Shown: positions 1-55,042 of the stretch, piece by piece | Numbering within the stretch: position 1 is the first letter of the stretch | How the letters are laid out: every line of letters begins with the position of its first letter | DNA from: a virus | Length of the DNA stretch: 55,042 bases | IMG/VR virus record: IMGVR_UViG_3300044491_000241 | Location: 1 to 55,042 of that record | Direction: 5' to 3' (one strand) | Translations under genes and position numbers: made by a program | Notes under the pieces: generated by a model | What the model was told of the DNA's origin: nothing | Seen by the model: only the letters and a program-made list of their open reading frames with translations | The model's database searches: none

Positions 1-216
1 CTGGTAGAAAGAGAGACTGGGAGTAAATGGTGGTAGATTTTGACATTGATGGTGACGGTAAGATCACTATAGATGAAGTAACAATGAAAGAACGTATGCT
101 TGAAGTAGAGCTACGTGAAGAGAAAGCGGAGTCACAAAAGAAAATGGCTTGGATAGCTATGCTTACCATGATTGTTTTCACAGTATTCCTGTTTACTCCT
201 ATGATGTCAGACAACA
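1..216. repeat. Left copy of terminal near-repeat
   Basis: Bases 1-216 match 54827-55042 with no gaps and eight mismatches (at 128, 131, 135, 188, 197, 209, 214, 215). Bases 1-26 are the last codons and TAA stop of the 84-aa gene seen whole at 54598-54852; the rest is the start of the EF-hand gene. The overlap shows that the window is one genome length plus a small redundancy. Because the copies are not identical it is either strain variation in a mixed population joined in assembly, or a real diverged duplication. Confidence 0.95.
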
Positions 217-356
217 GAGTGTCTGCATTAGCCGATTTACTAGGATTATTCTACATTGCACAGACAGGGATCGTAGCTGCTTACATGGGTGCTACAGCAT
301 ACATGGCAGGTAAGCCTATGGGTAATAAAATAGCATTGAAAAAGGAGACAAGATAA
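27..356 (+). CDS. EF-hand, two-TM small membrane protein (holin candidate)
   Basis: 109 aa. Residues 6-17 form a canonical EF-hand calcium loop (D6, D8, D10, G11, I13, E17), placed almost at the N-terminus so that the usual entering helix is missing. A charged helix (about 18-38) leads into two hydrophobic segments (about 40-60 and 66-93) and a basic tail. Size, two TM segments and position just upstream of an endopeptidase gene fit a class II-like holin, but no holin family is recognised for certain. The stop overlaps the next start (TAATG). Its own upstream gene is at 54598-54852, across the genome junction. Calcium gating of lysis would be inference only. Confidence 0.8.
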   Translation: MVVDFDIDGDGKITIDEVTMKERMLEVELREEKAESQKKMAWIAMLTMIVFTVFLFTPMMSDNRVSALADLLGLFYIAQTGIVAAYMGATAYMAGKPMGNKIALKKETR

Positions 357-727
357 TGTCAGAAGAAAAGAAAAAAGGATACCATGCTGGAGGTAGGGTA
401 GACCAAAGATCTACGAGAAGACCTACACCCAAACCCAGAACTAGGTCTACAACTAGGTCTAGATCTACGACTGGATCTGCAGCTAGGCCCACCCCTAGCT
501 TTCTAAGTAGGTTTAGTAGAAAAAGGGTATCTTCTGCAAACAGAAACCCTGCAGCTAGACCTGCAGCTAGACCTGCAGCTAGACCTGCAGCTAGACCTGC
601 AGCTAGACCTGCAGCTAGACCTGCAGCTAGACCTGCAAGTAGACCTACACGTAGCAGCCAGAGGGGTAATGTATTGCAGAGACGTTTGGCTAGTCGTTCA
701 AGAAGACCTATGTCCAGAAGAAGGTAG
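356..727 (+). CDS. Arg/Ala/Pro-rich repeat protein
   Basis: 123 aa, extremely basic and low complexity, with Arg, Pro, Ser and Thr dominating. A central block is seven exact Ala-Ala-Arg-Pro tetrapeptides followed by a variant. No catalytic motif or membrane segment is seen. It starts with ATG overlapping the stop of the EF-hand gene, so translation is probably coupled. Such a polycation could bind nucleic acid or anionic envelope polymers, but I do not recognise a family. Sitting between the putative holin and the endopeptidase, it may act in late infection or be packaged. Confidence 0.75.
   Translation: MSEEKKKGYHAGGRVDQRSTRRPTPKPRTRSTTRSRSTTGSAARPTPSFLSRFSRKRVSSANRNPAARPAARPAARPAARPAARPAARPAARPASRPTRSSQRGNVLQRRLASRSRRPMSRRR
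548..643 (+). repeat. 12-bp tandem repeat inside the AARP gene
   Basis: Seven identical copies of cctgcagctaga at 548-631, then an eighth with two changes (632-643). Each unit encodes Pro-Ala-Ala-Arg. Perfect identity at DNA level, including synonymous positions, indicates recent slippage or expansion, so copy number probably varies between related phages. Confidence 0.95.
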
Positions 728-733
728 TTTCAC

Positions 734-1201
734 ATGAGTTTTGGGTTAAGTCAAAGATCGTTAAATAAACTAGATGGCGTACATCCTGATATGGTGGCAG
801 TTGTTCAACGTGCTATTGAACTGACCGATGTAGACTTTGGTGTTACCTACGGTGTACGTACACTGGAAGAACAAAAAGAGCTATACAACTCTGGTCGTAG
901 TCAGACTATGAAATCTAAACATCTTATTCAAGATGATGGATATGCATACGCTGTAGATCTTGTGGCTTACTTTGGTTCTAACGTTTCATGGGAACTAAAT
1001 GTCTATGATAACATTTGTGATGCAATGAAAGAGGCAGCTAAAGAGCTTGGTGTAGCAATCAAGTGGGGTGCAGCTTGGTCAGAGGGTGATATTAGATCTT
1101 ACCCAGGTTCATCGGAAGATGCTATGATGGCTTACGTAGACTTGAGGCGGAGTCAAGGCAGAAGGCCCTTTATTGATGGCCCTCACTTCGAGTTGATGTA
1201 G
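734..1201 (+). CDS. Peptidoglycan L-Ala-D-Glu type endopeptidase, M15 family (endolysin)
   Basis: 155 aa, a single catalytic domain of the M15 (VanY/L-alanyl-D-glutamate peptidase) type, about the size of the T5 endolysin. Zinc ligands visible are H63 (SKH), D75 (AVDL) and H151 (GPHFEL), with the conserved GVRT and AVDL context. It should cut the peptide stem of murein to release progeny. It has no signal peptide, so it needs a holin for export, consistent with the membrane proteins on both sides. Six bases separate it from the previous gene and two from the next. Confidence 0.92.
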   Translation: MSFGLSQRSLNKLDGVHPDMVAVVQRAIELTDVDFGVTYGVRTLEEQKELYNSGRSQTMKSKHLIQDDGYAYAVDLVAYFGSNVSWELNVYDNICDAMKEAAKELGVAIKWGAAWSEGDIRSYPGSSEDAMMAYVDLRRSQGRRPFIDGPHFELM

Positions 1202-1203
1202 CT

Positions 1204-1434
1204 ATGTTGGAAATGATTAACATAGTAATGCAGTGGCTGGTGGCTCCGATCATTGCAGCAGTCTGGATGCTCTATAATAAGGCAAATAAGAACGAGACAG
1301 ATATAGCTGTTCTTAAGGCTATGTACGATTCTAGTGCTGTTCACCATGACAGAGAAATGAAAGAGATGAGAGATACCATTAAGGCTATCTTCAACAAATT
1401 AGATAATATAGAGCAGTCTCTAAGGAATAGGTAG
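1204..1434 (+). CDS. Small N-terminal TM plus coiled-coil protein, lysis cassette
   Basis: 76 aa. Residues about 6-24 are a hydrophobic segment, and the remainder is a charged helix with heptad-like Leu/Ile/Met spacing ending in Asn-Arg. Topology resembles an inner-membrane spanin (Rz-like) or a small signal-anchor holin; the sequence alone does not decide. It starts two bases after the endopeptidase stop. Since a one-piece spanin candidate lies at 1627-2004, I favour a holin or holin-regulator role, at low confidence. Confidence 0.75.
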   Translation: MLEMINIVMQWLVAPIIAAVWMLYNKANKNETDIAVLKAMYDSSAVHHDREMKEMRDTIKAIFNKLDNIEQSLRNR

Positions 1435-1608
1435 TTGTTGTGTGTGTTGGCCTTTGTTTCATTCGGTCACGCATGGACTGACAGTGGTAACAGGTTGTTT
1501 CAGTATTGTTACTACGATTGTGGGTTACCTAAAAACGGTTTGTTTTACGATAGGGTATACAGAGTAGATTATAATTATTCTTGTCCTATTGAAATTAAAT
1601 TCAAATAG
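1435..1608 (+). CDS. Small secreted Cys-containing protein, TTG start
   Basis: 57 aa read from TTG at 1435, directly after the TAG of the previous gene and in the same frame. AAGGA at 1422-1426 sits 8 nt upstream, a good ribosome site for this start (TTG 1438 or GTG 1444 are alternatives). The first residues are a short hydrophobic stretch ending Gly-His-Ala before Trp, like a minimal signal peptide. The mature part is aromatic-rich with three Cys (YCYYDCG, SCP). No family recognised. Position suggests a periplasmic role in lysis or exclusion. Confidence 0.55.
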   Translation: MLCVLAFVSFGHAWTDSGNRLFQYCYYDCGLPKNGLFYDRVYRVDYNYSCPIEIKFK

Positions 1609-1626
1609 AAGTATAATTAACATAAA

Positions 1627-2004
1627 ATGAAATGGTTTGTTCTAGTATTGTTCTTATCTGGTTGTGGGCTTTCAGCACTTAACCCCTTTTCAGGTGGTGG
1701 TCCTACAGTAAACAGTAATGCTCAGATAGGGGCAGAGAACCGACAAGCTGTAATGTCAGTAGAACAAACAGAAGAAGTTACTGCTGGCAGAGATGTAGTC
1801 CAAACAGAGATAGTAAAAGAAGTTGAGACAGGATCTGTGGAAACTCTAGAAATATTTAACACTAATATCCCCCCTTGGGTCATTGTACTCCTTATCCTTG
1901 GGTGGCTGTTACCCACACCTACAGAAATGGTTAGAGGTTTCACAAATTTTGTGTTAACATTATTTGGGCGAAAAGATAATCCTAAGTATAACAGATTTAA
2001 ATAG
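1627..2004 (+). CDS. Unimolecular-spanin-like lipoprotein
   Basis: 125 aa. Residues 1-13 form a lipoprotein signal with lipobox L-S-G-C13. A Ser/Gly/Val/Glu-rich middle region follows, then a hydrophobic segment at about 82-97 (starting IPPWVIV) and a basic C-terminal tail. An N-terminal outer-membrane lipid anchor plus a C-terminal inner-membrane TM is the topology known for u-spanins (T1 gp11), which fuse the two membranes at the end of lysis. Length also fits. Next to an endolysin gene this is the best reading, though sequence similarity to known spanins is not established here. Confidence 0.7.
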   Translation: MKWFVLVLFLSGCGLSALNPFSGGGPTVNSNAQIGAENRQAVMSVEQTEEVTAGRDVVQTEIVKEVETGSVETLEIFNTNIPPWVIVLLILGWLLPTPTEMVRGFTNFVLTLFGRKDNPKYNRFK

Positions 2005-2057
2005 AAAAGGATAAAGGGGTAAAACAGTGATCGTCCCATGTTCCCCCTTACTATTAC

Positions 2058-2375
2058 ATGGCTATACCTGAGAGAGTAAAAACAAAGATGGAACAAGCTG
2101 GCCTCAAAGGGGTCAACAAGCCGCAGCGTCTAAATGACAGCAGCGGTAAGTCTCATCATGTTATGGCCTCTGAAGGTGGCAAGTATAAATATATTAAGTT
2201 TGGTCAGAAGGGTGTAAAAACCAATCAGACTGCGGGACAGAGGGAAGCCTTTAAGTCCAGACACGCGAAGAACATATCAAAAGGTAAAATGTCTGCTGCG
2301 TACTGGGCTGACAAAGTAAAATGGTCTTCCTCTAAAACAAAATCACCTAGCAAGAAATGGGTAAAAGGATCTTAG
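2058..2375 (+). CDS. Small basic conserved phage protein
   Basis: 105 aa, Lys-rich, soluble, no signal or TM. The central motif FKSRHAKNI followed by MSAAYWADKVKW resembles a small protein family I recall from marine T7-like and T4-like phages, of unknown function. It is the first of a run of short Lys/Gly-rich genes (2058-4321). ATG 2058 is the only sensible start. Possible roles are minor virion component or DNA binding; neither is shown. Confidence 0.75.
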   Translation: MAIPERVKTKMEQAGLKGVNKPQRLNDSSGKSHHVMASEGGKYKYIKFGQKGVKTNQTAGQREAFKSRHAKNISKGKMSAAYWADKVKWSSSKTKSPSKKWVKGS

Positions 2376-2378
2376 AAA

Positions 2379-2741
2379 ATGAATAAACTATTATTAGCTA
2401 CAGCAATCACGCTTGCTACAACGACAGCCTATGCTGCTGACTTAGAATTACTTGGTCAAACTATTTCTGTTGGAGCAGAGTCCGACATTAACTACACTAC
2501 AGGTGTAGAAGAGTGGGAATGGACTGCGACACCATACGCAGCCTTTACCACATCACTTGGGGTAGTGTTGACTGCAGAGACAGAGTTTGACATTCTTGGT
2601 TTAGATGAAGAAGAAGTATTCAAAGGTATGGACTACACCGCAGAGTACGGTGTCAACGGTGTTACAGTTTACACTGAAGTTTCTTCTGATCGTGACTGGG
2701 ACTTTGGGAATGTCACCGTAGGCATGAAAGCTCTGTTCTAG
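2379..2741 (+). CDS. Small exported outer-membrane beta-barrel-like protein
   Basis: 120 aa. Residues 1-19 are a typical signal peptide ending A-Y-A before Ala-Asp. The mature 100 residues alternate polar and hydrophobic residues in short strands with Gly/Asp/Asn turns, rich in Thr, Tyr and Val. The C-terminus is VTVGMKALF: a terminal Phe preceded by alternating hydrophobics, as in the beta-signal read by the BAM complex. It looks like a very small phage-encoded outer-membrane protein. Plausible roles are receptor masking/superinfection exclusion or envelope destabilisation. It starts four bases after the previous stop. Confidence 0.75.
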   Translation: MNKLLLATAITLATTTAYAADLELLGQTISVGAESDINYTTGVEEWEWTATPYAAFTTSLGVVLTAETEFDILGLDEEEVFKGMDYTAEYGVNGVTVYTEVSSDRDWDFGNVTVGMKALF

Positions 2742-2743
2742 TC

Positions 2744-2929
2744 ATGTGGGTTGCTGTAATGCTCTTGTGCTACGACATGACTTCCTTATCGTGTATGGTT
2801 TCTGCTAGTCCAGAATCTTTTGACACTGAGGAAGTCTGTCAGGCAACAGCAGAAGCAGCAGCCATTGAGATGAGAAAAAGAGGTGTTTACAGTGTTCCTG
2901 GTTGTTTTCAGATAGGAAGGTCTGTATAG
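2744..2929 (+). CDS. Small Cys-containing secreted protein
   Basis: 61 aa starting three bases after the barrel gene. The N-terminus is hydrophobic (MWVAVMLLCYDM), followed by a mixed region with four further Cys and two acidic helices. Probably exported or membrane associated, because of the N-terminal hydrophobic stretch. No family recognised. Its TAG stop overlaps the GTG of the next gene by one base, so the three genes appear translationally linked. Confidence 0.6.
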   Translation: MWVAVMLLCYDMTSLSCMVSASPESFDTEEVCQATAEAAAIEMRKRGVYSVPGCFQIGRSV

Positions 2930-3261
2930 TGGCAGTAGAAAAAGTAGAAGGTGGTTTTCGTTGGGGTAAAACTGGAAAGATTTACAAAAGACGGATCAAT
3001 GCTGTAAAGGCAGGAGAAAAAAAGACTTCTAAAAAAAGCAGTACAGGACACTCTACAGGTGGCGTAGTAAAATCAGGTATGTCTAAGGGTGGATCTACTG
3101 TCAACGCAGCAGGTAACTACACTAAGCCAACGATGCGTAAGAACCTTGTAGCCAGTGCTAAGGCTGGATCTAAGGGTGGTAAGCCTGGTCAGTGGTCTGC
3201 TCGTAAAGCACAGATGGTAGCAAAACAATACAAGGCTAAGGGTGGGGGCTATAAGTCATGA
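2929..3261 (+). CDS. Small Lys/Gly-rich basic protein, GTG start
   Basis: 110 aa from GTG 2929. AGGAAGG at 2913-2919 lies 9 nt upstream, which decides this start over an in-frame TTG at 2902. The protein is very basic and Gly/Ser-rich, with a C-terminal QWSARKAQMVAKQYK block ending in a Gly-rich tail, a motif I recall from marine phage small proteins. No TM or enzyme motif. Its last codons overlap the next gene by four bases (ATGA). Confidence 0.7.
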   Translation: MAVEKVEGGFRWGKTGKIYKRRINAVKAGEKKTSKKSSTGHSTGGVVKSGMSKGGSTVNAAGNYTKPTMRKNLVASAKAGSKGGKPGQWSARKAQMVAKQYKAKGGGYKS

Positions 3262-3722
3262 AAGCGCCACAGAAATCCCTTAAGGACTGGGGTAAGCAGA
3301 AGTGGAGAACCTCCGATGGATCTCCTTCTAAGGGTAAGAAAAGATATTTACCTGACAAAGCCTGGGATTCTTTAAGTGCCAGTGAAAAGGCTGCCACTAA
3401 TAAAGCCAAGTCCAAAGGTAATAAACAAGGTAAACAGTTTGTAGCACAGCCCAAGGGTGTAGCTAAAAAAGTAAAACAATTTAGAGCAGCAGAGGGTGGC
3501 ATGGCTAAAGGTACTAAGAAAACTTGTCCTAAGTGTAAGGGCGCAGGGTGTTCACACTGTGGTGGTAAAGGCTACCACACAGGTATGAATGCAGGGGGTT
3601 CTATGCAAAAACCAATGAATTCGGGTATGAAAGCCCTTAAGAAGGCAGCACCTAAAGTAGCTAAGAAAATGGGATACAACAAAGGCGGCATGGCAAAATG
3701 CGGCGCATCATATAAAGGTTAA
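3258..3722 (+). CDS. DUF5872-like basic protein with DnaJ-type zinc knuckle
   Basis: 154 aa. Residues about 5-75 (KSLKDWGKQKWRTSDG, then GKKRYLPDKAW and GKQFVAQPK) match what I recall of DUF5872. Residues about 89-107 carry CPKCKGAGCSHCGGKG, a CxxCxGxxCxxCxGxG zinc-binding repeat like one half of the DnaJ central domain. The rest is Lys/Gly-rich. Function unknown; the mix of a basic body and a zinc knuckle suggests nucleic-acid or protein binding. ATGA overlap with the previous gene. Confidence 0.75.
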   Translation: MKAPQKSLKDWGKQKWRTSDGSPSKGKKRYLPDKAWDSLSASEKAATNKAKSKGNKQGKQFVAQPKGVAKKVKQFRAAEGGMAKGTKKTCPKCKGAGCSHCGGKGYHTGMNAGGSMQKPMNSGMKALKKAAPKVAKKMGYNKGGMAKCGASYKG

Positions 3723-3727
3723 ATAGA

Positions 3728-4321
3728 ATGGCTTCGTATAAAGACTACAAATCTGTTTCTGCTGCTAAAAAAGCAGGATCAATGTACTTCATGGGTAAAG
3801 ACGGTAAAAAGAAACTTGCTGTCACCAAAGAGCAATTAGATGCTTGGAAGAAAAAGAACAAAGGTAAGTTCAAAGGTTCAGCACTTACTGCTTGGGCAAA
3901 TGCCAAAGGTAAAAACATTGGCGGCGCTCCTTCATCTTCTCTTCGCCCCAAGGCAAGACCTGGATCAGATGTATCTGGTTTTACACCAAGCCCAATTGAA
4001 GTTAAAAATCTGGTAAAAGGTGGTCGTGGGGACGGGAGATCCGAAACACTAAAAAGAAGAATAAAATTACTCTCTGATAAAAAGAAAGCTGAGGCTAATA
4101 AACCAGAAGATCTCAAGGGTGCGGCTTGGATGAAAGCCAATACTCGTTCAGCTTACATGAACCTTTCAAAGTCTGAGGCTCGTGCGCTTGGTCTGCCAGC
4201 AACAACAGTCGCAGCTACTCAACACAAACTAAGAAATCAAAAATTTAAAGATGGTAAAACTTTCTTTGATAATAGCAGCCCTAAAGCTAAAAGTGCTGGA
4301 AGAAATAGTCCTCGTAATTAA
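3728..4321 (+). CDS. Lys-rich basic protein, unknown function
   Basis: 197 aa. The N-terminal 60 residues (KDYKSVSAAKKAGSMYF, KKLAVTKEQLDAWKKK) look like a small folded basic module, followed by a Pro/Arg/Ser linker and a helical basic C-terminal half. No TM, signal or catalytic motif. It is the last and longest of the basic-protein run from 2058. Not recognised; a minor virion or DNA-associated protein is possible. Confidence 0.7.
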   Translation: MASYKDYKSVSAAKKAGSMYFMGKDGKKKLAVTKEQLDAWKKKNKGKFKGSALTAWANAKGKNIGGAPSSSLRPKARPGSDVSGFTPSPIEVKNLVKGGRGDGRSETLKRRIKLLSDKKKAEANKPEDLKGAAWMKANTRSAYMNLSKSEARALGLPATTVAATQHKLRNQKFKDGKTFFDNSSPKAKSAGRNSPRN

Positions 4322-4337
4322 AGGTAGTTAGTAAGTA

Positions 4338-4601
4338 ATGAAACTTGAGAATGATAAAGTAGTAGATCATATTGGCACTGTCCTTGCTGAAAAGATCAGA
4401 GGCGAGTGGCATACCAAGAGTGATGTAGTCATGCTCTTTATCTTAGCTTCAGAAAGGGGTGATCTTGCTTCGCAAAAGGAGGACGAACTAGAAATGGTTC
4501 GTGCTCGTAACGAGAAGGGTCATTACATTTCTGATGACCCTACCACTGAAGTAAACGAAGCTTGGGTTGTTAAAAAAGTTAAGAAAGCTCTAAAAAAATG
4601 A
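4338..4601 (+). CDS. Small acidic/basic mixed protein, unknown
   Basis: 87 aa soluble protein, largely helical by composition, ending in a Lys-rich tail (KKVKKALKK). No motif recognised. The stop overlaps the next start by four bases (ATGA), coupling it to the 121-aa protein that follows. Probably a small structural accessory because of its position before the virion module. Confidence 0.65.
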   Translation: MKLENDKVVDHIGTVLAEKIRGEWHTKSDVVMLFILASERGDLASQKEDELEMVRARNEKGHYISDDPTTEVNEAWVVKKVKKALKK

Positions 4602-4963
4602 CAGCACTACCTACAGCAAAGTTCTTTAGTGCAGCTAAAGACCTAACGGCTACAGCAGGTGGGGCAAGTGGGGATGTTCTCTACACTTGTCCCAACAACT
4701 TTATTTCTTTGATTAGGTTCTTGCACGTATCTATTGGGGCTAACGCTACAAAAAAATATAGTTTACAGTGGTACGAAGCTTCTACGACTACTTATCATTT
4801 TATTGTAGATGAGCACAGTGTTGCAGGTAACAGTTTAGAAGAAGTCATTCAAGGTGGTAGCTATCTTGCTTTAAGACCTGGCGACAAAATTGTAGGCTTT
4901 GAAGAGTCTGATGCAGATGCTCACGTTATCATCTCAGGTGAGGAGCATTACCAACCCACATAA
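4598..4963 (+). CDS. Small beta-rich putative virion protein
   Basis: 121 aa, rich in Ala, Gly, Thr, Val and Tyr with alternating strand-like segments and no TM or signal. Features such as KYSLQWYEASTTTY and LALRPGDKIVGFEE read like a small beta-sandwich decoration or fibre-associated protein. Family not recognised for certain. A promoter candidate follows the stop, so this may end a transcription unit. Confidence 0.65.
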   Translation: MTALPTAKFFSAAKDLTATAGGASGDVLYTCPNNFISLIRFLHVSIGANATKKYSLQWYEASTTTYHFIVDEHSVAGNSLEEVIQGGSYLALRPGDKIVGFEESDADAHVIISGEEHYQPT

Positions 4964-4968
4964 CGGGA

Positions 4969-4997
4969 TTGCAATATTGGCAATAGTGTGGTATAAC
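4969..4997 (+). promoter_or_regulatory. Sigma70-type promoter with extended -10
   Basis: TTGCAA at 4969-4974, 17-bp spacer, TATAAC at 4992-4997 preceded by TGG (extended -10). It lies 60 bp upstream of the DUF1127 gene in an otherwise non-coding 94-bp gap. A weak stem (GCATAC, AAAAG loop, GTATGT) lies downstream at 5019-5035. Confidence 0.5.
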
Positions 4998-5057
4998 TAG
5001 ATATGATATAACTTCCATGCATACAAAAGGTATGTTCATGAAACAGGAGTTATAAAC

Positions 5058-5210
5058 ATGAAATGGTTAATTAATTGGTTTGAAGCAGTAGCTGTAGCAC
5101 AACAACGAAGAGCAGACTATTGGCTCTTAAAAAATATGTCGGATAAAGAATTAAAAGATATTGGAATATCTCGTGGGGAGATTGCTCAAAAAGTCTTTTT
5201 AGGTAAATAA
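5058..5210 (+). CDS. DUF1127 (YjiS-like) small protein
   Basis: 50 aa. An N-terminal Trp/Phe-containing amphipathic helix is followed by the DUF1127 signature: MSDKELKDIGISRGEIAQKV corresponds to the family pattern L-D-D-R-x-L-x-D-I-G-(L/I)-x-R-x-(D/E)-I. AGGAG lies 8 nt upstream of the ATG. DUF1127 proteins are abundant in Alphaproteobacteria, where members have been linked to RNA binding/turnover and phosphate or stress responses. The gene has its own likely promoter and flanking non-coding DNA, so it looks like a moron gene. Its role in infection is unknown. Confidence 0.85.
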   Translation: MKWLINWFEAVAVAQQRRADYWLLKNMSDKELKDIGISRGEIAQKVFLGK

Positions 5211-5252
5211 TCTATACTATAAGTAGGTAGATGAGACTTTGGGGGGAGGCTC

Positions 5253-5708
5253 GTGGATCCAATTACCATAATGGCTGGAGCATCAGCTGCGTTTAATGCC
5301 ATAAAAAAGGGTATTGAGGTAGGCAGGGGCTTACAAGATATGTCTGGTCAACTGTCTCAGTGGGCAGGAGCCATGTCTGACTTAGGTCGGGCAGAGACAA
5401 AAGCTAAAAACCCCCCTTGGTGGAAATCACTAAGTGGGGGTGTCGAACAAGAAGCTATGCAAATTTTTGCTGCTAAGAAAAAAGCAGAAGAGATGCGTAA
5501 GGAGCTTAAACAATACATATCATTTAGTATGGGTCCATCCGCTTGGGAAGAACTTCTCCGAATTGAGTCTCAAGTACGTAAAAGAAAACAAGAGCAAGAG
5601 TATCGTAGGATTGAGTTAAAAGAAACAATAATAATGTGGACCGTTACTTGTCTTACTTTACTAGTAGGGATTGGGATATTGGGGTTTATAACTTACATGC
5701 TTGTTTAA
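5253..5708 (+). CDS. Coiled-coil protein with C-terminal TM, GTG start
   Basis: 151 aa from GTG 5253, with a strong GGGGGGAGG ribosome site just upstream. An N-terminal Ala/Gly-rich helix, a long charged coiled-coil-like middle (about 65-125) and one C-terminal TM (about 127-150). Similar small helical TM proteins occur in cyanophage and pelagiphage genomes with unknown function. Could act in packaging, ejection or the envelope. No enzyme motif. Confidence 0.75.
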   Translation: MDPITIMAGASAAFNAIKKGIEVGRGLQDMSGQLSQWAGAMSDLGRAETKAKNPPWWKSLSGGVEQEAMQIFAAKKKAEEMRKELKQYISFSMGPSAWEELLRIESQVRKRKQEQEYRRIELKETIIMWTVTCLTLLVGIGILGFITYMLV

Positions 5709-5848
5709 TTAAGAAAGGTAGTAGGTACTATGTCTTTGACAAGAATGGTAAAATACTTATTATCACTACCAATAAAAGAATAGCTATAGGAATTCATAGG
5801 AAAAACAATGGCAAGAAATCTAACAGAAAAACAGCAGAAGTTTCTTGA
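5636..5848 (+). CDS. Possible small overlapping protein
   Basis: 70 aa from GTG 5636, overlapping the TM-encoding end of the preceding gene by 73 bp and the TerS start by 41 bp. The part lying mostly in the gap (KKGSRYYVFDKNGKILIITT) reads like a real compact beta protein and would otherwise leave 99 bp empty. The heavy overlap and the lack of a good ribosome site are against it. Real start may lie further in. Confidence 0.3.
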   Translation: MDRYLSYFTSRDWDIGVYNLHACLIKKGSRYYVFDKNGKILIITTNKRIAIGIHRKNNGKKSNRKTAEVS

Positions 5849-6170
5849 TGTCCTCTTCGAAGAGGCTAAAGGAGACCCTGTACAAGCTAAGAAGCTTGCA
5901 GGGTATGCTGATGCTGTATCTTCAACAAGCATTGTTAATTCCTTGACGGACGAGATAGTAGATGTTACAAAGAAATTTATAGCACAATCGTCTACTAAAG
6001 CTGCTTATACTATGTTCTCTGTTATGTCTGATCCCACAGATCTAGGTGTAAAAGAAAAGATGTTAGCAGCTAAAGACATTCTAGATCGTGCAGGATTTAC
6101 TAAAACGGATAAGGTAGAGGTAAAAGCTTCAGAGCCTTTGTTTATTCTACCTGCGAAAGAAGATGAGTAA
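5808..6170 (+). CDS. terS: Terminase small subunit
   Basis: 120 aa. The N-terminus (LTEKQQKFLDVLFEEAKGD) and the helix-turn-helix-like segment that follows match the small terminase of marine podoviruses. The middle helix pair (about 55-95) would oligomerise, and the end is acidic with PLFILP. TerS recognises the concatemer and hands it to the large terminase encoded shortly downstream. It overlaps the next gene by eight bases. No pac or cos site could be placed from sequence. Confidence 0.82.
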   Translation: MARNLTEKQQKFLDVLFEEAKGDPVQAKKLAGYADAVSSTSIVNSLTDEIVDVTKKFIAQSSTKAAYTMFSVMSDPTDLGVKEKMLAAKDILDRAGFTKTDKVEVKASEPLFILPAKEDE

Positions 6171-6666
6171 GAGAGCTTCACAAGCAAACCACCCAACCAA
6201 AGTTGACTGGCAGATACCGTTGCAAGGGGAAAACGGAGAATGGTATCCTGTTATCAGAGTGGGGAGACACGTACCCTTTGGTTATAAACAGGATGAAGAA
6301 GACGAAATGCTTCTCATCCCTATCCCTGAAGAATTAGAACTTTTTGAAAAAGCAAAGAAGTTTCTTCAAGAGTACAGTTTAAGGCAGGTAGCCCAGTGGT
6401 TGTCTGCCCAATCTGGAAGAAACATCTCACATGTAGGGTTATACAAACGTGTCCGAATCGAAGAAAAAAGACGCAGGGCCTCTTCCAACTACCGCCAGTA
6501 TGCCAAGAAATACAAAGAAGCGGCAAGGAAAAGCCAGAAAATCGAAGAAGAAAGACTTGGTGGCAAGCACACCAGAACTATCTCAACAGAAGATGAGTAC
6601 ATCAACCTCAAAGACGGAGAGTGTTGTCCCTTCTGTGGTCAAACAAAAGGTAATATTCGAACCTAA
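6163..6666 (+). CDS. HTH/zinc-knuckle protein overlapping the terminase
   Basis: 167 aa. Residues about 65-90 (YSLRQVAQWLSAQSGRNIS) look like a helix-turn-helix of the resolvase/recombinase type. The region after it is Lys/Arg/Glu-rich and helical, and the C-terminus has a CCPFCGQTKG half zinc ribbon. The function could be DNA recognition during packaging. Its 3' end overlaps the open terminase frame, so either this gene really overlaps TerL or TerL starts late. Confidence 0.65.
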   Translation: MSKRASQANHPTKVDWQIPLQGENGEWYPVIRVGRHVPFGYKQDEEDEMLLIPIPEELELFEKAKKFLQEYSLRQVAQWLSAQSGRNISHVGLYKRVRIEEKRRRASSNYRQYAKKYKEAARKSQKIEEERLGGKHTRTISTEDEYINLKDGECCPFCGQTKGNIRT

Positions 6667-8035
6667 TCCAGGACCACAAACTAGGTTCTTAGCCGCAACA
6701 GAACAAGAGGTACTCTATGGTGGAGCAGCAGGAGGTGGTAAGTCGTATTCGCTGGTGGCTGATCCAGTTAGATACTTTTCGAATCCACATTCACGAATGC
6801 TACTTGTTCGTAGGAGTACAGAAGAGTTACGAGAACTTATTTCTGTAAGTAAACAACTCTATCCTCAAGCTGTACCAGGCATTAAGTTTATGGAGAGAGA
6901 CAAGACCTGGGTAGCCCCTAACGGCTCAACACTCTGGATGTCTTACCTTGATCGTGATGATGATGTGATGAGATACCAAGGTCAAGCCTTTAACTGGATT
7001 GGTTTTGATGAGTTAACTCAATGGCCTAGTCCCTATGCGTGGTCATATATGCGCTCAAGGCTTCGTGCAACAAAGGCAAGTGGCTTGCCTCTCTACATGA
7101 GAGCGACATCCAACCCAGGGGGGCCAGGCCACCAATGGGTTAAGAAAACCTTCCTTGACCCTAGTACCCCAGACAGACCATTTTGGGCTACGGATGAGAA
7201 TGGAGAAACTATTAAGTGGCCTGTAGGCCATAGTCGAGAGGGTGAGCCTCTATTCAAAAGAAAATTTATACCAGCCACCCTCTTCGACAACCCTTACCTA
7301 TCAGAAGATGGCATGTATGAAGCAAACCTTTTATCTCTGCCAGAGCATCAAAGAAGACAGTTGCTTGAAGGAGATTGGGACATCAATGAAGGCGCTGCCT
7401 TCCCAGAGTTTAACAGACGCATACACGTAATTGACCCCTTTGAAATCCCTGGCAATTGGCTTCGCTTTAGAGCTTGTGACTACGGATACGGATCTTACAC
7501 TGGTGTAGTCTGGTTCGCAGTTGCTCCAGGATCTGAACAGCTAATAGTCTACAGAGAGCTATATGTATCTAAGATAATTGCTACTGATTTGGCTGACATG
7601 ATCCTGGACATTGAAAGTGAAGAAAGGGTAAGGTACGGAGTTCTTGACTCTTCTCTTTGGCACAATCGTGGTGACACTGGCCCTAGTCTTGCTGAACAAA
7701 TGATTATGAAGGGGTGTCGTTGGAGACCTTCAGACAGATCAAAAGGATCTCGTGTGGCAGGTAAGAACGAGTTACACAGAAGACTTCAAGTGGATGAGTT
7801 TACAGAGGAACCAAGGCTTGTCGTATTTTCTAGCTGCACTAATCTTATATCTCAGCTTCCCTCTATTCCTCTCGATAAAAGAAATCCTGAAGATGTAGAC
7901 ACTAACTCTGAAGATCACTTGTATGATGCCCTGAGATATGGTGTTATGACAAGACCACGAAGCAACATATTTGATTTTGATCCTGCTTCGCAGAGGTCAG
8001 GCTTTCAAGCTTCAGACCCCACATTCGGCTATTAA
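6593..8035 (+). CDS. terL: Terminase large subunit (ATPase-nuclease)
   Basis: 480 aa from ATG 6593; the frame is open to GTG 6449 (528 aa) with an ATG at 6500. In 528-aa numbering, Walker A is GGAAGGGKS with K98, Walker B ends in D187-E188 (WIGFDE), and a coupling segment SNPGGPG lies at 221-227. The RNase H-like nuclease shows D344 (ACDYGYG) and D400 (YGVLDSS). It translocates and cuts DNA into proheads. The N-terminal 48 residues of the long form are low complexity and overlap the preceding gene, so I prefer the shorter start; no start has a convincing ribosome site. Confidence 0.9.
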   Translation: MSTSTSKTESVVPSVVKQKVIFEPNPGPQTRFLAATEQEVLYGGAAGGGKSYSLVADPVRYFSNPHSRMLLVRRSTEELRELISVSKQLYPQAVPGIKFMERDKTWVAPNGSTLWMSYLDRDDDVMRYQGQAFNWIGFDELTQWPSPYAWSYMRSRLRATKASGLPLYMRATSNPGGPGHQWVKKTFLDPSTPDRPFWATDENGETIKWPVGHSREGEPLFKRKFIPATLFDNPYLSEDGMYEANLLSLPEHQRRQLLEGDWDINEGAAFPEFNRRIHVIDPFEIPGNWLRFRACDYGYGSYTGVVWFAVAPGSEQLIVYRELYVSKIIATDLADMILDIESEERVRYGVLDSSLWHNRGDTGPSLAEQMIMKGCRWRPSDRSKGSRVAGKNELHRRLQVDEFTEEPRLVVFSSCTNLISQLPSIPLDKRNPEDVDTNSEDHLYDALRYGVMTRPRSNIFDFDPASQRSGFQASDPTFGY

Positions 8036-8044
8036 GGAATACCT

Positions 8045-10174
8045 ATGGAAGAAGATGATATTTTTGAATCAGATGATCTGTCTATGGATGAGGTAACATC
8101 ATCTTACATAGAAGACACAAAAGACTCTGATGGACAAAGTGATCCAACTGTCGGGACTATAGTCGGCTTTGTTGAAGGGCGGTACAGTACAGCCGAAAAA
8201 GCTAGGTACTCAGATGAACAACGTTGGATAAAAGCATATCAGAACTACAGAGGTATATACGGACCAGACGTACAGTTTACGTCCACAGAAAAATCTCGTG
8301 TCTTTGTAAAGGTTACTAAGACTAAAGTTCTTGCTGCCTACGGGCAGATTGTTGACGTTCTTTTTGGGTCACATAAATTTCCTATCTCCATTAATCCTAC
8401 TAAACTTCCTGATGGTATCGTGGAAGCTGTTCACTTTGAATCAAATCCAGAGATTAAGAAAGCTAACGAAAAGCCATCTTTAGACCAAGATGAAACTAAG
8501 CTAAAGCCTGGTGAAACTATTATAGATTTACGGGAACGTTTAGGCGGTATGCGGTCTAAACTAGAGCCTGTTATGGGTGACCTTAAAGAGGGAGAGGGCA
8601 CTACCCCATCTCAACCTACTTTTCATCCTGCGATGGTTGCCGCTAAAAAAATGGAAAAGAAAATCCATGATCAGCTAGAAGAGTCTAACGCAAGCAAGCA
8701 ACTTCGTAACACCGCCTTTGAGACTGCTCTCTTTGGTACAGGTATTATGAAAGGCCCGTTTGCCTTAGATAAAGAGTACCCTAATTGGGATGAGACTGGT
8801 TCTTACTCCCCAATGTACAAAACTATTCCTCAAACTTCTTCTGTTAGCATTTGGAACTTCTATCCAGACCCAGACGCTAACAACATGGACGAAGCAGAGT
8901 ACGTAGTAGAACGCCACAAGATGTCTCGTTCTCAAATGAGATCTTTAAAGAACAGACCTTTCTTTAGATCTAACTCAATTGATAGTGCAATAGAAATAGG
9001 AGAGTCCTACTCCAAAGAGTGGTGGGAACAAGTGATGGAGGACGCTGATCAAGAGACTAGATCAGAACGTTTTAACGTCCTTGAATTCTGGGGTTACGTA
9101 GACACAGACATTCTAAAAGATCATGACGTAGAAATTCCAAAAGAGTTAAAAGATAAAGACCAAGTATCTGTAAATATCTGGGTTTGTAATGGTCAGGTTT
9201 TACGTCTTGTAATGAACCCTTTTACTCCTGCTATTCTTCCGTACTATGCAGTACCCTACGAAGTAAACCCTTACAGCTTCTTTGGGGTAGGTATCGCAGA
9301 GAACATGGATGACACTCAAACACTCATGAATGGCTTCATGCGTATGTCGGTGGACAATGCTGCTCTGTCTGGTAATTTACTTATTGAAGTGGACGAAACT
9401 AACTTAGCTCCTGGTCAAGACCTATCTATTTACCCAGGAAAAGTACTACGGAGAATGGGGGGTGCCCCAGGACAGAGCATCTTTGGCACCAAGTTCCCTA
9501 ACGTGTCTAATGAGAATATGCAAATGTTTGATAAGGCTAGGGTTCTGGCTGATGAAAGCACTGGGTTCCCTTCTTTTGCGCATGGTCAAACTGGCGTTTC
9601 GGGTGTGGGCCGTACGGCATCTGGTATTAGTATGCTTATGTCTGCTGCCAATGGTTCTATACGAACTGTTGTAAAGAACATTGATGACTACTTGCTTGGC
9701 CCTTTAGCTAAAGCATTCTTTAGTTTTAATATGCAGTTTGATTTCGACTCTGATATTAAAGGGGACTTAGAGGTTAAAGCAGAGGGTACTAACTCTTTGA
9801 TGGCTAATGAAGTACGTAGCCAACGTCTGATGCAATTCTTGGGTGTTGTACAAAATCCAGCACTTGCACCATTTGCTAAAATGGATTATATTATCAGAGA
9901 GATTGCAAACTCTATGGATCTTGATCCTGATAAAGTAGCAAACTCAATGACTGACGCAGCAATTCAAGCGGAGATCCTCAAGAAGTTTCAAGAAGCTAAC
10001 CCGCCACCTGCTCCGCCTCAGGCTCCCCCAGGAGCAGCACCACAAGGTGCAGTACCTGCAGGGGCACAAGCACAGGACACACAAGGTTCTGGCGGTGGTC
10101 AGGTAGGTACAGGTAGTGCTCCTACTCCAGGTGAACCAGGATTCTCAGGCAATACAGGACAAGGGCAAGGATGA
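8045..10174 (+). CDS. Portal protein
   Basis: 709 aa, directly after the terminase. Long helical/beta mixture without TM, typical of podovirus portals (head-tail connector); the length is near that of marine podovirus portals. Conserved-looking segments are WNFYPDPDA, YYAVPYEVNPYSFFGVG and GVGRTASGISMLMSAA. The C-terminal about 60 residues are Pro/Ala/Gln/Gly-rich and disordered. It forms the ring through which DNA is packaged. Start ATG 8045 follows AAGGAA. Its stop overlaps the next start (ATGA). Confidence 0.88.
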   Translation: MEEDDIFESDDLSMDEVTSSYIEDTKDSDGQSDPTVGTIVGFVEGRYSTAEKARYSDEQRWIKAYQNYRGIYGPDVQFTSTEKSRVFVKVTKTKVLAAYGQIVDVLFGSHKFPISINPTKLPDGIVEAVHFESNPEIKKANEKPSLDQDETKLKPGETIIDLRERLGGMRSKLEPVMGDLKEGEGTTPSQPTFHPAMVAAKKMEKKIHDQLEESNASKQLRNTAFETALFGTGIMKGPFALDKEYPNWDETGSYSPMYKTIPQTSSVSIWNFYPDPDANNMDEAEYVVERHKMSRSQMRSLKNRPFFRSNSIDSAIEIGESYSKEWWEQVMEDADQETRSERFNVLEFWGYVDTDILKDHDVEIPKELKDKDQVSVNIWVCNGQVLRLVMNPFTPAILPYYAVPYEVNPYSFFGVGIAENMDDTQTLMNGFMRMSVDNAALSGNLLIEVDETNLAPGQDLSIYPGKVLRRMGGAPGQSIFGTKFPNVSNENMQMFDKARVLADESTGFPSFAHGQTGVSGVGRTASGISMLMSAANGSIRTVVKNIDDYLLGPLAKAFFSFNMQFDFDSDIKGDLEVKAEGTNSLMANEVRSQRLMQFLGVVQNPALAPFAKMDYIIREIANSMDLDPDKVANSMTDAAIQAEILKKFQEANPPPAPPQAPPGAAPQGAVPAGAQAQDTQGSGGGQVGTGSAPTPGEPGFSGNTGQGQG

Positions 10175-10368
10175 GCCTTAAATTATTAGTAAATAATAAA
10201 GACATCTGGGATTCTTTTGTAGAAGAACTGGATTCTAAACTAAATCGCATCCACACCCAAATAGAGCAATCTACAGCTATAGAAGACGTGTACAGGCTAC
10301 AGGGACATGCCGCCTGTCTTCGTAGATTAAAAAGACTGAGGGACGAAGTAAATGGTAAATCAGACTGA
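10171..10368 (+). CDS. Small helical protein downstream of portal
   Basis: 65 aa, all-helical by composition, with Arg/Leu repeats (YRLQGHAACLRRLKRLRD). Overlaps portal by four bases and the next large gene by 17. A short coiled-coil protein at this place is common in T7-like marine phages; function unknown, possibly a portal or assembly cofactor. Confidence 0.7.
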   Translation: MSLKLLVNNKDIWDSFVEELDSKLNRIHTQIEQSTAIEDVYRLQGHAACLRRLKRLRDEVNGKSD

Positions 10369-13300
10369 AGAAGTTTTTGGAAACCCTAACCAAGTTGGTA
10401 TAGGTAGTGTTTCAAGTGCCAGACCACGAGGGGTAATGGGGAGCATACCCCTAAGTGATGCAACCAATGCTTTAGATGTTATTGCAGAAGACACAAAAAA
10501 TTCTAACAAATTAAAATTAAATGACAGTTTAAAAAAAGATGTTGAGTCTATACTTGCTAATGACGAAGAACCAGAGATTAGCCCCAGTACTCCTCCCGTT
10601 GAGGGTGGAATTGGCAGTGTAAGACCAAAGTCTAGACCAATCGTAAGACCAAGAGCTAGGCCAAAACCAAAAAGATTTAGTCCTGTTGATAAAGTTTTAG
10701 AACTTAACTATCTTTTAAAAGGTAAAGCAAACCCTCAATCAGAAACAACCAGAATAATATCTGGTCTTGACCAAAGAAACCCTGATCATCAAAAGACTAT
10801 AAAAGGTTTTTTTGATAGTGCTGTAGGTGGGGAGTCGGGGTTTGATCCAACAACACAAGCCTGGTGTGCTGCTTTTGTTTCCCATATCCTTGAAGAGCTT
10901 GGAGCAGATCCTTTACAATCAAAAGATAAATACGACAGACTTAGAGCAGACAAGTTTAAAAGCTATGGTACAGAGGTTAAACCTGACGGTATCAAAGAAG
11001 GTGACATAGTTGTTTTTGATTTTGATCAAGATGGTAAAGCAGACCACGTAACTTTTTACGCAGGTGATAGAATAACCTCTCAAGGTATGGGGGGTTACAT
11101 TAATGTTTTAGGTGGAAATCAAAGTGGACAGGTTAGCATTAGAGAAAACCATCCCTTTTACACTTGGAATAATGTAGCTGCTATCAGACGAGTTACGTAT
11201 AACGATATTGATTTTGATTTCACAAAAGAAATGGCGGAACGAGATCCTGTATTTAACGAGTTTATGCCTGACTACGCAGGTTCTTCCCAACCATCTCCAG
11301 CAACCTTCGATAAAGGTGGTTTAGCTCAACAAACAGAAGAGTCTTTGGGTTGGGCTGCGGAGGGAAAGAAACTCGCAGTAGATACCCCAGAGGTATCTTT
11401 TAGAGATGCTGCTACTTTTGTTGCTGAGATGACACCTATTGTTGGTGACGCTATGGCGGCTAAGGAAGTCTATGATGAACTACAGAAAGATGAGCCTAAC
11501 TATTACTTAGCAGGTGCGCTAGGCGGTGCGGCTCTTGTAGGTCTTGTTCCTGGCATAGGTGACGCCGCCGCTAAAGCTATTAAGAAGGGCGCTAGAGAAG
11601 TCTTTGATTTGGCAAGGCGCGTAGAGGTTGCCCCTGACACTATGGGGTCTGGCCTTGGTAATGTTAGATTAGCTCCTAAGGCAACAAGTAAAAGCAAACC
11701 TTCTTATACTGACGCAGAACTTTTAGAAGCAGATGACATTATTGATGAATGGGGTAAAGGAAATCTTACCAACACAGAGCTACGTAATAAAATGCGTGAC
11801 AAAGGTTTTGCTATAGAAAATAAAAGAATATCTCCCAAAATGTCAGGAGGTGATCTAGAAGTTGTTGGTCCTGACGGAAACATAATTCCTTGGCAAGACA
11901 TGCCACGTGGTTCAGAAGAAAGAATACCTATAAGACCAATTAACCAATCTAGATTAGAGGCTAGTGGTCTTCCTTACAAACAGGGTGGTGAGTTTACTGA
12001 CGCAAGAACAAAAGAAATACTAACTAATAAAAATGCAAGATCAGTTAACATAAAAGTAAAAACAAATGAACCTCCTAAAGGGGGGATGCCTCAAGCTTCT
12101 ATGGATGCAGCAGGACTAGACGTTGATGAAATAGGATCTTCTGGACCAAAGATATACAGTAACTTAGTTAAGCCAACATCAAAAGGTGGTAAAGCAGGTT
12201 GGAAGTGGCTTAGTAGAAAAGATGAAAACTTAGACACAAATACTCTTGTATCAGTGGTACAAAGAAATCAACATTACTTTACCCTTGAGGCTGACTTCAG
12301 TAAAGGCGCTAAACTACAAACCTATCCCAACAAAGTAGACGAGCCCAGACTAAGGCCCACTGTAAATGGACAATTAGAGTTTGATGAAGAAGTAGGGACT
12401 ATCTCCTTAAGGGGTAAAGAACATCCAGTCTATAGAAAAATAGTAGCTTTTAACCAAGGTGGCCAAGTAATGAATAATCAAATGGAAATGGCATTTATGA
12501 AGCAAGGTGGCATCAAAGACGATGGCATGAACAAAGATCCTGTTTCTGGTAATCCTATTCCTCCTGGTTCTATGGCTAAGGAAGTCAGAGATGATATTCC
12601 CGCTATGCTGTCTGAGGGTGAGTACGTAGTTCCTGCTGACGTTCTTCGTTTTTATGGGGTAAATTTCTTTGAGAATCTTCGTGGTCAAGCAAAACAGGGC
12701 TTGAACACAATGGAACAAAGTGGTAGGATTGGTGGTGAACCTCTTTCTCCCCAGCAAGTTCAACAAAATATGGGTAAGGCTCCAGTTACAGCTAACGCTG
12801 GGGTTTACATGGCTGGACAACCTCAAGGGCTACAGCAGTCACAGACAGCATCTCAGAACTTCAACCCTATGAACTACCCCATAGTGGGTGGCTCCACACT
12901 AAGGGGTGTGCAAGAAAGTGTAACAACCTTTAAGACATTTGTTAATTCTGTAGATGGGAGGACACAAATTGTAGAGTTTGTTGACGGTAAGATCAAAAAC
13001 CCAACAATGACAAAGTTTACTCAACCTCCTTATTTTGAACAAGGTTCCTCTGCTCTTAAGGATGCAAAGAAAGCTGCAGCACAGCCTACTTCTTCTGGTG
13101 GAGGTGGTGGTGGTGGCGCTCCCCCACCAGAACCTAAAGACCCTAACGAGTGGGCTGAAAAAATTACAGACCCTATGGCATGGGCAAACGAGAACCTACA
13201 AGGTAAAGCTAACACTATTCTTAGCACAATTAGTCTTGGTACAAGTGTAGCTAGAGTAAATGCTATGGCTATCGTAGCAGAAGCACAAGGTAAAAAAGAT

Positions 13301-13735
13301 TTAGCAGATCAACTTAGAACTAAAGCTAGAGAGTTTGTTGCAGCAAACCCAGTTCTTAACTCAATTCCTAATGCTTGGATTGACGGTGACAGAATTGCTG
13401 CTGACTTACAAAAAGACAAGAATATAGTTAATACCTTGTTTGTGCCTAAAGCTAGAAAAAAACAGATGGAAGTAGCAGAGGCTACACCAGAGTTTGATGT
13501 TACAAAATCTAAAGCTCCAGATGATGATAGCGGAAACTTTTTAAAGACTATTATGGCCGCAAATAAAGCAGCAAAAGACGCAGGTAAAACTGAAGTTAGT
13601 TCTACCATTACAAACGCAGGAACGGCAGAACAAGAAGTCTCTGGGGGAACACAAGCAGAACAAGACTATCTTACGTCTGCAGCAGCAGGTAACAAAGGCG
13701 GTCTAATGATGAAAAAAAATAGTAAGAAAAAATAG
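10352..13735 (+). CDS. Large CHAP/NlpC-P60-like virion hydrolase protein
   Basis: 1127 aa. A Pro/Arg-rich N-terminal linker (about 75-110) precedes a cysteine amidohydrolase domain of CHAP/TIGR02594 type at about 130-285, with W171-C172 (nucleophile), H232 (ADHVTF) and N256 (LGGNQSG). A hydrophobic Gly/Ala-rich stretch (about 385-405) could insert in membranes. Later Gly/Gln-rich regions and a conserved-looking PAMLSEGEYVVPADVL block follow. A poly-Gly/Pro linker lies near 910-925. It lies between portal and scaffold, so a virion-associated murein hydrolase or ejection protein is the best guess. Family-level identity of the non-catalytic parts is unknown. Confidence 0.8.
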   Translation: MVNQTEEVFGNPNQVGIGSVSSARPRGVMGSIPLSDATNALDVIAEDTKNSNKLKLNDSLKKDVESILANDEEPEISPSTPPVEGGIGSVRPKSRPIVRPRARPKPKRFSPVDKVLELNYLLKGKANPQSETTRIISGLDQRNPDHQKTIKGFFDSAVGGESGFDPTTQAWCAAFVSHILEELGADPLQSKDKYDRLRADKFKSYGTEVKPDGIKEGDIVVFDFDQDGKADHVTFYAGDRITSQGMGGYINVLGGNQSGQVSIRENHPFYTWNNVAAIRRVTYNDIDFDFTKEMAERDPVFNEFMPDYAGSSQPSPATFDKGGLAQQTEESLGWAAEGKKLAVDTPEVSFRDAATFVAEMTPIVGDAMAAKEVYDELQKDEPNYYLAGALGGAALVGLVPGIGDAAAKAIKKGAREVFDLARRVEVAPDTMGSGLGNVRLAPKATSKSKPSYTDAELLEADDIIDEWGKGNLTNTELRNKMRDKGFAIENKRISPKMSGGDLEVVGPDGNIIPWQDMPRGSEERIPIRPINQSRLEASGLPYKQGGEFTDARTKEILTNKNARSVNIKVKTNEPPKGGMPQASMDAAGLDVDEIGSSGPKIYSNLVKPTSKGGKAGWKWLSRKDENLDTNTLVSVVQRNQHYFTLEADFSKGAKLQTYPNKVDEPRLRPTVNGQLEFDEEVGTISLRGKEHPVYRKIVAFNQGGQVMNNQMEMAFMKQGGIKDDGMNKDPVSGNPIPPGSMAKEVRDDIPAMLSEGEYVVPADVLRFYGVNFFENLRGQAKQGLNTMEQSGRIGGEPLSPQQVQQNMGKAPVTANAGVYMAGQPQGLQQSQTASQNFNPMNYPIVGGSTLRGVQESVTTFKTFVNSVDGRTQIVEFVDGKIKNPTMTKFTQPPYFEQGSSALKDAKKAAAQPTSSGGGGGGGAPPPEPKDPNEWAEKITDPMAWANENLQGKANTILSTISLGTSVARVNAMAIVAEAQGKKDLADQLRTKAREFVAANPVLNSIPNAWIDGDRIAADLQKDKNIVNTLFVPKARKKQMEVAEATPEFDVTKSKAPDDDSGNFLKTIMAANKAAKDAGKTEVSSTITNAGTAEQEVSGGTQAEQDYLTSAAAGNKGGLMMKKNSKKK

Positions 13736-13778
13736 GGAACAGTCACCTATACTAGTAACGCTAAGGCGATAAGGCTAC

Positions 13779-13794
13779 CCAGCAATAATGCTGG
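13779..13794 (+). other. Small RNA hairpin upstream of scaffold gene
   Basis: CCAGC-AATAAT-GCTGG, a perfect 5-bp stem in the 80-bp gap between the CHAP gene and the scaffold gene. It lacks a T-tract, so it is more likely an RNA-processing or stabilising hairpin than a terminator. Confidence 0.35.
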
Positions 13795-13815
13795 CCCCAA
13801 CATAAGGAAAACAAC

Positions 13816-14766
13816 ATGCCTGAAATGACAGAAATGCAAACCCCTAAGACAGCAGGGTTTGTTCAACGTGGAAGTAACTACGCACGTAAACAAAAACAAA
13901 TGGAAGAAGAAGAAAAAGAAATTGCAAGACTAGAGGCTGAAGCTCGTGGTGAAGAAATTGTTGAAGGTGAACCCAGTGGCAAAGATACTGAGGACACCCA
14001 GGTACAAGCCTCAAGTAATACCCAACAAGAAGAACAAGAACCCTCGCAAGGGGAAGCACAAGCAGACGACGACTCAGGACTAAGTGCTGAAGAAAAGTCT
14101 TTTAAGAAACGCTACGGCGACTTGCGTAGACATATGCAAGAAAAAGACAAAGAGTGGAACGAAAAGTTAGAAGCTCTTAGCACTAATAAAAAACGTGCTG
14201 GCATTGTCCCTCCTAAGTCTGATGAAGACATTGAGGCTTGGGCTAAAGAATACCCAGACGTAGCAGGTATTGTAGAAACAATAGCAGCTAAAAAAGCTAA
14301 AGAATTATTTAGTAAGGCTGAGTCACGCCTATCAGAGTTAGATGAAGCTCACAACGAAGCCCTACGAATGAAAGCAGAGAATGTTATTCGTAAGACCCAT
14401 GAAGACTTTGATGACTTAAGGCAAGAAGACAAGTTCCACGATTGGGCGGAGGAACAACCTAAGTGGGTTAAGGATGCTCTATACGAGAATATGGATGATC
14501 CTGCTTCTGTTATTCGTGTAATTGATCTTTACAAAATGGATAACGGTATGACCCTCGCAGCTAAAAAAGACAGAAGAAAAGCTGCAGCTTCTACTGTTAC
14601 AAAAGGAACTCGTACTTCTATTGACGCTAAAGGCACATCAGGTCAGATCAAAGAGTCTGACGTAGCCAAAATGTCAAACAAGCAGTTCGAAGAGAATCTA
14701 GACAACATTAACGATGCCATGCGTAACGGTACTTTTGTCTACGATGTTTCTGGCGGTGCCAGATAA
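13816..14766 (+). CDS. Scaffold/assembly protein
   Basis: 316 aa, strongly acidic and charged, almost wholly helical, with a Glu/Gln-rich disordered N-terminal third and a coiled-coil-like middle (about 95-200). It sits immediately before the major capsid protein, the usual place of the T7 gp9-type scaffold. ATG 13816 has AAGGAAAA upstream. The C-terminus (about 250-290) is basic and could contact the shell. No protease motif was seen. Confidence 0.8.
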   Translation: MPEMTEMQTPKTAGFVQRGSNYARKQKQMEEEEKEIARLEAEARGEEIVEGEPSGKDTEDTQVQASSNTQQEEQEPSQGEAQADDDSGLSAEEKSFKKRYGDLRRHMQEKDKEWNEKLEALSTNKKRAGIVPPKSDEDIEAWAKEYPDVAGIVETIAAKKAKELFSKAESRLSELDEAHNEALRMKAENVIRKTHEDFDDLRQEDKFHDWAEEQPKWVKDALYENMDDPASVIRVIDLYKMDNGMTLAAKKDRRKAAASTVTKGTRTSIDAKGTSGQIKESDVAKMSNKQFEENLDNINDAMRNGTFVYDVSGGAR

Positions 14767-14770
14767 AAGG

Positions 14771-14798
14771 TTGACACTTTAAAAGTGTTACATATAAC
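14771..14798 (+). promoter_or_regulatory. Promoter for the major capsid gene with internal dyad
   Basis: TTGACA (14771-14776), 16-bp spacer, TATAAC (14793-14798). Inside the spacer a perfect dyad ACACTT-TAA-AAGTGT (14774-14788) overlaps the -35, suitable for repressor or activator control. A second hairpin, ACTTTT-CTT-AAAAGT, is at 14847-14861. The 215-bp gap 14767-14981 is otherwise a non-coding leader, giving the capsid its own transcription start. Confidence 0.65.
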
Positions 14799-14981
14799 TA
14801 CCCGTATCTCTATGTAGAGCCTCCTTTTGGACTACCTCTACCAGATACTTTTCTTAAAAGTCTAAACTAAAAAGAACTACCTGAACAACTACAGGCCCAC
14901 GTAAGTGTCACCCTGGAACGTCCAGCCTCTTTGAGGTGTTTAGCTTTTCCTACAAAGCCAAATATCATGGAGGATTCAATC

Positions 14982-16055
14982 ATGGCTTTTACCACCGCAG
15001 GTGGCTATGGAAATTTACCAAACGGAAATTTTTCCAGCGTCATCTATTCCAAAAAGGTTCAGCTTGCCTTTAGAAAAGCTACAGTTGTAGGCGATATCAC
15101 CAATAGTGACTATTTTGGTGAGATTGCTGCCCAAGGGGACACTGTGAAAATTATTAAGGAGCCAGAAATTTCGGTGGCGTCATATGCACGTGGCCAGAAT
15201 ATTACTGCACAAGACCTTGATGATGAAGACTTCTCCCTCGTAATCGACAAAAGCAACTACTATGCCTTCAAAATCGACGACATCGAAGAAGCGCATTCTC
15301 ATGTAAACTTCATGCAACTTGCTACGGATCGTGCAGCCTATCGTTTGGCTGATCAACATGACCAAGAAGTTTTGGGTTACTTGACAGGTTATAAACAGTC
15401 TGCACTACATGGTTCTGCAGATGCTGTGAATGACGTTGTTAATGGCACAAAAGCTGTAACAACTGCAGGTTCAGACGAACTTCTTTCTTCAATGAAATTG
15501 AAAAAGAGTGACTTTGGTAACATCACAACAGCTTCTGCTGGTGACCACTCAATCCCTGTTGCAGCACGTCTACCAGGTGCAACTGCACTGCCAACTGCTA
15601 CGATCTCACCAGCTATGTTGGTGGCACGTATGGCTCGTTTGCTTGACCAACAGCAAGTTGACAAGCAAGGGCGTTTTATCGTCGTTGACCCCGTATTCAT
15701 GGAAGTACTTCGTGACGAAGATTCACGCTTCATGAATGCAGACTACGGTGAAGCAGGTGGCCTACGTAACGGTCTTGTCTTGAGCAACTTTCATGGCTTT
15801 AGAGTCTACAGTTCAAGCAACTTGCCCGCAGTAGGTACTGGTCCAGGTACAACAGGTACTGCAAACCAGAACGCTAACTTTGGTGCAATCGTAGCTGGTC
15901 ATGATTCTGCTGTCGCAACTGCGGAGCAAATCAGCAAGACTGAAACTTATCGTGACCCTGACAGCTTCGCTGACATTGTTCGTGGTATGCACCTTTACGG
16001 CAGAAAAATTCTGAGGCCAGAAGCCTTGGTTACTGCTAAATACAACTTGGCATAA
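14982..16055 (+). CDS. Major capsid protein
   Basis: 357 aa from ATG 14982, chosen over the upstream in-frame ATG 14931 because GGAGG (14969-14973) lies 8 nt before it. The product is an HK97-fold type T7-like coat protein: N-terminal Gly/Asn-rich arm (GGYGNLPNGNFSS), KIIKEPEISVASY, then a helix ATDRAAYRLADQHDQEVL and QGRFIVVDPVFME. It forms the icosahedral shell around the scaffold. A dedicated promoter and leader upstream agree with its high expression. Confidence 0.88.
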   Translation: MAFTTAGGYGNLPNGNFSSVIYSKKVQLAFRKATVVGDITNSDYFGEIAAQGDTVKIIKEPEISVASYARGQNITAQDLDDEDFSLVIDKSNYYAFKIDDIEEAHSHVNFMQLATDRAAYRLADQHDQEVLGYLTGYKQSALHGSADAVNDVVNGTKAVTTAGSDELLSSMKLKKSDFGNITTASAGDHSIPVAARLPGATALPTATISPAMLVARMARLLDQQQVDKQGRFIVVDPVFMEVLRDEDSRFMNADYGEAGGLRNGLVLSNFHGFRVYSSSNLPAVGTGPGTTGTANQNANFGAIVAGHDSAVATAEQISKTETYRDPDSFADIVRGMHLYGRKILRPEALVTAKYNLA

Positions 16056-16068
16056 GGGAGATTAGACA

Positions 16069-16467
16069 ATGACACCTAACGGAATCCGTATGATCTCTGT
16101 AGAACTTGAAGCAACAGCCCTGTCTGCTGGTGCCAATACAGTTGCTACACTTCCTGCTCAAACAGTCATTTTGGCTGCTGGTGTAGAAGTCACAGAAGCA
16201 CTCACAGGTGCATCTGCTTTGACTTTCGACATTGGCACTGGCCTTGATGATGATGCTTTTGTTGCAGCTTATGCAATGGCTGGTAAAGCTGTAGGTGCAG
16301 TAGCACCTTCTATTGCTGGCATTGCTTATCTGACAGCAGAAGACACACTCGACCTTACAATTGATACCCTAACAGGTACAGCAACTGCAGGTAAACTACG
16401 TGTGTGGGCAATGACTGCTGACGTTGATGGCAAAGGGGCTGCAGAAGTAGCTCGTGATCAAGTATAA
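16069..16467 (+). CDS. Small Ala/Thr-rich head-associated protein
   Basis: 132 aa, beta-rich, Ala/Thr/Gly/Val-dominated, without TM or signal. It directly follows the capsid gene with a GGGAGATT ribosome site, the usual position of a decoration or minor head protein. No family recognised. A hairpin follows the gene. Confidence 0.7.
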   Translation: MTPNGIRMISVELEATALSAGANTVATLPAQTVILAAGVEVTEALTGASALTFDIGTGLDDDAFVAAYAMAGKAVGAVAPSIAGIAYLTAEDTLDLTIDTLTGTATAGKLRVWAMTADVDGKGAAEVARDQV

Positions 16468-16480
16468 ATAGTTAATCTTT

Positions 16481-16505
16481 AGGGGCTGGGAAACTGGCCC
16501 CTTTA
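16481..16505 (+). terminator. Hairpin after head genes
   Basis: AGGGGC (16481-16486) pairs with GCCCCT (16497-16502), followed by TTTAGGG. The stem is short and the T-run brief, so it may be an attenuator that lowers transcription from the capsid promoter into the tail genes rather than a full stop. Confidence 0.45.
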
Positions 16506-16527
16506 GGGCATCTGAAGGATTTTTGTA

Positions 16528-17256
16528 ATGGCAACTTACGTTACTCTTGTTAATGAGCTACTTCGTAGATTAAACGAGGTTACTCTTGATACGGCAGGTG
16601 ATGGCTTTGGGACAGTACGTAACGTACAAGCCTTGGCTAAAGATGCAATAAATAGTTCCATTAGAAATATCTTACAGACAGGCCAGGAGTGGCCTTTTCT
16701 TAAAACAACTTATACTCAAGAATTAACTGCAGGAACAAGACAGTACAGCTTTCCTGCAGACTTTTCTAGAGCAGACTGGCAAACTTTCTACATAAAGAAA
16801 CTTTCTTCTGCAGACAACACACCTATGTCTTTACACACTATTACTTATGACGAGTACATACAAAGGTACAGACACTACGATGATACTGGAGAGCAAACAG
16901 GTATTTCAGCCCCTACTCTTGTCTATCAAACTAATGAAGACAAGTTTGGTGTGACTCCTATTCCAGATCAAGCCTACGAGATTGAGTACGTGTACTGGTC
17001 TTTTCCTTCTGATCTTACATCATTTGATGATACAACAGTTGTTCCCGACAGATTTAAACACGTAATTATTGATGGCGCAATGATGTACCTTATGCGGTTC
17101 AGGTCTAATGAGCAGAGTGCTCAGATACATCAAGGCGTGTTTCAAGATGGTATTAAGTCTATGAGAAGAATACTTGTAGATGAACCTCTCCGTATTAGAT
17201 CTACAGTAGTGGATCGCGCTAACTCTTCTAATCAAGTGTTGGGTAGAGTAGTTTAA
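16528..17256 (+). CDS. Tail tubular protein A-like (gp11 type)
   Basis: 242 aa. The N-terminus (LVNELLRRLNEVTLD), the WPFLKTTYTQELTAGTRQYSF segment and the IEYVYWSFP segment match the gatekeeper/tail tubular A proteins of T7-like phages, which sit below the portal ring. Located between head and tail-B-like genes in the standard order. AAGGATTT precedes ATG 16528. Its stop overlaps the next ATG (TAATG). Confidence 0.75.
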   Translation: MATYVTLVNELLRRLNEVTLDTAGDGFGTVRNVQALAKDAINSSIRNILQTGQEWPFLKTTYTQELTAGTRQYSFPADFSRADWQTFYIKKLSSADNTPMSLHTITYDEYIQRYRHYDDTGEQTGISAPTLVYQTNEDKFGVTPIPDQAYEIEYVYWSFPSDLTSFDDTTVVPDRFKHVIIDGAMMYLMRFRSNEQSAQIHQGVFQDGIKSMRRILVDEPLRIRSTVVDRANSSNQVLGRVV

Positions 17257-18800
17257 TGGCAGACAACTTAGGTTCCTTTAAAGTATTTGCTCAAGGTGGC
17301 TTGAACCTAAACAGAGATGTTCTATCTCAAGGGGAAATTGCACCTGGTTCAGCTATAACACTTCTAAACTATGAACCAGCTATTACGGGTGGTTACAGAC
17401 GTGTGAGTGGTTTTACTAATGCGTATGGTACGGTCACAGGAACAGGAAGTGTTCTTGGGGTAGTAGTAGCAAATGGGATAAACGATGGTATTCTAGCTGC
17501 TCGTAAACCTTCTAGTGGAAATAACTACTTACATAAATGGAACAACTCTAGTTCATCTTGGGATGCAGTAACGACTTCTGGTTCTCCTACAATGGTGGGT
17601 GTAACTAAGGTTAGATTTACAAGGTACAACTTTGGTAGCCCAAAGGTTATTCTTACAGATGGTATAAATCCTGCAGCTACCTACGATGGTACAACCTACA
17701 CGCAGATTACAGCGTCAGGAGCACCTGACGATCCTAAGTTCTCTGCAGTGTTTCAAAACCATATGTTCTTAGCTGGTGACCCTAACGAGAACACAAACCT
17801 TTACTTTAGTGCACCATACGATGAAACAGATTTTGATCCTGCTAATGGATCAGGGGTAATTAATGTAGGTTTTCCTATTGTAGCAATAAAACCGTTTAGA
17901 GATCAGCTTTTTATATTTGGTACAACTAATATAAAAAGACTAGAGGGAAATAATATAACTAACTTTGCAGCCAGTGAGGTAACAAATGATCTTGGTTGCA
18001 TTGCGTCAGACAGTGTAGTTGAAATTGCAGGTGATTTGCTTTTCTTATCTCAAGATGGCCTACGTCCTATTTCAGGAACCAACAAAATTGGGGACGTTAA
18101 CCTTGAGACTATATCAAAAAACATTCAGTCTTTGTTTACTGATGTTGTATTTGAACAAGATCTAGATGCTTTATCTTCTGTAGTAATTAGAGGTAAGTCA
18201 CAATTCAGACTTTTCTATGATATTGACAACTCTAACGGTTTGATTGGTGGTCTACGATTAGGGCAACAGGGTGGAATTAACTTTGAGTTTGGACAGCTAC
18301 TAGGTATCGAAGTTACTTGCGCTGCGAGTGGATACATAGGACAAAACGAGGTTGTTATACATGGTGACAAGTCTGGTGCTGTGCACAGACAAGAGCAAGG
18401 AAATAACTTTGGTGGCAACAATATTGTAAGTGTCTACCAAACACCATTCTTGCACATGCAAGATCCAGAGCAACGTAAGATTATTCATAACGTTGCTACT
18501 TATCTTAGATCAGAAGGTAATAACGAGATCATAATGTCCGTAGTCTACGATTATGATGATACTACTATTCTTAATCCAACTAACTTTACACTGACAAATG
18601 AAGGTGCGGCTGCTTTCTATAACGAAGCAATCTACGATGAAGCCAACACAATTTGGAGTGGTAACCCATCTCCAGTCAAAAGGGTTAATGTTTCAGGGTC
18701 AGGTAAATCAGTTTCTTTTAGGTACGTTACAAATGACACGAATGCGGCACACAGTATACAAGGTATTGTTGTGACGTTTGGTGTGGGGGATAGATTATAA
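17256..18800 (+). CDS. Tail tubular protein B-like / tail stabilisation protein
   Basis: 514 aa beta-rich protein with no TM, following tail tubular A and preceding the fibre. Segments such as LNLNRDVLSQGEIAPGSA and PKFSAVFQNHMFLAGD and the DGLRPISG loop suggest a propeller-like nozzle protein. By order and size it fits the tail nozzle (T7 gp12-like) of marine podoviruses, though it is shorter than T7 gp12. Only one base separates it from the fibre start. Confidence 0.65.
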   Translation: MADNLGSFKVFAQGGLNLNRDVLSQGEIAPGSAITLLNYEPAITGGYRRVSGFTNAYGTVTGTGSVLGVVVANGINDGILAARKPSSGNNYLHKWNNSSSSWDAVTTSGSPTMVGVTKVRFTRYNFGSPKVILTDGINPAATYDGTTYTQITASGAPDDPKFSAVFQNHMFLAGDPNENTNLYFSAPYDETDFDPANGSGVINVGFPIVAIKPFRDQLFIFGTTNIKRLEGNNITNFAASEVTNDLGCIASDSVVEIAGDLLFLSQDGLRPISGTNKIGDVNLETISKNIQSLFTDVVFEQDLDALSSVVIRGKSQFRLFYDIDNSNGLIGGLRLGQQGGINFEFGQLLGIEVTCAASGYIGQNEVVIHGDKSGAVHRQEQGNNFGGNNIVSVYQTPFLHMQDPEQRKIIHNVATYLRSEGNNEIIMSVVYDYDDTTILNPTNFTLTNEGAAAFYNEAIYDEANTIWSGNPSPVKRVNVSGSGKSVSFRYVTNDTNAAHSIQGIVVTFGVGDRL

Positions 18801-21800
18801 ATGGCAGGTTATCAGAGAAAAAGTGCTGGGGATATTGTTGCGGGGGCGGTTGTTAAAGCTGCACCAGTAGACACAGAGTTTAATTGTCTAAGAGACGCAT
18901 TCAACGAATCCACAGGTCACAAACACGATGGATCTTCAACAGAAGGTGCTTACGTTCCTATTATCGCAGACTCAGACGCAAATAATAAAGTCTGTGTTGA
19001 TACATCAAATAATAGATTAAGCTTCTTTACAGAGGTTTCTTCTGCTGCGACTGAGCAAATGAGGGTTCAAGACGGAGCCATCGTACCTGTAACGGATGAT
19101 GACATTGACCTTGGTATTACAACTACAAACAGATTTAAAAATCTATTTCTATCAGGTAATGCTACGGTTGGAGGAACATCCACTGTAACAGGAAACAGTA
19201 CTTTTGCTGGTACTCTTGGAGTTACAGGTGTTGCTACTTTTTCTGATACAGTTTGTGTGCCAGCTTTTAAAGCTACAGGGACATCAACTCTAACTACTGT
19301 GGACATCAATGCAGGTAATATTGATGGCACTGTTATCGGTGCTTCTACTGCTGCTGCTGGCAGCTTTACTACAGTTAGTACGTCAGGACAGGGTACTTTT
19401 GCTACAGTCGATGTCAATGGCGGTACTATTGATGGTGTTATTATTGGCGGCACTACGCCAGGTCTTATAACTGGTACAACCATCACAGGTACTAGTCTTG
19501 TAGGTCCAGTTACAGGTAATGTCACAGGTAACATTACTGGTAACGTAACAGGTGACCTAACAGGTAATGTTGCAGGAAACGTAACAGGTGATGTCACTGG
19601 GGATCTCACAGGAAATGTTACAGGAGATGTAACAGGAGACCTGACTGGTAACGTTACAGGTAATGTAACTGGTAATGTAACTGGTGACTTGACAGGTGAC
19701 GTAACTGGAGATGTAACAGGTGATGTTACAGGCAATGTTACAGGAAACGTAACAGGGAATGTCACTGGTAACCTAACAGGAAATGTTACAGGTAACGTAA
19801 CTGGTGACTTAACTGGGGATGTTACTGGTGACTTAACTGGTAATGTTACTGGTGACTTAACTGGTGATGTCACAGGAGATGTTACTGGAGATCTGACTGG
19901 TAATGTTACTGGAAATGTTACAGGTGACGTAACTGGTGACGTAACTTCAACAGGAACGTCTACCTTTACAACCTTGCAGCTAACAGGGGATATGGATGCT
20001 AACAGTAATAAGATTACAAATTTAGCAGAGCCTGTTTCTGATTCTGATGCAGCCACAAAATTGTATGTAGATAATGCAGTTGAAGGTTTGGATGTAAAAG
20101 GTTCTGTTAGAGTTGCTACAACTGCAAACATTACTTTGAGTGGTACTCAAACTATTGATGGTATTGCTGTAGTTGCAGACAACAGAGTTCTTGTTAAAGA
20201 TCAAAGCACAGCTTCAGAGAATGGTGTGTACGTAGTTGCTGCAGGTGCTTGGTCTAGATCAGATGACGCAGATACTTTTGATAAACATGTAGGTGCTTTC
20301 TTCTTTGTCGAAGAAGGTACAACAAATGGTGACAATGGTTTTGTAGGCACTGCAGATTCTGGTGGTACTCTTGATACTACTGACATAACATTTGTACAAT
20401 TCTCAGGTGCAGGTCAGATTACAGCAGGTACTGGTCTTACTAAGTCTGGAAACACTATTAATGTTGTTACTGCTGACTCAGGGAGAATTGTAACAAATGC
20501 AGATAATATTGATCTTGCTACTACAGGTGTGAGTGCAGGAACTTATAAGTCTGTTACCACAGATGTTTATGGTCGTATTACAAGTGGTACAAATCCAACT
20601 ACTCTTTCTGGTTATGGTATTGCTGATGCCTATACAATTACATGCTTAGATACTTTACTTGATGCTAAGTTAGATGTAGCAGGAGATACAATGACTGGGA
20701 ACCTTTCAATGGGTTCTAACAAAGTCACATCTACTGCAACTCCAACAACTGATGATGACCTTACTCGTAAAGGTTACGTTGATAGTCAAGATGCTCTTAA
20801 GTTTAACTTAACTGGTGGGACTCTTACTGGTGATTTAACTCTTGGTAGTAATAAAGCCACATCTACAGCTACTCCTACAACAGATGATACTCTTACACGT
20901 AAGGGCTATGTTGATACTCAACGTGATACAAGACTAGCTTGTACAGGTGGGACTTTATCAGGAAGTGTAGAAACTACTTGTCCTATTATTTCTTGTTACA
21001 CACCTGCCAATGCATGTGACCTGACTAATAAGTGTTACGTTGATGGTATATTACAATCAGCTACTGCAGCCTGTACTTCTGCTGCTTGTGCATTAGCAAG
21101 TCAGACTGCTGCAGCAACCTCTGAAACAAATGCAAGTAACTCAGCTTCTGCTGCTGCTACTTCAGCCAATAATGCTGCTACATCTTATGACGATTTTGAT
21201 GATAGGTACCTTGGTGATAAGGCATCAAATCCCTCTGTTGATAACGATGGAGATGCCCTTCTGACAGGAGCAATCTACTGGAACTCAACAGACAATGCAC
21301 TAAAAATTTATACAGGTTCTGCATGGAACAGTGCAGCATTTACTCTTGGTGATGCTCTTACTGCTGTTTCTGAGGATACTTCTCCAACACTAGGTGGAAA
21401 CTTAGCAGGTAACTCTCAATGTATTACTGGTGTTGCAAACATTTGTGCTACTAACCTTTATGGCGCTGTAACAGGTAATGTGACAGGAAACGTAACTGGC
21501 AATGTTTCAGGTAATCTTACAGGTAATGTAACTTCTTCTGGCACAAGTTGTTTTGCTACAGTTTGTACAACTGGTAACAGTACTCTTGTAGGAAACCTTA
21601 CTGTTAATGGAAACACTACCCTAGGTAATGCAGCTAGTGACACTGTAACTCTTACAGCAGACGTTGCTTCTAATATTATTCCAAGTGCTGATAGCACTCA
21701 CAGCCTAGGTGACAGTTCTAACTACTGGTCACATGGATACATAGATGCTATCACAACAACAGGAGCAGTTGTAATTGGAGGAGATCTAACTGTTAATGGT

Positions 21801-22817
21801 ACAACCACTACTGTAGCTACGACAAACACAGTTGTATCAGATTCCTTGATAGAATTAGGAAATGGAACATCTGGTTCCCCATCTAATGACGCAGGTATTG
21901 TTATTGAACGTGGTAGCAGTGCCAACGCATTCATGGGTTTTGATGAGTCAGCAGACAAGTTTATTGTAGGTACAGGTACATTTACTGGTGCATCTACAGG
22001 AAACCTTTCTATTACAACAGGTACACTTGTAGCTAACGTAGAGGGTAATGTAACAGGAGATGTCACTGGTAATGCTGATACTGCAACAACACTAGAAACT
22101 GCACGTACAATAGGTGGTGTTTCTTTTAATGGTTCAGCTAACATAAACCTACCAGGTGTTAACACTGCAGGAAACCAGAACACATCTGGTAATGCAGCTA
22201 CAGCAACTGCTTGGGCTACAGCTAGAACACTTTGTATTTGTGGGGATGCTACAGGCTCTGCTTCTATTGATGGATCTGGTAATGTAAACTTGACGGTTGC
22301 AGTAGTGGATGATAGCCACAACCACACAGTAGCTAACGTTGATGGACTAGCTACCTGCTTATCTAATAAAGCTTCTACTACCTGTGCAGGTACTATTGTT
22401 ACCTGTTTAGCAGGTAAGGCAGCAATAGCTGGTGCAACTACTCAAAACTTTAGTGCGCTATGTGCAATTGGTGCAAATTGTATGATAGCCCCTGTTATTT
22501 GTGGTACGACCTGTGTCGTAGCACCTGACATCAATGCAACGTCTGACTGCAGATGCAAGAGTAACATTGTTACAGTTGAGAATGCTTACTGCAAGTTAGG
22601 TCAAATACGTGGGGTTAACTACAACTGGAAAGACTCAGGAAAATACACAATAGGTGTTATTGCACAAGAAGTAGAAGAAGTTCTTCCAGAACTTGTAACT
22701 ACAGATGACGATGGCATGAAGGCAGTAAACTATAACGGCATCGTAGGTGTTCTAGTTGAAACAGTGAAATGCCTTCAAAGCAAAGTAGAGGAACTAGAGA
22801 ATGGCTCTAAAGGTTAG
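18801..22817 (+). CDS. Large tail fibre/spike with TG-N/D-V repeats and S74 chaperone
   Basis: 1338 aa. N-terminal virion-binding part (about 1-235), then 36 tetrapeptide repeats of Thr-Gly-(Asn/Asp)-(Val/Leu/Ile) at residues 238-381. The middle contains repeated modules ending in LTRKGYVDSQ or similar and an Ala/Ser/Asn-rich coiled coil. A second short TGNV block lies near 890. The C-terminus from about 1248 is an intramolecular chaperone of the peptidase S74 type: S1248-D1249 (SDCRCKSN), NWKDSGKYTIGVIAQEVEEV and a terminal coiled coil. The chaperone would trimerise and then cleave itself off before Ser1248. The C-terminal half is enriched in Cys. Host-recognition role by position. Confidence 0.88.
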   Translation: MAGYQRKSAGDIVAGAVVKAAPVDTEFNCLRDAFNESTGHKHDGSSTEGAYVPIIADSDANNKVCVDTSNNRLSFFTEVSSAATEQMRVQDGAIVPVTDDDIDLGITTTNRFKNLFLSGNATVGGTSTVTGNSTFAGTLGVTGVATFSDTVCVPAFKATGTSTLTTVDINAGNIDGTVIGASTAAAGSFTTVSTSGQGTFATVDVNGGTIDGVIIGGTTPGLITGTTITGTSLVGPVTGNVTGNITGNVTGDLTGNVAGNVTGDVTGDLTGNVTGDVTGDLTGNVTGNVTGNVTGDLTGDVTGDVTGDVTGNVTGNVTGNVTGNLTGNVTGNVTGDLTGDVTGDLTGNVTGDLTGDVTGDVTGDLTGNVTGNVTGDVTGDVTSTGTSTFTTLQLTGDMDANSNKITNLAEPVSDSDAATKLYVDNAVEGLDVKGSVRVATTANITLSGTQTIDGIAVVADNRVLVKDQSTASENGVYVVAAGAWSRSDDADTFDKHVGAFFFVEEGTTNGDNGFVGTADSGGTLDTTDITFVQFSGAGQITAGTGLTKSGNTINVVTADSGRIVTNADNIDLATTGVSAGTYKSVTTDVYGRITSGTNPTTLSGYGIADAYTITCLDTLLDAKLDVAGDTMTGNLSMGSNKVTSTATPTTDDDLTRKGYVDSQDALKFNLTGGTLTGDLTLGSNKATSTATPTTDDTLTRKGYVDTQRDTRLACTGGTLSGSVETTCPIISCYTPANACDLTNKCYVDGILQSATAACTSAACALASQTAAATSETNASNSASAAATSANNAATSYDDFDDRYLGDKASNPSVDNDGDALLTGAIYWNSTDNALKIYTGSAWNSAAFTLGDALTAVSEDTSPTLGGNLAGNSQCITGVANICATNLYGAVTGNVTGNVTGNVSGNLTGNVTSSGTSCFATVCTTGNSTLVGNLTVNGNTTLGNAASDTVTLTADVASNIIPSADSTHSLGDSSNYWSHGYIDAITTTGAVVIGGDLTVNGTTTTVATTNTVVSDSLIELGNGTSGSPSNDAGIVIERGSSANAFMGFDESADKFIVGTGTFTGASTGNLSITTGTLVANVEGNVTGDVTGNADTATTLETARTIGGVSFNGSANINLPGVNTAGNQNTSGNAATATAWATARTLCICGDATGSASIDGSGNVNLTVAVVDDSHNHTVANVDGLATCLSNKASTTCAGTIVTCLAGKAAIAGATTQNFSALCAIGANCMIAPVICGTTCVVAPDINATSDCRCKSNIVTVENAYCKLGQIRGVNYNWKDSGKYTIGVIAQEVEEVLPELVTTDDDGMKAVNYNGIVGVLVETVKCLQSKVEELENGSKG
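19512..19943 (+). repeat. 36 x 12-bp protein-level repeat in fibre gene
   Basis: Thirty-six consecutive 12-base units encode Thr-Gly-X-(Val/Leu/Ile). Synonymous positions vary between units (aca/act, ggt/gga, gta/gtt/gtc), so the array is conserved as protein but not as DNA. This contrasts with the identical copies at 548-643 and indicates an old, selected repeat. Confidence 0.9.
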
Positions 22818-23016
22818 TGGCACAGACGTAATAGACAATAGCAAGAATATACCATCAGGTACTCCATCAGTACAGGGTACTATAGTTACTGCTACAGTTC
22901 TTACGGCACCTTCAGGTAACACTGCAGGTAGACCTGCTTCCCCAAACACAGGCCACATCTACTTCGATACAGACGAAGGTAAGTTATTAGCTTACAACGG
23001 AACTGAATGGGCTTAA
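22801..23016 (+). CDS. Small fibre-module protein
   Basis: 71 aa overlapping the end of the large fibre gene by 17 bases, with GAGG upstream of the ATG. It consists of an N-terminal segment (LKVSGTDVIDNSKNI) and the module IYFDTDEGKLLAYNGTEWA, which recurs at the N-terminus of the next gene. Probably a small tail-fibre accessory or a truncated, duplicated fibre head. Confidence 0.7.
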   Translation: MALKVSGTDVIDNSKNIPSGTPSVQGTIVTATVLTAPSGNTAGRPASPNTGHIYFDTDEGKLLAYNGTEWA

Positions 23017-23046
23017 TTCACGATAGTCTTAGGACGGAGAATATAA

Positions 23047-24531
23047 ATGGCGTATAAGATTAATGGCACTACGGTTGTCGATAACAGCAGGAACGTATGT
23101 GCCTGTTGTGTTACCTCGTGTTGTATTACAGCTAGTTCTAGGATGGATGTACCATCAGGCGATACAGCCAGTAGACCAGGATCTCCTGCTACTGGTTCTA
23201 TTTATTTTGATACAGATGAAACTTCACTTGTAGCCTATGATGGTTCAGCTTGGGCTTCTGTAGGTGGTGGTGGATATCCTCAAATAGCTGCTCATTGCAA
23301 TGCTGTACCTACTATAAATGGTACAATTCAGGATAGGCAAGTAAAAGTACCAGTCTCTTTTAATAATATGGTCCACAGTATAAATGGTTCTTACAAAGCA
23401 GGTAATCCCTACAACAATTCTCTTTTTGTAGGTCTGAAAACAACAGGTACTACTCTAGAACTATGTAACGTCAGTGGCGGTGGTACTAGCACACTAGGTG
23501 CTTGGTTCACAGGAGGTAGTTTTGTATCCCCAGATAAAAATTTCTATTCTTTTAGTACTGGGGGTGAAAGTAATTTCTGTGTCTGCGGTAAAAGTTTTGG
23601 ATTCTCACCAGAAAAGATTTACCAGATGTCTTCCTGTAACAGGTCCACAAGTGTAGCTGGTACTATTATGACCCTAGGGGCTTATTCAGGTAACACCAAA
23701 ATATTTGGGATTCATGCGTCTGGGCATTTTGGTATGTGGTGTTGTACTGGCACTTTAATATGTATGGGTCGAATATGTCAGAACAATCAATCTTTTGCTA
23801 ATGCCTATGGTTTATTTACAACGTGTTCTGGTGATATTGGCCTGTTCCTTTGTAACGGTAAATTTATTGTTCATTTAGATGTTGATACTTTATCTATTCA
23901 ATGTCAGTTTTGCTACACCATTACAGAGCCTACAAAGATGGATGGGCAAGGTGGAGCACCAAGAGAAACAACGACTGCAGTTGGATTTCCTGGTTGCTGT
24001 AAGTACGGGTACGTTTGGGATAAAGTCAATTGTTGTATGTACAATATTATTTCTAGCAACGGCTCAAATCAGTTTGAAACCAAGCCAACTTGGATGTCTG
24101 TGAATGACAGTCTTTACTTTAAAACCTTTGGGTGCTACGGGGGTGGAAAATGTTGTACTAAACTAGAAAGGGTTAACGCAAATGGCACTAGAGACTGTTA
24201 TATAAGTGTTTGCGGTGGACTGAGTTATTTTTGGACCACTGATTTTGATACGTATATTGCTAATAATTTAGGTGAAAAGTTAATAAGTGTTCCTGGCACT
24301 GCCTGTGATAATGGGATATTTCCAGCATACGCCGTTAACGTAGACGTTAGTGTTAGTCATAGTGCGTGGAAAAGTGGAGTTTTAAGCTGTATTTTTCCTT
24401 CTGGTGGTGCCATGTCTTGCACAGCATCACCTGCTGCTAGTCAAGGCACACACAGTATTTACGTTGTGCAACTTAACTGTACCTACTGTATACAATCTTG
24501 TCTTTGTGTAACGGATGTTGTACGGACTTAA
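23047..24531 (+). CDS. Cysteine-rich tail fibre-like protein
   Basis: 494 aa. N-terminus repeats the previous gene's module (KINGTTVVDNSRN, then IYFDTDETSLVAYDG). The remainder is a beta-rich, Gly/Ser/Thr-rich receptor-binding-like body with 34 Cys (6.9%), many as CC or CxC pairs (VCACCVTSCC, MWCCTGTLICMGRICQ, SCLCV). No signal peptide, so the protein folds in the reducing cytoplasm; the Cys may bind metal or form disulfides once outside. It ends the fibre block. No enzymatic motif recognised. Confidence 0.8.
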   Translation: MAYKINGTTVVDNSRNVCACCVTSCCITASSRMDVPSGDTASRPGSPATGSIYFDTDETSLVAYDGSAWASVGGGGYPQIAAHCNAVPTINGTIQDRQVKVPVSFNNMVHSINGSYKAGNPYNNSLFVGLKTTGTTLELCNVSGGGTSTLGAWFTGGSFVSPDKNFYSFSTGGESNFCVCGKSFGFSPEKIYQMSSCNRSTSVAGTIMTLGAYSGNTKIFGIHASGHFGMWCCTGTLICMGRICQNNQSFANAYGLFTTCSGDIGLFLCNGKFIVHLDVDTLSIQCQFCYTITEPTKMDGQGGAPRETTTAVGFPGCCKYGYVWDKVNCCMYNIISSNGSNQFETKPTWMSVNDSLYFKTFGCYGGGKCCTKLERVNANGTRDCYISVCGGLSYFWTTDFDTYIANNLGEKLISVPGTACDNGIFPAYAVNVDVSVSHSAWKSGVLSCIFPSGGAMSCTASPAASQGTHSIYVVQLNCTYCIQSCLCVTDVVRT

Positions 24532-24540
24532 TTGTTAAAA

Positions 24541-24603
24541 GCAAAGACCTTGCCTTTGCCTATAAAAAGTACTAATATACTCACCAAAACCTGTGAGGTT
24601 TTG
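24541..24603 (+). terminator. Paired hairpins after the fibre genes
   Basis: Two stems lie in the 99-bp gap: GCAAAG (24541-24546) with CTTTGC (24554-24559), and a perfect 8-bp stem CAAAACCT-GTG-AGGTTTTG (24585-24603). The second is followed by TAAAGATAATAA, not a clean T-run, so termination is likely partial. Together they mark the border between fibre and sugar genes. Confidence 0.5.
24550..24578 (+). promoter_or_regulatory. Weak promoter candidate for the sugar cassette
   Basis: TTGCCT (24550-24555), 17-bp spacer, TAATAT (24573-24578), lying between two hairpins just upstream of the glycosyltransferase gene. The -10 is poor, so this is only a candidate. Confidence 0.25.
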
Positions 24604-24630
24604 TAAAGATAATAATAAGAAAGAGTATGC

Positions 24631-25557
24631 ATGAAAACTGTCTTTATGATTGACGGTGGTGCGGGGAGAGCTATTGCAGCAATTCCTGCTCTCATCAAGT
24701 ACAGTAAGAGTAATCCTGACTTTAGGGTTATAGTACATGGTTGGGATACTTTGTACTGGGGTATTCCTGAGCTTCATGACAAGGTGTTTAACCCAGACCA
24801 GAAGGGTGCCTTTGAGCAGTTTTTTATGGATGCTGATATAGTTCTTTCCCCAGAACCTTACAGAGTACCTGGGTACTACAGACAAGAAAAGTCTTTGTCA
24901 GAGGCCTTTGACTACTTGATTAACGAAACAGACGATCACTCTGACCTTGTTGCTCCTATGCTTAAAACAAATAGAAACGAGGAGTTACAAGCTGCTAACT
25001 TTATGCAGCAAGTTAGGCAGCAGCAACAGAAGCAGAAGACTATTGTTATACAGCCCTTTGGTCGATCAATAGAAAAGCCACAAGAGGGTGTTCTACTAGA
25101 CCAGTCTTCTCGTTCTATTAATCCTGATACGTATATCAAACTGGTAAAGAAGTTAGCTACTAAATACAACCTAGTGTTGTTTGCAGAGAAGGCCTTCTGG
25201 ATGGAAGAAGATACGTACACAATGAAGCCTGAGGCTGACTTGCGTATGTGGACTGCCTTTATTGATGCAGCAGACTATTTCATTGGTTGTGACTCTGTTG
25301 GTCAACATATGGCTCGTGCTATGAATAAACCTGGGACTGTTGTCATTGGTTCTACCTTTGCTATCAACACTTCCTATCCTAATTACTTTAACATTATTGA
25401 AAGGGATGTTCAGAAGAAATACTCACCTATTCGTATCTCAGGTCTTGAGTCTCACTTGGCAGATAGAGCTAATGAAGCTACTGTTGAGTTCACAGACGAA
25501 GAGATCAACAAGATGTACGAGTCTATTGTAAAAGACATTGAAAAGAAGGTGAAGTAA
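24631..25557 (+). CDS. GT9-like glycosyltransferase (heptosyltransferase-like)
   Basis: 308 aa, soluble, GT-B type. The N-terminal half begins with a Rossmann strand and Gly-rich loop (FMIDGGAGRAIAAIPAL); the C-terminal half has IVIQPFGRS and FIGCDSVGQHMARAMNKPGT, matching the nucleotide-sugar binding region of GT9 ADP-heptose:LPS heptosyltransferases. Downstream genes make ADP-heptose, so a heptose transferase is the simplest reading. The acceptor could be host LPS core or a phage glycoprotein. One base separates it from the carbamoyltransferase. GT9 membership is by motif and context, not by alignment. Confidence 0.72.
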   Translation: MKTVFMIDGGAGRAIAAIPALIKYSKSNPDFRVIVHGWDTLYWGIPELHDKVFNPDQKGAFEQFFMDADIVLSPEPYRVPGYYRQEKSLSEAFDYLINETDDHSDLVAPMLKTNRNEELQAANFMQQVRQQQQKQKTIVIQPFGRSIEKPQEGVLLDQSSRSINPDTYIKLVKKLATKYNLVLFAEKAFWMEEDTYTMKPEADLRMWTAFIDAADYFIGCDSVGQHMARAMNKPGTVVIGSTFAINTSYPNYFNIIERDVQKKYSPIRISGLESHLADRANEATVEFTDEEINKMYESIVKDIEKKVK

Positions 25558-25558
25558 T

Positions 25559-27274
25559 ATGAACATTCTAGGAATTAACCCAGGACATAACGGTGCAGCT
25601 GCTCTCCTTGTAGACGGTGAGCTTGAGTTCTACATTGAAGAAGAACGTCTGTCTCGTAGTAAGTATGACGGTAACCCCTTCATGGGTATTCTTGAGGGAT
25701 TAAAGTATGGTATTGACGTTCTGGTACTGGGTGGAACAAGCCCACAGCACCCTAGTCTGCCTTGGACAGGGGAAGATCCTTACAGTGCGTTAATCAGGAA
25801 GCACAACCCTAAAGTCCAAGTTATAAACGTAGGGCATGCACATCACCTTGGTCATGCTGCCTCATCCTTCTACAACTCAGGCTTTGAGGATGCTGCTGCT
25901 GTTATTGTGGACGGGTCTGGTACACGCCAAGAAATCCAAGTAAATGAAGAGGGTCAGAAGAACCCTGGTTTTGAGACTGAGACAATCTTCAACTGTGACT
26001 ACGAAGAGGGTATCAAGCCAGTGTTTCAGTCCTTCGGTGGTAATGCTGATACACAACGTGTAGTAGGGGATGCCATTGAGATGGACTCAGCTATTACCTT
26101 AGTTAAAGCATACGAGGCTGTATCTGAGTACTTAGGCTTTGGGTTCATCGAAGCAGGTAAGACTATGGGTCTTGCACCTTACGGTAAAAACGATGATCTT
26201 ATCCCTTCTCTTTTCTACGGTGGGCGTGGTAACAAGAACGTCTTTGTTCCTAACTATCCTGCTGGTGCTCATATTGACCACACACGTCACCCATACCTGA
26301 CACTGAAGCAAGACCCACGTACTTGGCACAATGACCCTTCTAAAGTAACAGATGCTGCCAAGAACCTAGCATGGGCTGTCCAGGATGAGACACAACGTCT
26401 TGTTGGTGACCTGATTGAGAAGGCTGTTAAGCTTACAGGCAAGAAGAACATCGTTATTGCTGGTGGCTATGGACTCAACTGTGTAGCCAATTACTACTAC
26501 CAGAAACGGTTCCCTGACCTGAACATCTATATAGATCCCATCTCACACGATGGTGGTACTGCACTGGGTCTAGCACAGTTGGTTCACTACACAGAGACTA
26601 AGGACAAGACTATTCGTCCACTAAAGACCCTGTACCTTGGACCTGAACGTGAGGAGTCATACGACTTCGGTGATATCAAAACAACAGACGTAACACCAGA
26701 AGACATTGCTGCTCTTCTCGTTGATCGTAAGATTGTTACTATGTTCCAAGGTCGATCAGAGGCTGGTCCTCGTGCTCTAGGTAATCGTTCTATCTTGTAC
26801 GATCCCACTGACCCTAAGGGTAAGGATTACGTCAACAAGGTAAAAGGTAGAGAGTGGTTTCGTCCCTTTGCTGGTTCTATGTTGCAGGAGGATTTTGAGG
26901 AATGGTTCGAGACATACGGAATGAAAGAGTCTCCCTTCATGATGTATGCAATGGACTTCAAGCTGGCTAAACATGGTGAAGTTCCTGCTATCACACACGT
27001 AGACGGTACTTGCCGTATTCAGACTGTGACAAAAGAACAGAACCCTGTGTACTACAGCCTGATCAAAGTCTTCAAAGAGAAGACTGGTGTACCTATAGTG
27101 TTCAACACTAGCTTCAACCTTGCAGGTGAGCCTCTCGTTGAGACCATTGCGGATGCTGTACATACAATCAAGAACTCAGACCTTGAGTACCTGTACGTAC
27201 CAGAAGTAGGGAAGTTGTTGCACTACCCCTACAACGATAAGGAAGTAGAGATAGTTGAGGAGAAAGCTGCTTAA
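25559..27274 (+). CDS. NodU/CmcH-family O-carbamoyltransferase
   Basis: 571 aa, full length for the family. The N-terminal Kae1-like domain has the metal/nucleotide motifs NPGHNGAAALL, VGHAHHLGHAASSFY and DPISHDGGTALGLA. The C-terminal YrdC-like half has FQGRSEAGPRALGNRSIL, REWFRPFAGS and PIVFNTSFNLAGEPLV. These enzymes use carbamoyl phosphate and ATP to carbamoylate a sugar hydroxyl; a related enzyme carbamoylates LPS-core heptose in Pseudomonas (WapO). Here the partner is likely the heptose made by the neighbouring genes. Its stop overlaps the convergent phosphatase stop by four bases. Confidence 0.92.
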   Translation: MNILGINPGHNGAAALLVDGELEFYIEEERLSRSKYDGNPFMGILEGLKYGIDVLVLGGTSPQHPSLPWTGEDPYSALIRKHNPKVQVINVGHAHHLGHAASSFYNSGFEDAAAVIVDGSGTRQEIQVNEEGQKNPGFETETIFNCDYEEGIKPVFQSFGGNADTQRVVGDAIEMDSAITLVKAYEAVSEYLGFGFIEAGKTMGLAPYGKNDDLIPSLFYGGRGNKNVFVPNYPAGAHIDHTRHPYLTLKQDPRTWHNDPSKVTDAAKNLAWAVQDETQRLVGDLIEKAVKLTGKKNIVIAGGYGLNCVANYYYQKRFPDLNIYIDPISHDGGTALGLAQLVHYTETKDKTIRPLKTLYLGPEREESYDFGDIKTTDVTPEDIAALLVDRKIVTMFQGRSEAGPRALGNRSILYDPTDPKGKDYVNKVKGREWFRPFAGSMLQEDFEEWFETYGMKESPFMMYAMDFKLAKHGEVPAITHVDGTCRIQTVTKEQNPVYYSLIKVFKEKTGVPIVFNTSFNLAGEPLVETIADAVHTIKNSDLEYLYVPEVGKLLHYPYNDKEVEIVEEKAA

Positions 27275-27918
27275 GGTAGCTTCTCAACAAAGCTAAGAAG
27301 GTTGTCGAAGACCTTTGTCTTCTTTCTTAACTTCTCCTTAGAGAACTTTGATAACTCTTCTTCAGTAACCACGCCATGTCCTGTACGCACTAGGATCGGG
27401 GTGGCACCAATTCTTTCAGCAGCTTTGAGGTCAGACATCTTGTCCCCTACATAGAAACCACCCTGTTTAAAACGGGCCTTTCCCTCAAAGATTTCTTTCT
27501 CTGCTCTTTGAAACATACCAATATTAGGTTTGGCATATATATCTTCTTTTAAGGAGGACTCAGAATAAAAGAGGCCATCAATCGTGTATATACCAGCCCT
27601 GCCAAATATCTCAAACATACGTTGATGCACAGATTCTACCTGCTCATGGGTTTGTAACCCCTTAATAATACCACCTTGGTTAGTAAGTATAACTACTTTG
27701 TACCCTTTAATACGTAGCTTATGAATGGCTGCTAAAGACTCAGGTATAATTTCAAAGTCTTCGGGGTCTGTGATGTAGTGTCCTTTGTCTACGTTGATAA
27801 CACCGTCACGATCTAACCCTACAATAGCTTTAGGAAAGACTGTAGGCCAATCTGGTGGTAACTCCTGCTGAGGTTGTTGACTTGGTTCTTGTGTGATAAT
27901 ATGCTTGAATCTAGACAT
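27271..27918 (-). CDS. gmhB: GmhB-like heptose bisphosphate phosphatase (HAD), inverted
   Basis: 215 aa. HAD motifs: D36-x-D38 (LDRDGVINVD), T79-N80-Q81 (LTNQGGI), K130 (YAKPNIGMF) and D159/D163 (VGDKMSDLKAA). The segments around motif I and the C-terminus (ILVRTGHGVVTEE) match GmhB, which removes the 7-phosphate from heptose 1,7-bisphosphate. The Cys/His zinc loop normal in GmhB between motifs II and III is absent (SSLKEDIYAKP instead). A 25-residue Gln/Pro N-terminal extension precedes the domain. It is the only minus-strand gene in a 39-kb plus-strand block. A polynucleotide 3'-phosphatase is a weaker alternative. Confidence 0.8.
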   Translation of the reverse strand: MSRFKHIITQEPSQQPQQELPPDWPTVFPKAIVGLDRDGVINVDKGHYITDPEDFEIIPESLAAIHKLRIKGYKVVILTNQGGIIKGLQTHEQVESVHQRMFEIFGRAGIYTIDGLFYSESSLKEDIYAKPNIGMFQRAEKEIFEGKARFKQGGFYVGDKMSDLKAAERIGATPILVRTGHGVVTEEELSKFSKEKLRKKTKVFDNLLSFVEKLP

Positions 27919-27935
27919 ACTAGGGTATTTACCTC

Positions 27936-28337
27936 ATGAAGAAAGTTTTTGTTAACGGTGCATTCGATGTGTTGCACTCTGGTCACCTAGATCTTCTTGA
28001 GTTTGCAGAGATGTTAGGCGGTCATTTGCTAGTAGCTATTGACACAGATAGGCGTATTGAGTATAACAAGGGTATCGGGAGACCTTTTAATTCTTTGTCA
28101 ATACGTAAACATATAATGTCTATGTTAAAGCCTGTCAATAGTGTCAAAGTATTTGATACAGACGAGGACTTAGTAGGTATTATAAAAGATTACCAGCCTG
28201 ACGTAATGGTAAAAGGATCTGACTGGAAGGGAAAGACAATACTTGGGGAGGAGTACTGCAAAGAAATAGTATTCTACGAGAGAACCAATGGTCAGTCCAC
28301 AACAAAAACAATTCAAGATTTTATTGATAGGCGATAG
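27936..28337 (+). CDS. hldC: ADP-heptose synthase nucleotidyltransferase (HldE C-domain-like)
   Basis: 133 aa stand-alone cytidylyltransferase-fold domain. NGAFDVLHSGH carries the H14-x-G-H17 motif, then the later DVMVKGSDWKGKTILG and the terminal STTKTI block found in RfaE/HldE nucleotidyltransferases. It would join heptose 1-phosphate with ATP to ADP-heptose. The start lies 17 bp from the divergent phosphatase start. It overlaps the kinase gene downstream by 50 bp. Confidence 0.85.
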   Translation: MKKVFVNGAFDVLHSGHLDLLEFAEMLGGHLLVAIDTDRRIEYNKGIGRPFNSLSIRKHIMSMLKPVNSVKVFDTDEDLVGIIKDYQPDVMVKGSDWKGKTILGEEYCKEIVFYERTNGQSTTKTIQDFIDRR

Positions 28338-29043
28338 TTGCTACGATGATTACCACTACGGCAGCATAAACAGAATAAGCCCAGAAGCTCCTGTCCCTGT
28401 CTTAGATATGGATAGAGTTGTTACAAAAAAGGGCATGACTTTTAATGTCTTTAATAACGTACTTGCTCTTGGTGCAGAAGCTCACATCATAACAGAGTTC
28501 AGTGAAAGAAAACACAGGTATCTTGACAGTAAGACTGGTCAGCAACTCCTTAGAGTAGACGAGAAGATTGATAAGAAGATTGTTGATACGGCAGAGGAAA
28601 ACCTTAACGATTACGATGTAGTCATTGTCTCAGACTATAACAAGGGTTTCTTCAACGAAGATGACATCACTGAAATTATAAGTAAGTATGATGGTCCCAT
28701 TTTTGTTGATACTAAGAAGAGAGATCTATCTATCTTTGATGGATGCTTTGTTAAGATTAATCAGTATGAGTACGAAGCCTCTGAAAGGCTGACAGAAGAA
28801 CTCATAGTCACCTACGGCTCAAAGAAAGTCGAGTACAAAAACAAGACCTACACCCCTCCTAAAGTGGGAGCCTACGATGTGTGTGGAGCAGGTGATACAT
28901 TTTTAGCTGCTCTTGCCTATAAGTACTGTGAAGAATATAATATGGATGAAGCTATAAAGTTTGCAATGGTTGCTGCTTCACTTACAGTACAACACATAGG
29001 TGTGTATGCACCCACACTAGAGGAAATACAAAATGCGGCTTGA
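28288..29043 (+). CDS. hldA: PfkB-family heptose kinase (HldE N-domain-like), short form
   Basis: 251 aa. The N-terminus ILLIGDSCYDDYHYG and INRISPEAPVPVLD match the HldE kinase domain, and the C-terminal PfkB signature is DVCGAGDTFLAALA with the catalytic Asp in GAGD. It would phosphorylate D-glycero-D-manno-heptose 7-phosphate at O-1. It is some 65 residues shorter than bacterial HldE kinase domains; the usual PGGAANVA loop reads KKGMTFNVF and part of the lid is missing. The gene follows, rather than precedes, the nucleotidyltransferase, reversing the order within bacterial HldE fusions. Confidence 0.82.
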   Translation: MVSPQQKQFKILLIGDSCYDDYHYGSINRISPEAPVPVLDMDRVVTKKGMTFNVFNNVLALGAEAHIITEFSERKHRYLDSKTGQQLLRVDEKIDKKIVDTAEENLNDYDVVIVSDYNKGFFNEDDITEIISKYDGPIFVDTKKRDLSIFDGCFVKINQYEYEASERLTEELIVTYGSKKVEYKNKTYTPPKVGAYDVCGAGDTFLAALAYKYCEEYNMDEAIKFAMVAASLTVQHIGVYAPTLEEIQNAA

Positions 29044-29386
29044 GGGCGTAGTGGAAAAGGGTTGGGGGTCTGAGTTGATCTGGGCAACCAACGACAAGTA
29101 TTGCGGTAAGTTCATGAACTTTAAGCAGGGTGCTAAGTTCTCAATGCACTTCCACAGAGAGAAAGATGAGACTTGGTTTGTTCTTACTGGTAAGTTCTTA
29201 GTAACTTGGATTGATACTGATGATGCAAGTGAGCACGTAGAAGAGCTTAACGAGGGTGACACTTGGCATAACCCACCTCTGGTTCCACACCGCATTACCT
29301 GCCTAGAAGAAGGAGTAGTTGTTGAAGTATCTACACCAGACTCTGTTGAGGATAACTATCGTGTAGCTAAGGGCGACAGCCAATAA
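29033..29386 (+). CDS. Cupin, sugar-phosphate isomerase-like
   Basis: 117 aa, a single cupin barrel. Metal ligands H39, H41 and E46 or nearby (SMHFHREKDETWFVLTG), second motif GDTWHNPPLVPHRI with H86. The overall pattern is that of the type II mannose-6-phosphate isomerase/WbuC-like cupins seen in sugar clusters. It overlaps the kinase by 11 bp. It could isomerise or epimerise a heptose precursor, for instance replacing GmhA, but that is a guess. Confidence 0.75.
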   Translation: MRLEGVVEKGWGSELIWATNDKYCGKFMNFKQGAKFSMHFHREKDETWFVLTGKFLVTWIDTDDASEHVEELNEGDTWHNPPLVPHRITCLEEGVVVEVSTPDSVEDNYRVAKGDSQ

Positions 29387-30156
29387 TGAAGATTTTAGTT
29401 ACTGGTGCAAGTGGGTTCATTGGTCAGAACATGGTCACTGGACTCAGAGAAGAGCACGAAGTTATACCTCATGAGTGGGGTCAGACGATCTCTAAGGTAA
29501 ATGAGGTAGATTGGGTTGTACACTTAGGTGCCATAAGTTCTACTGTAGAACAAAATATAAGTAAGATATATAAGCAAAACCTAGACTTCTCTATTAATCT
29601 CTATGAGGAGTGTATAAAGAACAACGTAAATTTTCAGTTTGCTAGTAGTGCTTCTGTGTACGGGTTGAAGTCATCCTTCAAGGAGAGTGATCCTCTTGAT
29701 CCCCAGAACCACTACGCTCGTAGCAAGGCGATGTTTGAGAAATACGTAGAGCTAAGAAAAGCTCCTATTATTACTCAGACGTTTCGATACTTCAACGTGT
29801 ATGGGCCACACGAAGACCACAAAGGCGGTCAGGCAAGCCCTCATACTCAATTTACTAAACAGGCTAAGGAGACTGGTCTTATAAAACTCTTTGAGGGATC
29901 AGAGAAATATAAGAGAGACTTCATAAACGTAGCTCAGATTGTAGACCACCACAAACGTTTCTTTTCTGTAGAGGAGTCAGGTGTCTGGAACATGGGTACG
30001 GGTGTAGCTAAAAGCTTTTATGACGTGGCTAAAGAGATAGCCCGATACCATGCAGCTAAACTAGAGTACATCAAAATGCCACAGGTCTTAAAAAATAACT
30101 ACCAAGAATTTACACAAGCAAACACGTATAAGCTTCGTAAGACTTTATTGCTATAA
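29386..30156 (+). CDS. hldD: HldD-like ADP-heptose 6-epimerase (SDR family)
   Basis: 256 aa extended SDR. NAD(P) loop G7-A-S-G10-F-I-G13, HLGAISSTVEQN, catalytic Y110-x3-K114 (HYARSK) and SSAS at 87-90. The HldD-specific YGPHEDHKGGQASPHTQF and LFEGSEKYKRDFINV segments are clear. It converts ADP-D-glycero- to ADP-L-glycero-D-manno-heptose. About 50 residues shorter than E. coli HldD. Its start uses the last A of the cupin TAA. This gene makes the heptose assignment of the cassette the most secure. Confidence 0.88.
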   Translation: MKILVTGASGFIGQNMVTGLREEHEVIPHEWGQTISKVNEVDWVVHLGAISSTVEQNISKIYKQNLDFSINLYEECIKNNVNFQFASSASVYGLKSSFKESDPLDPQNHYARSKAMFEKYVELRKAPIITQTFRYFNVYGPHEDHKGGQASPHTQFTKQAKETGLIKLFEGSEKYKRDFINVAQIVDHHKRFFSVEESGVWNMGTGVAKSFYDVAKEIARYHAAKLEYIKMPQVLKNNYQEFTQANTYKLRKTLLL

Positions 30157-30170
30157 GGTAACAGATAAAC

Positions 30171-33100
30171 ATGGCACTAATCGTAGAAAAAGAAAATCCA
30201 CCAGCAGGTACTAACTATAAAGTTGGTGATAATGCAGAGCTTGATGCAGCAATTCAGGCTGGTGAAGCTCCTGGTATCACTGTAGGGGCTGACGGATACT
30301 ATATTAAAGAAGACGGTGGTCGTATTGAGTCTGCGGGTGGTACAATTAAGGTTGTTGATCTATCGAGTGCTACTGCAGAGGATATGGCTAATATCGCCAA
30401 ACTTGCAGAAGCTCATTTCCTTGCACAGACTACGGGTGTTTCAGGCTCAGTTCTGAATGCTGCAAAAGAAGCCGTTGGTATTGACCCTAACGATTACTCA
30501 CAAGATGCCCTGTACTATAAACTCTTAGACGAGTCTGGGTATGACTCAGGTGACCCCAGTAAAACTTTTAACAAGAATGGGTACACAGGTACTGACCCTG
30601 CTGTAAATATTCTACGGGATCGTCTTGACCAACGGCCTACAGACGAAGAGTTAGAAGCTGCGGGACTAGACCCTTCAGAGTATACTGTAGTTAATAATAA
30701 CGCAGCTAACGCATTCTACCTAGAGCAGGAACTAACTAAGCAAGGTTTAGGTTACTCATCTACGAATGCTGTTAGAGCCTCTACCAGAGGGTATTTAGGT
30801 CGTGATAACGATACAATGCAGCAAGTCAGAGACTCTCAAGATGCTTTGATGCTTAAGACAAAAGGTGAAGGTAACTTCAGAACGTCTGACAAAGAGTTAG
30901 ATATGCTTGAGTGGGATCTTATTAAGAAGAAGAAAACTGGAGTAGACACTACAGGAGGAACGACGGCTACAGTAACAGGGGCTAACTTTACTGGACAAGG
31001 GCAAGGCCAGATTACAGGTGGTGCAACAGGTACGATTACTCCTCCCTCCTATTCAAGTACACCCACAATTGGTGTTGTAACCCCTACCTATGGTGCAGGT
31101 CAGACAGGAACCAGTGAGACAACTATCCCCACCTATGAGGATGGTCTGAAGAAGCAAGCCACTCAGTTTCAGAATAGAGCCACATGCCAAGCAACCTTCT
31201 ATCAACCTCAAACACTAGCAGAGCAAGAAGCTGCAGGAACAGTATCAGCCTTTGAGAACGTACTGTACCGTAACAGGTTTGGTATGAGCATGTATGTGCA
31301 ACACATTAATGGTGTACCCTCTCAGCCGATCCCACCAGGATACTTTAAAGTACAGCAGTTCACTACTCAGGACCAAACACAAGGTGCTGCTGCAGGTGCT
31401 CAAGGCAAGAACCAAGGTGGTATGATCCAAGGGCTTATGGGTGGTGGTGTTGTATCACCCTTTACTGATGACGATAGAAAGAAGTTCAGAATCTTCTACC
31501 CAAATGGGACTTACTCAAGTACATCTTATAACACAGAAGCACAAGCACAAGCTGCGATAGACCAACAAAACGCAGCAGCTGGTTGGAATGGCTCAGGAGG
31601 TTCTGGCTCAGGTTCTAATCCGTATGCTGACGCTACGGTAAACCCAGCCTTAAATTATACGCCTGGTGGTCGAGTTACTGCTCAGTCTGACGGAACATTT
31701 GTACTTACTTACCCAGATGGTACTACGTCCCAAGCCTACAGTACTTCTGAAGAAGCACAGCAAGCCGATAACCTAGGAAAGGCTAGCAAAGGTATTCTAA
31801 CCTTTGATGAGTATAGTCAGTCTCAAGGGTACAACCCAGACCTACCTGGTTATGACCAAATTTCTGTGGAGAACCTGTACAACACATACGTTACAGACAC
31901 TTACTCTTCACAAGAGGCTGCAGATGCTGCAGCAAAAGCCCCACCTCCAGAGGCAGATGTAAATACAGATTTTGTTTCTGGGGAAACACAAGTATCCAAA
32001 GAAGACTTAGGTCAGTACCAAGCTAACCTAAATGCTCAAGTATACGCTAACCCTGCTGGTGCTGTAGCTGCTGCTCCTGTGTCATACATTGACCCTAATA
32101 CCCCAGGCTCAGTCATTGAATCTACTGCAGGTCGGGCTCAGGATACTGCACCTATGGTTGAGAGTGATCAAGTGGCTCAGATTAGTGCAGCTACTACAGC
32201 CGACACACCTCAGAAGATTGGTGCTTCTCAAGTAGACCCTAACTATGTATTCTCTGACGTACAGAACGCTACGGCAGGGATGACTGCAGCACAAAGTACT
32301 GGTCCTACCCAGACTATTGATGCCGCACAACAGACAGATACTTCACTCTCTGGACTCACATCTGCTACTGGTGACTCTGTAGATGTTACTGGTGCCCCAA
32401 CTCGTACACTAGAAACTATAGATGGTCAAAGTGAGTTAATTACTGGAACTGGGGTAGATCAGTCTAAAGTACTTAGTGCTTTTGGAGAGGGCGAGATTAA
32501 AGCTGCATCTGTTCAGGACGAACTAACTGGTCTGATGCGACAGTTTGAGGGTGGCGAAACACCAGCTTGGGCTGCAGGTTCTATGAGGTCAGCTATGGCT
32601 ACCCTTGCTGCTAGGGGGCTAGGTGCTTCAAGCATGGCAGGACAAGCAGTAATACAAGCTGCTATGGAATCCGCTCTTCCTATTGCCCAGATTGATGCTG
32701 GTAACAAGCAACAGATGGCTCTGTTTAAAGGGGAGCAGAGAGCTAAGTTCTTACAGATGGACTTCGATCAAGCATTCCAAGCTAAGGTTATGAATGCTGC
32801 GAAGGTATCTGAGATTGCTAACATGAACTTCACTGCTGAACAGCAGATTGCTTTGGAAAACTCTAGGGCTGCTAACACCATGCAGCTACAGAACCTCAAT
32901 AACTCTCAGGCGTTGATTATGGCTGAGGCTGCTGCCTTGTCACAGATGGATACGCAGAACCTGAACAACAGGCAACAGGCTAATGTTCAGAATGCTCAGA
33001 ACTTTTTGCAAATAGACATGGCTAACCTATCTAATGAGCAGCAGACTGCACTCTTCAAGCAACAGTCCCTAGTCAACAGTCTGCTTACAGATCAGGCTGC

Positions 33101-33632
33101 GGCTAATGCTGCACTACAGTTCAATGCTAGCTCTGAGAACCAGACCAACCAGTTCTTCGCAAATCTTTCTTCTTCAGTAAATCAGTTCAATTCTGCACAG
33201 ATGAATGCCATGAAGCAGTTTAACGCTGACGAAGTTAACTCTCTTCTAGAGTTTAACGCAGGTATGCAGAACCAAAGAGAAATGTTTAACGCACAGAACT
33301 ACCTTGTTGTAGCCCAAGCTAACGCTCAGTGGAGACAGAACTTATCTACTATTAACACTGCTACTGCTAACGAAAGCAATATGGCATACACTCAGGCTGT
33401 CAACGGTTTGACCATGACATCCTTAGATGAGATATGGCAGAGAGAAAGGGACATTCTTTCTATGGCCTTTCAAATATCAGAGAACAATGCTAACAGAGCT
33501 AATGAAATTGTACTTCAAAAACTTTCCGCTGATGCTGGAACAGATGCTGCAAAACTACAGGCAGAGATCGAGGCTTCTTCGGGGGCAGGGGATTTTGTAA
33601 AAGAAGTATTCTTAAAAATTATAGGAATTTAA
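30171..33632 (+). CDS. Large internal virion/ejection protein, Gln/Asn-rich
   Basis: 1153 aa. N-terminal 300 residues mixed; a middle region (about 260-560) is Gly/Thr/Ser/Gln-rich with YxDGTTS-type segments; the last 350 residues form a long Gln/Asn/Ala-rich helix with repeated NLNN-Q and QFNA heptads. No TM or enzyme motif. Large helical proteins at the end of the tail module match the internal core/ejection proteins of T7-like marine phages. The start is ATG 30171 after AAGGTAACAG. Confidence 0.75.
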   Translation: MALIVEKENPPAGTNYKVGDNAELDAAIQAGEAPGITVGADGYYIKEDGGRIESAGGTIKVVDLSSATAEDMANIAKLAEAHFLAQTTGVSGSVLNAAKEAVGIDPNDYSQDALYYKLLDESGYDSGDPSKTFNKNGYTGTDPAVNILRDRLDQRPTDEELEAAGLDPSEYTVVNNNAANAFYLEQELTKQGLGYSSTNAVRASTRGYLGRDNDTMQQVRDSQDALMLKTKGEGNFRTSDKELDMLEWDLIKKKKTGVDTTGGTTATVTGANFTGQGQGQITGGATGTITPPSYSSTPTIGVVTPTYGAGQTGTSETTIPTYEDGLKKQATQFQNRATCQATFYQPQTLAEQEAAGTVSAFENVLYRNRFGMSMYVQHINGVPSQPIPPGYFKVQQFTTQDQTQGAAAGAQGKNQGGMIQGLMGGGVVSPFTDDDRKKFRIFYPNGTYSSTSYNTEAQAQAAIDQQNAAAGWNGSGGSGSGSNPYADATVNPALNYTPGGRVTAQSDGTFVLTYPDGTTSQAYSTSEEAQQADNLGKASKGILTFDEYSQSQGYNPDLPGYDQISVENLYNTYVTDTYSSQEAADAAAKAPPPEADVNTDFVSGETQVSKEDLGQYQANLNAQVYANPAGAVAAAPVSYIDPNTPGSVIESTAGRAQDTAPMVESDQVAQISAATTADTPQKIGASQVDPNYVFSDVQNATAGMTAAQSTGPTQTIDAAQQTDTSLSGLTSATGDSVDVTGAPTRTLETIDGQSELITGTGVDQSKVLSAFGEGEIKAASVQDELTGLMRQFEGGETPAWAAGSMRSAMATLAARGLGASSMAGQAVIQAAMESALPIAQIDAGNKQQMALFKGEQRAKFLQMDFDQAFQAKVMNAAKVSEIANMNFTAEQQIALENSRAANTMQLQNLNNSQALIMAEAAALSQMDTQNLNNRQQANVQNAQNFLQIDMANLSNEQQTALFKQQSLVNSLLTDQAAANAALQFNASSENQTNQFFANLSSSVNQFNSAQMNAMKQFNADEVNSLLEFNAGMQNQREMFNAQNYLVVAQANAQWRQNLSTINTATANESNMAYTQAVNGLTMTSLDEIWQRERDILSMAFQISENNANRANEIVLQKLSADAGTDAAKLQAEIEASSGAGDFVKEVFLKIIGI

Positions 33633-33633
33633 T

Positions 33634-34446
33634 ATGTCACTAGATGCAAGACAAGAGCGGCAAAGACGATCTGTTTTTAATTCTGCTTTAGAAAACTGGA
33701 GATTAAACTCAGATCAGAAAGCTCAGGAGAGTATTAAGCGGGGGCGTGGAATTGTAAGTGATACAAGACTATCTCAGAATGATGCCTCAAGAAGAGTTCA
33801 GTCTTCCATGCGTCAAAAACAGGTAAGTAGTGCTGCCCCAGACAATGACCCTAATAAAGAAATAGCCGCCTTCCTTGGAAGCTGGTCTTCAATCATTGAT
33901 GAGGAGTTTGGTGGGGAGCCATTCGCAGAGGATGAAGAGAGACCAAACCTAGGAGAAGATTCAAAATCAACTAAACCTCCAAGGGTAACTCAACGTGAAG
34001 CAGACGATGGTATGTTTATGCCCTTTGATCTTGAAGAAGATATGGATAACGCATTGACTGCCCTTGGAACAATCGAAAGCTCTAAGGACTATAGTGCTCT
34101 TGGTCCTGTTATAACTATTGAAGATAGTATGTACTACGGAGACAGGGCACATGGATACTATCAAGTTATGGGTAATAATATTGGGCCTTGGACAAAGAAA
34201 TACCTTGGGAAAGAAATGACTAAGGAAGATTTCCTTTCAGATACAGAAGCACAAGACAAACTTGCTAAAACTTTTTTAACTGAAGAGTATAAGAAGCATG
34301 GAACTATCGAGGATGCAATCTCTGTATGGTTTACTGGTAGCCCTTTAGCTAAGGCTAAAAAGAGGGGTGCAGCGGATCAGAACATATCGGTCAACGAGTA
34401 CGTTGAAAGATGGAGACAGGGCTACGTTAAGCTATTAGAAGGTTAA
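33634..34446 (+). CDS. Virion lytic transglycosylase-like protein
   Basis: 270 aa. A charged disordered N-terminal half is followed by a lysozyme-like SLT domain at about 143-265: catalytic Glu candidate E148 (TIESSKDYSALGP), AHGYYQVM at 172-179 and AISVWFTGSP near 228-237. This is the E...GxxQ(V)M pattern of lytic transglycosylases. It would open murein for DNA ejection, in line with T7 gp16 and flanking ejection genes. Starts one base after the previous stop. Confidence 0.78.
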   Translation: MSLDARQERQRRSVFNSALENWRLNSDQKAQESIKRGRGIVSDTRLSQNDASRRVQSSMRQKQVSSAAPDNDPNKEIAAFLGSWSSIIDEEFGGEPFAEDEERPNLGEDSKSTKPPRVTQREADDGMFMPFDLEEDMDNALTALGTIESSKDYSALGPVITIEDSMYYGDRAHGYYQVMGNNIGPWTKKYLGKEMTKEDFLSDTEAQDKLAKTFLTEEYKKHGTIEDAISVWFTGSPLAKAKKRGAADQNISVNEYVERWRQGYVKLLEG

Positions 34447-34450
34447 ACTA

Positions 34451-34996
34451 ATGTCAGCAATGAACAGACCAATACCAGGACAGTCCCTTACGGACGAGCC
34501 GAAGAACTACGCTTGGGAAAGACCTCCAGAAATTACAGACCCAAATGAGGCTGTGAAGTACCACCTCGAAAGAGTTGCTGACCCAGAGGTTATAGACAAC
34601 GTGTTCTATGCCTTGGACATGGGTATGCCTGTTAAGACTCTGACAGATTCTATGATGACTGGGGCTTATGCAAAAGGTATTCACAATATAGATATTGGTC
34701 TTCTTGTAGAGCCTTTAGTGCGTAGGGCTGTTATGAAAATTGCAGACAGAGCTAAGGTTCCATACAAAGAAACCTTTGACGAAGAAGGTTCAAGCGTAGA
34801 AGAACGTGCTGCTAGAATGGTAAAGATTGTGGAGTCTACTCCAGAAGAGGATCGTGATGCTGGTTACGATTTCTTATCTGAGGTTAGCTCTAATGTTAAA
34901 GAAACACCTTCTCCTGATTTAGAGATGAGTGAAGAACCTGAAATGTCAGAGGACACAATGGTTGAACAGAAACCTAAAGGTTTGATGGCGAGGTAG
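34451..34996 (+). CDS. Conserved virion-module protein, unknown
   Basis: 181 aa, helical and acidic, no TM. A segment of hydrophobic helices (about 45-110, DVFYALDMGMPVKTL-like) is followed by an acidic Ser/Glu tail ending LMAR. It lies between the transglycosylase and two helical ejection proteins and is probably a minor internal protein. Not recognised. Confidence 0.7.
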   Translation: MSAMNRPIPGQSLTDEPKNYAWERPPEITDPNEAVKYHLERVADPEVIDNVFYALDMGMPVKTLTDSMMTGAYAKGIHNIDIGLLVEPLVRRAVMKIADRAKVPYKETFDEEGSSVEERAARMVKIVESTPEEDRDAGYDFLSEVSSNVKETPSPDLEMSEEPEMSEDTMVEQKPKGLMAR

Positions 34997-35000
34997 TACT

Positions 35001-35963
35001 ATGGGATTTTTTGGTAAAATTGCGTTAGGGTCTGCTCTTGGTGGTCTTGCTGCTGACATGAAAGAGAATAGGCAGTACGCAAAAGATAAGTCCGAAAGGG
35101 TGCAGGACTACCTGTACCAACGTGGCTTGGAGAGAAGGCAAGAAGTTAATAAAACTCGTAATGCCTTACAGAATTCAGTTGAGTACCTGCAGTCTAAGGA
35201 CATGGACAGCAGATCTCTTAATGCCCTGTTGATGCAAAACCCAAAGGAAGTTCTTAGGCTTGCTCAAGCCGCTCAAGAGGCTGAACAGGAAGGAAGACTT
35301 ACTAAGTCTATTCTTAATCAAGCTGTCGAGGTTGCTTCAGACTTTGATGACCAAGGTCTTACTGCTTCTGAATTAATAAAGAGAGCAACTCCAGACTTCG
35401 TGTCAGGAGCAGCCTTAAAGAAACCAGAAGAAGTAGAACGAAACGCTATGCAAAAATTGTTTGGCAGAAAATCTTCCCAAGATATTCTTTACGATGTTTA
35501 CTCTGAAAGTTTGTTTGGAGATAAAACTACTGGCGCTGACGTGGCTGCGAGTATCTCTGCCCCTACAATTAAAGGGCGTAAGGAGGGGCCAAACGATGTG
35601 TCTGTAGACCTTGGTGTTCTGGCTGAAAATGAAACCTATGACAGCGCATACAAAATTAATGCGGCAAAGGATATTAAAGATAATTATGATAGGTTTCTTA
35701 CAGAAGAAACAAAAAGGATAGCTGACGAGATTGAGGCTGAAGAAGATCAAACAGCTAAAAATATTTTGCTGGCTCAACAAGCAGAACTAACAAGAATTAA
35801 CAATATAGAAAACGCCGCAACTAGGTACTATGAGTTAATGAAGGCCAACCCAAGTATTGTAGAAAACATTATGGTTCCTGGTTACCTGGTAGTTCTTTCT
35901 GATCCAGATTATTTTAAAGATGGTACTGCAGATCTTTTCACAAGTTCTGATGAGGATGAATAA
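35001..35963 (+). CDS. Helical internal virion protein candidate
   Basis: 320 aa. A short Gly/Ala N-terminal hydrophobic stretch (FGKIALGSALGGLAAD) leads into a long, highly charged helical body with coiled-coil character and an acidic C-terminus. Placement between the transglycosylase module and the 1168-aa protein suggests a core/ejection protein. No motif recognised. Confidence 0.7.
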   Translation: MGFFGKIALGSALGGLAADMKENRQYAKDKSERVQDYLYQRGLERRQEVNKTRNALQNSVEYLQSKDMDSRSLNALLMQNPKEVLRLAQAAQEAEQEGRLTKSILNQAVEVASDFDDQGLTASELIKRATPDFVSGAALKKPEEVERNAMQKLFGRKSSQDILYDVYSESLFGDKTTGADVAASISAPTIKGRKEGPNDVSVDLGVLAENETYDSAYKINAAKDIKDNYDRFLTEETKRIADEIEAEEDQTAKNILLAQQAELTRINNIENAATRYYELMKANPSIVENIMVPGYLVVLSDPDYFKDGTADLFTSSDEDE

Positions 35964-35965
35964 GG

Positions 35966-38900
35966 ATGAGCACATATCAAGAGCTACAAGAGCAAATTAC
36001 AAAACGCAGAGAAGAACTTGCGGCTCAGAATCCTGAGGTAGAACAGCGGGAAGAAGAACCAGAACAAGAGGGAATGACCCTCATTGAAACTCTGTCTACT
36101 GACCAAAACTTTAAAACAATAAACAGTTACATGTCTGATAGATTTGGTATGGAGGAAGACAAGTATTCTAAAAGAGAAATTATTGACTCTTACATAAATC
36201 AAATGAGGGGGTTTAACGCTGGTCAGTCTGTCATAACAGTATCTGAGTTAGCACATTTAAACTCTGGGGAAGGGGATAAGCTGGCAAGTAGAAGAAGAAC
36301 AGCTGCAGAAGCTTACGAACTCTTCGACAGTCTTGGTGGTGCTTTCAGTGAGGGTAGAACCTTCGGGGAAAAAGCTGATGCTGTAAAGGACTACGCCAGA
36401 GCACTTCTGATAGACCCCCTTAACTTAGTAACCCTTGGTGTTGGTAAAATTTTTACTCAGGCTGCTGCAAAAACAGCTACCCAAGGTGTTAAAATGTTAG
36501 CCTTTAGGGCAGGTAGGCAAGCTGCCTATCAGGCTTTGAAGAAAGGTTCCTCGAAGAAAGCTGCGGAACAGATCCAAAGAGAGGCAACACAAAAAGCTTT
36601 TCAAGAGGCACTAAAAAGATCTAAAACAAAAGCTATATTAAACAAGGCAGACAAGAAGGGTATCTACGCTAGTCTTGGTTTTGACATGGCAGCAGCAGGT
36701 GGGATAGATGCTCTGCAACAAAAGGCTGAAGTAACGTCTGGCTTTAAAGAAGAGATAGACTGGTTTCAAACTGGTATATCTACAGCCACTGGTGCTTTGG
36801 GGGGAGGACTTCAGCTAGGCTTGGTAGCAATAAAAAATAAAAAGAATATACCCCTTGCCTCTATCCAACTTCATAGGTCAAGGCTGATTCAAGAAGCTAC
36901 AGATGAGTCTATAAAGTCCCTTAGTAAAGAACAAAGAAAAGAAGTTCTTGCTAGTGAGAACGTAACTGAGGCTTTGTTGGAACTAAAGAAGAAGACTCAG
37001 TCTTGGGCGACTAAGGTAGCAGAAGGTAAAAAACTTTTAAAGGTTGGAGATAATCCTAAGTCTTCCATAGACTACGACACTGAGTTTGCTCAAATGTTTT
37101 TTATAGGAAATAAAACTGCACAGCTAGAAGATGGAGCGGTCTCAGGGTTCAAAGGACTTGTAAGTATTATAGGTGAAGCAGGGTACAAACAATCAAATGA
37201 TATGAACTTTACTGATTTTATGGGTGAAGCTTTTGGAGATCTATCAGAAGAAAATAGAAAGATTGTTGTAGACGCTTACGAAGTTTTAAGAGAAACCTCA
37301 GATCAACTAAAGCCTTTTAATTTTGAAGAGTTTATAAAAATAGATGCAGCCTCTGTTTCTGAAGCTGCAAGAATTATGCAGGTTAAATCACAAGCACAGC
37401 AAATGTTTAACAAAATTGGGTTAAGCGCAACTGAGACAGATGCCGCTACAGTAGCAAAAGTTTTGCTTGATCCTGCAGATGAAGAAACAGTGAAGGGTAT
37501 CTTTAGTAAGTTTAGACCTTTACAAGATAATTTAATAAGAAGCATTGTAACCCATCCAGGTACAACGGCTCTCAACTTAGTAGGTTGGCAAGCCGCAACA
37601 GTAAATCAAAGTCTGTCTGATCTGGTGCGTTCTGCATTGTACAGTGGGGCTGCCGCTGGAAGCTTAATAACATTCAACAAAACTAACGCTACTAAATACT
37701 TTAAAATGAGCAGACAAATGATGGACCTTCAGAGGCAGAAGGTCAGGAATATGGTTGATCCTTACGGAACTAAGGACTCAGTCATGGATTATTTGGCAGT
37801 AAGGCCTGAAGCACAAAAAGAAATGTTTAGGTACATCAATGGTGGCGTAGAGATAAAAGGTATCCTTGATGAGTTCGAGTTGAATCCTAATGCAGTTCCA
37901 AACAAAACAAATTTTCAAAAGTACAATGAGTTCTTTGAGACTTTGTACGCAGTGAAAGCTCAAGATTTTATTACAAAGACACAAGAGTTTTCTTATGCTT
38001 TAGATAAACAGATGAGACTAAAATATGATAAGACTTTATCTGAATTCTTAAATGATCCTGAGTTAGTACAGTACTTATCTGAACCAGGTACAAAAAGATT
38101 TAAAGAGTTTGCTGAAATCGAGGCAGCTGCAGTTGAGGATGCCTTGCGTAACACCTTCTCAAAGAAGTTTGGCGACAACAAATCGTTTGTAGGCCAGGCT
38201 GCTGGAATGATTGAAGGGCTAAGGACCATCCCTGGTGTTGGTGCTCTTGCTCCTTTCGGTCAATTCTGGAACAATAGTGTAGCGTTTATGCTTGATCACT
38301 CTGGTATAAGTCTTATTAATAAGTACACTGTAAAAGCAGGAGGTGCCAGAGCAGTAAGTCGAGACTCTATGGATCTCCTGACTAAGTCTGCTGTTGGTTG
38401 GGGTGCTGTAGGTATAGGGGTTTACAAACAATTAGACAACCTTGAACAAGGTTTGGCCTGGTACGAAGACAGAGATGACTTCGGCGCTGTTAGAAGTTCT
38501 TTGTATGACTACCCAAGAAACGTACCAATGCTGGTTGGTCGTATGGGGGCACACCTTGTTAGGGACGGTAAGATTCCATCGGATTTACTTGTTGCTTTTG
38601 GGGACAACTTCGGAACTCGTGCTTTAACTAGGGATCTTGGTGATGCTTACGGCGCTGTAACTGAAGGCTTTGTAATGGCTGCAAATGCAGACGATGTTGA
38701 AGTCCTTGAAGTTATTAAACAAATGTTTGGATCTATGGTTTCTCAGTACGCATCTGGATTTACAAGAAGGTTCGAACCAGTAAATCAAATAATGGCTATG
38801 AAAAGAGGAGAGGACTACGAGTCCGTAGATAAAAAACAAGGCGCTCAATGGGTTAATGACTCAACAAGATATGTCGATCAAATCTTTGAGGCTATAACTG

Positions 38901-39472
38901 GCATGCAGCCAACAGAACTTATTACTGACAGACCCCAAGAAAAAACTAACGCTCTATCTAACGAACCTCTTCCTGTTCCTATTGGAAAGATAACTGGGTA
39001 CAGGGAAATCTTACCTTCCTCTACAATTGAAAAGTTGTTTAATGATATTGGAAGATCCAAATGGAAGACTGAAATTAGAAGTAAATCTCCTGAGGCCGCT
39101 AATACTTTTAATGATTTTGTAAGGCCGCAGATAGAAATGCTTGCTGAGATTGTTATGTATAACGGGGAGTGGGATGGTAAGAGCCTTGAAGACAAAGAAA
39201 AAATAGTAGCTACTATTCTTAAAGTAGCTAAAGGAAATGCTATGGATAGTTTAGAACTGTCTATTGATCCTGTCGAAAGAAAAACAAAACTTATCTTTGA
39301 CGTTAAAAAAATAACCACTAAAAAGAACTTAGGTAAAGTTCTTAAATACTTTGACATTAAAGAGGAAGAGATGTGGAAGCTTGACGTGAACGAGCTTCTT
39401 ATTGTCGAAGACTTCTTAAAGTCTATGAAAGAAGATGATGCTGGCCTCAGTAAAAGGCTGGGCATTGAATAA
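35966..39472 (+). CDS. Large internal virion/ejection protein
   Basis: 1168 aa, the last plus-strand structural gene. Mostly helical. Three stretches are amphipathic or weakly hydrophobic: about 150-190 (LLIDPLNLVTLGVGK), 258-280 (GISTATGALGGGLQLG) and 760-830 (VGALAPFGQFWNNSVAFML, SAVGWGAVGIGVY), suitable for membrane insertion. Arrangement is like the channel-forming T7 gp16 group, but I see no transglycosylase active site here (that domain is separate at 33634). The gene is followed by a strong terminator. Confidence 0.75.
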   Translation: MSTYQELQEQITKRREELAAQNPEVEQREEEPEQEGMTLIETLSTDQNFKTINSYMSDRFGMEEDKYSKREIIDSYINQMRGFNAGQSVITVSELAHLNSGEGDKLASRRRTAAEAYELFDSLGGAFSEGRTFGEKADAVKDYARALLIDPLNLVTLGVGKIFTQAAAKTATQGVKMLAFRAGRQAAYQALKKGSSKKAAEQIQREATQKAFQEALKRSKTKAILNKADKKGIYASLGFDMAAAGGIDALQQKAEVTSGFKEEIDWFQTGISTATGALGGGLQLGLVAIKNKKNIPLASIQLHRSRLIQEATDESIKSLSKEQRKEVLASENVTEALLELKKKTQSWATKVAEGKKLLKVGDNPKSSIDYDTEFAQMFFIGNKTAQLEDGAVSGFKGLVSIIGEAGYKQSNDMNFTDFMGEAFGDLSEENRKIVVDAYEVLRETSDQLKPFNFEEFIKIDAASVSEAARIMQVKSQAQQMFNKIGLSATETDAATVAKVLLDPADEETVKGIFSKFRPLQDNLIRSIVTHPGTTALNLVGWQAATVNQSLSDLVRSALYSGAAAGSLITFNKTNATKYFKMSRQMMDLQRQKVRNMVDPYGTKDSVMDYLAVRPEAQKEMFRYINGGVEIKGILDEFELNPNAVPNKTNFQKYNEFFETLYAVKAQDFITKTQEFSYALDKQMRLKYDKTLSEFLNDPELVQYLSEPGTKRFKEFAEIEAAAVEDALRNTFSKKFGDNKSFVGQAAGMIEGLRTIPGVGALAPFGQFWNNSVAFMLDHSGISLINKYTVKAGGARAVSRDSMDLLTKSAVGWGAVGIGVYKQLDNLEQGLAWYEDRDDFGAVRSSLYDYPRNVPMLVGRMGAHLVRDGKIPSDLLVAFGDNFGTRALTRDLGDAYGAVTEGFVMAANADDVEVLEVIKQMFGSMVSQYASGFTRRFEPVNQIMAMKRGEDYESVDKKQGAQWVNDSTRYVDQIFEAITGMQPTELITDRPQEKTNALSNEPLPVPIGKITGYREILPSSTIEKLFNDIGRSKWKTEIRSKSPEAANTFNDFVRPQIEMLAEIVMYNGEWDGKSLEDKEKIVATILKVAKGNAMDSLELSIDPVERKTKLIFDVKKITTKKNLGKVLKYFDIKEEEMWKLDVNELLIVEDFLKSMKEDDAGLSKRLGIE

Positions 39473-39475
39473 AAA

Positions 39476-39502
39476 AAACCCCCAGGTACAAGCTGGGGGT
39501 TT
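39476..39502. terminator. Bidirectional intrinsic terminator
   Basis: Stem AAACCCCCAG / CTGGGGGTTT (arms 39476-39485 and 39493-39502), loop GTACAAG. On the minus strand it is followed by a run of seven or more T; on the plus strand by TTTAGTT. It separates convergent late (plus) and early (minus) transcription units. Confidence 0.9.
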
Positions 39503-39505
39503 AGT

Positions 39506-39751
39506 TCATGACGATTTATCTTTTTGTTTTTTGTAATCTAGCATTAGGCATGAATAACAAAATGCTTGATTAACGATCTCGTCTGATCGTCCATGTACCC
39601 CAGAGGCTAGGAGACCTGAAAGGGCTGCTCCTGCGAAGTAATCTCTGGAAGGTATCTCTCCACTTATTATTGGTTTCTGTGTGAACTCTTGAGCTTCTTG
39701 CTCAAGGGTTTTCTTTTTTATGCTACTTCCGTTAGTCTCTTTAGATACCAC
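39506..39751 (-). CDS. Small conserved phage protein, GTG start
   Basis: 81 aa from GTG 39751, overlapping the DUF3310 gene by 34 bp. The segment RDYFAGAALSGLLASG is a motif I know from many small phage proteins of unknown function; two Cys follow near the C-terminus. It is the last gene of the minus-strand unit, ending four bases before the terminator. Confidence 0.7.
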   Translation of the reverse strand: MVSKETNGSSIKKKTLEQEAQEFTQKPIISGEIPSRDYFAGAALSGLLASGVHGRSDEIVNQAFCYSCLMLDYKKQKDKSS

Positions 39752-39993
39752 TGGGCTTTCTCCAAGTCTTGAGTTCCATTCTTATACCGCCATCTGTGCA
39801 TGTACTTTGCAATGTTCCCTCGAAGATAGCCAATAAATTCTTCTCTTGTTAGGAAGTCTTTGATGTAGTCAATACACTCAATATCCCCCTGACCATAGTG
39901 ACTAGGTCTTTCTACTGCGTCAAACAAATTATCACACTCCCCACATACACCGTTATCATCTAGTAAGTTAGCACAAACACTACAGTAAATCAT
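39718..39993 (-). CDS. DUF3310 protein with N-terminal zinc ribbon
   Basis: 91 aa. C4-x2-C7 and C17-x2-C20 form an N-terminal zinc knuckle; the rest is DUF3310: HYGQGDIECIDYI, FIGYLRGNIAKYMHRW and DLEKAQWYLKRL. DUF3310 proteins are common in phages near nucleotide genes; precise role unknown. The start overlaps the upstream nuclease-like gene (ATGA). Confidence 0.85.
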   Translation of the reverse strand: MIYCSVCANLLDDNGVCGECDNLFDAVERPSHYGQGDIECIDYIKDFLTREEFIGYLRGNIAKYMHRWRYKNGTQDLEKAQWYLKRLTEVA

Positions 39994-40472
39994 ACGTCCA
40001 CCACATGTGAGGCGTGTTCTTTAACGTAGTCTAAAGGAAGGATCGTAATTAGGTCACCCCTTCCTGGCCTAGACAGCAAACCAAACTCACCCTTAAAATA
40101 TTCAGTACACTTCTTTCTGAGGTCATCTATGATGTTAGATGGATTAACCAAGTAAAAAGATTTCTCTGAACGGACAGCAACAAACCTGTCTATACCGTTG
40201 GGTACACCCCAACCTTCTGTGGGCTTCCAGGCTGGGGGTCTTTTTACTGTACGTAATTCCCACCAAATAGTATAGTCTACTGGTCCCTTTCTTTCAAAAC
40301 GCTTGGCTGCTTTGACATCAACCTTGCCAAACTCAGAGTCAAGAACATCCCAATGTTCAAATATGTCTTCTTCTCTAGTAGCCGACCGTACAAATTTATC
40401 TCCCCGTAGGTTAATAAACTCTTTCTCTGCTGCGGTTCCTTCTCTAATAGAAGAAGCATTTCTTTTTTTCAT
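39990..40472 (-). CDS. PD-(D/E)XK-like nuclease candidate
   Basis: 160 aa soluble. EHWDVLDSEFGKVDVKAAKR has an Asp followed by V-D-V-K, the shape of a D...(D/E)xK active site, in a small single-domain protein. Such proteins in phages may be resolvases or host-DNA nucleases. AGGGATC precedes the ATG; overlaps of four bases on both sides link it to the operon. Assignment rests on this motif alone. Confidence 0.6.
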   Translation of the reverse strand: MKKRNASSIREGTAAEKEFINLRGDKFVRSATREEDIFEHWDVLDSEFGKVDVKAAKRFERKGPVDYTIWWELRTVKRPPAWKPTEGWGVPNGIDRFVAVRSEKSFYLVNPSNIIDDLRKKCTEYFKGEFGLLSRPGRGDLITILPLDYVKEHASHVVDV

Positions 40473-40657
40473 TTGTCTTGATCCCTATACTTTAGTTCGT
40501 GGATAAGTTTAGTCTGCTCGTAGCTAGACAGTAGCATCCAATCCCGTATCTCGTCAAGTGTCCTTTTACACCCCACGCAATAACCTTTCTCTATGCGGCA
40601 GGTTTTTACGCAGGGTGATGGTACAGTACCTAGTTTTTTTCTACGTTGTCTACTCAC
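40469..40657 (-). CDS. DUF1289 small Cys protein, GTG start
   Basis: 62 aa. PSPCVKTCRIEKGYCVGCKR with C16, C20, C27 and C30, followed by TLDEIRDWMLLSSYEQ: the DUF1289 signature (P-C-x-x-x-C...C-x-G-C-x-R-T-x-x-E-I). These four Cys probably hold a metal or Fe-S site. DUF1289 is common in Proteobacteria, especially alpha and gamma, and probably came from a host. GTG 40657 overlaps the end of nrdJ by eight bases. Confidence 0.85.
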   Translation of the reverse strand: MSRQRRKKLGTVPSPCVKTCRIEKGYCVGCKRTLDEIRDWMLLSSYEQTKLIHELKYRDQDK

Positions 40658-42407
40658 ACTGGCGAAGACCAGTGGCTACATCAAAGTAACAAGCACCGCC
40701 TTCGTCTACGAAGTCCTGTGTTTCTTCAACCACTTGCTCTTCAACTACTTCTTCAGAAGCAGATGCGTTCAAGATACCATATCGTTTACCTGCTGATCTG
40801 AATGTTGTGCAACCAGAGGAGCCACCATCGTAAGCATCCATGTAAACTTTCTTGAAGTCTTCCCAAGATACATCTTCGCCAACGTTACAGGTCTTTGAAC
40901 AAGCAGAGTCAACAAAACGTGAGGCAACATTAAGAACTTTAACGTGATCAAACACTGACAGTTCGTCTGCAGTCTGACCCTTCACGCCAAACACTCTGTA
41001 GCCGTAGTCTTCTACTCGTTCAACCTTAGGTCCGTCAAAGGTTTGGATAGTTCTGTCATAGAAGTGAGAGAAGACTGGTTCAATACCTGAGGATACGTTG
41101 TCTGCTGATAGGCTGATAGTTCCTGTTGGAGCAACAGAAAGCAAGTGACTGTTACGAATACCATGCGTACTAATGATTTCTCTAATGTCATCAGGCAAAG
41201 ACTTAGCAAAATCAGATTCTAAGTAAGCCTGAGTAAAGAGAGGAAATGGTCCCTTCTCTATAGCCAACTCAACAGATGTTTTATATGAGACATCCCTAAT
41301 AACCCCCATGATTTCTTCAAGGGTCTGCAGGAATCTATTACTACCATACGAGAACCCCAATGCTTCTACAGCATTCGCCACCCCTGTTACCCCTAGGCCC
41401 ATACGCCTTTTACTCTTAGCTTCTATCTCTTGTTCCTTTAGAGGATAGGTTGCTCTATCCACGACATTATCCATAGCTCTAACGACATGAGGTATGTCAT
41501 TACGAAGTTGGTTCATGTTGAATGTGTACTTACCGTCATGCTCAATTACGTACTTAGCTAAGTTAAATGAACCAAGTAGACATGCCCCGTTAGGTGGCAG
41601 TGGTTGCTCACCACATGGGTTGGTGGCAGCAATCTTCTCGCAGTAGTGAAGGTTATTTTTCTTATTGATACGGTCAATGAAGAGGATACCAGGCTCTGCC
41701 CAGTCCCACGTAGACCTTAAGATCTGATCCCATAATGCAGTAGCACTTACTGTTTTGTAGACACGCCCTTGAAAGGTGAGGTCAAAGTCTTTGTCTTCTT
41801 TTACTGCAGTCATAAACTCGTCTGTCACACCCACAGATATGTTGAACTGTGTTAGTGTATCACTGTTATTCTTTGCTGTAATAAACTCTTCAATGTCAGG
41901 GTGATCCACCCTTAGCACACCCATTTGTGCTCCACGTCTGTGCCCTGCAGAAGCAATAGTCCTGCAGACAGAATCGAAAATACCCATGAAGGACAAAGGC
42001 CCAGAGGATTTAGAATCAAGGGACTTAATCAATGTTCCTCTTGGACGTAGTGTGCTGAAGTCGTAGCCGATACCACCACCTAGTCTCATAGTTTCTGCTG
42101 CACGTCTTGCAGCCTCCATGATACCGTCCATGCTGTCTTCAATCGTCATAGACACGAAGCAGTTGTACGGTGTCACACGTCTGGGCGCACCCATAGCTGA
42201 CTGAACACGTCCTGCTGGCAAGAACCTTTGGTTGTACAAGATGTTTCTAAAATTATTGAAGTGACCTTCATTATCTTTGAGTGCTTCAGCAACACGAGTC
42301 ATAGCTTCTTTAAATGATTCGCCCTTGCTGCGATACTTCATAGCATGAATATCTTCTGAGACTGGTAGTGTTGGGCCGTACTCTGGTTCTGTATTAGGTA
42401 TGTTCAT
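40650..42407 (-). CDS. nrdJ: Class II (B12-dependent) ribonucleotide reductase
   Basis: 585 aa, short for the family and lacking an N-terminal ATP cone. Motifs: AGRVQSAMGAPRR, NCFVSMTIEDSMDGI, AETMRLGGGIGYDFS, radical-site block NPCGEQPLPPNGAC, SVAPTGTISLSADNVSSGIE, and a C-terminal redox pair in ACYFDVATGLRQC. It makes deoxyribonucleotides with adenosylcobalamin, so no separate small subunit or oxygen is needed; no nrdB is present. GGGAG lies 7 nt before the ATG. Its start overlaps the MazG gene stop. Confidence 0.95.
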   Translation of the reverse strand: MNIPNTEPEYGPTLPVSEDIHAMKYRSKGESFKEAMTRVAEALKDNEGHFNNFRNILYNQRFLPAGRVQSAMGAPRRVTPYNCFVSMTIEDSMDGIMEAARRAAETMRLGGGIGYDFSTLRPRGTLIKSLDSKSSGPLSFMGIFDSVCRTIASAGHRRGAQMGVLRVDHPDIEEFITAKNNSDTLTQFNISVGVTDEFMTAVKEDKDFDLTFQGRVYKTVSATALWDQILRSTWDWAEPGILFIDRINKKNNLHYCEKIAATNPCGEQPLPPNGACLLGSFNLAKYVIEHDGKYTFNMNQLRNDIPHVVRAMDNVVDRATYPLKEQEIEAKSKRRMGLGVTGVANAVEALGFSYGSNRFLQTLEEIMGVIRDVSYKTSVELAIEKGPFPLFTQAYLESDFAKSLPDDIREIISTHGIRNSHLLSVAPTGTISLSADNVSSGIEPVFSHFYDRTIQTFDGPKVERVEDYGYRVFGVKGQTADELSVFDHVKVLNVASRFVDSACSKTCNVGEDVSWEDFKKVYMDAYDGGSSGCTTFRSAGKRYGILNASASEEVVEEQVVEETQDFVDEGGACYFDVATGLRQCE

Positions 42408-42784
42408 CTGTTATCTCCCGATCCTTTTAATGTTCCACGTTTCTGTCTGTCGTCTAGCTTGGCAATGTTTAAATCAACTACTTCTTGTAGTCCACCTCCA
42501 TAAATATTTGCTAGGGCAGTAGCATAAAACACTACATCTCCTAGCTCCTTTAGAATCTCTTCGTTAGAAAACCTACTCTTGTCTCTGATAAGCTTCTTAA
42601 TCTTTTCTGCTACTTCTCCAGCTTCCCCGACAAGACCTAGAGTATTCTCAACCAGTCTGTCTTGCCCTTCAGTCATTATCTTTTCTTCTACCCAATCTGA
42701 ATAACTGTCTGCCCATTTACCCTTACTTGGTTTATCAAAATTATCGTAGTAGCCAAAGGCTTCTAGGTCTTCCGCACTTATCAT
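42404..42784 (-). CDS. mazG: MazG-like NTP pyrophosphohydrolase
   Basis: 126 aa, one MazG domain: GLVGEAGEVAEKIKKLIRD supplies the ExxE metal helix and ELGDVVFYATALANIYGG the second ExxD helix; it ends DRQKRGTLKGSGDNR. It cleaves (d)NTPs to monophosphates, and in phages has also been suggested to affect (p)ppGpp. It overlaps nrdJ downstream and the 51-aa gene upstream by four bases each (ATGA). Confidence 0.9.
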   Translation of the reverse strand: MISAEDLEAFGYYDNFDKPSKGKWADSYSDWVEEKIMTEGQDRLVENTLGLVGEAGEVAEKIKKLIRDKSRFSNEEILKELGDVVFYATALANIYGGGLQEVVDLNIAKLDDRQKRGTLKGSGDNR

Positions 42785-42936
42785 TTTTCTTTTACCTCTA
42801 TTTCTTTTAGTTCTAACTCGTCAATATCATATATGGTATCTTGAAGAAGATCTTCAAGACTTGTCTTAACACTATCTGAAGCAATGAAGTTTGCCTCAAG
42901 GTCTAGATCTATTAGCATTGTCACTTCAAACAACAC
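42781..42936 (-). CDS. Small acidic protein upstream of mazG, GTG start
   Basis: 51 aa from GTG 42936, with GGAGG (42942-42946) spaced 5 nt; ATG 42918 would give 45 aa. Sequence is acidic and hydrophobic in alternation (LIDLDLEANFIAS, then SLEDLLQDTIYDIDELE). The stop overlaps the mazG ATG (ATGA), typical of a real operon member. Not recognised. Confidence 0.7.
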   Translation of the reverse strand: MLFEVTMLIDLDLEANFIASDSVKTSLEDLLQDTIYDIDELELKEIEVKEK

Positions 42937-42979
42937 AGGAACCTCCAAGTTATATAAACAATTTTAAATCCGTCAACAA

Positions 42980-43396
42980 CTATTCTTCTAACCAAGCATC
43001 TGGAATTGATTTATCAGCATACTTAAAACCGTACTTGTCACACCAGTCTGCGTAAGAAGACTTGGCACCCTTGTAAAGCTTTGATCTGCTGTTATAAAAT
43101 ACGAATCGGATATCAAGATCAGGAAACTGCTTCTTGATTTCTTTATGTTTGCGTCTGTCATTTGAAATAAACCGTCCCTTGGTCTCGATTATGATACCGT
43201 TACCAAGAACAAAGTCAGGTGTGTACGTTCTTACTTTTAAATCAACCCACTTAATCTTTTCTTTTTCGTAGGTAAACTTAATACCTTTAGACTGTAGCTC
43301 TTTTGCAACATCATCCTCAAAGCCTGAACGATAACCTGCTTTAAGTGCTGATGCTCTGAATCTCTTGTTCATTGTAGGTAAGATCCTCTGGTACAT
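42980..43396 (-). CDS. Endonuclease I (T7 gp3-like Holliday junction resolvase)
   Basis: 138 aa from ATG 43396; ATG 43372 (130 aa) has AGAGG upstream and is an alternative. The four catalytic residues of T7 endonuclease I are all present: E27, D61 (YTPDF), E71 and K73 (IETKG). The C-terminal KLYKGAKSSYADWCDKYG and ADKSIPDAWL also match gp3. It resolves branched replication intermediates and may degrade host DNA. Overlaps the RecB-like nuclease gene by up to 56 bp. Confidence 0.92.
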   Translation of the reverse strand: MYQRILPTMNKRFRASALKAGYRSGFEDDVAKELQSKGIKFTYEKEKIKWVDLKVRTYTPDFVLGNGIIIETKGRFISNDRRKHKEIKKQFPDLDIRFVFYNSRSKLYKGAKSSYADWCDKYGFKYADKSIPDAWLEE

Positions 43397-44225
43397 TTGG
43401 TTTCTTTACCACATCTACCAAAAGAACGTCACCATTACCGTAGACAAATCTTCTGGCTTCAGGCCAGCACTTCTTATTAAACTCACAGAAGCCGCAGGAA
43501 GGGTGTAGTTTTTTATTGGGGCTTGTCTTTGATTGAGGTACAGGTTCAAAGCCTCTGTCTGGGATACCTCCTTTAACCATTGACTTAACGTTCTCTACTT
43601 CCTTTTCCTTCTGCTCTAGCTCAGGAGTAAAATCGTAGACATCAAGACAGATGGACCCACTTACTTTACATACAACAAGGAAAGCTCCATGTGTTTTGTT
43701 TGTTACGAGAGGATCATCCTTGGCTGCGTACACGTAAGAACTTAGTTGACTGATATAACCAAAGGGATCTTCATCTCTTAAGTTACCTTCAGTAAACTTT
43801 TTAAAGGAGTAAGGAGAAGCAGACTTAACATCTACTGTCATACCATCAATCACTGCATCTCTGTGACCAGATAGACTGTTGATACGCATACGATCTTGCT
43901 GACCTGTCACGCTGTGGCCTGATGCCTGGACAATAGCAAGCACTAGCTCTTCGATCATGTCTCCATAAAAGAACTTTAAAAGGTCTGATGGAGCAAGAGG
44001 CTTTGCTGTATTAGTCTCGTTGATTTTGTACCACAGTTTTCTTTTACAAGGACTGCCTATAGAAGAGAAGGATAAGTACCCTCTTGGTTTCTGTGGTTCT
44101 TTAAATCTAGAAGAGGCTGCTCTACCAATACGTTCAGCCATCTCAAGGCTTATCATACGATCCCAGCCCTTGAGACCAAGGATGGTATCTTCCATATCTT
44201 TAACAAGTGTGTTGATGTCAGCCAT
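43341..44225 (-). CDS. Cas4/RecB-family exonuclease with probable Fe-S cluster
   Basis: 294 aa. Motifs: SSIGSPCKRKLWY (N-terminal Cys), SGHRDAVIDGMTVDVKSAS (D...DxK active site) and a QLSSYVYAAK helix; near the C-terminus CGFCEFNKKCW provides three more Cys. One N-terminal plus three C-terminal Cys is the Fe-S pattern of Cas4/AddB nucleases. It takes the place of the T7 gp6 exonuclease in recombination or host-DNA breakdown. AAAGGATAG precedes the ATG. Confidence 0.88.
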   Translation of the reverse strand: MADINTLVKDMEDTILGLKGWDRMISLEMAERIGRAASSRFKEPQKPRGYLSFSSIGSPCKRKLWYKINETNTAKPLAPSDLLKFFYGDMIEELVLAIVQASGHSVTGQQDRMRINSLSGHRDAVIDGMTVDVKSASPYSFKKFTEGNLRDEDPFGYISQLSSYVYAAKDDPLVTNKTHGAFLVVCKVSGSICLDVYDFTPELEQKEKEVENVKSMVKGGIPDRGFEPVPQSKTSPNKKLHPSCGFCEFNKKCWPEARRFVYGNGDVLLVDVVKKPNVPEDLTYNEQEIQSIST

Positions 44226-44248
44226 GTTCTATCCTTTTTTTGGTTGTA

Positions 44249-44272
44249 CCCCCACCCAGTTAAGGGTGAGGG
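44249..44272 (-). other. Intercistronic hairpin between SSB and exonuclease
   Basis: On the minus strand CCCTCACCC-TTAACT-GGGTGGGGG forms a nine-pair stem with one G-U pair, in the 77-bp gap between the SSB and exonuclease genes. No T-tract follows. It may be an RNA-processing or stability element that lets SSB transcripts exceed those downstream. Confidence 0.45.
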
Positions 44273-44302
44273 CTGTCTTCTAGGGAAAGGGAACAGGGAA
44301 AC

Positions 44303-44815
44303 CTAGAAGGGGATCGAGTCCTCTGGTTCTTGTGTGGGAGTAGAATCCCCAGCAGAACTCGAATGGTCTGTAAACATTGGGGGCTGGGAGGAACCACCTT
44401 CTGATTCATAGACCACATGATTTAGGACTTGTAGTCCTAACAAACGTGAACCTTTACGTGCACCTGCATCGTACAGTTCAAACTTTACAATACCTTCACT
44501 GCCATTGCCGATAAAACCTTTGTCCTCAAGATTCCAAGTCTTACCTGTAATGTCAGCAACAACAGGCTGACCACCCTGCCAGTCGTACCGTCCTTTGTGT
44601 GGGCGATCCAGAGTGACAGCCCAACCACCATCTGTTTCTTTGAATGTTTTACCTAAGCCTTCTTTCTTCATAGACTTCATGGTAGCTTCGTCAGTGACGA
44701 CTGTAACTTTGTACATACCATCAGTCTCTGTGTGAAAGTCTGCACGATCCCGATTGACCTCAAACACTTTGGCCCATTCAATCTTACCTTTAATCTCGTG
44801 TTGTGTTGATGGCAT
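44303..44815 (-). CDS. ssb: Single-stranded DNA-binding protein (T7 gp2.5 analogue)
   Basis: 170 aa beta-rich OB-like protein with a flexible Ser/Pro/Gln tail that ends EPEDSIPF: the acidic tip with terminal Phe typical of phage and bacterial SSBs that bind replication partners. It lies between the polymerase and the exonuclease. AAAGGAGGGCAAG gives it the strongest ribosome site in the replication block, fitting high expression. Domain similarity is by composition, tip and context. Confidence 0.8.
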   Translation of the reverse strand: MPSTQHEIKGKIEWAKVFEVNRDRADFHTETDGMYKVTVVTDEATMKSMKKEGLGKTFKETDGGWAVTLDRPHKGRYDWQGGQPVVADITGKTWNLEDKGFIGNGSEGIVKFELYDAGARKGSRLLGLQVLNHVVYESEGGSSQPPMFTDHSSSAGDSTPTQEPEDSIPF

Positions 44816-44866
44816 CTTGCCCTCCTTTTTTTGATATTGAACACTTAGTCTTTCTACCAGAGTATG

Positions 44867-46828
44867 TCAATGGGTATCAGACCAATTTTTTCCTACGTCA
44901 TATGAACCTGGCGTAGGGATCTTGAAACCTAACTCTTGCCCAGCCTCAAGCATACAGTCTGCTTGGATCTGACCAAGACGCTTGGCTTCTTCTTCTGTGC
45001 CTATGACCTCTACTTGATACTCGTCATGGATAAAACCTACCATCTTAAACTTGATCCCTTCCTTACGGGCAACGTCATGCCAGCGCAGTAGGGTGTGCTT
45101 CATGAGGCAAGCCTCCCCATTCTGCAGTATACCAGCGAGAGCCTTGTGGGTACTAGGTACTTTGACCTTTCGTCCATCGTATCCTTTGAACCAACCATTC
45201 TCCCCAACCTCTTTGATGTATCTGTTCTTCAATTCAAAGAGGCCACCGATACTCATTTCAAAACGAGTACGTGCATCCTGTGCTTCCTTCATTCCAACCT
45301 TAAGTATCTGTGCAGTCTTAGCCACACCTGCCCCCAGCAACCAAGCATAGATGAAAGTCTTTGCCATGTCTCGTGTACCGTTGGGTACATCAAGGGCGTT
45401 CTTGTTGACGTTGTGGATGTCTGTCTCGTTTTCTTTCTTACCTTCCATGATAGCCTTGGCATACTGATCTTCATCAAACATTCTCCAAAGGTAATCAGCA
45501 AGGACTCGTAACTGAATACCGTCGGCATCTGTACCAACAAGCCAAGAGCCTGAGGGTACAGTCCAGCAAGCACGTAGGTGTACATCGTACTGCTTCTTTA
45601 CCTCTTCTACTGCAGTCTTAGCAGACCCATGAAAAGGAGAAGAGATGTTAGCTGTGTTAGGTTCTTTATGGGAACACCGTCCAGTCCAAGCACCAATACT
45701 ATTTATCCTACCATGTATACGCTGATCATCCTTACACTGCCCTATCCACTCCACCAGGGATGAACGCCTACCTTCTAGGGTCAGCCACTGTGCGAGAGCC
45801 TTAGCCCCTGTGGGGGCGTCCTCAGGCAGTGTGTTAAGGTTGTCCTCTGATACAGTGAACCCGTACTTATCAAGATGTTTTTTCTTTTGATCGTAGAACT
45901 CTTGATCCATAGCCTCAACTGATTTGCCGTAAGGATCACCAACTTTCTTACGTGCGAAGTTAATAGCTGTCTTAGTTTTATCTACTGGCAACCAACCCGC
46001 ACTCCATAAGGCATCTATCCGATCCTTGGGTGAGCCAGGTTTAAATTCAATCCAGTCAGAGCAAACAAGATCTTCACCCTCAACGTTAGTAAGGGCGTAC
46101 TTCTCCTTCGACTTAGATACCGTAGCCATTTCAGTGCCATCCTTTTTAAGACGGTACTTGATGCGGTTTACCTCAGTAAGTTTAGGTGGGAAGTCTACTT
46201 GAAACTGTTCTTCAAGTGTCTTCATCTTTTCTTTTACTGAGTTAAGTAAGAACTCTGCCTTTGTCTTATCAAAGTAAAAGCCATAGTACTGTGTGCGTAC
46301 CAGTTCTATCTGAACATCGTGCTCTGTCCTTAAAGACTTAGACCAAGAGCGATCCCAAATAATAGCAGAGAAATGTTCATAAAGATTATGTGTAACCTCG
46401 ATATCTCCATACCAGTACTCAACCATTTCGTCACTGAATTTATCAAACTCATGAAAGTCTCCTTTGTGTTTGTTTAGTCTGATACCCCAAGCCTTTAGAC
46501 TGTGGGGATACTTAGCACCTTTAGGTATATCTATGTCGTAGTCTACGAGTCGGCTCACTATCAGTGTGTCTATAACTTTCTTTGGGTCAATCAACCTAGG
46601 CTTCAACAGTTTGTTTAACATGGGTGCGTCAAACTGTATGAAGTTGTGACCAACAATCAGATCTGCTGATTCGTACCATGCAATAGCTGCTGCCTTAGCC
46701 ACTGGATCTTCGTGGCAGTTCTCAAACTTGTGTACTTCACCAGTAGAAAGATCCTTCCCACCACAAAGCCACAGCTTATCACTGTCCTCCAGTCCATTTG
46801 TTTCTATGTCACTGATAACTATCTTCAT
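44867..46828 (-). CDS. polA: Family A DNA polymerase with 3'-5' exonuclease (T7-like)
   Basis: 653 aa. Exonuclease: D7-x-E9, GHNFIQFDAP with D67, and Y138-x3-D142. Polymerase: motif A D434 (TDADGIQLR), motif B R486 to Y494 (RDMAKTFIYAWLLGAG) and motif C H601-D602-E603. K490 and Y494 correspond to E. coli Pol I K758 and F762; Tyr there is associated with virulent phages such as T7. It replicates the genome with the primase-helicase, whose stop overlaps this start (ATGA). No DnaJ-type insertion is seen in it. Confidence 0.95.
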   Translation of the reverse strand: MKIVISDIETNGLEDSDKLWLCGGKDLSTGEVHKFENCHEDPVAKAAAIAWYESADLIVGHNFIQFDAPMLNKLLKPRLIDPKKVIDTLIVSRLVDYDIDIPKGAKYPHSLKAWGIRLNKHKGDFHEFDKFSDEMVEYWYGDIEVTHNLYEHFSAIIWDRSWSKSLRTEHDVQIELVRTQYYGFYFDKTKAEFLLNSVKEKMKTLEEQFQVDFPPKLTEVNRIKYRLKKDGTEMATVSKSKEKYALTNVEGEDLVCSDWIEFKPGSPKDRIDALWSAGWLPVDKTKTAINFARKKVGDPYGKSVEAMDQEFYDQKKKHLDKYGFTVSEDNLNTLPEDAPTGAKALAQWLTLEGRRSSLVEWIGQCKDDQRIHGRINSIGAWTGRCSHKEPNTANISSPFHGSAKTAVEEVKKQYDVHLRACWTVPSGSWLVGTDADGIQLRVLADYLWRMFDEDQYAKAIMEGKKENETDIHNVNKNALDVPNGTRDMAKTFIYAWLLGAGVAKTAQILKVGMKEAQDARTRFEMSIGGLFELKNRYIKEVGENGWFKGYDGRKVKVPSTHKALAGILQNGEACLMKHTLLRWHDVARKEGIKFKMVGFIHDEYQVEVIGTEEEAKRLGQIQADCMLEAGQELGFKIPTPGSYDVGKNWSDTH

Positions 46829-48420
46829 CCGTTAAACACAACCTCTTCCAGGATCGTAGTCTCAGGATCATAGTACACAGAACCTGCATTACCTAACTTA
46901 GCAAAGGGTCTGTTCTTATCAACAATAAACTGTGTTGTGTTACGAACAACCTCGTCATCCGATTCGGTATCACGTTCAAGTTTGACACAGATGATTGCTT
47001 CCTCTTCAAGGGATGCTGCATACTTGGTTCGTCCATCCTCGTTGACCTGAGAGATAAAGACTACACCAATGTTCAACTCCTTAGCGAGTTGAGCCATACG
47101 TGCACCTAGTGTGGTGAGGGTGCTGGTTGCAGCGTCAACCCCTGAGTTAGACAGGTAAGCAAGACGTTGTACGTGATCAATGAATATAAACTCTGCCCCG
47201 TAGACTGTTGAGGCAAGGCGTACATACTCAAGTAATTGCATGGGATCGTCATGTGCTTGCATCTCAAAGATGATAGTGCTTTCACCACCAGCCATCTTCT
47301 GTGCAGCCTGTATGACTTGATCCTCAGTGTAGCCCGTAGCTACAGCATCCTCTTTGGTACGTACATTCCAGCCTAACTCATAGGTTGCCATAGCCCGATA
47401 GGTTGTAGACTTCATCTCTTCCATGTGAAGCAAAGCAATACGTGTCTGTTGCTTAAGTAAAGCTACTTCGAAGTACCTGACTAACTCAGTCTTACCCTGC
47501 CCACGCATAGCCTTGATGAACGTAAGACCACCCTTCACTAGGCCACGCATCTTATCGTCTAAGCCTGTGTGTCCTGTTGGTACGTACTCGTATGGGTTCT
47601 CTGTCGAGATTGCTTTCTCTACTTCAAGGTCACCAACAAAGAAGTTGTCAGGACTGAACCGTTGAGGCTTGAGTGCTGCCCACTTGAGATCCTCGCTGTC
47701 ACCTTCCATAAGGAATTCGTTGGCATCTTTCCACTTGGACATAGGCACATAGTAAAACTTGTCAGGCATCATGCTGTACAGTTTCTGTGCTGCACCCTTA
47801 CCTGCTGCGTCAAGCTCACCTCCGTACACCACCATCTCAAACGAGTTGATGTACTCGAAGTTGTCCTTGATAAACTTCTCTGACAGTGAGGCAGAAGGCA
47901 GCGACTTAACAGGGAATGATTTACCTAGTACCTGATACAGACTGGCGGCATCAAACTCACCCTCTGTAATGTAAAGACGTTTGCTTGAACCTGCGTTGAA
48001 GTCAGGACCATACAAATCAGTGGGTGCCCCACGTTCTTTAGTCCAGAACTTTTTCTCAGCATACCCACGATACTTGACGTTGTTAGGGTACTTGAAAGCA
48101 TACCGCACTGGTGTGTTGTTCTCACCGTACTGCAGTTGGATGTTGTATAACTTTGCTACGTCTTCATCTAGCCCACGAATACCGTTGAACCTACCACTAA
48201 TAATCTTGGTGCTGCGTAGGTCTACCTTAGGTGGCGGCGGTGGATAGGTGCCTTCAGCCCACGCAAATTTTTTGTCTCTCCCAGGGTATCCTCTATTGCA
48301 CGACTGACAATGCCCAACCTTTGATAATACATTGTAGCTAAAGGCATCACTGCTTGCGCAGTCCTCAAATGGGCAAGGCTGGTGTGTTACCTCGTTGCTG
48401 CTGTTTATTGCTGCTGTCAT
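46825..48420 (-). CDS. Primase-helicase (T7 gp4-like)
   Basis: 531 aa from ATG 48420, preferred because GGAAAGGG lies 9 nt upstream; the frame is open to ATG 48459 (544 aa). Zinc-binding primase domain: CPFEDC and CQSC (C29, C34, C51, C54 in the long form). [23 protein letters not shown], then [14 protein letters not shown]. Helicase: Walker [13 protein letters not shown], Walker [12 protein letters not shown], and [12 protein letters not shown]. It unwinds the fork and lays primers for the T7-like polymerase next to it. Confidence 0.93.
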
Positions 48421-48697
48421 TGGACTGTTCCCTTTCCTTTGATCGTTGACGTTCTTCATGTGTCATAGCACGAATTTCTTTTGATGGCAATGCACCGCTT
48501 AGTACATCCTCATACTTGTTGAACAGTTGTTCAAACTTCCATTGGTATAGTTGTTGCATACCCATTAGTGTGTTCATCAGTTCATCATGGGTGGGGTCAC
48601 GTTCACCGTCACCTATCTGCCTGAACACAACCTGTAGGTCATCACACACATGCCAGCAATCCATGATCATTGGTTCTAGGTCATACAGTTTAGGCAT
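48365..48697 (-). CDS. Conserved small protein upstream of primase-helicase
   Basis: 110 aa. N-terminal helices [21 protein letters not shown] and a middle [16 protein letters not shown] segment resemble a small protein I recall from marine phages next to replication genes; the C-terminus is Arg/Glu/Gln-rich and disordered. AGGAGA precedes the ATG, which overlaps the HD-protein stop. Function unknown, perhaps a helicase partner. Confidence 0.7.
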
Positions 48698-49161
48698 CAG
48701 TATTCTCCTATTAGTTTGAGTGCTGCCTTATACCGATTAAGGCGATGGATATCTTTCTGAGTTATATCATTGATACGTGAGATATCTAAGTTATCCTTGA
48801 TATCTGCAGCCTTGACTTTCAGGCCAATTCTATTGGCTTTGGTGCGCTCTATGAACCGAAGGTAATGATCGAGCCTTTGGTCTTCGGGAAGAGATTGGTA
48901 TTCTGCCTCTTCCTCTGGCGTTTTGCTCACACTCTTCAGTGCCTGAATGACCTCTTCGGAAAACCCCTCAGTCTCAAGACCCTCCCAACTCCATCCTTCA
49001 CAATCCTCCACAACATCATGAAGAACACCCACGATACGTTCCTCTTCTTTATCGAGAGATAGCATCACTCGAAGTGGATGTAGGATATAAGGATTGCCTC
49101 CTTTATCGACTTGTCCTGTGTGTGCCTCTAAGGCAATCTCTATGGCAATTTCTAAGTTCAT
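48697..49161 (-). CDS. RelA/SpoT-type HD hydrolase (MESH1-like)
   Basis: 154 aa single domain. [20 protein letters not shown] with H28, then GVLHDVVED with H48-D49 and E52-D53, and KAADIKDN with D120 and N124: the metal-binding pattern of the (p)ppGpp hydrolase domain of SpoT and of stand-alone MESH1. No synthetase, TGS or ACT part exists. It would remove the alarmone and keep transcription and nucleotide synthesis running in starved cells. GGATAAGGA precedes the ATG. Substrate is inferred from family. Confidence 0.85.
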
Positions 49162-49205
49162 TCCTTATCCTTTCTAATAATCTTGAAGCCTTGCTTCTCA
49201 AGTGC
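49158..49205 (-). pseudogene. Decayed gene remnant between thyX and the HD gene
   Basis: After the thyX TAG the same frame continues for seven codons to a second TAG (49206-49208), then reads 15 protein-like codons ([15 protein letters not shown]) to a TGA that overlaps the next ATG (ATGA). It has no start codon. The coupled stop and the Lys-rich helix look like the tail of a small lost gene. Confidence 0.35.
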
Positions 49206-49229
49206 CTATATCAACCGTTCTAGGACTCT

Positions 49230-49886
49230 CTAAGTGTCACTATCATCATCCTCCGTCAGTGCATCCCACGATACAGGGAATAGTTCAATCATCTTACGAT
49301 CAATCTGACGTGCTACCTCTCGTGTCTCTGCCTGTGTGTCAGACTTGCAGCGTAGGTTACACATACGAGAAAAGGCATCAACGCTACCTGACCAGTACCA
49401 CTCAGTCATCGTGGACTGTGGTAGTTCCATACGGGCTTGCTCAGGTGCTACCCCAAGACCTATAAGATCTTTGTAGGCTTTAAGTGCTGCCCAATTAACA
49501 CTGCCCCAGTCACCCACGTCAACGACACCATCAGAGCCTTGCTTCTTATCAGCACTACGCCCACGCCATACCTCAGGCACATAGAACTCAGGTTCATCAT
49601 CGACATACCTACGGCTGATCTCATTCCATCTCAAGAACTTATGCTTGACTAGCTGACGTGCTACAAATATCGGAGCCTTGACGTGGAAGCTGGCGAAGCA
49701 ATGTCCGAATGGAGAAATATGGCGATGCTTGGCTAGATAACGGATCAGCCTATCATCCTTAGACTTGAGCTTTGGTGGGCCCCAAGGATCGTCTTCCATC
49801 TCACTTGTCTTACCAAAGGATACTCGTGCTGCGTTAGCTACGGTCAGGTCATTGCCCATGTGGTTTATGTATGTCGCTTTAATCAC
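49230..49886 (-). CDS. thyX: Flavin-dependent thymidylate synthase ThyX, GTG start
   Basis: 218 aa from GTG 49886, with GGAG 9 nt upstream. RHISPFGHCFASFHVKAPIF and QLVKHKFLRWNEISRRYV match ThyX; the signature RHR-x7-S appears as K81-H82-K83-x7-S91. YWSGSVDAFSRMCNLRC is the C-terminal active-site region. It methylates dUMP with folate, FAD and NADPH. It overlaps the upstream 59-aa gene by eight bases. The conservative Arg-to-Lys changes in the signature should keep dUMP binding, but this is inference. Confidence 0.93.
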   Translation of the reverse strand: MIKATYINHMGNDLTVANAARVSFGKTSEMEDDPWGPPKLKSKDDRLIRYLAKHRHISPFGHCFASFHVKAPIFVARQLVKHKFLRWNEISRRYVDDEPEFYVPEVWRGRSADKKQGSDGVVDVGDWGSVNWAALKAYKDLIGLGVAPEQARMELPQSTMTEWYWSGSVDAFSRMCNLRCKSDTQAETREVARQIDRKMIELFPVSWDALTEDDDSDT

Positions 49887-50058
49887 CTATCTGTACTCCA
49901 ATACATTGCACTGTCTCATTCTTTTCATTGACCATAATTAGAGCTTTATTCAGTCCGACTTTACATAAGGTTTCGTTATCATATGTACCCAGTTGGTAGT
50001 ACTGTACACCGTTCTCTGGTACTACAACAAACCAAATCAAAACAAATATAGTTTTCAC
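49879..50058 (-). CDS. Small secreted two-Cys protein, GTG start
   Basis: 59 aa from GTG 50058, with GGGGAAG 4 nt upstream. Residues 1-13 are a hydrophobic signal-like stretch (KTIFVLIWFVVVP); the mature part is ENGVQYYQLG with Cys at 32 and 52, able to form one disulfide. It lies between the tRNA and thyX and overlaps thyX by eight bases. Probably periplasmic. Not recognised. Confidence 0.7.
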   Translation of the reverse strand: MKTIFVLIWFVVVPENGVQYYQLGTYDNETLCKVGLNKALIMVNEKNETVQCIGVQIGD

Positions 50059-50078
50059 TTGTCTTCCCCTTCGTTGTT

Positions 50079-50155
50079 TGGCCCACCCTGCAGGACTCGA
50101 ACCTGCAACCTACTGCTTAGAAGGCAGTTGCTCTATCCAGTTGAGCTAAGGATGG
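50079..50155 (-). tRNA. tRNA-Arg (anticodon UCU), CCA encoded
   Basis: Minus-strand cloverleaf: acceptor CCATCCT paired to AGGGTGG with one G-U pair, D-arm GCTC/GAGC, anticodon stem ACTGC/GCAGT with loop CTTCTAA (anticodon TCT), T-arm GCAGG-TTCGAGT-CCTGC, discriminator G and encoded CCA. It reads AGA/AGG, codons common in this AT-rich phage. Co-directional with flanking early genes. No integrase is present, so use as an attachment site is unlikely. Confidence 0.95.
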
Positions 50156-50211
50156 TATCTCTAGTTTACTTTAGTCTCCCAACCCAATGTGATACGTCAT
50201 CATGTGGGTCA

Positions 50212-50424
50212 TCAATCTCTTTTGTCGTCGCTCCATTCAATACTAAATTCCTTCCCTGTGTGCTTTTCTACAGCGTCAATCACAGAGTAGGCTCCCTTCT
50301 CAAACCCTTCACTGAATGCCTCTGCAATATCTTCTTTGTCGTTATATTTTCTATATAGAAAACCGATTAAGAAAGAGAGGACTATAAGAAGAATTGTTAA
50401 GGGTTCAGGTATGTAGATAGTCAA
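50212..50424 (-). CDS. Small single-TM protein, TTG start
   Basis: 70 aa from TTG 50424, with AAGGG 7 nt upstream and overlap with the previous stop (TTGA). N-terminal TM (about 9-23, LTILLIVLSFLIGFLY) followed by an acidic cytoplasmic helix and a DDKRD tail. No family recognised; may modify the host membrane early in infection. It is followed by the tRNA gene. Confidence 0.65.
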   Translation of the reverse strand: MTIYIPEPLTILLIVLSFLIGFLYRKYNDKEDIAEAFSEGFEKGAYSVIDAVEKHTGKEFSIEWSDDKRD

Positions 50425-50621
50425 TGGTACGCCCTTAAATCTTTTTTATCTTTCCAAACTTGAAACTGTTTTGGGGTTAGACCTTGCTCTTCCATAAATT
50501 CTTGCAGGTCATAGACAGCTTCCATCAGTTCAGTGTTGGTAAGCATTATCTTTTTAATGAAGTCATCTGTGTCTACCTCATTCAGTAAAGATAAAACCTT
50601 TTTATATTCTTCCTCTGTCAT
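50421..50621 (-). CDS. Small acidic helical protein
   Basis: 66 aa, all helical and acidic (YKKVLSLLNEVDTDDFIKK, LQEFMEEQGLTPKQFQ), with AAAGGGA before the ATG. No motif recognised. First gene after the large inverted repeat at 50640-50709, so it probably opens a transcription unit. Confidence 0.65.
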   Translation of the reverse strand: MTEEEYKKVLSLLNEVDTDDFIKKIMLTNTELMEAVYDLQEFMEEQGLTPKQFQVWKDKKDLRAYH

Positions 50622-50639
50622 GTGTCCGTCCCTTTCTTG

Positions 50640-50709
50640 TAGTATTACTAACAGTACCTTATTTCTATAAGAGATATAAAGATATTAGTTTAGACTGTTA
50701 GTAATACTA
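50640..50709. repeat. 16-bp perfect inverted repeat in early control gap
   Basis: TAGTATTACTAACAGT (50640-50655) and ACTGTTAGTAATACTA (50694-50709) are perfect reverse complements around a 38-bp AT-rich spacer that itself has a CTTAT/ATAAG stem. The core TAGTAATACTA also occurs at 54384-54394 and, nearly, at 54457-54473. It lies upstream of the minus-strand genes ending at 50212 and fits an operator pair or cruciform. The rest of the gap 50622-50760 shows nothing else clear. Confidence 0.8.
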
Positions 50710-50760
50710 TTAGTAGTTATACACACAGAATTTCATTTCAAGTATGACAGATTGTCACAC

Positions 50761-50832
50761 TTATCTTAAAAGGTAGTACATCCACAGGTAAAATCCAATG
50801 CAAACCCCTAGAGTTACTAAGTCACTGATCAT
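50761..50832 (-). CDS. Possible 23-aa membrane peptide
   Basis: ATG 50832, five bases after the stop of the upstream gene, with AGGTGGT immediately before. The peptide is essentially one TM helix (LVTLGVCIGFYLWMYYLL) ending in Arg. Tight spacing supports translation, but so short a frame could be chance. Confidence 0.35.
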   Translation of the reverse strand: MISDLVTLGVCIGFYLWMYYLLR

Positions 50833-50837
50833 ACCAC

Positions 50838-51197
50838 CTAGTCCAGACGGGATGATGCGTGTGCATCCAGGCCAAAGGCCTTAAGAATTCGGGCTGCTGC
50901 TCGTGCGCCTTCTTCCTTGCAGTCTACGTTCTGGAAGTGGCTGTTGCTGGGGTTCCACCACTGGAATGTTTTACCAGTCCAGTCTAACTCCAAGCCCAGC
51001 GCACGTATTAGCTTGCGTTCTTCACGCCCCAGCTTGGTGTTCCCTTTGTGCTTAGGTGTCACTGTAACCCAAGCAAAACCACAGGCGTACTTGTCCTCAC
51101 CACCCAGATGTTTCTGGATATACTTGTCTGTTGCTACAACAGCTGAAGCCCATGCTTCTTGGCGAATAATCGGTGCGGTTTCAATTGTAAGTTCCAT
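50838..51197 (-). CDS. Early protein, unknown
   Basis: 119 aa from ATG 51197, chosen because AAGGG lies 9 nt upstream; the in-frame ATG 51206 has no spacing to the same site. Compact soluble protein: YACGFAWVTVTPKHKGNTK, FQWWNPSNSHFQNVDCKEEGA, then ARILKAFGLDAHASS. Looks like a well-folded alpha/beta domain, and I recall similar small proteins in marine phage early regions. No function assigned. Confidence 0.7.
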   Translation of the reverse strand: MELTIETAPIIRQEAWASAVVATDKYIQKHLGGEDKYACGFAWVTVTPKHKGNTKLGREERKLIRALGLELDWTGKTFQWWNPSNSHFQNVDCKEEGARAAARILKAFGLDAHASSRLD

Positions 51198-51225
51198 TTC
51201 TTTCATCCCTTTTTAGATAGGTGTC

Positions 51226-51615
51226 TTATTTAGTTCTTGTTGGCTGTAAATTCAAGGCCCAAAGATCCATCAGTTCTTTTTCTTTTTCGTGTGCTTCCTT
51301 CTCTTGCCACCTGTCCCAGTAGTCGCTTGTTGTGTCCATCACCAAGCACTTCAGGTACTGCGACACGTGTACCATCTCATGAAACACCGTCAGGGCCATC
51401 TTGTTTGTAGGCATCAGTTGGTTTAGGCGGATGGTGAATTCGTTATCATCCTCAAACATTACATCACCACAGTACTCATCCTTCCTGCGTATGGCTTCGA
51501 AGTTTAGGTGCACATCATCCTCGTCTGGAAACAGATGACCCTGAGAAAAGTCAACCAATTCGCAGATCATATTTTGTTTTCTTTTCGAAAACCTACCGTT
51601 AAAAAATACTATCAT
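51226..51615 (-). CDS. Zincin-like metallopeptidase
   Basis: 129 aa. H79-E80-M-V-H83 (VFHEMVHVSQ) is an HExxH zinc motif, with downstream acidic WQEKEAHEKE offering E107 as a third ligand. Size and layout resemble small SprT/ImmA-like phage zincins. No signal peptide, so cytoplasmic; a host regulator or protein adduct could be the target. Overlaps the upstream gene by four bases (ATGA). Confidence 0.78.
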   Translation of the reverse strand: MIVFFNGRFSKRKQNMICELVDFSQGHLFPDEDDVHLNFEAIRRKDEYCGDVMFEDDNEFTIRLNQLMPTNKMALTVFHEMVHVSQYLKCLVMDTTSDYWDRWQEKEAHEKEKELMDLWALNLQPTRTK

Positions 51616-51797
51616 TTGTCTGTCCTGTTTAAGATGTTACCCTTCACATCCTTGAAGATTACTCTGTGCACCCCATGCCTTTTGAGTAGCCGCCTTTCCA
51701 GTTTCTTTGCTTCCTCTTTTGTGAAAACTGTTGTTACGAAATCCCCGTAGGGGTCACCCAAAAATTCGTAGACCTTGATTGCTCTTGATGCTATCAT
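51612..51797 (-). CDS. Small early protein, unknown
   Basis: 61 aa basic alpha/beta protein (AIKVYEFLGDPYGDFVTTVF, KKLERRLLKRHGVHRVIFKD). Coupled by ATGA overlaps to both neighbours. No motif recognised. Its start lies just before a run of similarly coupled small genes. Confidence 0.65.
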   Translation of the reverse strand: MIASRAIKVYEFLGDPYGDFVTTVFTKEEAKKLERRLLKRHGVHRVIFKDVKGNILNRTDK

Positions 51798-52006
51798 TTC
51801 TTTGATCCTTCCATAGCTAGTATGTCTTGTGTCATACGCTCAAACTTTTCTCGCAGTTCATCATGCTCAAAGTATAGGTATTCCTCAGGCACACGCCCAT
51901 GCATAAAAGATTGAACTTCTTTGTCTGTCCACCAGTGCCAGTCATCAGGCAGAGCCTCAGTTAGGAAGTGCCCTGAAATCATTGCATATACTTCATTATG
52001 TTTCAT
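51794..52006 (-). CDS. Small early protein, unknown
   Basis: 70 aa acidic protein with several aromatic residues (ALPDDWHWWTDKEVQSF, VPEEYLYFEHDELREKF). Soluble, no motif recognised. The stop-start overlaps on both sides mark it as part of one polycistron. Confidence 0.65.
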   Translation of the reverse strand: MKHNEVYAMISGHFLTEALPDDWHWWTDKEVQSFMHGRVPEEYLYFEHDELREKFERMTQDILAMEGSKK

Positions 52007-52242
52007 TACTCTACCTCTTCCCCTGCTAATTCGTCTTGCCTTGCTTCATGTTGTGCCACGATATAAACTGCGTAGTCCAATCTTTCTTTGTATCCCCTTA
52101 GAAATTCCCCTTCGATTGCTAGGTCTGCCGACACACTGCCACGCCGCACACCCGATTGCCTCATTGAATTGATCTGATCTTGCTTGGCCTTAACCATGCT
52201 TTCCATCAGTTTAATTTCTTCTAGTGCTTCCTGATATGTCAT
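52006..52242 (-). CDS. Small helical early protein, unknown
   Basis: 78 aa, nearly all helix, with a coiled-coil-like start (YQEALEEIKLMESMVKAKQD) and an acidic end. No motif recognised. Overlaps the upstream gene by four bases. Confidence 0.65.
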   Translation of the reverse strand: MTYQEALEEIKLMESMVKAKQDQINSMRQSGVRRGSVSADLAIEGEFLRGYKERLDYAVYIVAQHEARQDELAGEEVE

Positions 52243-52529
52243 TGGCTTATCCTCCAGTCATGTTGCTTTGCCATAAGCATGGGTGAACTATGGTCATCTC
52301 TATTCACAAACACATACCCGTTCTCTGTTGATCCCATGCGCCACATGCCAAGCCAGCCTAGCTTGTCCAATAGTTTCTGTGCTACGTCAGCATGGTTGCC
52401 TTCTACGTCAAGGCTGTCATCCCATTCCACAGTGTAGGTTGAACCTCTGTGACCGCTGGATGTCATGGCCTTAACTCTTGGGCCTCTTGTGTTGGTTGGC
52501 CCCAAATATTTTGTCGATATCGTTTGCAT
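52239..52529 (-). CDS. Early protein, unknown, start corrected by ribosome site
   Basis: 96 aa from ATG 52529 with AAGGA 8 nt upstream; a longer open frame reaching 52637 overlaps another gene and lacks a site. Begins MQTISTKYLGPTNTRGPRV, a phrase I recall from small marine phage proteins, then GSTYTVEWDDSL and a LLDKLGWLG helix. Soluble alpha/beta. Function unknown. One-base overlap with the membrane-protein gene upstream (TAATG). Confidence 0.7.
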   Translation of the reverse strand: MQTISTKYLGPTNTRGPRVKAMTSSGHRGSTYTVEWDDSLDVEGNHADVAQKLLDKLGWLGMWRMGSTENGYVFVNRDDHSSPMLMAKQHDWRISQ

Positions 52530-52696
52530 TATATGTCCTTTCCTATCACCCAATTTGATAGCATCACCACCAAAAATATTATCACCATCACTGGTATTGC
52601 TTCCAGCGGATCTTGTACAAAGGGAACAAAGATACACACAAAGATCCCTAGAAAGTTGATGATTGTCAGAAGAAAAACGATCACGTTCTGTTTCAT
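52529..52696 (-). CDS. Small two-TM membrane protein
   Basis: 55 aa. Two hydrophobic segments (about 5-26, VIVFLLTIINFLGIFVCIFV, and 34-46) separated by QDPLEA, ending Gly-Lys-Asp-Ile. The ATG overlaps the previous stop (ATGA) and the stop overlaps the next start (TAATG), which argues strongly for a real gene. It could alter the host inner membrane early in infection. Not recognised. Confidence 0.75.
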   Translation of the reverse strand: MKQNVIVFLLTIINFLGIFVCIFVPFVQDPLEAIPVMVIIFLVVMLSNWVIGKDI

Positions 52697-52893
52697 TTTG
52701 TAACCTTTACCCTATGTTGTTCTGGCGCATCTGGATTTACTTCTAAGCGCAATCCGCCAAGCGCATCCCTAACTGTTATTGTCCCTAATTGTTTCGATAA
52801 CTTAAGGGCTTGTTGCTTTGCTTCCCCCATTGAGTAGACTACATCTAGGGCTGTGCCTCTATCAAACCCACTATATATATAAAAGCTTCTCAT
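52693..52893 (-). CDS. Small early protein, unknown
   Basis: 66 aa basic alpha/beta protein (FYIYSGFDRGTALDVV, AKQQALKLSKQLGTITV, then a Pro/Val tail). No motif recognised. It follows the HhH-type gene by four bases and overlaps the two-TM gene by four. Confidence 0.65.
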   Translation of the reverse strand: MRSFYIYSGFDRGTALDVVYSMGEAKQQALKLSKQLGTITVRDALGGLRLEVNPDAPEQHRVKVTK

Positions 52894-52897
52894 TTTT

Positions 52898-53509
52898 TTA
52901 TACCTCCACCAGATCTACACATTCCACATGATAGCGGGAAACAATATCTCCATTGTCAAGTTGACGGTTGGCTTTGTTACCTGCTACATATTCGCACCAT
53001 GTATTCCACCAATATTCGGTGCCCTCTTGTTGCGTCATTGCAACATATTCTGTAATTTTCTTGCGGCGTGTTTCAGGTTTAACCTTGCCAAGCTTCACTT
53101 GGTTTTCGTTCATGCCTAGTCTTTTGAGATTATGGCTATCAATACATGCCACGTTAAAACCTAGGCATTGAGCAACAAATGCAGCCTTGACCATCCCTAG
53201 ATTGGGCACTGGTAAGAATAACTCTATTGCTGCTACGCAAGCTTCGACGCTATCTGTTCCCATTGTCTCTTTGATATGGTTGATTTTACCCCACAAGAAT
53301 GCGTCATTGCTTCGCATGTATTGTAAACCATCCCCCTTTTTACCCCACATAAAACGGGATTTTGTGCCCTCAATGTTTGTAGTTTTTATTTGACCTTTGC
53401 ACGTAGATAGTCCTGATTGAATTGTTGTCAGTACAAACAATCCTACTGGCACCACAGATTGTTTTTCTTCGCAAACCTCAATGATAGCTTTTACATCACG
53501 TTGATACAT
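52898..53509 (-). CDS. HhH-GPD-like putative DNA glycosylase/helix-hairpin-helix protein
   Basis: 203 aa. LPVPNLGMVKAAFVAQCLG (99-117) has the shape of a helix-hairpin-helix, followed by CIDSHNLKRLG with D124, matching the V-D-T-H-x-x-R segment that carries the catalytic Asp of HhH-GPD base-excision glycosylases. The endonuclease III Lys does not align exactly, so a monofunctional enzyme or a non-enzymatic DNA binder is possible. A WWNTWCEYV segment follows. AAGGGA precedes the ATG. Second gene of the early operon. Confidence 0.6.
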   Translation of the reverse strand: MYQRDVKAIIEVCEEKQSVVPVGLFVLTTIQSGLSTCKGQIKTTNIEGTKSRFMWGKKGDGLQYMRSNDAFLWGKINHIKETMGTDSVEACVAAIELFLPVPNLGMVKAAFVAQCLGFNVACIDSHNLKRLGMNENQVKLGKVKPETRRKKITEYVAMTQQEGTEYWWNTWCEYVAGNKANRQLDNGDIVSRYHVECVDLVEV

Positions 53510-53574
53510 TTTATTTTCCCTTTTCTACTGTTGATCTTATTGAATAGCACCTTGAAAGATGCTATCTTATAAAA

Positions 53575-53724
53575 TCAATCTACTGGAATAACTAACGGCA
53601 AAGAAAGTGCTTCCTCTTTTGTTATCATCATCCAAGCGAATGGATGTTTTTTTGCGTAATTCCCTATTTTCTTGAGATTAGCTTCTGTTGGATTCTCTTT
53701 GTATTTTTGAATAAGCTTAGACAT
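53575..53724 (-). CDS. First early gene, small basic protein
   Basis: 49 aa from ATG 53724, preceded by GGGAA. SKLIQKYKENPTEANLKKIG then YAKKHPFAWMMITKEEALSL: a helical, mixed-charge peptide with good coding character. It is the promoter-proximal gene of the minus-strand unit, directly downstream of the operator region, a place where host-takeover peptides are usual. Not recognised. Confidence 0.65.
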   Translation of the reverse strand: MSKLIQKYKENPTEANLKKIGNYAKKHPFAWMMITKEEALSLPLVIPVD

Positions 53725-53890
53725 TGTTTTGTGTTTCCCGTTGTTTGTTTCGATGATTCATAATTGCTTTTATTTTCATTGATTGCAAGAAAATCTATTT
53801 GTTTGTTTTCAGCACGTTAGAATTTTTTTTAAATTTATTTTCAAGTATTATCTGTAATTTTTGTAGTGTTCTTCTTTTGTTCTTGTTGTC

Positions 53891-53912
53891 TGATTCGTTC
53901 CTGATTCGTTCC
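53891..53912. repeat. 11-bp tandem duplication
   Basis: CTGATTCGTTC occurs twice head to tail. It lies in the leader of the minus-strand early unit. No function can be assigned. Confidence 0.8.
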
Positions 53913-53922
53913 GTATTGCACA

Positions 53923-54002
53923 GGGGATATACTATATAGTGCAGCCATTATTTTTGAGGGGATAGGGTATTTCAGTGACCATTTGACTATAGGGGATATA
54001 CA
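53923..54002. repeat. Three AGGGGATA direct repeats
   Basis: AGGGGATA at 53923, 53958 and 53992, 34-35 bp apart; the first and third extend to AGGGGATATAC. Regular spacing suggests bound protein, just upstream of the four palindromes. Confidence 0.65.
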
Positions 54003-54035
54003 TAAAACTATTTGTTATACCTATTACCCGAAATA

Positions 54036-54144
54036 GTTTAAGGCTAAACGATATTCAGGAAGAATTAGTTTAATGTTAAACTACTTTTATACAATATGGT
54101 TTAATATTAAACTACTTTTCCCCCAGAATAGTTGAACGTTAAAC
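54036..54144. promoter_or_regulatory. Four phased palindromic operators
   Basis: GTTTAAGGCTAAAC (54036-54049), GTTTAATGTTAAAC (54068-54081), GTTTAATATTAAAC (54099-54112) and GTTGAACGTTAAAC (54131-54144). Each is an inverted repeat GTT(T/G)AA-N2-(T/C)TAAAC. Starts are 32, 31 and 32 bp apart, three helical turns, so all face the same side. The last three are followed by TACTTTT. This fits cooperative binding by a dimeric HTH protein or replication iterons. Confidence 0.85.
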
Positions 54145-54348
54145 TACTTTTAGAGGGTCGGGCATGGGCCACTGGGGGGTATAGCGTACGTATATATGCC
54201 CATTGACAGAGAGGGGTATTTTAGGTCTGTTAACCACATTTGGTAAAATAAGTAACGTAATGTTACAATATGTTACAGACTGGGTGTATATCTAGTAGTA
54301 TATACTGCGACATGTTGTCCTTTTATCTTCTTTTTCCTTGTTTAATAC

Positions 54349-54376
54349 TTGAAGCGCGTATAACTATTGGTATAAT
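54349..54376 (+). promoter_or_regulatory. Strong plus-strand promoter with extended -10
   Basis: TTGAAG (54349-54354), 16-bp spacer, TATAAT (54371-54376) preceded by TGG. It is immediately followed by the AT dyads at 54384-54473, which could be operators for it. Confidence 0.6.
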
Positions 54377-54383
54377 ATACTTA

Positions 54384-54473
54384 TAGTAATACTAAGAGTA
54401 CTACTCTTCTACTTATTACTCTTATACATTATACTAAGTATAAGTAATATACTGTAAGTATTACTATTAGTAC
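54384..54473. promoter_or_regulatory. Cluster of AT-rich dyads downstream of promoter
   Basis: TAGTAATACTA (54384-54394), AAGAGT-ACT-ACTCTT, TTATACT-A-AGTATAA and AGTATTACTATTAGTAC (54457-54473). The TAGTAATACTA core also forms the arms of the inverted repeat at 50640-50709. Likely binding sites for a common regulator; transcripts would also fold here. Confidence 0.6.
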
Positions 54474-54546
54474 CCTCTCACCATTGTTTGTAGTCCCTTT
54501 CAGAATAAGTTCGTAGAACTTTTCGAAAGAAAATTCACAACTTAGG

Positions 54547-54574
54547 TTGACTTGTGGAGTACTTTGCGTACAAC
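54547..54574 (+). promoter_or_regulatory. Promoter candidate for the first plus-strand gene
   Basis: TTGACT (54547-54552), 16-bp spacer, TACAAC (54569-54574). The spacer length equals that of the capsid promoter. Transcription would start about 18 nt before the ATG at 54598. Confidence 0.45.
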
Positions 54575-54597
54575 TACAGAAATTAGAAGAACTAAAA

Positions 54598-54852
54598 ATG
54601 AATAAAAAGATAAAGTACTTTGAGTCTGACTCAGTACTTGAAGAATTCTACAAAGCCCTAGCAGATAAAAACGAAAAGAGACTACGAAGAGTACACATTC
54701 CTCGTTCTGATGTCTTCTATGTTCGTAGAGCTTACTATGAGTCTACAGGTAATTGGATATCGCTAGATAGAATGGAACGATCTATGTACCTTGAGGGTAT
54801 GCTAAGGCGACAGGACGTACTAGATCCTGGTAGAAAGAGAGACTGGGAGTAA
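54598..54852 (+). CDS. Small charged protein heading the plus-strand unit
   Basis: 84 aa from ATG 54598 (AGAAG upstream); an upstream in-frame start at 54547 would lie in the promoter. Helical, Arg/Glu-rich: VLEEFYKALADKNEKRLRRV, then RSDVFYVRRAYYESTGN. No motif recognised. Its stop abuts the EF-hand gene ATG (TAAATG), and its final codons are repeated at 1-26 of the window. Confidence 0.7.
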   Translation: MNKKIKYFESDSVLEEFYKALADKNEKRLRRVHIPRSDVFYVRRAYYESTGNWISLDRMERSMYLEGMLRRQDVLDPGRKRDWE

Positions 54853-55042
54853 ATGGTGGTAGATTTTGACATTGATGGTGACGGTAAGATCACTATAGAT
54901 GAAGTAACAATGAAAGAACGTATGCTTGAAGTAGAGCTACGTGAAGAGAAAGCAGAATCCCAAAAGAAAATGGCTTGGATAGCTATGCTTACCATGATTG
55001 TTTTCACAGTATTTCTGTTTACCCCTATGATGTCGGACACTA
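54827..55042. repeat. Right copy of terminal near-repeat
   Basis: Matches 1-216 at 208 of 216 positions without gaps. Together the two copies define a genome unit of about 54,826 bp. Confidence 0.95.
54853..55042 (+). CDS. EF-hand TM protein, partial second copy at window end
   Basis: First 63 codons of the same gene as 27-356, cut by the window end. The EF-hand loop is identical. Of the eight base differences, six are synonymous and the last two, in one codon, change Asn to Thr at residue 63. It represents the genome junction rather than a separate gene unless the duplication is real. Confidence 0.85.
   Translation, partial: MVVDFDIDGDGKITIDEVTMKERMLEVELREEKAESQKKMAWIAMLTMIVFTVFLFTPMMSDT

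Follow-up and report, generated by a model that had tools for sequence, protein, structure and literature searches.

A predicted heptose synthesis, transfer and carbamoylation cassette in the fibre module of an HMO-2011-type marine phage

The closest described counterparts of the locus studied here are the 'LPS' clusters of cyanomyoviruses (P-SSM2 gp307–gp313, S-CAM1, S-CAM3 and S-SSM7; T4-GC 302–308), which likewise contain a GT9-like gene together with genes for a carbamoyltransferase, a nucleotidyltransferase, a kinase, a cupin and an HldD-like epimerase. As in our locus, the genes overlap and lie close to tail-fibre or neck genes. The co-occurrence of these genes in cyanophages was already noted in 2010 (PMC3037559). 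A precedent for the heptosylation of proteins is provided by the autotransporter heptosyltransferases TibC and Aah (BAHT), which have an iron finger of four cysteines (PMC4358343). The LPS of Synechococcus WH8102 contains neither heptose nor KDO (PMC4515613). Two published studies of HMO-2011-type and RCA phages do not mention the cassette genes.

We analyzed a viral stretch of 55,042 nucleotides (IMG/VR record IMGVR_UViG_3300044491_000241; hereafter, the window), in which seven intact ORFs at positions 24631–30156 adjoin tail-fibre genes. A sequence-only reading had described a seven-gene block combining heptose-pathway-like genes with a transferase and a carbamoyltransferase, and ORF positions and profile searches confirmed this block, with every ORF lying where that reading had placed it. 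The cassette is repeated with conserved gene order in approximately 48 related loci of IMG/VR, and the cyanophages P-SSM2, S-CAM1, S-CAM3 and S-SSM7 carry it in rearranged form; conserved order and motifs span very different phages. The suggestion that such a set would be unusual for a phage does not hold, as the IMG/VR loci and the cyanomyoviruses reported in 2010 (PMC3037559) show it to be widespread in marine phages. All seven genes are under strong purifying selection (dN/dS = 0.03–0.18 for each cassette gene with an estimable dS), and these values, together with a gene order repeated in dozens of contigs, place the cassette far beyond chance. A promoter scan of the locus yielded nothing exceeding shuffled controls. 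The cyanomyovirus cluster differs in that its epimerase gene lies on the opposite strand, in that an EcbF/BcbF-like HAD protein of approximately 110 amino acids takes the place of the GmhB-like enzyme of the window, and in that it is carried by large myoviruses, whereas the phage here is of the HMO-2011 type with a genome of 55 kb.

Four of the genes had been read as the late steps of ADP-heptose synthesis, and their homology agrees: the kinase, phosphatase, nucleotidyltransferase and epimerase are nearest to HldA, GmhB, HldE-C and HldD, respectively. Profile searches against heptose, GT9 and NodU families supported the reading in part, returning kinase, GmhB, HldE-C, HldD and NodU/CmcH matches; the Pfam GT9 match fell below its cut-off, and none of the cassette proteins, which are divergent and in several cases short, reached an NCBIfam equivalog cut-off. 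The PfkB kinase (28288–29043, plus strand, 251 amino acids) is of a short HldE-N/HldA type. It matches HldE domain I (TIGR02198, E = 7e-42, under the equivalog cut-off), and among solved structures its family profile finds HldA (4e84) at E = 1e-37, with the runner-up kinase at 6e-13. Since the same kinase family is also present in loci without the nucleotidyltransferase, the kinase taken alone is not specific for heptose. The HldE-C/HldC-like nucleotidyltransferase (27936–28337, plus strand, 133 amino acids; PHROG 7878), whose gene is overlapped by that of the kinase, matches HldE domain II (TIGR02199, E = 8e-28) with 97 bits versus 69 bits for TagD, yet TagD is its best solved match. The GmhB-like HAD phosphatase (27271–27918, 215 amino acids), a candidate heptose-1,7-bisphosphate 7-phosphatase, is encoded alone on the minus strand, the other six genes lying on the strand of the structural genes. 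It matches the GmhB profile PRK08942 (E = 3e-37, below the cut-off) and the solved GmhB 4pnh (E = 1e-19), and alignment to the latter indicated that the DRDGVIN, TNQ and DxD motifs are kept. Its sequence contains no cysteine, which makes a cysteine-based zinc loop impossible. The HldD-like ADP-heptose 6-epimerase (29386–30156, plus strand, 256 amino acids) matches TIGR02197 (E = 5e-64, 216 bits versus a cut-off of 274.6) and E. coli HldD (1eq2, E = 2e-42) and retains the YxxxK and RYFNVYGP motifs. The nearest solved structures of the kinase, epimerase and phosphatase are all heptose enzymes, and by homology these three qualify as members of the ADP-heptose pathway. Compared with the known pathway, the cassette has a kinase that lacks approximately 60 residues relative to the HldE domain, encodes the kinase and nucleotidyltransferase as separate genes, lacks a SIS-type GmhA, and adds a cupin.

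The transferase (24631–25557, plus strand, 308 amino acids; PHROG 8954) is a predicted ADP-heptosyltransferase. Its sequence-level similarity to GT9 is weak: Pfam Glyco_transf_9 gave E = 0.0015 and 18.4 bits, under the cut-off of 22, TIGR02201 (heptosyltransferase III) gave E = 2.8e-6, and a PDB search with a profile built from GT9-like family sequences found no match. The fold search alone succeeded. With an AF2 model (pLDDT 88.1), the top 30 PDB matches in Foldseek were all WaaF, WaaC, TibC or other GT9 proteins, so that the modelled fold is the GT-B fold of the ADP-heptosyltransferase type and these top 30 matches contain only ADP-heptosyltransferases, in agreement with the original GT9-like assignment. 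A DSxGQH motif is invariant across 37 viral homologues. The O-carbamoyltransferase (25559–27274, plus strand, 571 amino acids) is a full-length NodU/CmcH/TobZ-type enzyme, as had been claimed: both Carbam_trans_N (PF02543, 2e-22) and Carbam_trans_C (PF16861, 4e-62) were found above their cut-offs, and solved matches include TobZ (2e-52) and 7xb6, with E of about 1e-52 for both. The proposed tie of the transferase to heptose genes and carbamoylation is reflected in its gene neighbourhoods. The HldD-like epimerase is present in 19 of 19 GT9 loci versus 12 of 57 loci without GT9, and the carbamoyltransferase is linked to the transferase in 22 of 23 GT9 loci.

GmhA, the one enzyme said to be missing, gave no match in the window (SIS fold, PF13580), and this gap is common to all relatives of the cassette type examined: none of 26 such virus records, nine cyanophage genomes among them, contains PF13580. 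The E. coli GmhA query had a 97% match to E. coli-derived DNA, and the whole-record test used the curated PF13580. The cyanophage proteins labelled 'phosphoheptose isomerase' were rejected as the missing GmhA, being HAD proteins of the EcbF/BcbF type; the label is corrected to phosphatase in several cyanophage records. The phosphatase slot is thus occupied by different HAD proteins in the two lineages, GmhB-like in one and EcbF-like in the other. The cupin (29033–29386, plus strand, 117 amino acids; profile E = 2e-9), a candidate heptose-7-phosphate isomerase, has an intact metal-ligand motif (GX5HXHX4EX6G...H) whose ligands are invariant. Because the matches of its family profile include cupin sugar isomerases (D-lyxose isomerase at 2e-6, L-ribose isomerases and PMI), we infer that it is a candidate non-orthologous GmhA. 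Among loci retrieved by the kinase, the cupin is present in 24 of 28 with the nucleotidyltransferase versus 3 of 27 without (p = 2e-8), and phages with a genuine GmhA (Cr30 and LR756504) have no such cupin. The idea that the cupin replaces GmhA is therefore strengthened by co-occurrence, GmhA absence and isomerase relatives, with the cupin still a candidate. The model of the protein shows similarity to KdgF, oxalate decarboxylase and further cupins as well. The PHROG/RefSeq name cysteine dioxygenase is unsupported, as the family matches general cupins and isomerases. Cellular loci retrieved with the cupin were mostly phage-like contigs binned into MAGs and consequently revealed no cellular donor.

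The phage belongs to the HMO-2011 type, with which it has the portal, capsid and terminase as well as a genome size near 55 kb in common. Its portal is 83% and 75% identical to those of the roseophages CRP-9 and CRP-13, respectively, and its major capsid protein 80% identical; from portal similarity, the host is probably a Roseobacter-type bacterium. A repetitive, Ser/Thr-rich tail-fibre gene (18801–22817, plus strand) shares its N-terminal part with the fibres of these cassette-less phages (tblastn), while the fibre-like, Cys-rich protein encoded immediately ahead of the cassette (23047–24531, plus strand) has no match in the CRP-9 and CRP-13 regions compared. The cassette was not found in CRP-9 or CRP-13, which have other fibre and structural genes at that place; it sits in a fibre module that differs in both. 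Among 100 Rhodobacteraceae genomes sampled for the likely host family, none had HldD over the cut-off. Of the phages isolated on Synechococcus WH8102, Sf-FS3 has the full cassette and Sf-CH5 has sugar genes. Modification of the LPS core is made less plausible by the lack of HldD in the sampled Rhodobacteraceae and by heptose genes in phages of a host whose LPS is heptose-free; for the same reasons, the product of the cassette probably decorates the fibres of the phage or a host glycan of a non-standard type.

We propose that a single fibre-module-linked cassette makes and uses a nucleotide-activated heptose, a scheme to which we give about even chances. The cupin would be the candidate for the isomerase step forming heptose-7-phosphate. 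The kinase, phosphatase and nucleotidyltransferase, as their homology suggests, would produce ADP-D,D-heptose, which the epimerase would convert to ADP-L,D-heptose. Judging from fold and linkage, the GT9-fold enzyme may transfer the heptose, which the carbamoyltransferase may then cap. The acceptor would most likely be either the fibre proteins of the phage itself or a glycan of the host surface that is not a heptose-containing LPS core, and the position of the genes and the host genomes suggest that the decoration is part of an adsorption or anti-readsorption programme. A further reading, which we advance only tentatively, would place the cupin in a new class of sedoheptulose-7-phosphate isomerase, non-orthologous to GmhA and related to PMI and lyxose isomerase, present in hundreds of marine phages and making heptose in non-heptose hosts for fibre heptosylation and carbamoylation. 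The account of the first step (GmhA absence, cupin candidate and HAD relabelling) is new here, the co-occurrence of the genes having been known since 2010. With this account, an 'LPS cluster' of ocean phages that has been poorly annotated becomes a concrete pathway open to testing, with a defined candidate for the missing enzyme. If true, phages import a whole sugar pathway into hosts without one, and the fibre module in an abundant group of marine phages includes sugar chemistry of its own.

The acceptor is the sole point separating this scheme from one in which host LPS or capsule is modified rather than the virion, for superinfection exclusion or to block re-adsorption, a reading that we place somewhat below even probability. 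Such a role is the classic one for phage sugar genes, and bacterial carbamoyltransferases act on surface polysaccharides. Pelagiphage glycosyltransferases have also been interpreted as modifying the host surface (PMC7029224). Against it, the genes lie inside the fibre module and are carried by phages isolated on WH8102 despite its heptose-free LPS (PMC4515613). It is rather unlikely that the heptose pathway takes its heptose-7-phosphate from a host GmhA, leaving the cupin to tailor or bind the activated sugar, for instance. Cupins are functionally diverse, this family stands alone outside heptose clusters in some cells and viruses, and in contig L099 the cupin co-occurs with a SIS gene, which adjoins a GHMP-type kinase. 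In the Prochlorococcus family, about 20 of 81 genomes have a convincing GmhA-like gene; in the probable host family, however, only 5 of 100 do and 95 do not, and the cupin, which almost always accompanies the pair of kinase and nucleotidyltransferase, is absent from GmhA-carrying phages.

That the kinase and nucleotidyltransferase act on another phosphorylated sugar or polyol, the enzymes being merely descended from heptose enzymes, appears improbable. Several enzymes are independently nearest to heptose enzymes, the phosphatase slot is taken by a GmhB-like or, in the other lineage, an EcbF-like HAD, and the transferase has the ADP-heptosyltransferase fold; these observations stand against the divergence of every enzyme, the shortening of several, the TagD match of the nucleotidyltransferase, and the kinase relatives in clusters without a nucleotidyltransferase. 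Filler DNA, one option offered for cyanophage LPS clusters (PMC3037559), would be compatible with the function of the cassette being a predicted one. It is contradicted by the dN/dS analysis, by order and motifs conserved over very different phages, and by carriage in a compact 55-kb phage, and we reject it as extremely improbable.

TibC is among the top Foldseek matches of the phage transferase. Membership of this transferase in the BAHT group was rejected because the protein has one cysteine in 308 amino acids and therefore no four-cysteine iron finger. In the GT9-like family, an arginine at position 13 is invariant, and it may replace the catalytic Asp13 of WaaC.

The block at 24631-30156 comprises seven intact ORFs encoding, in order, a GT9-like transferase, a carbamoyltransferase, a GmhB-like phosphatase (minus strand), a nucleotidyltransferase, a kinase, a cupin, and an epimerase, the last four of which overlap one another. 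Family searches bore out the identity that the sequence-only reading had assigned to each gene, yet all matches were below the strict equivalog cut-offs. The nearest solved structures of the epimerase, the kinase family, and the phosphatase are E. coli HldD (2e-42; best non-HldD, 3e-15), the heptose kinase HldA (1e-37; next, 6e-13), and GmhB (1e-19), respectively. The nucleotidyltransferase matched the HldE domain II profile with 97 bits vs. 69 bits for TagD; however, among solved proteins it lies nearest TagD. The carbamoyltransferase is full length and matched TobZ. The sequence match of the GT9-like transferase was weak, and the top 30 matches of its predicted structure (pLDDT 88.1) were all WaaF, WaaC, TibC, or a GT9 enzyme. 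The GmhB-like gene (27271-27918) is on the minus strand of an otherwise plus-strand block, as in nearly all relatives of this lineage (L002-L068), and 17 bases separate it from the divergently oriented nucleotidyltransferase gene. One cassette of this lineage (L039:10001-14130) lacks a recognised phosphatase between the carbamoyltransferase and nucleotidyltransferase genes.

By its portal, capsid, terminase, and tail genes, the window belongs to the HMO-2011 group and lies nearest the roseophages CRP-9 (portal 83%) and CRP-13, which makes an RCA-type Rhodobacteraceae the probable host. The three phages share the N-terminal part of the fibre and a portion of the virion protein encoded after the cassette, and other structural genes occupy the intervening stretch in CRP-9 and CRP-13. 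The cassette is therefore located in an exchangeable fibre module. The fibre-like protein directly upstream (23047-24531) contains 6.9% cysteine, which is unusual for a phage fibre. The half of the genome that holds the replication genes includes one tRNA-Arg (TCT) gene (50079-50155, minus strand).

The window gene order was found in about 48 interior IMG/VR loci, 46 of which have the full set; these were retrieved by transferase or kinase, and the counts include overlapping, non-independent loci of the same contigs. A rearranged cassette lies near tail-fibre or neck genes in the cyanomyoviruses P-SSM2, S-CAM1, S-CAM3, S-SSM7, and Sf-FS3. Sullivan and co-workers reported in 2010 that seven 'LPS' genes, whose function was not given, occur together in three cyanophages (PMC3037559); among them are T4-GC 304, 305, 307, and 308, identified here as nucleotidyltransferase, kinase, cupin, and epimerase. 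Given this recurrence and the co-occurrence known since 2010, the expectation that a phage carrying such a set would be unusual does not hold. The cassette goes unmentioned in two papers on HMO-2011-type and RCA phages. The finding is real, and the cassette represents a new version of a module previously seen in cyanophages. Contigs labelled as MAGs of archaea, planctomycetes, or Neomarinimicrobiota (L088-L090, L112, and L113) look viral and are probably misbinned; in L112/L113, genes for a tail-sheath-like protein and a 2125-aa fibre-like protein adjoin the cassette.

Outside the window lineage, an HldD-like epimerase is present in 19/19 loci with a GT9-like gene vs. 12/57 without, and the carbamoyltransferase is next to the GT9-like gene in 22 of 23. 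The three genes travel as a set, which is consistent with an L,D-heptose being transferred and carbamoylated. The cassette's position within the fibre module, on the same strand as the structural genes, speaks for either decoration of the virion or a late-infection surface change. TibC provides a precedent for heptose attached to proteins (PMC4358343); the phage transferase lacks the iron finger of the TibC family and was rejected as a member. That the cassette is filler DNA is contradicted by dN/dS values of 0.03-0.18 in all seven genes (vs. seven relatives; NG86; some synonymous sites saturated), and the genes are under selection. The phage genes are also unlikely to merely top up a host heptose-LPS pathway, since in the family of a Rhodobacteraceae MAG HldD exceeded the cut-off in 0/100 genomes and a convincing GmhA-like gene was present in only five, and such a gene was present in about 20/81 genomes in the family of a Prochlorococcus genome. 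Moreover, the LPS of Synechococcus WH8102 contains neither heptose nor KDO (PMC4515613), though Sf-FS3 and Sf-CH5, phages isolated on this strain, both carry the genes; the sugar genes of Sf-CH5 have no GT9/carbamoyltransferase pair nearby.

SIS-domain searches detected no GmhA in 26 virus records of the cassette type, including nine cyanophage genomes, or in 18 further kinase-bearing records. The cyanophage cluster gene named phosphoheptose isomerase in RefSeq (L071:10740-11084, P-SSM2 gp311; also L072, L073, L074, L075, and L076) encodes a HAD protein of roughly 110 residues with a weak match to the EcbF/BcbF capsule phosphatase family. We therefore rejected it as a SIS-fold GmhA; the cyanophages use this small HAD phosphatase where the window lineage has the GmhB-like HAD.

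The sharpest new question is whether the cupin stands in for GmhA as a non-orthologous replacement, for which we consider it a candidate. In loci retrieved by kinase, a sample unbiased for the cupin, it is present in 24/28 with the nucleotidyltransferase vs. 3/27 without (p=2e-8, a statistic that ignores shared ancestry). Two of the four exceptions are one contig, with a cupin 15 kb away in its record, and the record of another has a possible cupin remnant. The metal ligands are kept in all 17 cupins compared. Profile matches of the family include D-lyxose isomerase, L-ribose isomerases, and a mannose-6-phosphate isomerase, along with oxalate decarboxylases and other cupins, and by predicted structure the protein resembles cupins in general, its neighbours including KdgF, oxalate decarboxylase, and lyxose isomerase. 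The idea is reasonable because the GmhA reaction has a six-carbon counterpart in established chemistry, the conversion of fructose-6-phosphate to mannose-6-phosphate. Two phages with a genuine GmhA (Cr30 and the huge LR756504 phage) lack such a cupin. Against this role, members of the cupin family are found on their own in some cells and viruses, and contig L099 (8795-11438) places the cupin/PfkB module next to what looks like another heptose module, comprising a GHMP kinase, a SIS gene, and a HAD-nucleotidyltransferase fusion. A cellular cupin homologue that stands alone, in a Rickettsiales MAG (L111) and Marinoscillum (L114), has a conserved neighbourhood without heptose genes. In L108, S-SM2, and P-TIM68, the kinase family lies near E1-like (transketolase/pyruvate-dehydrogenase type) and zinc alcohol dehydrogenase genes, suggesting a different sugar branch.
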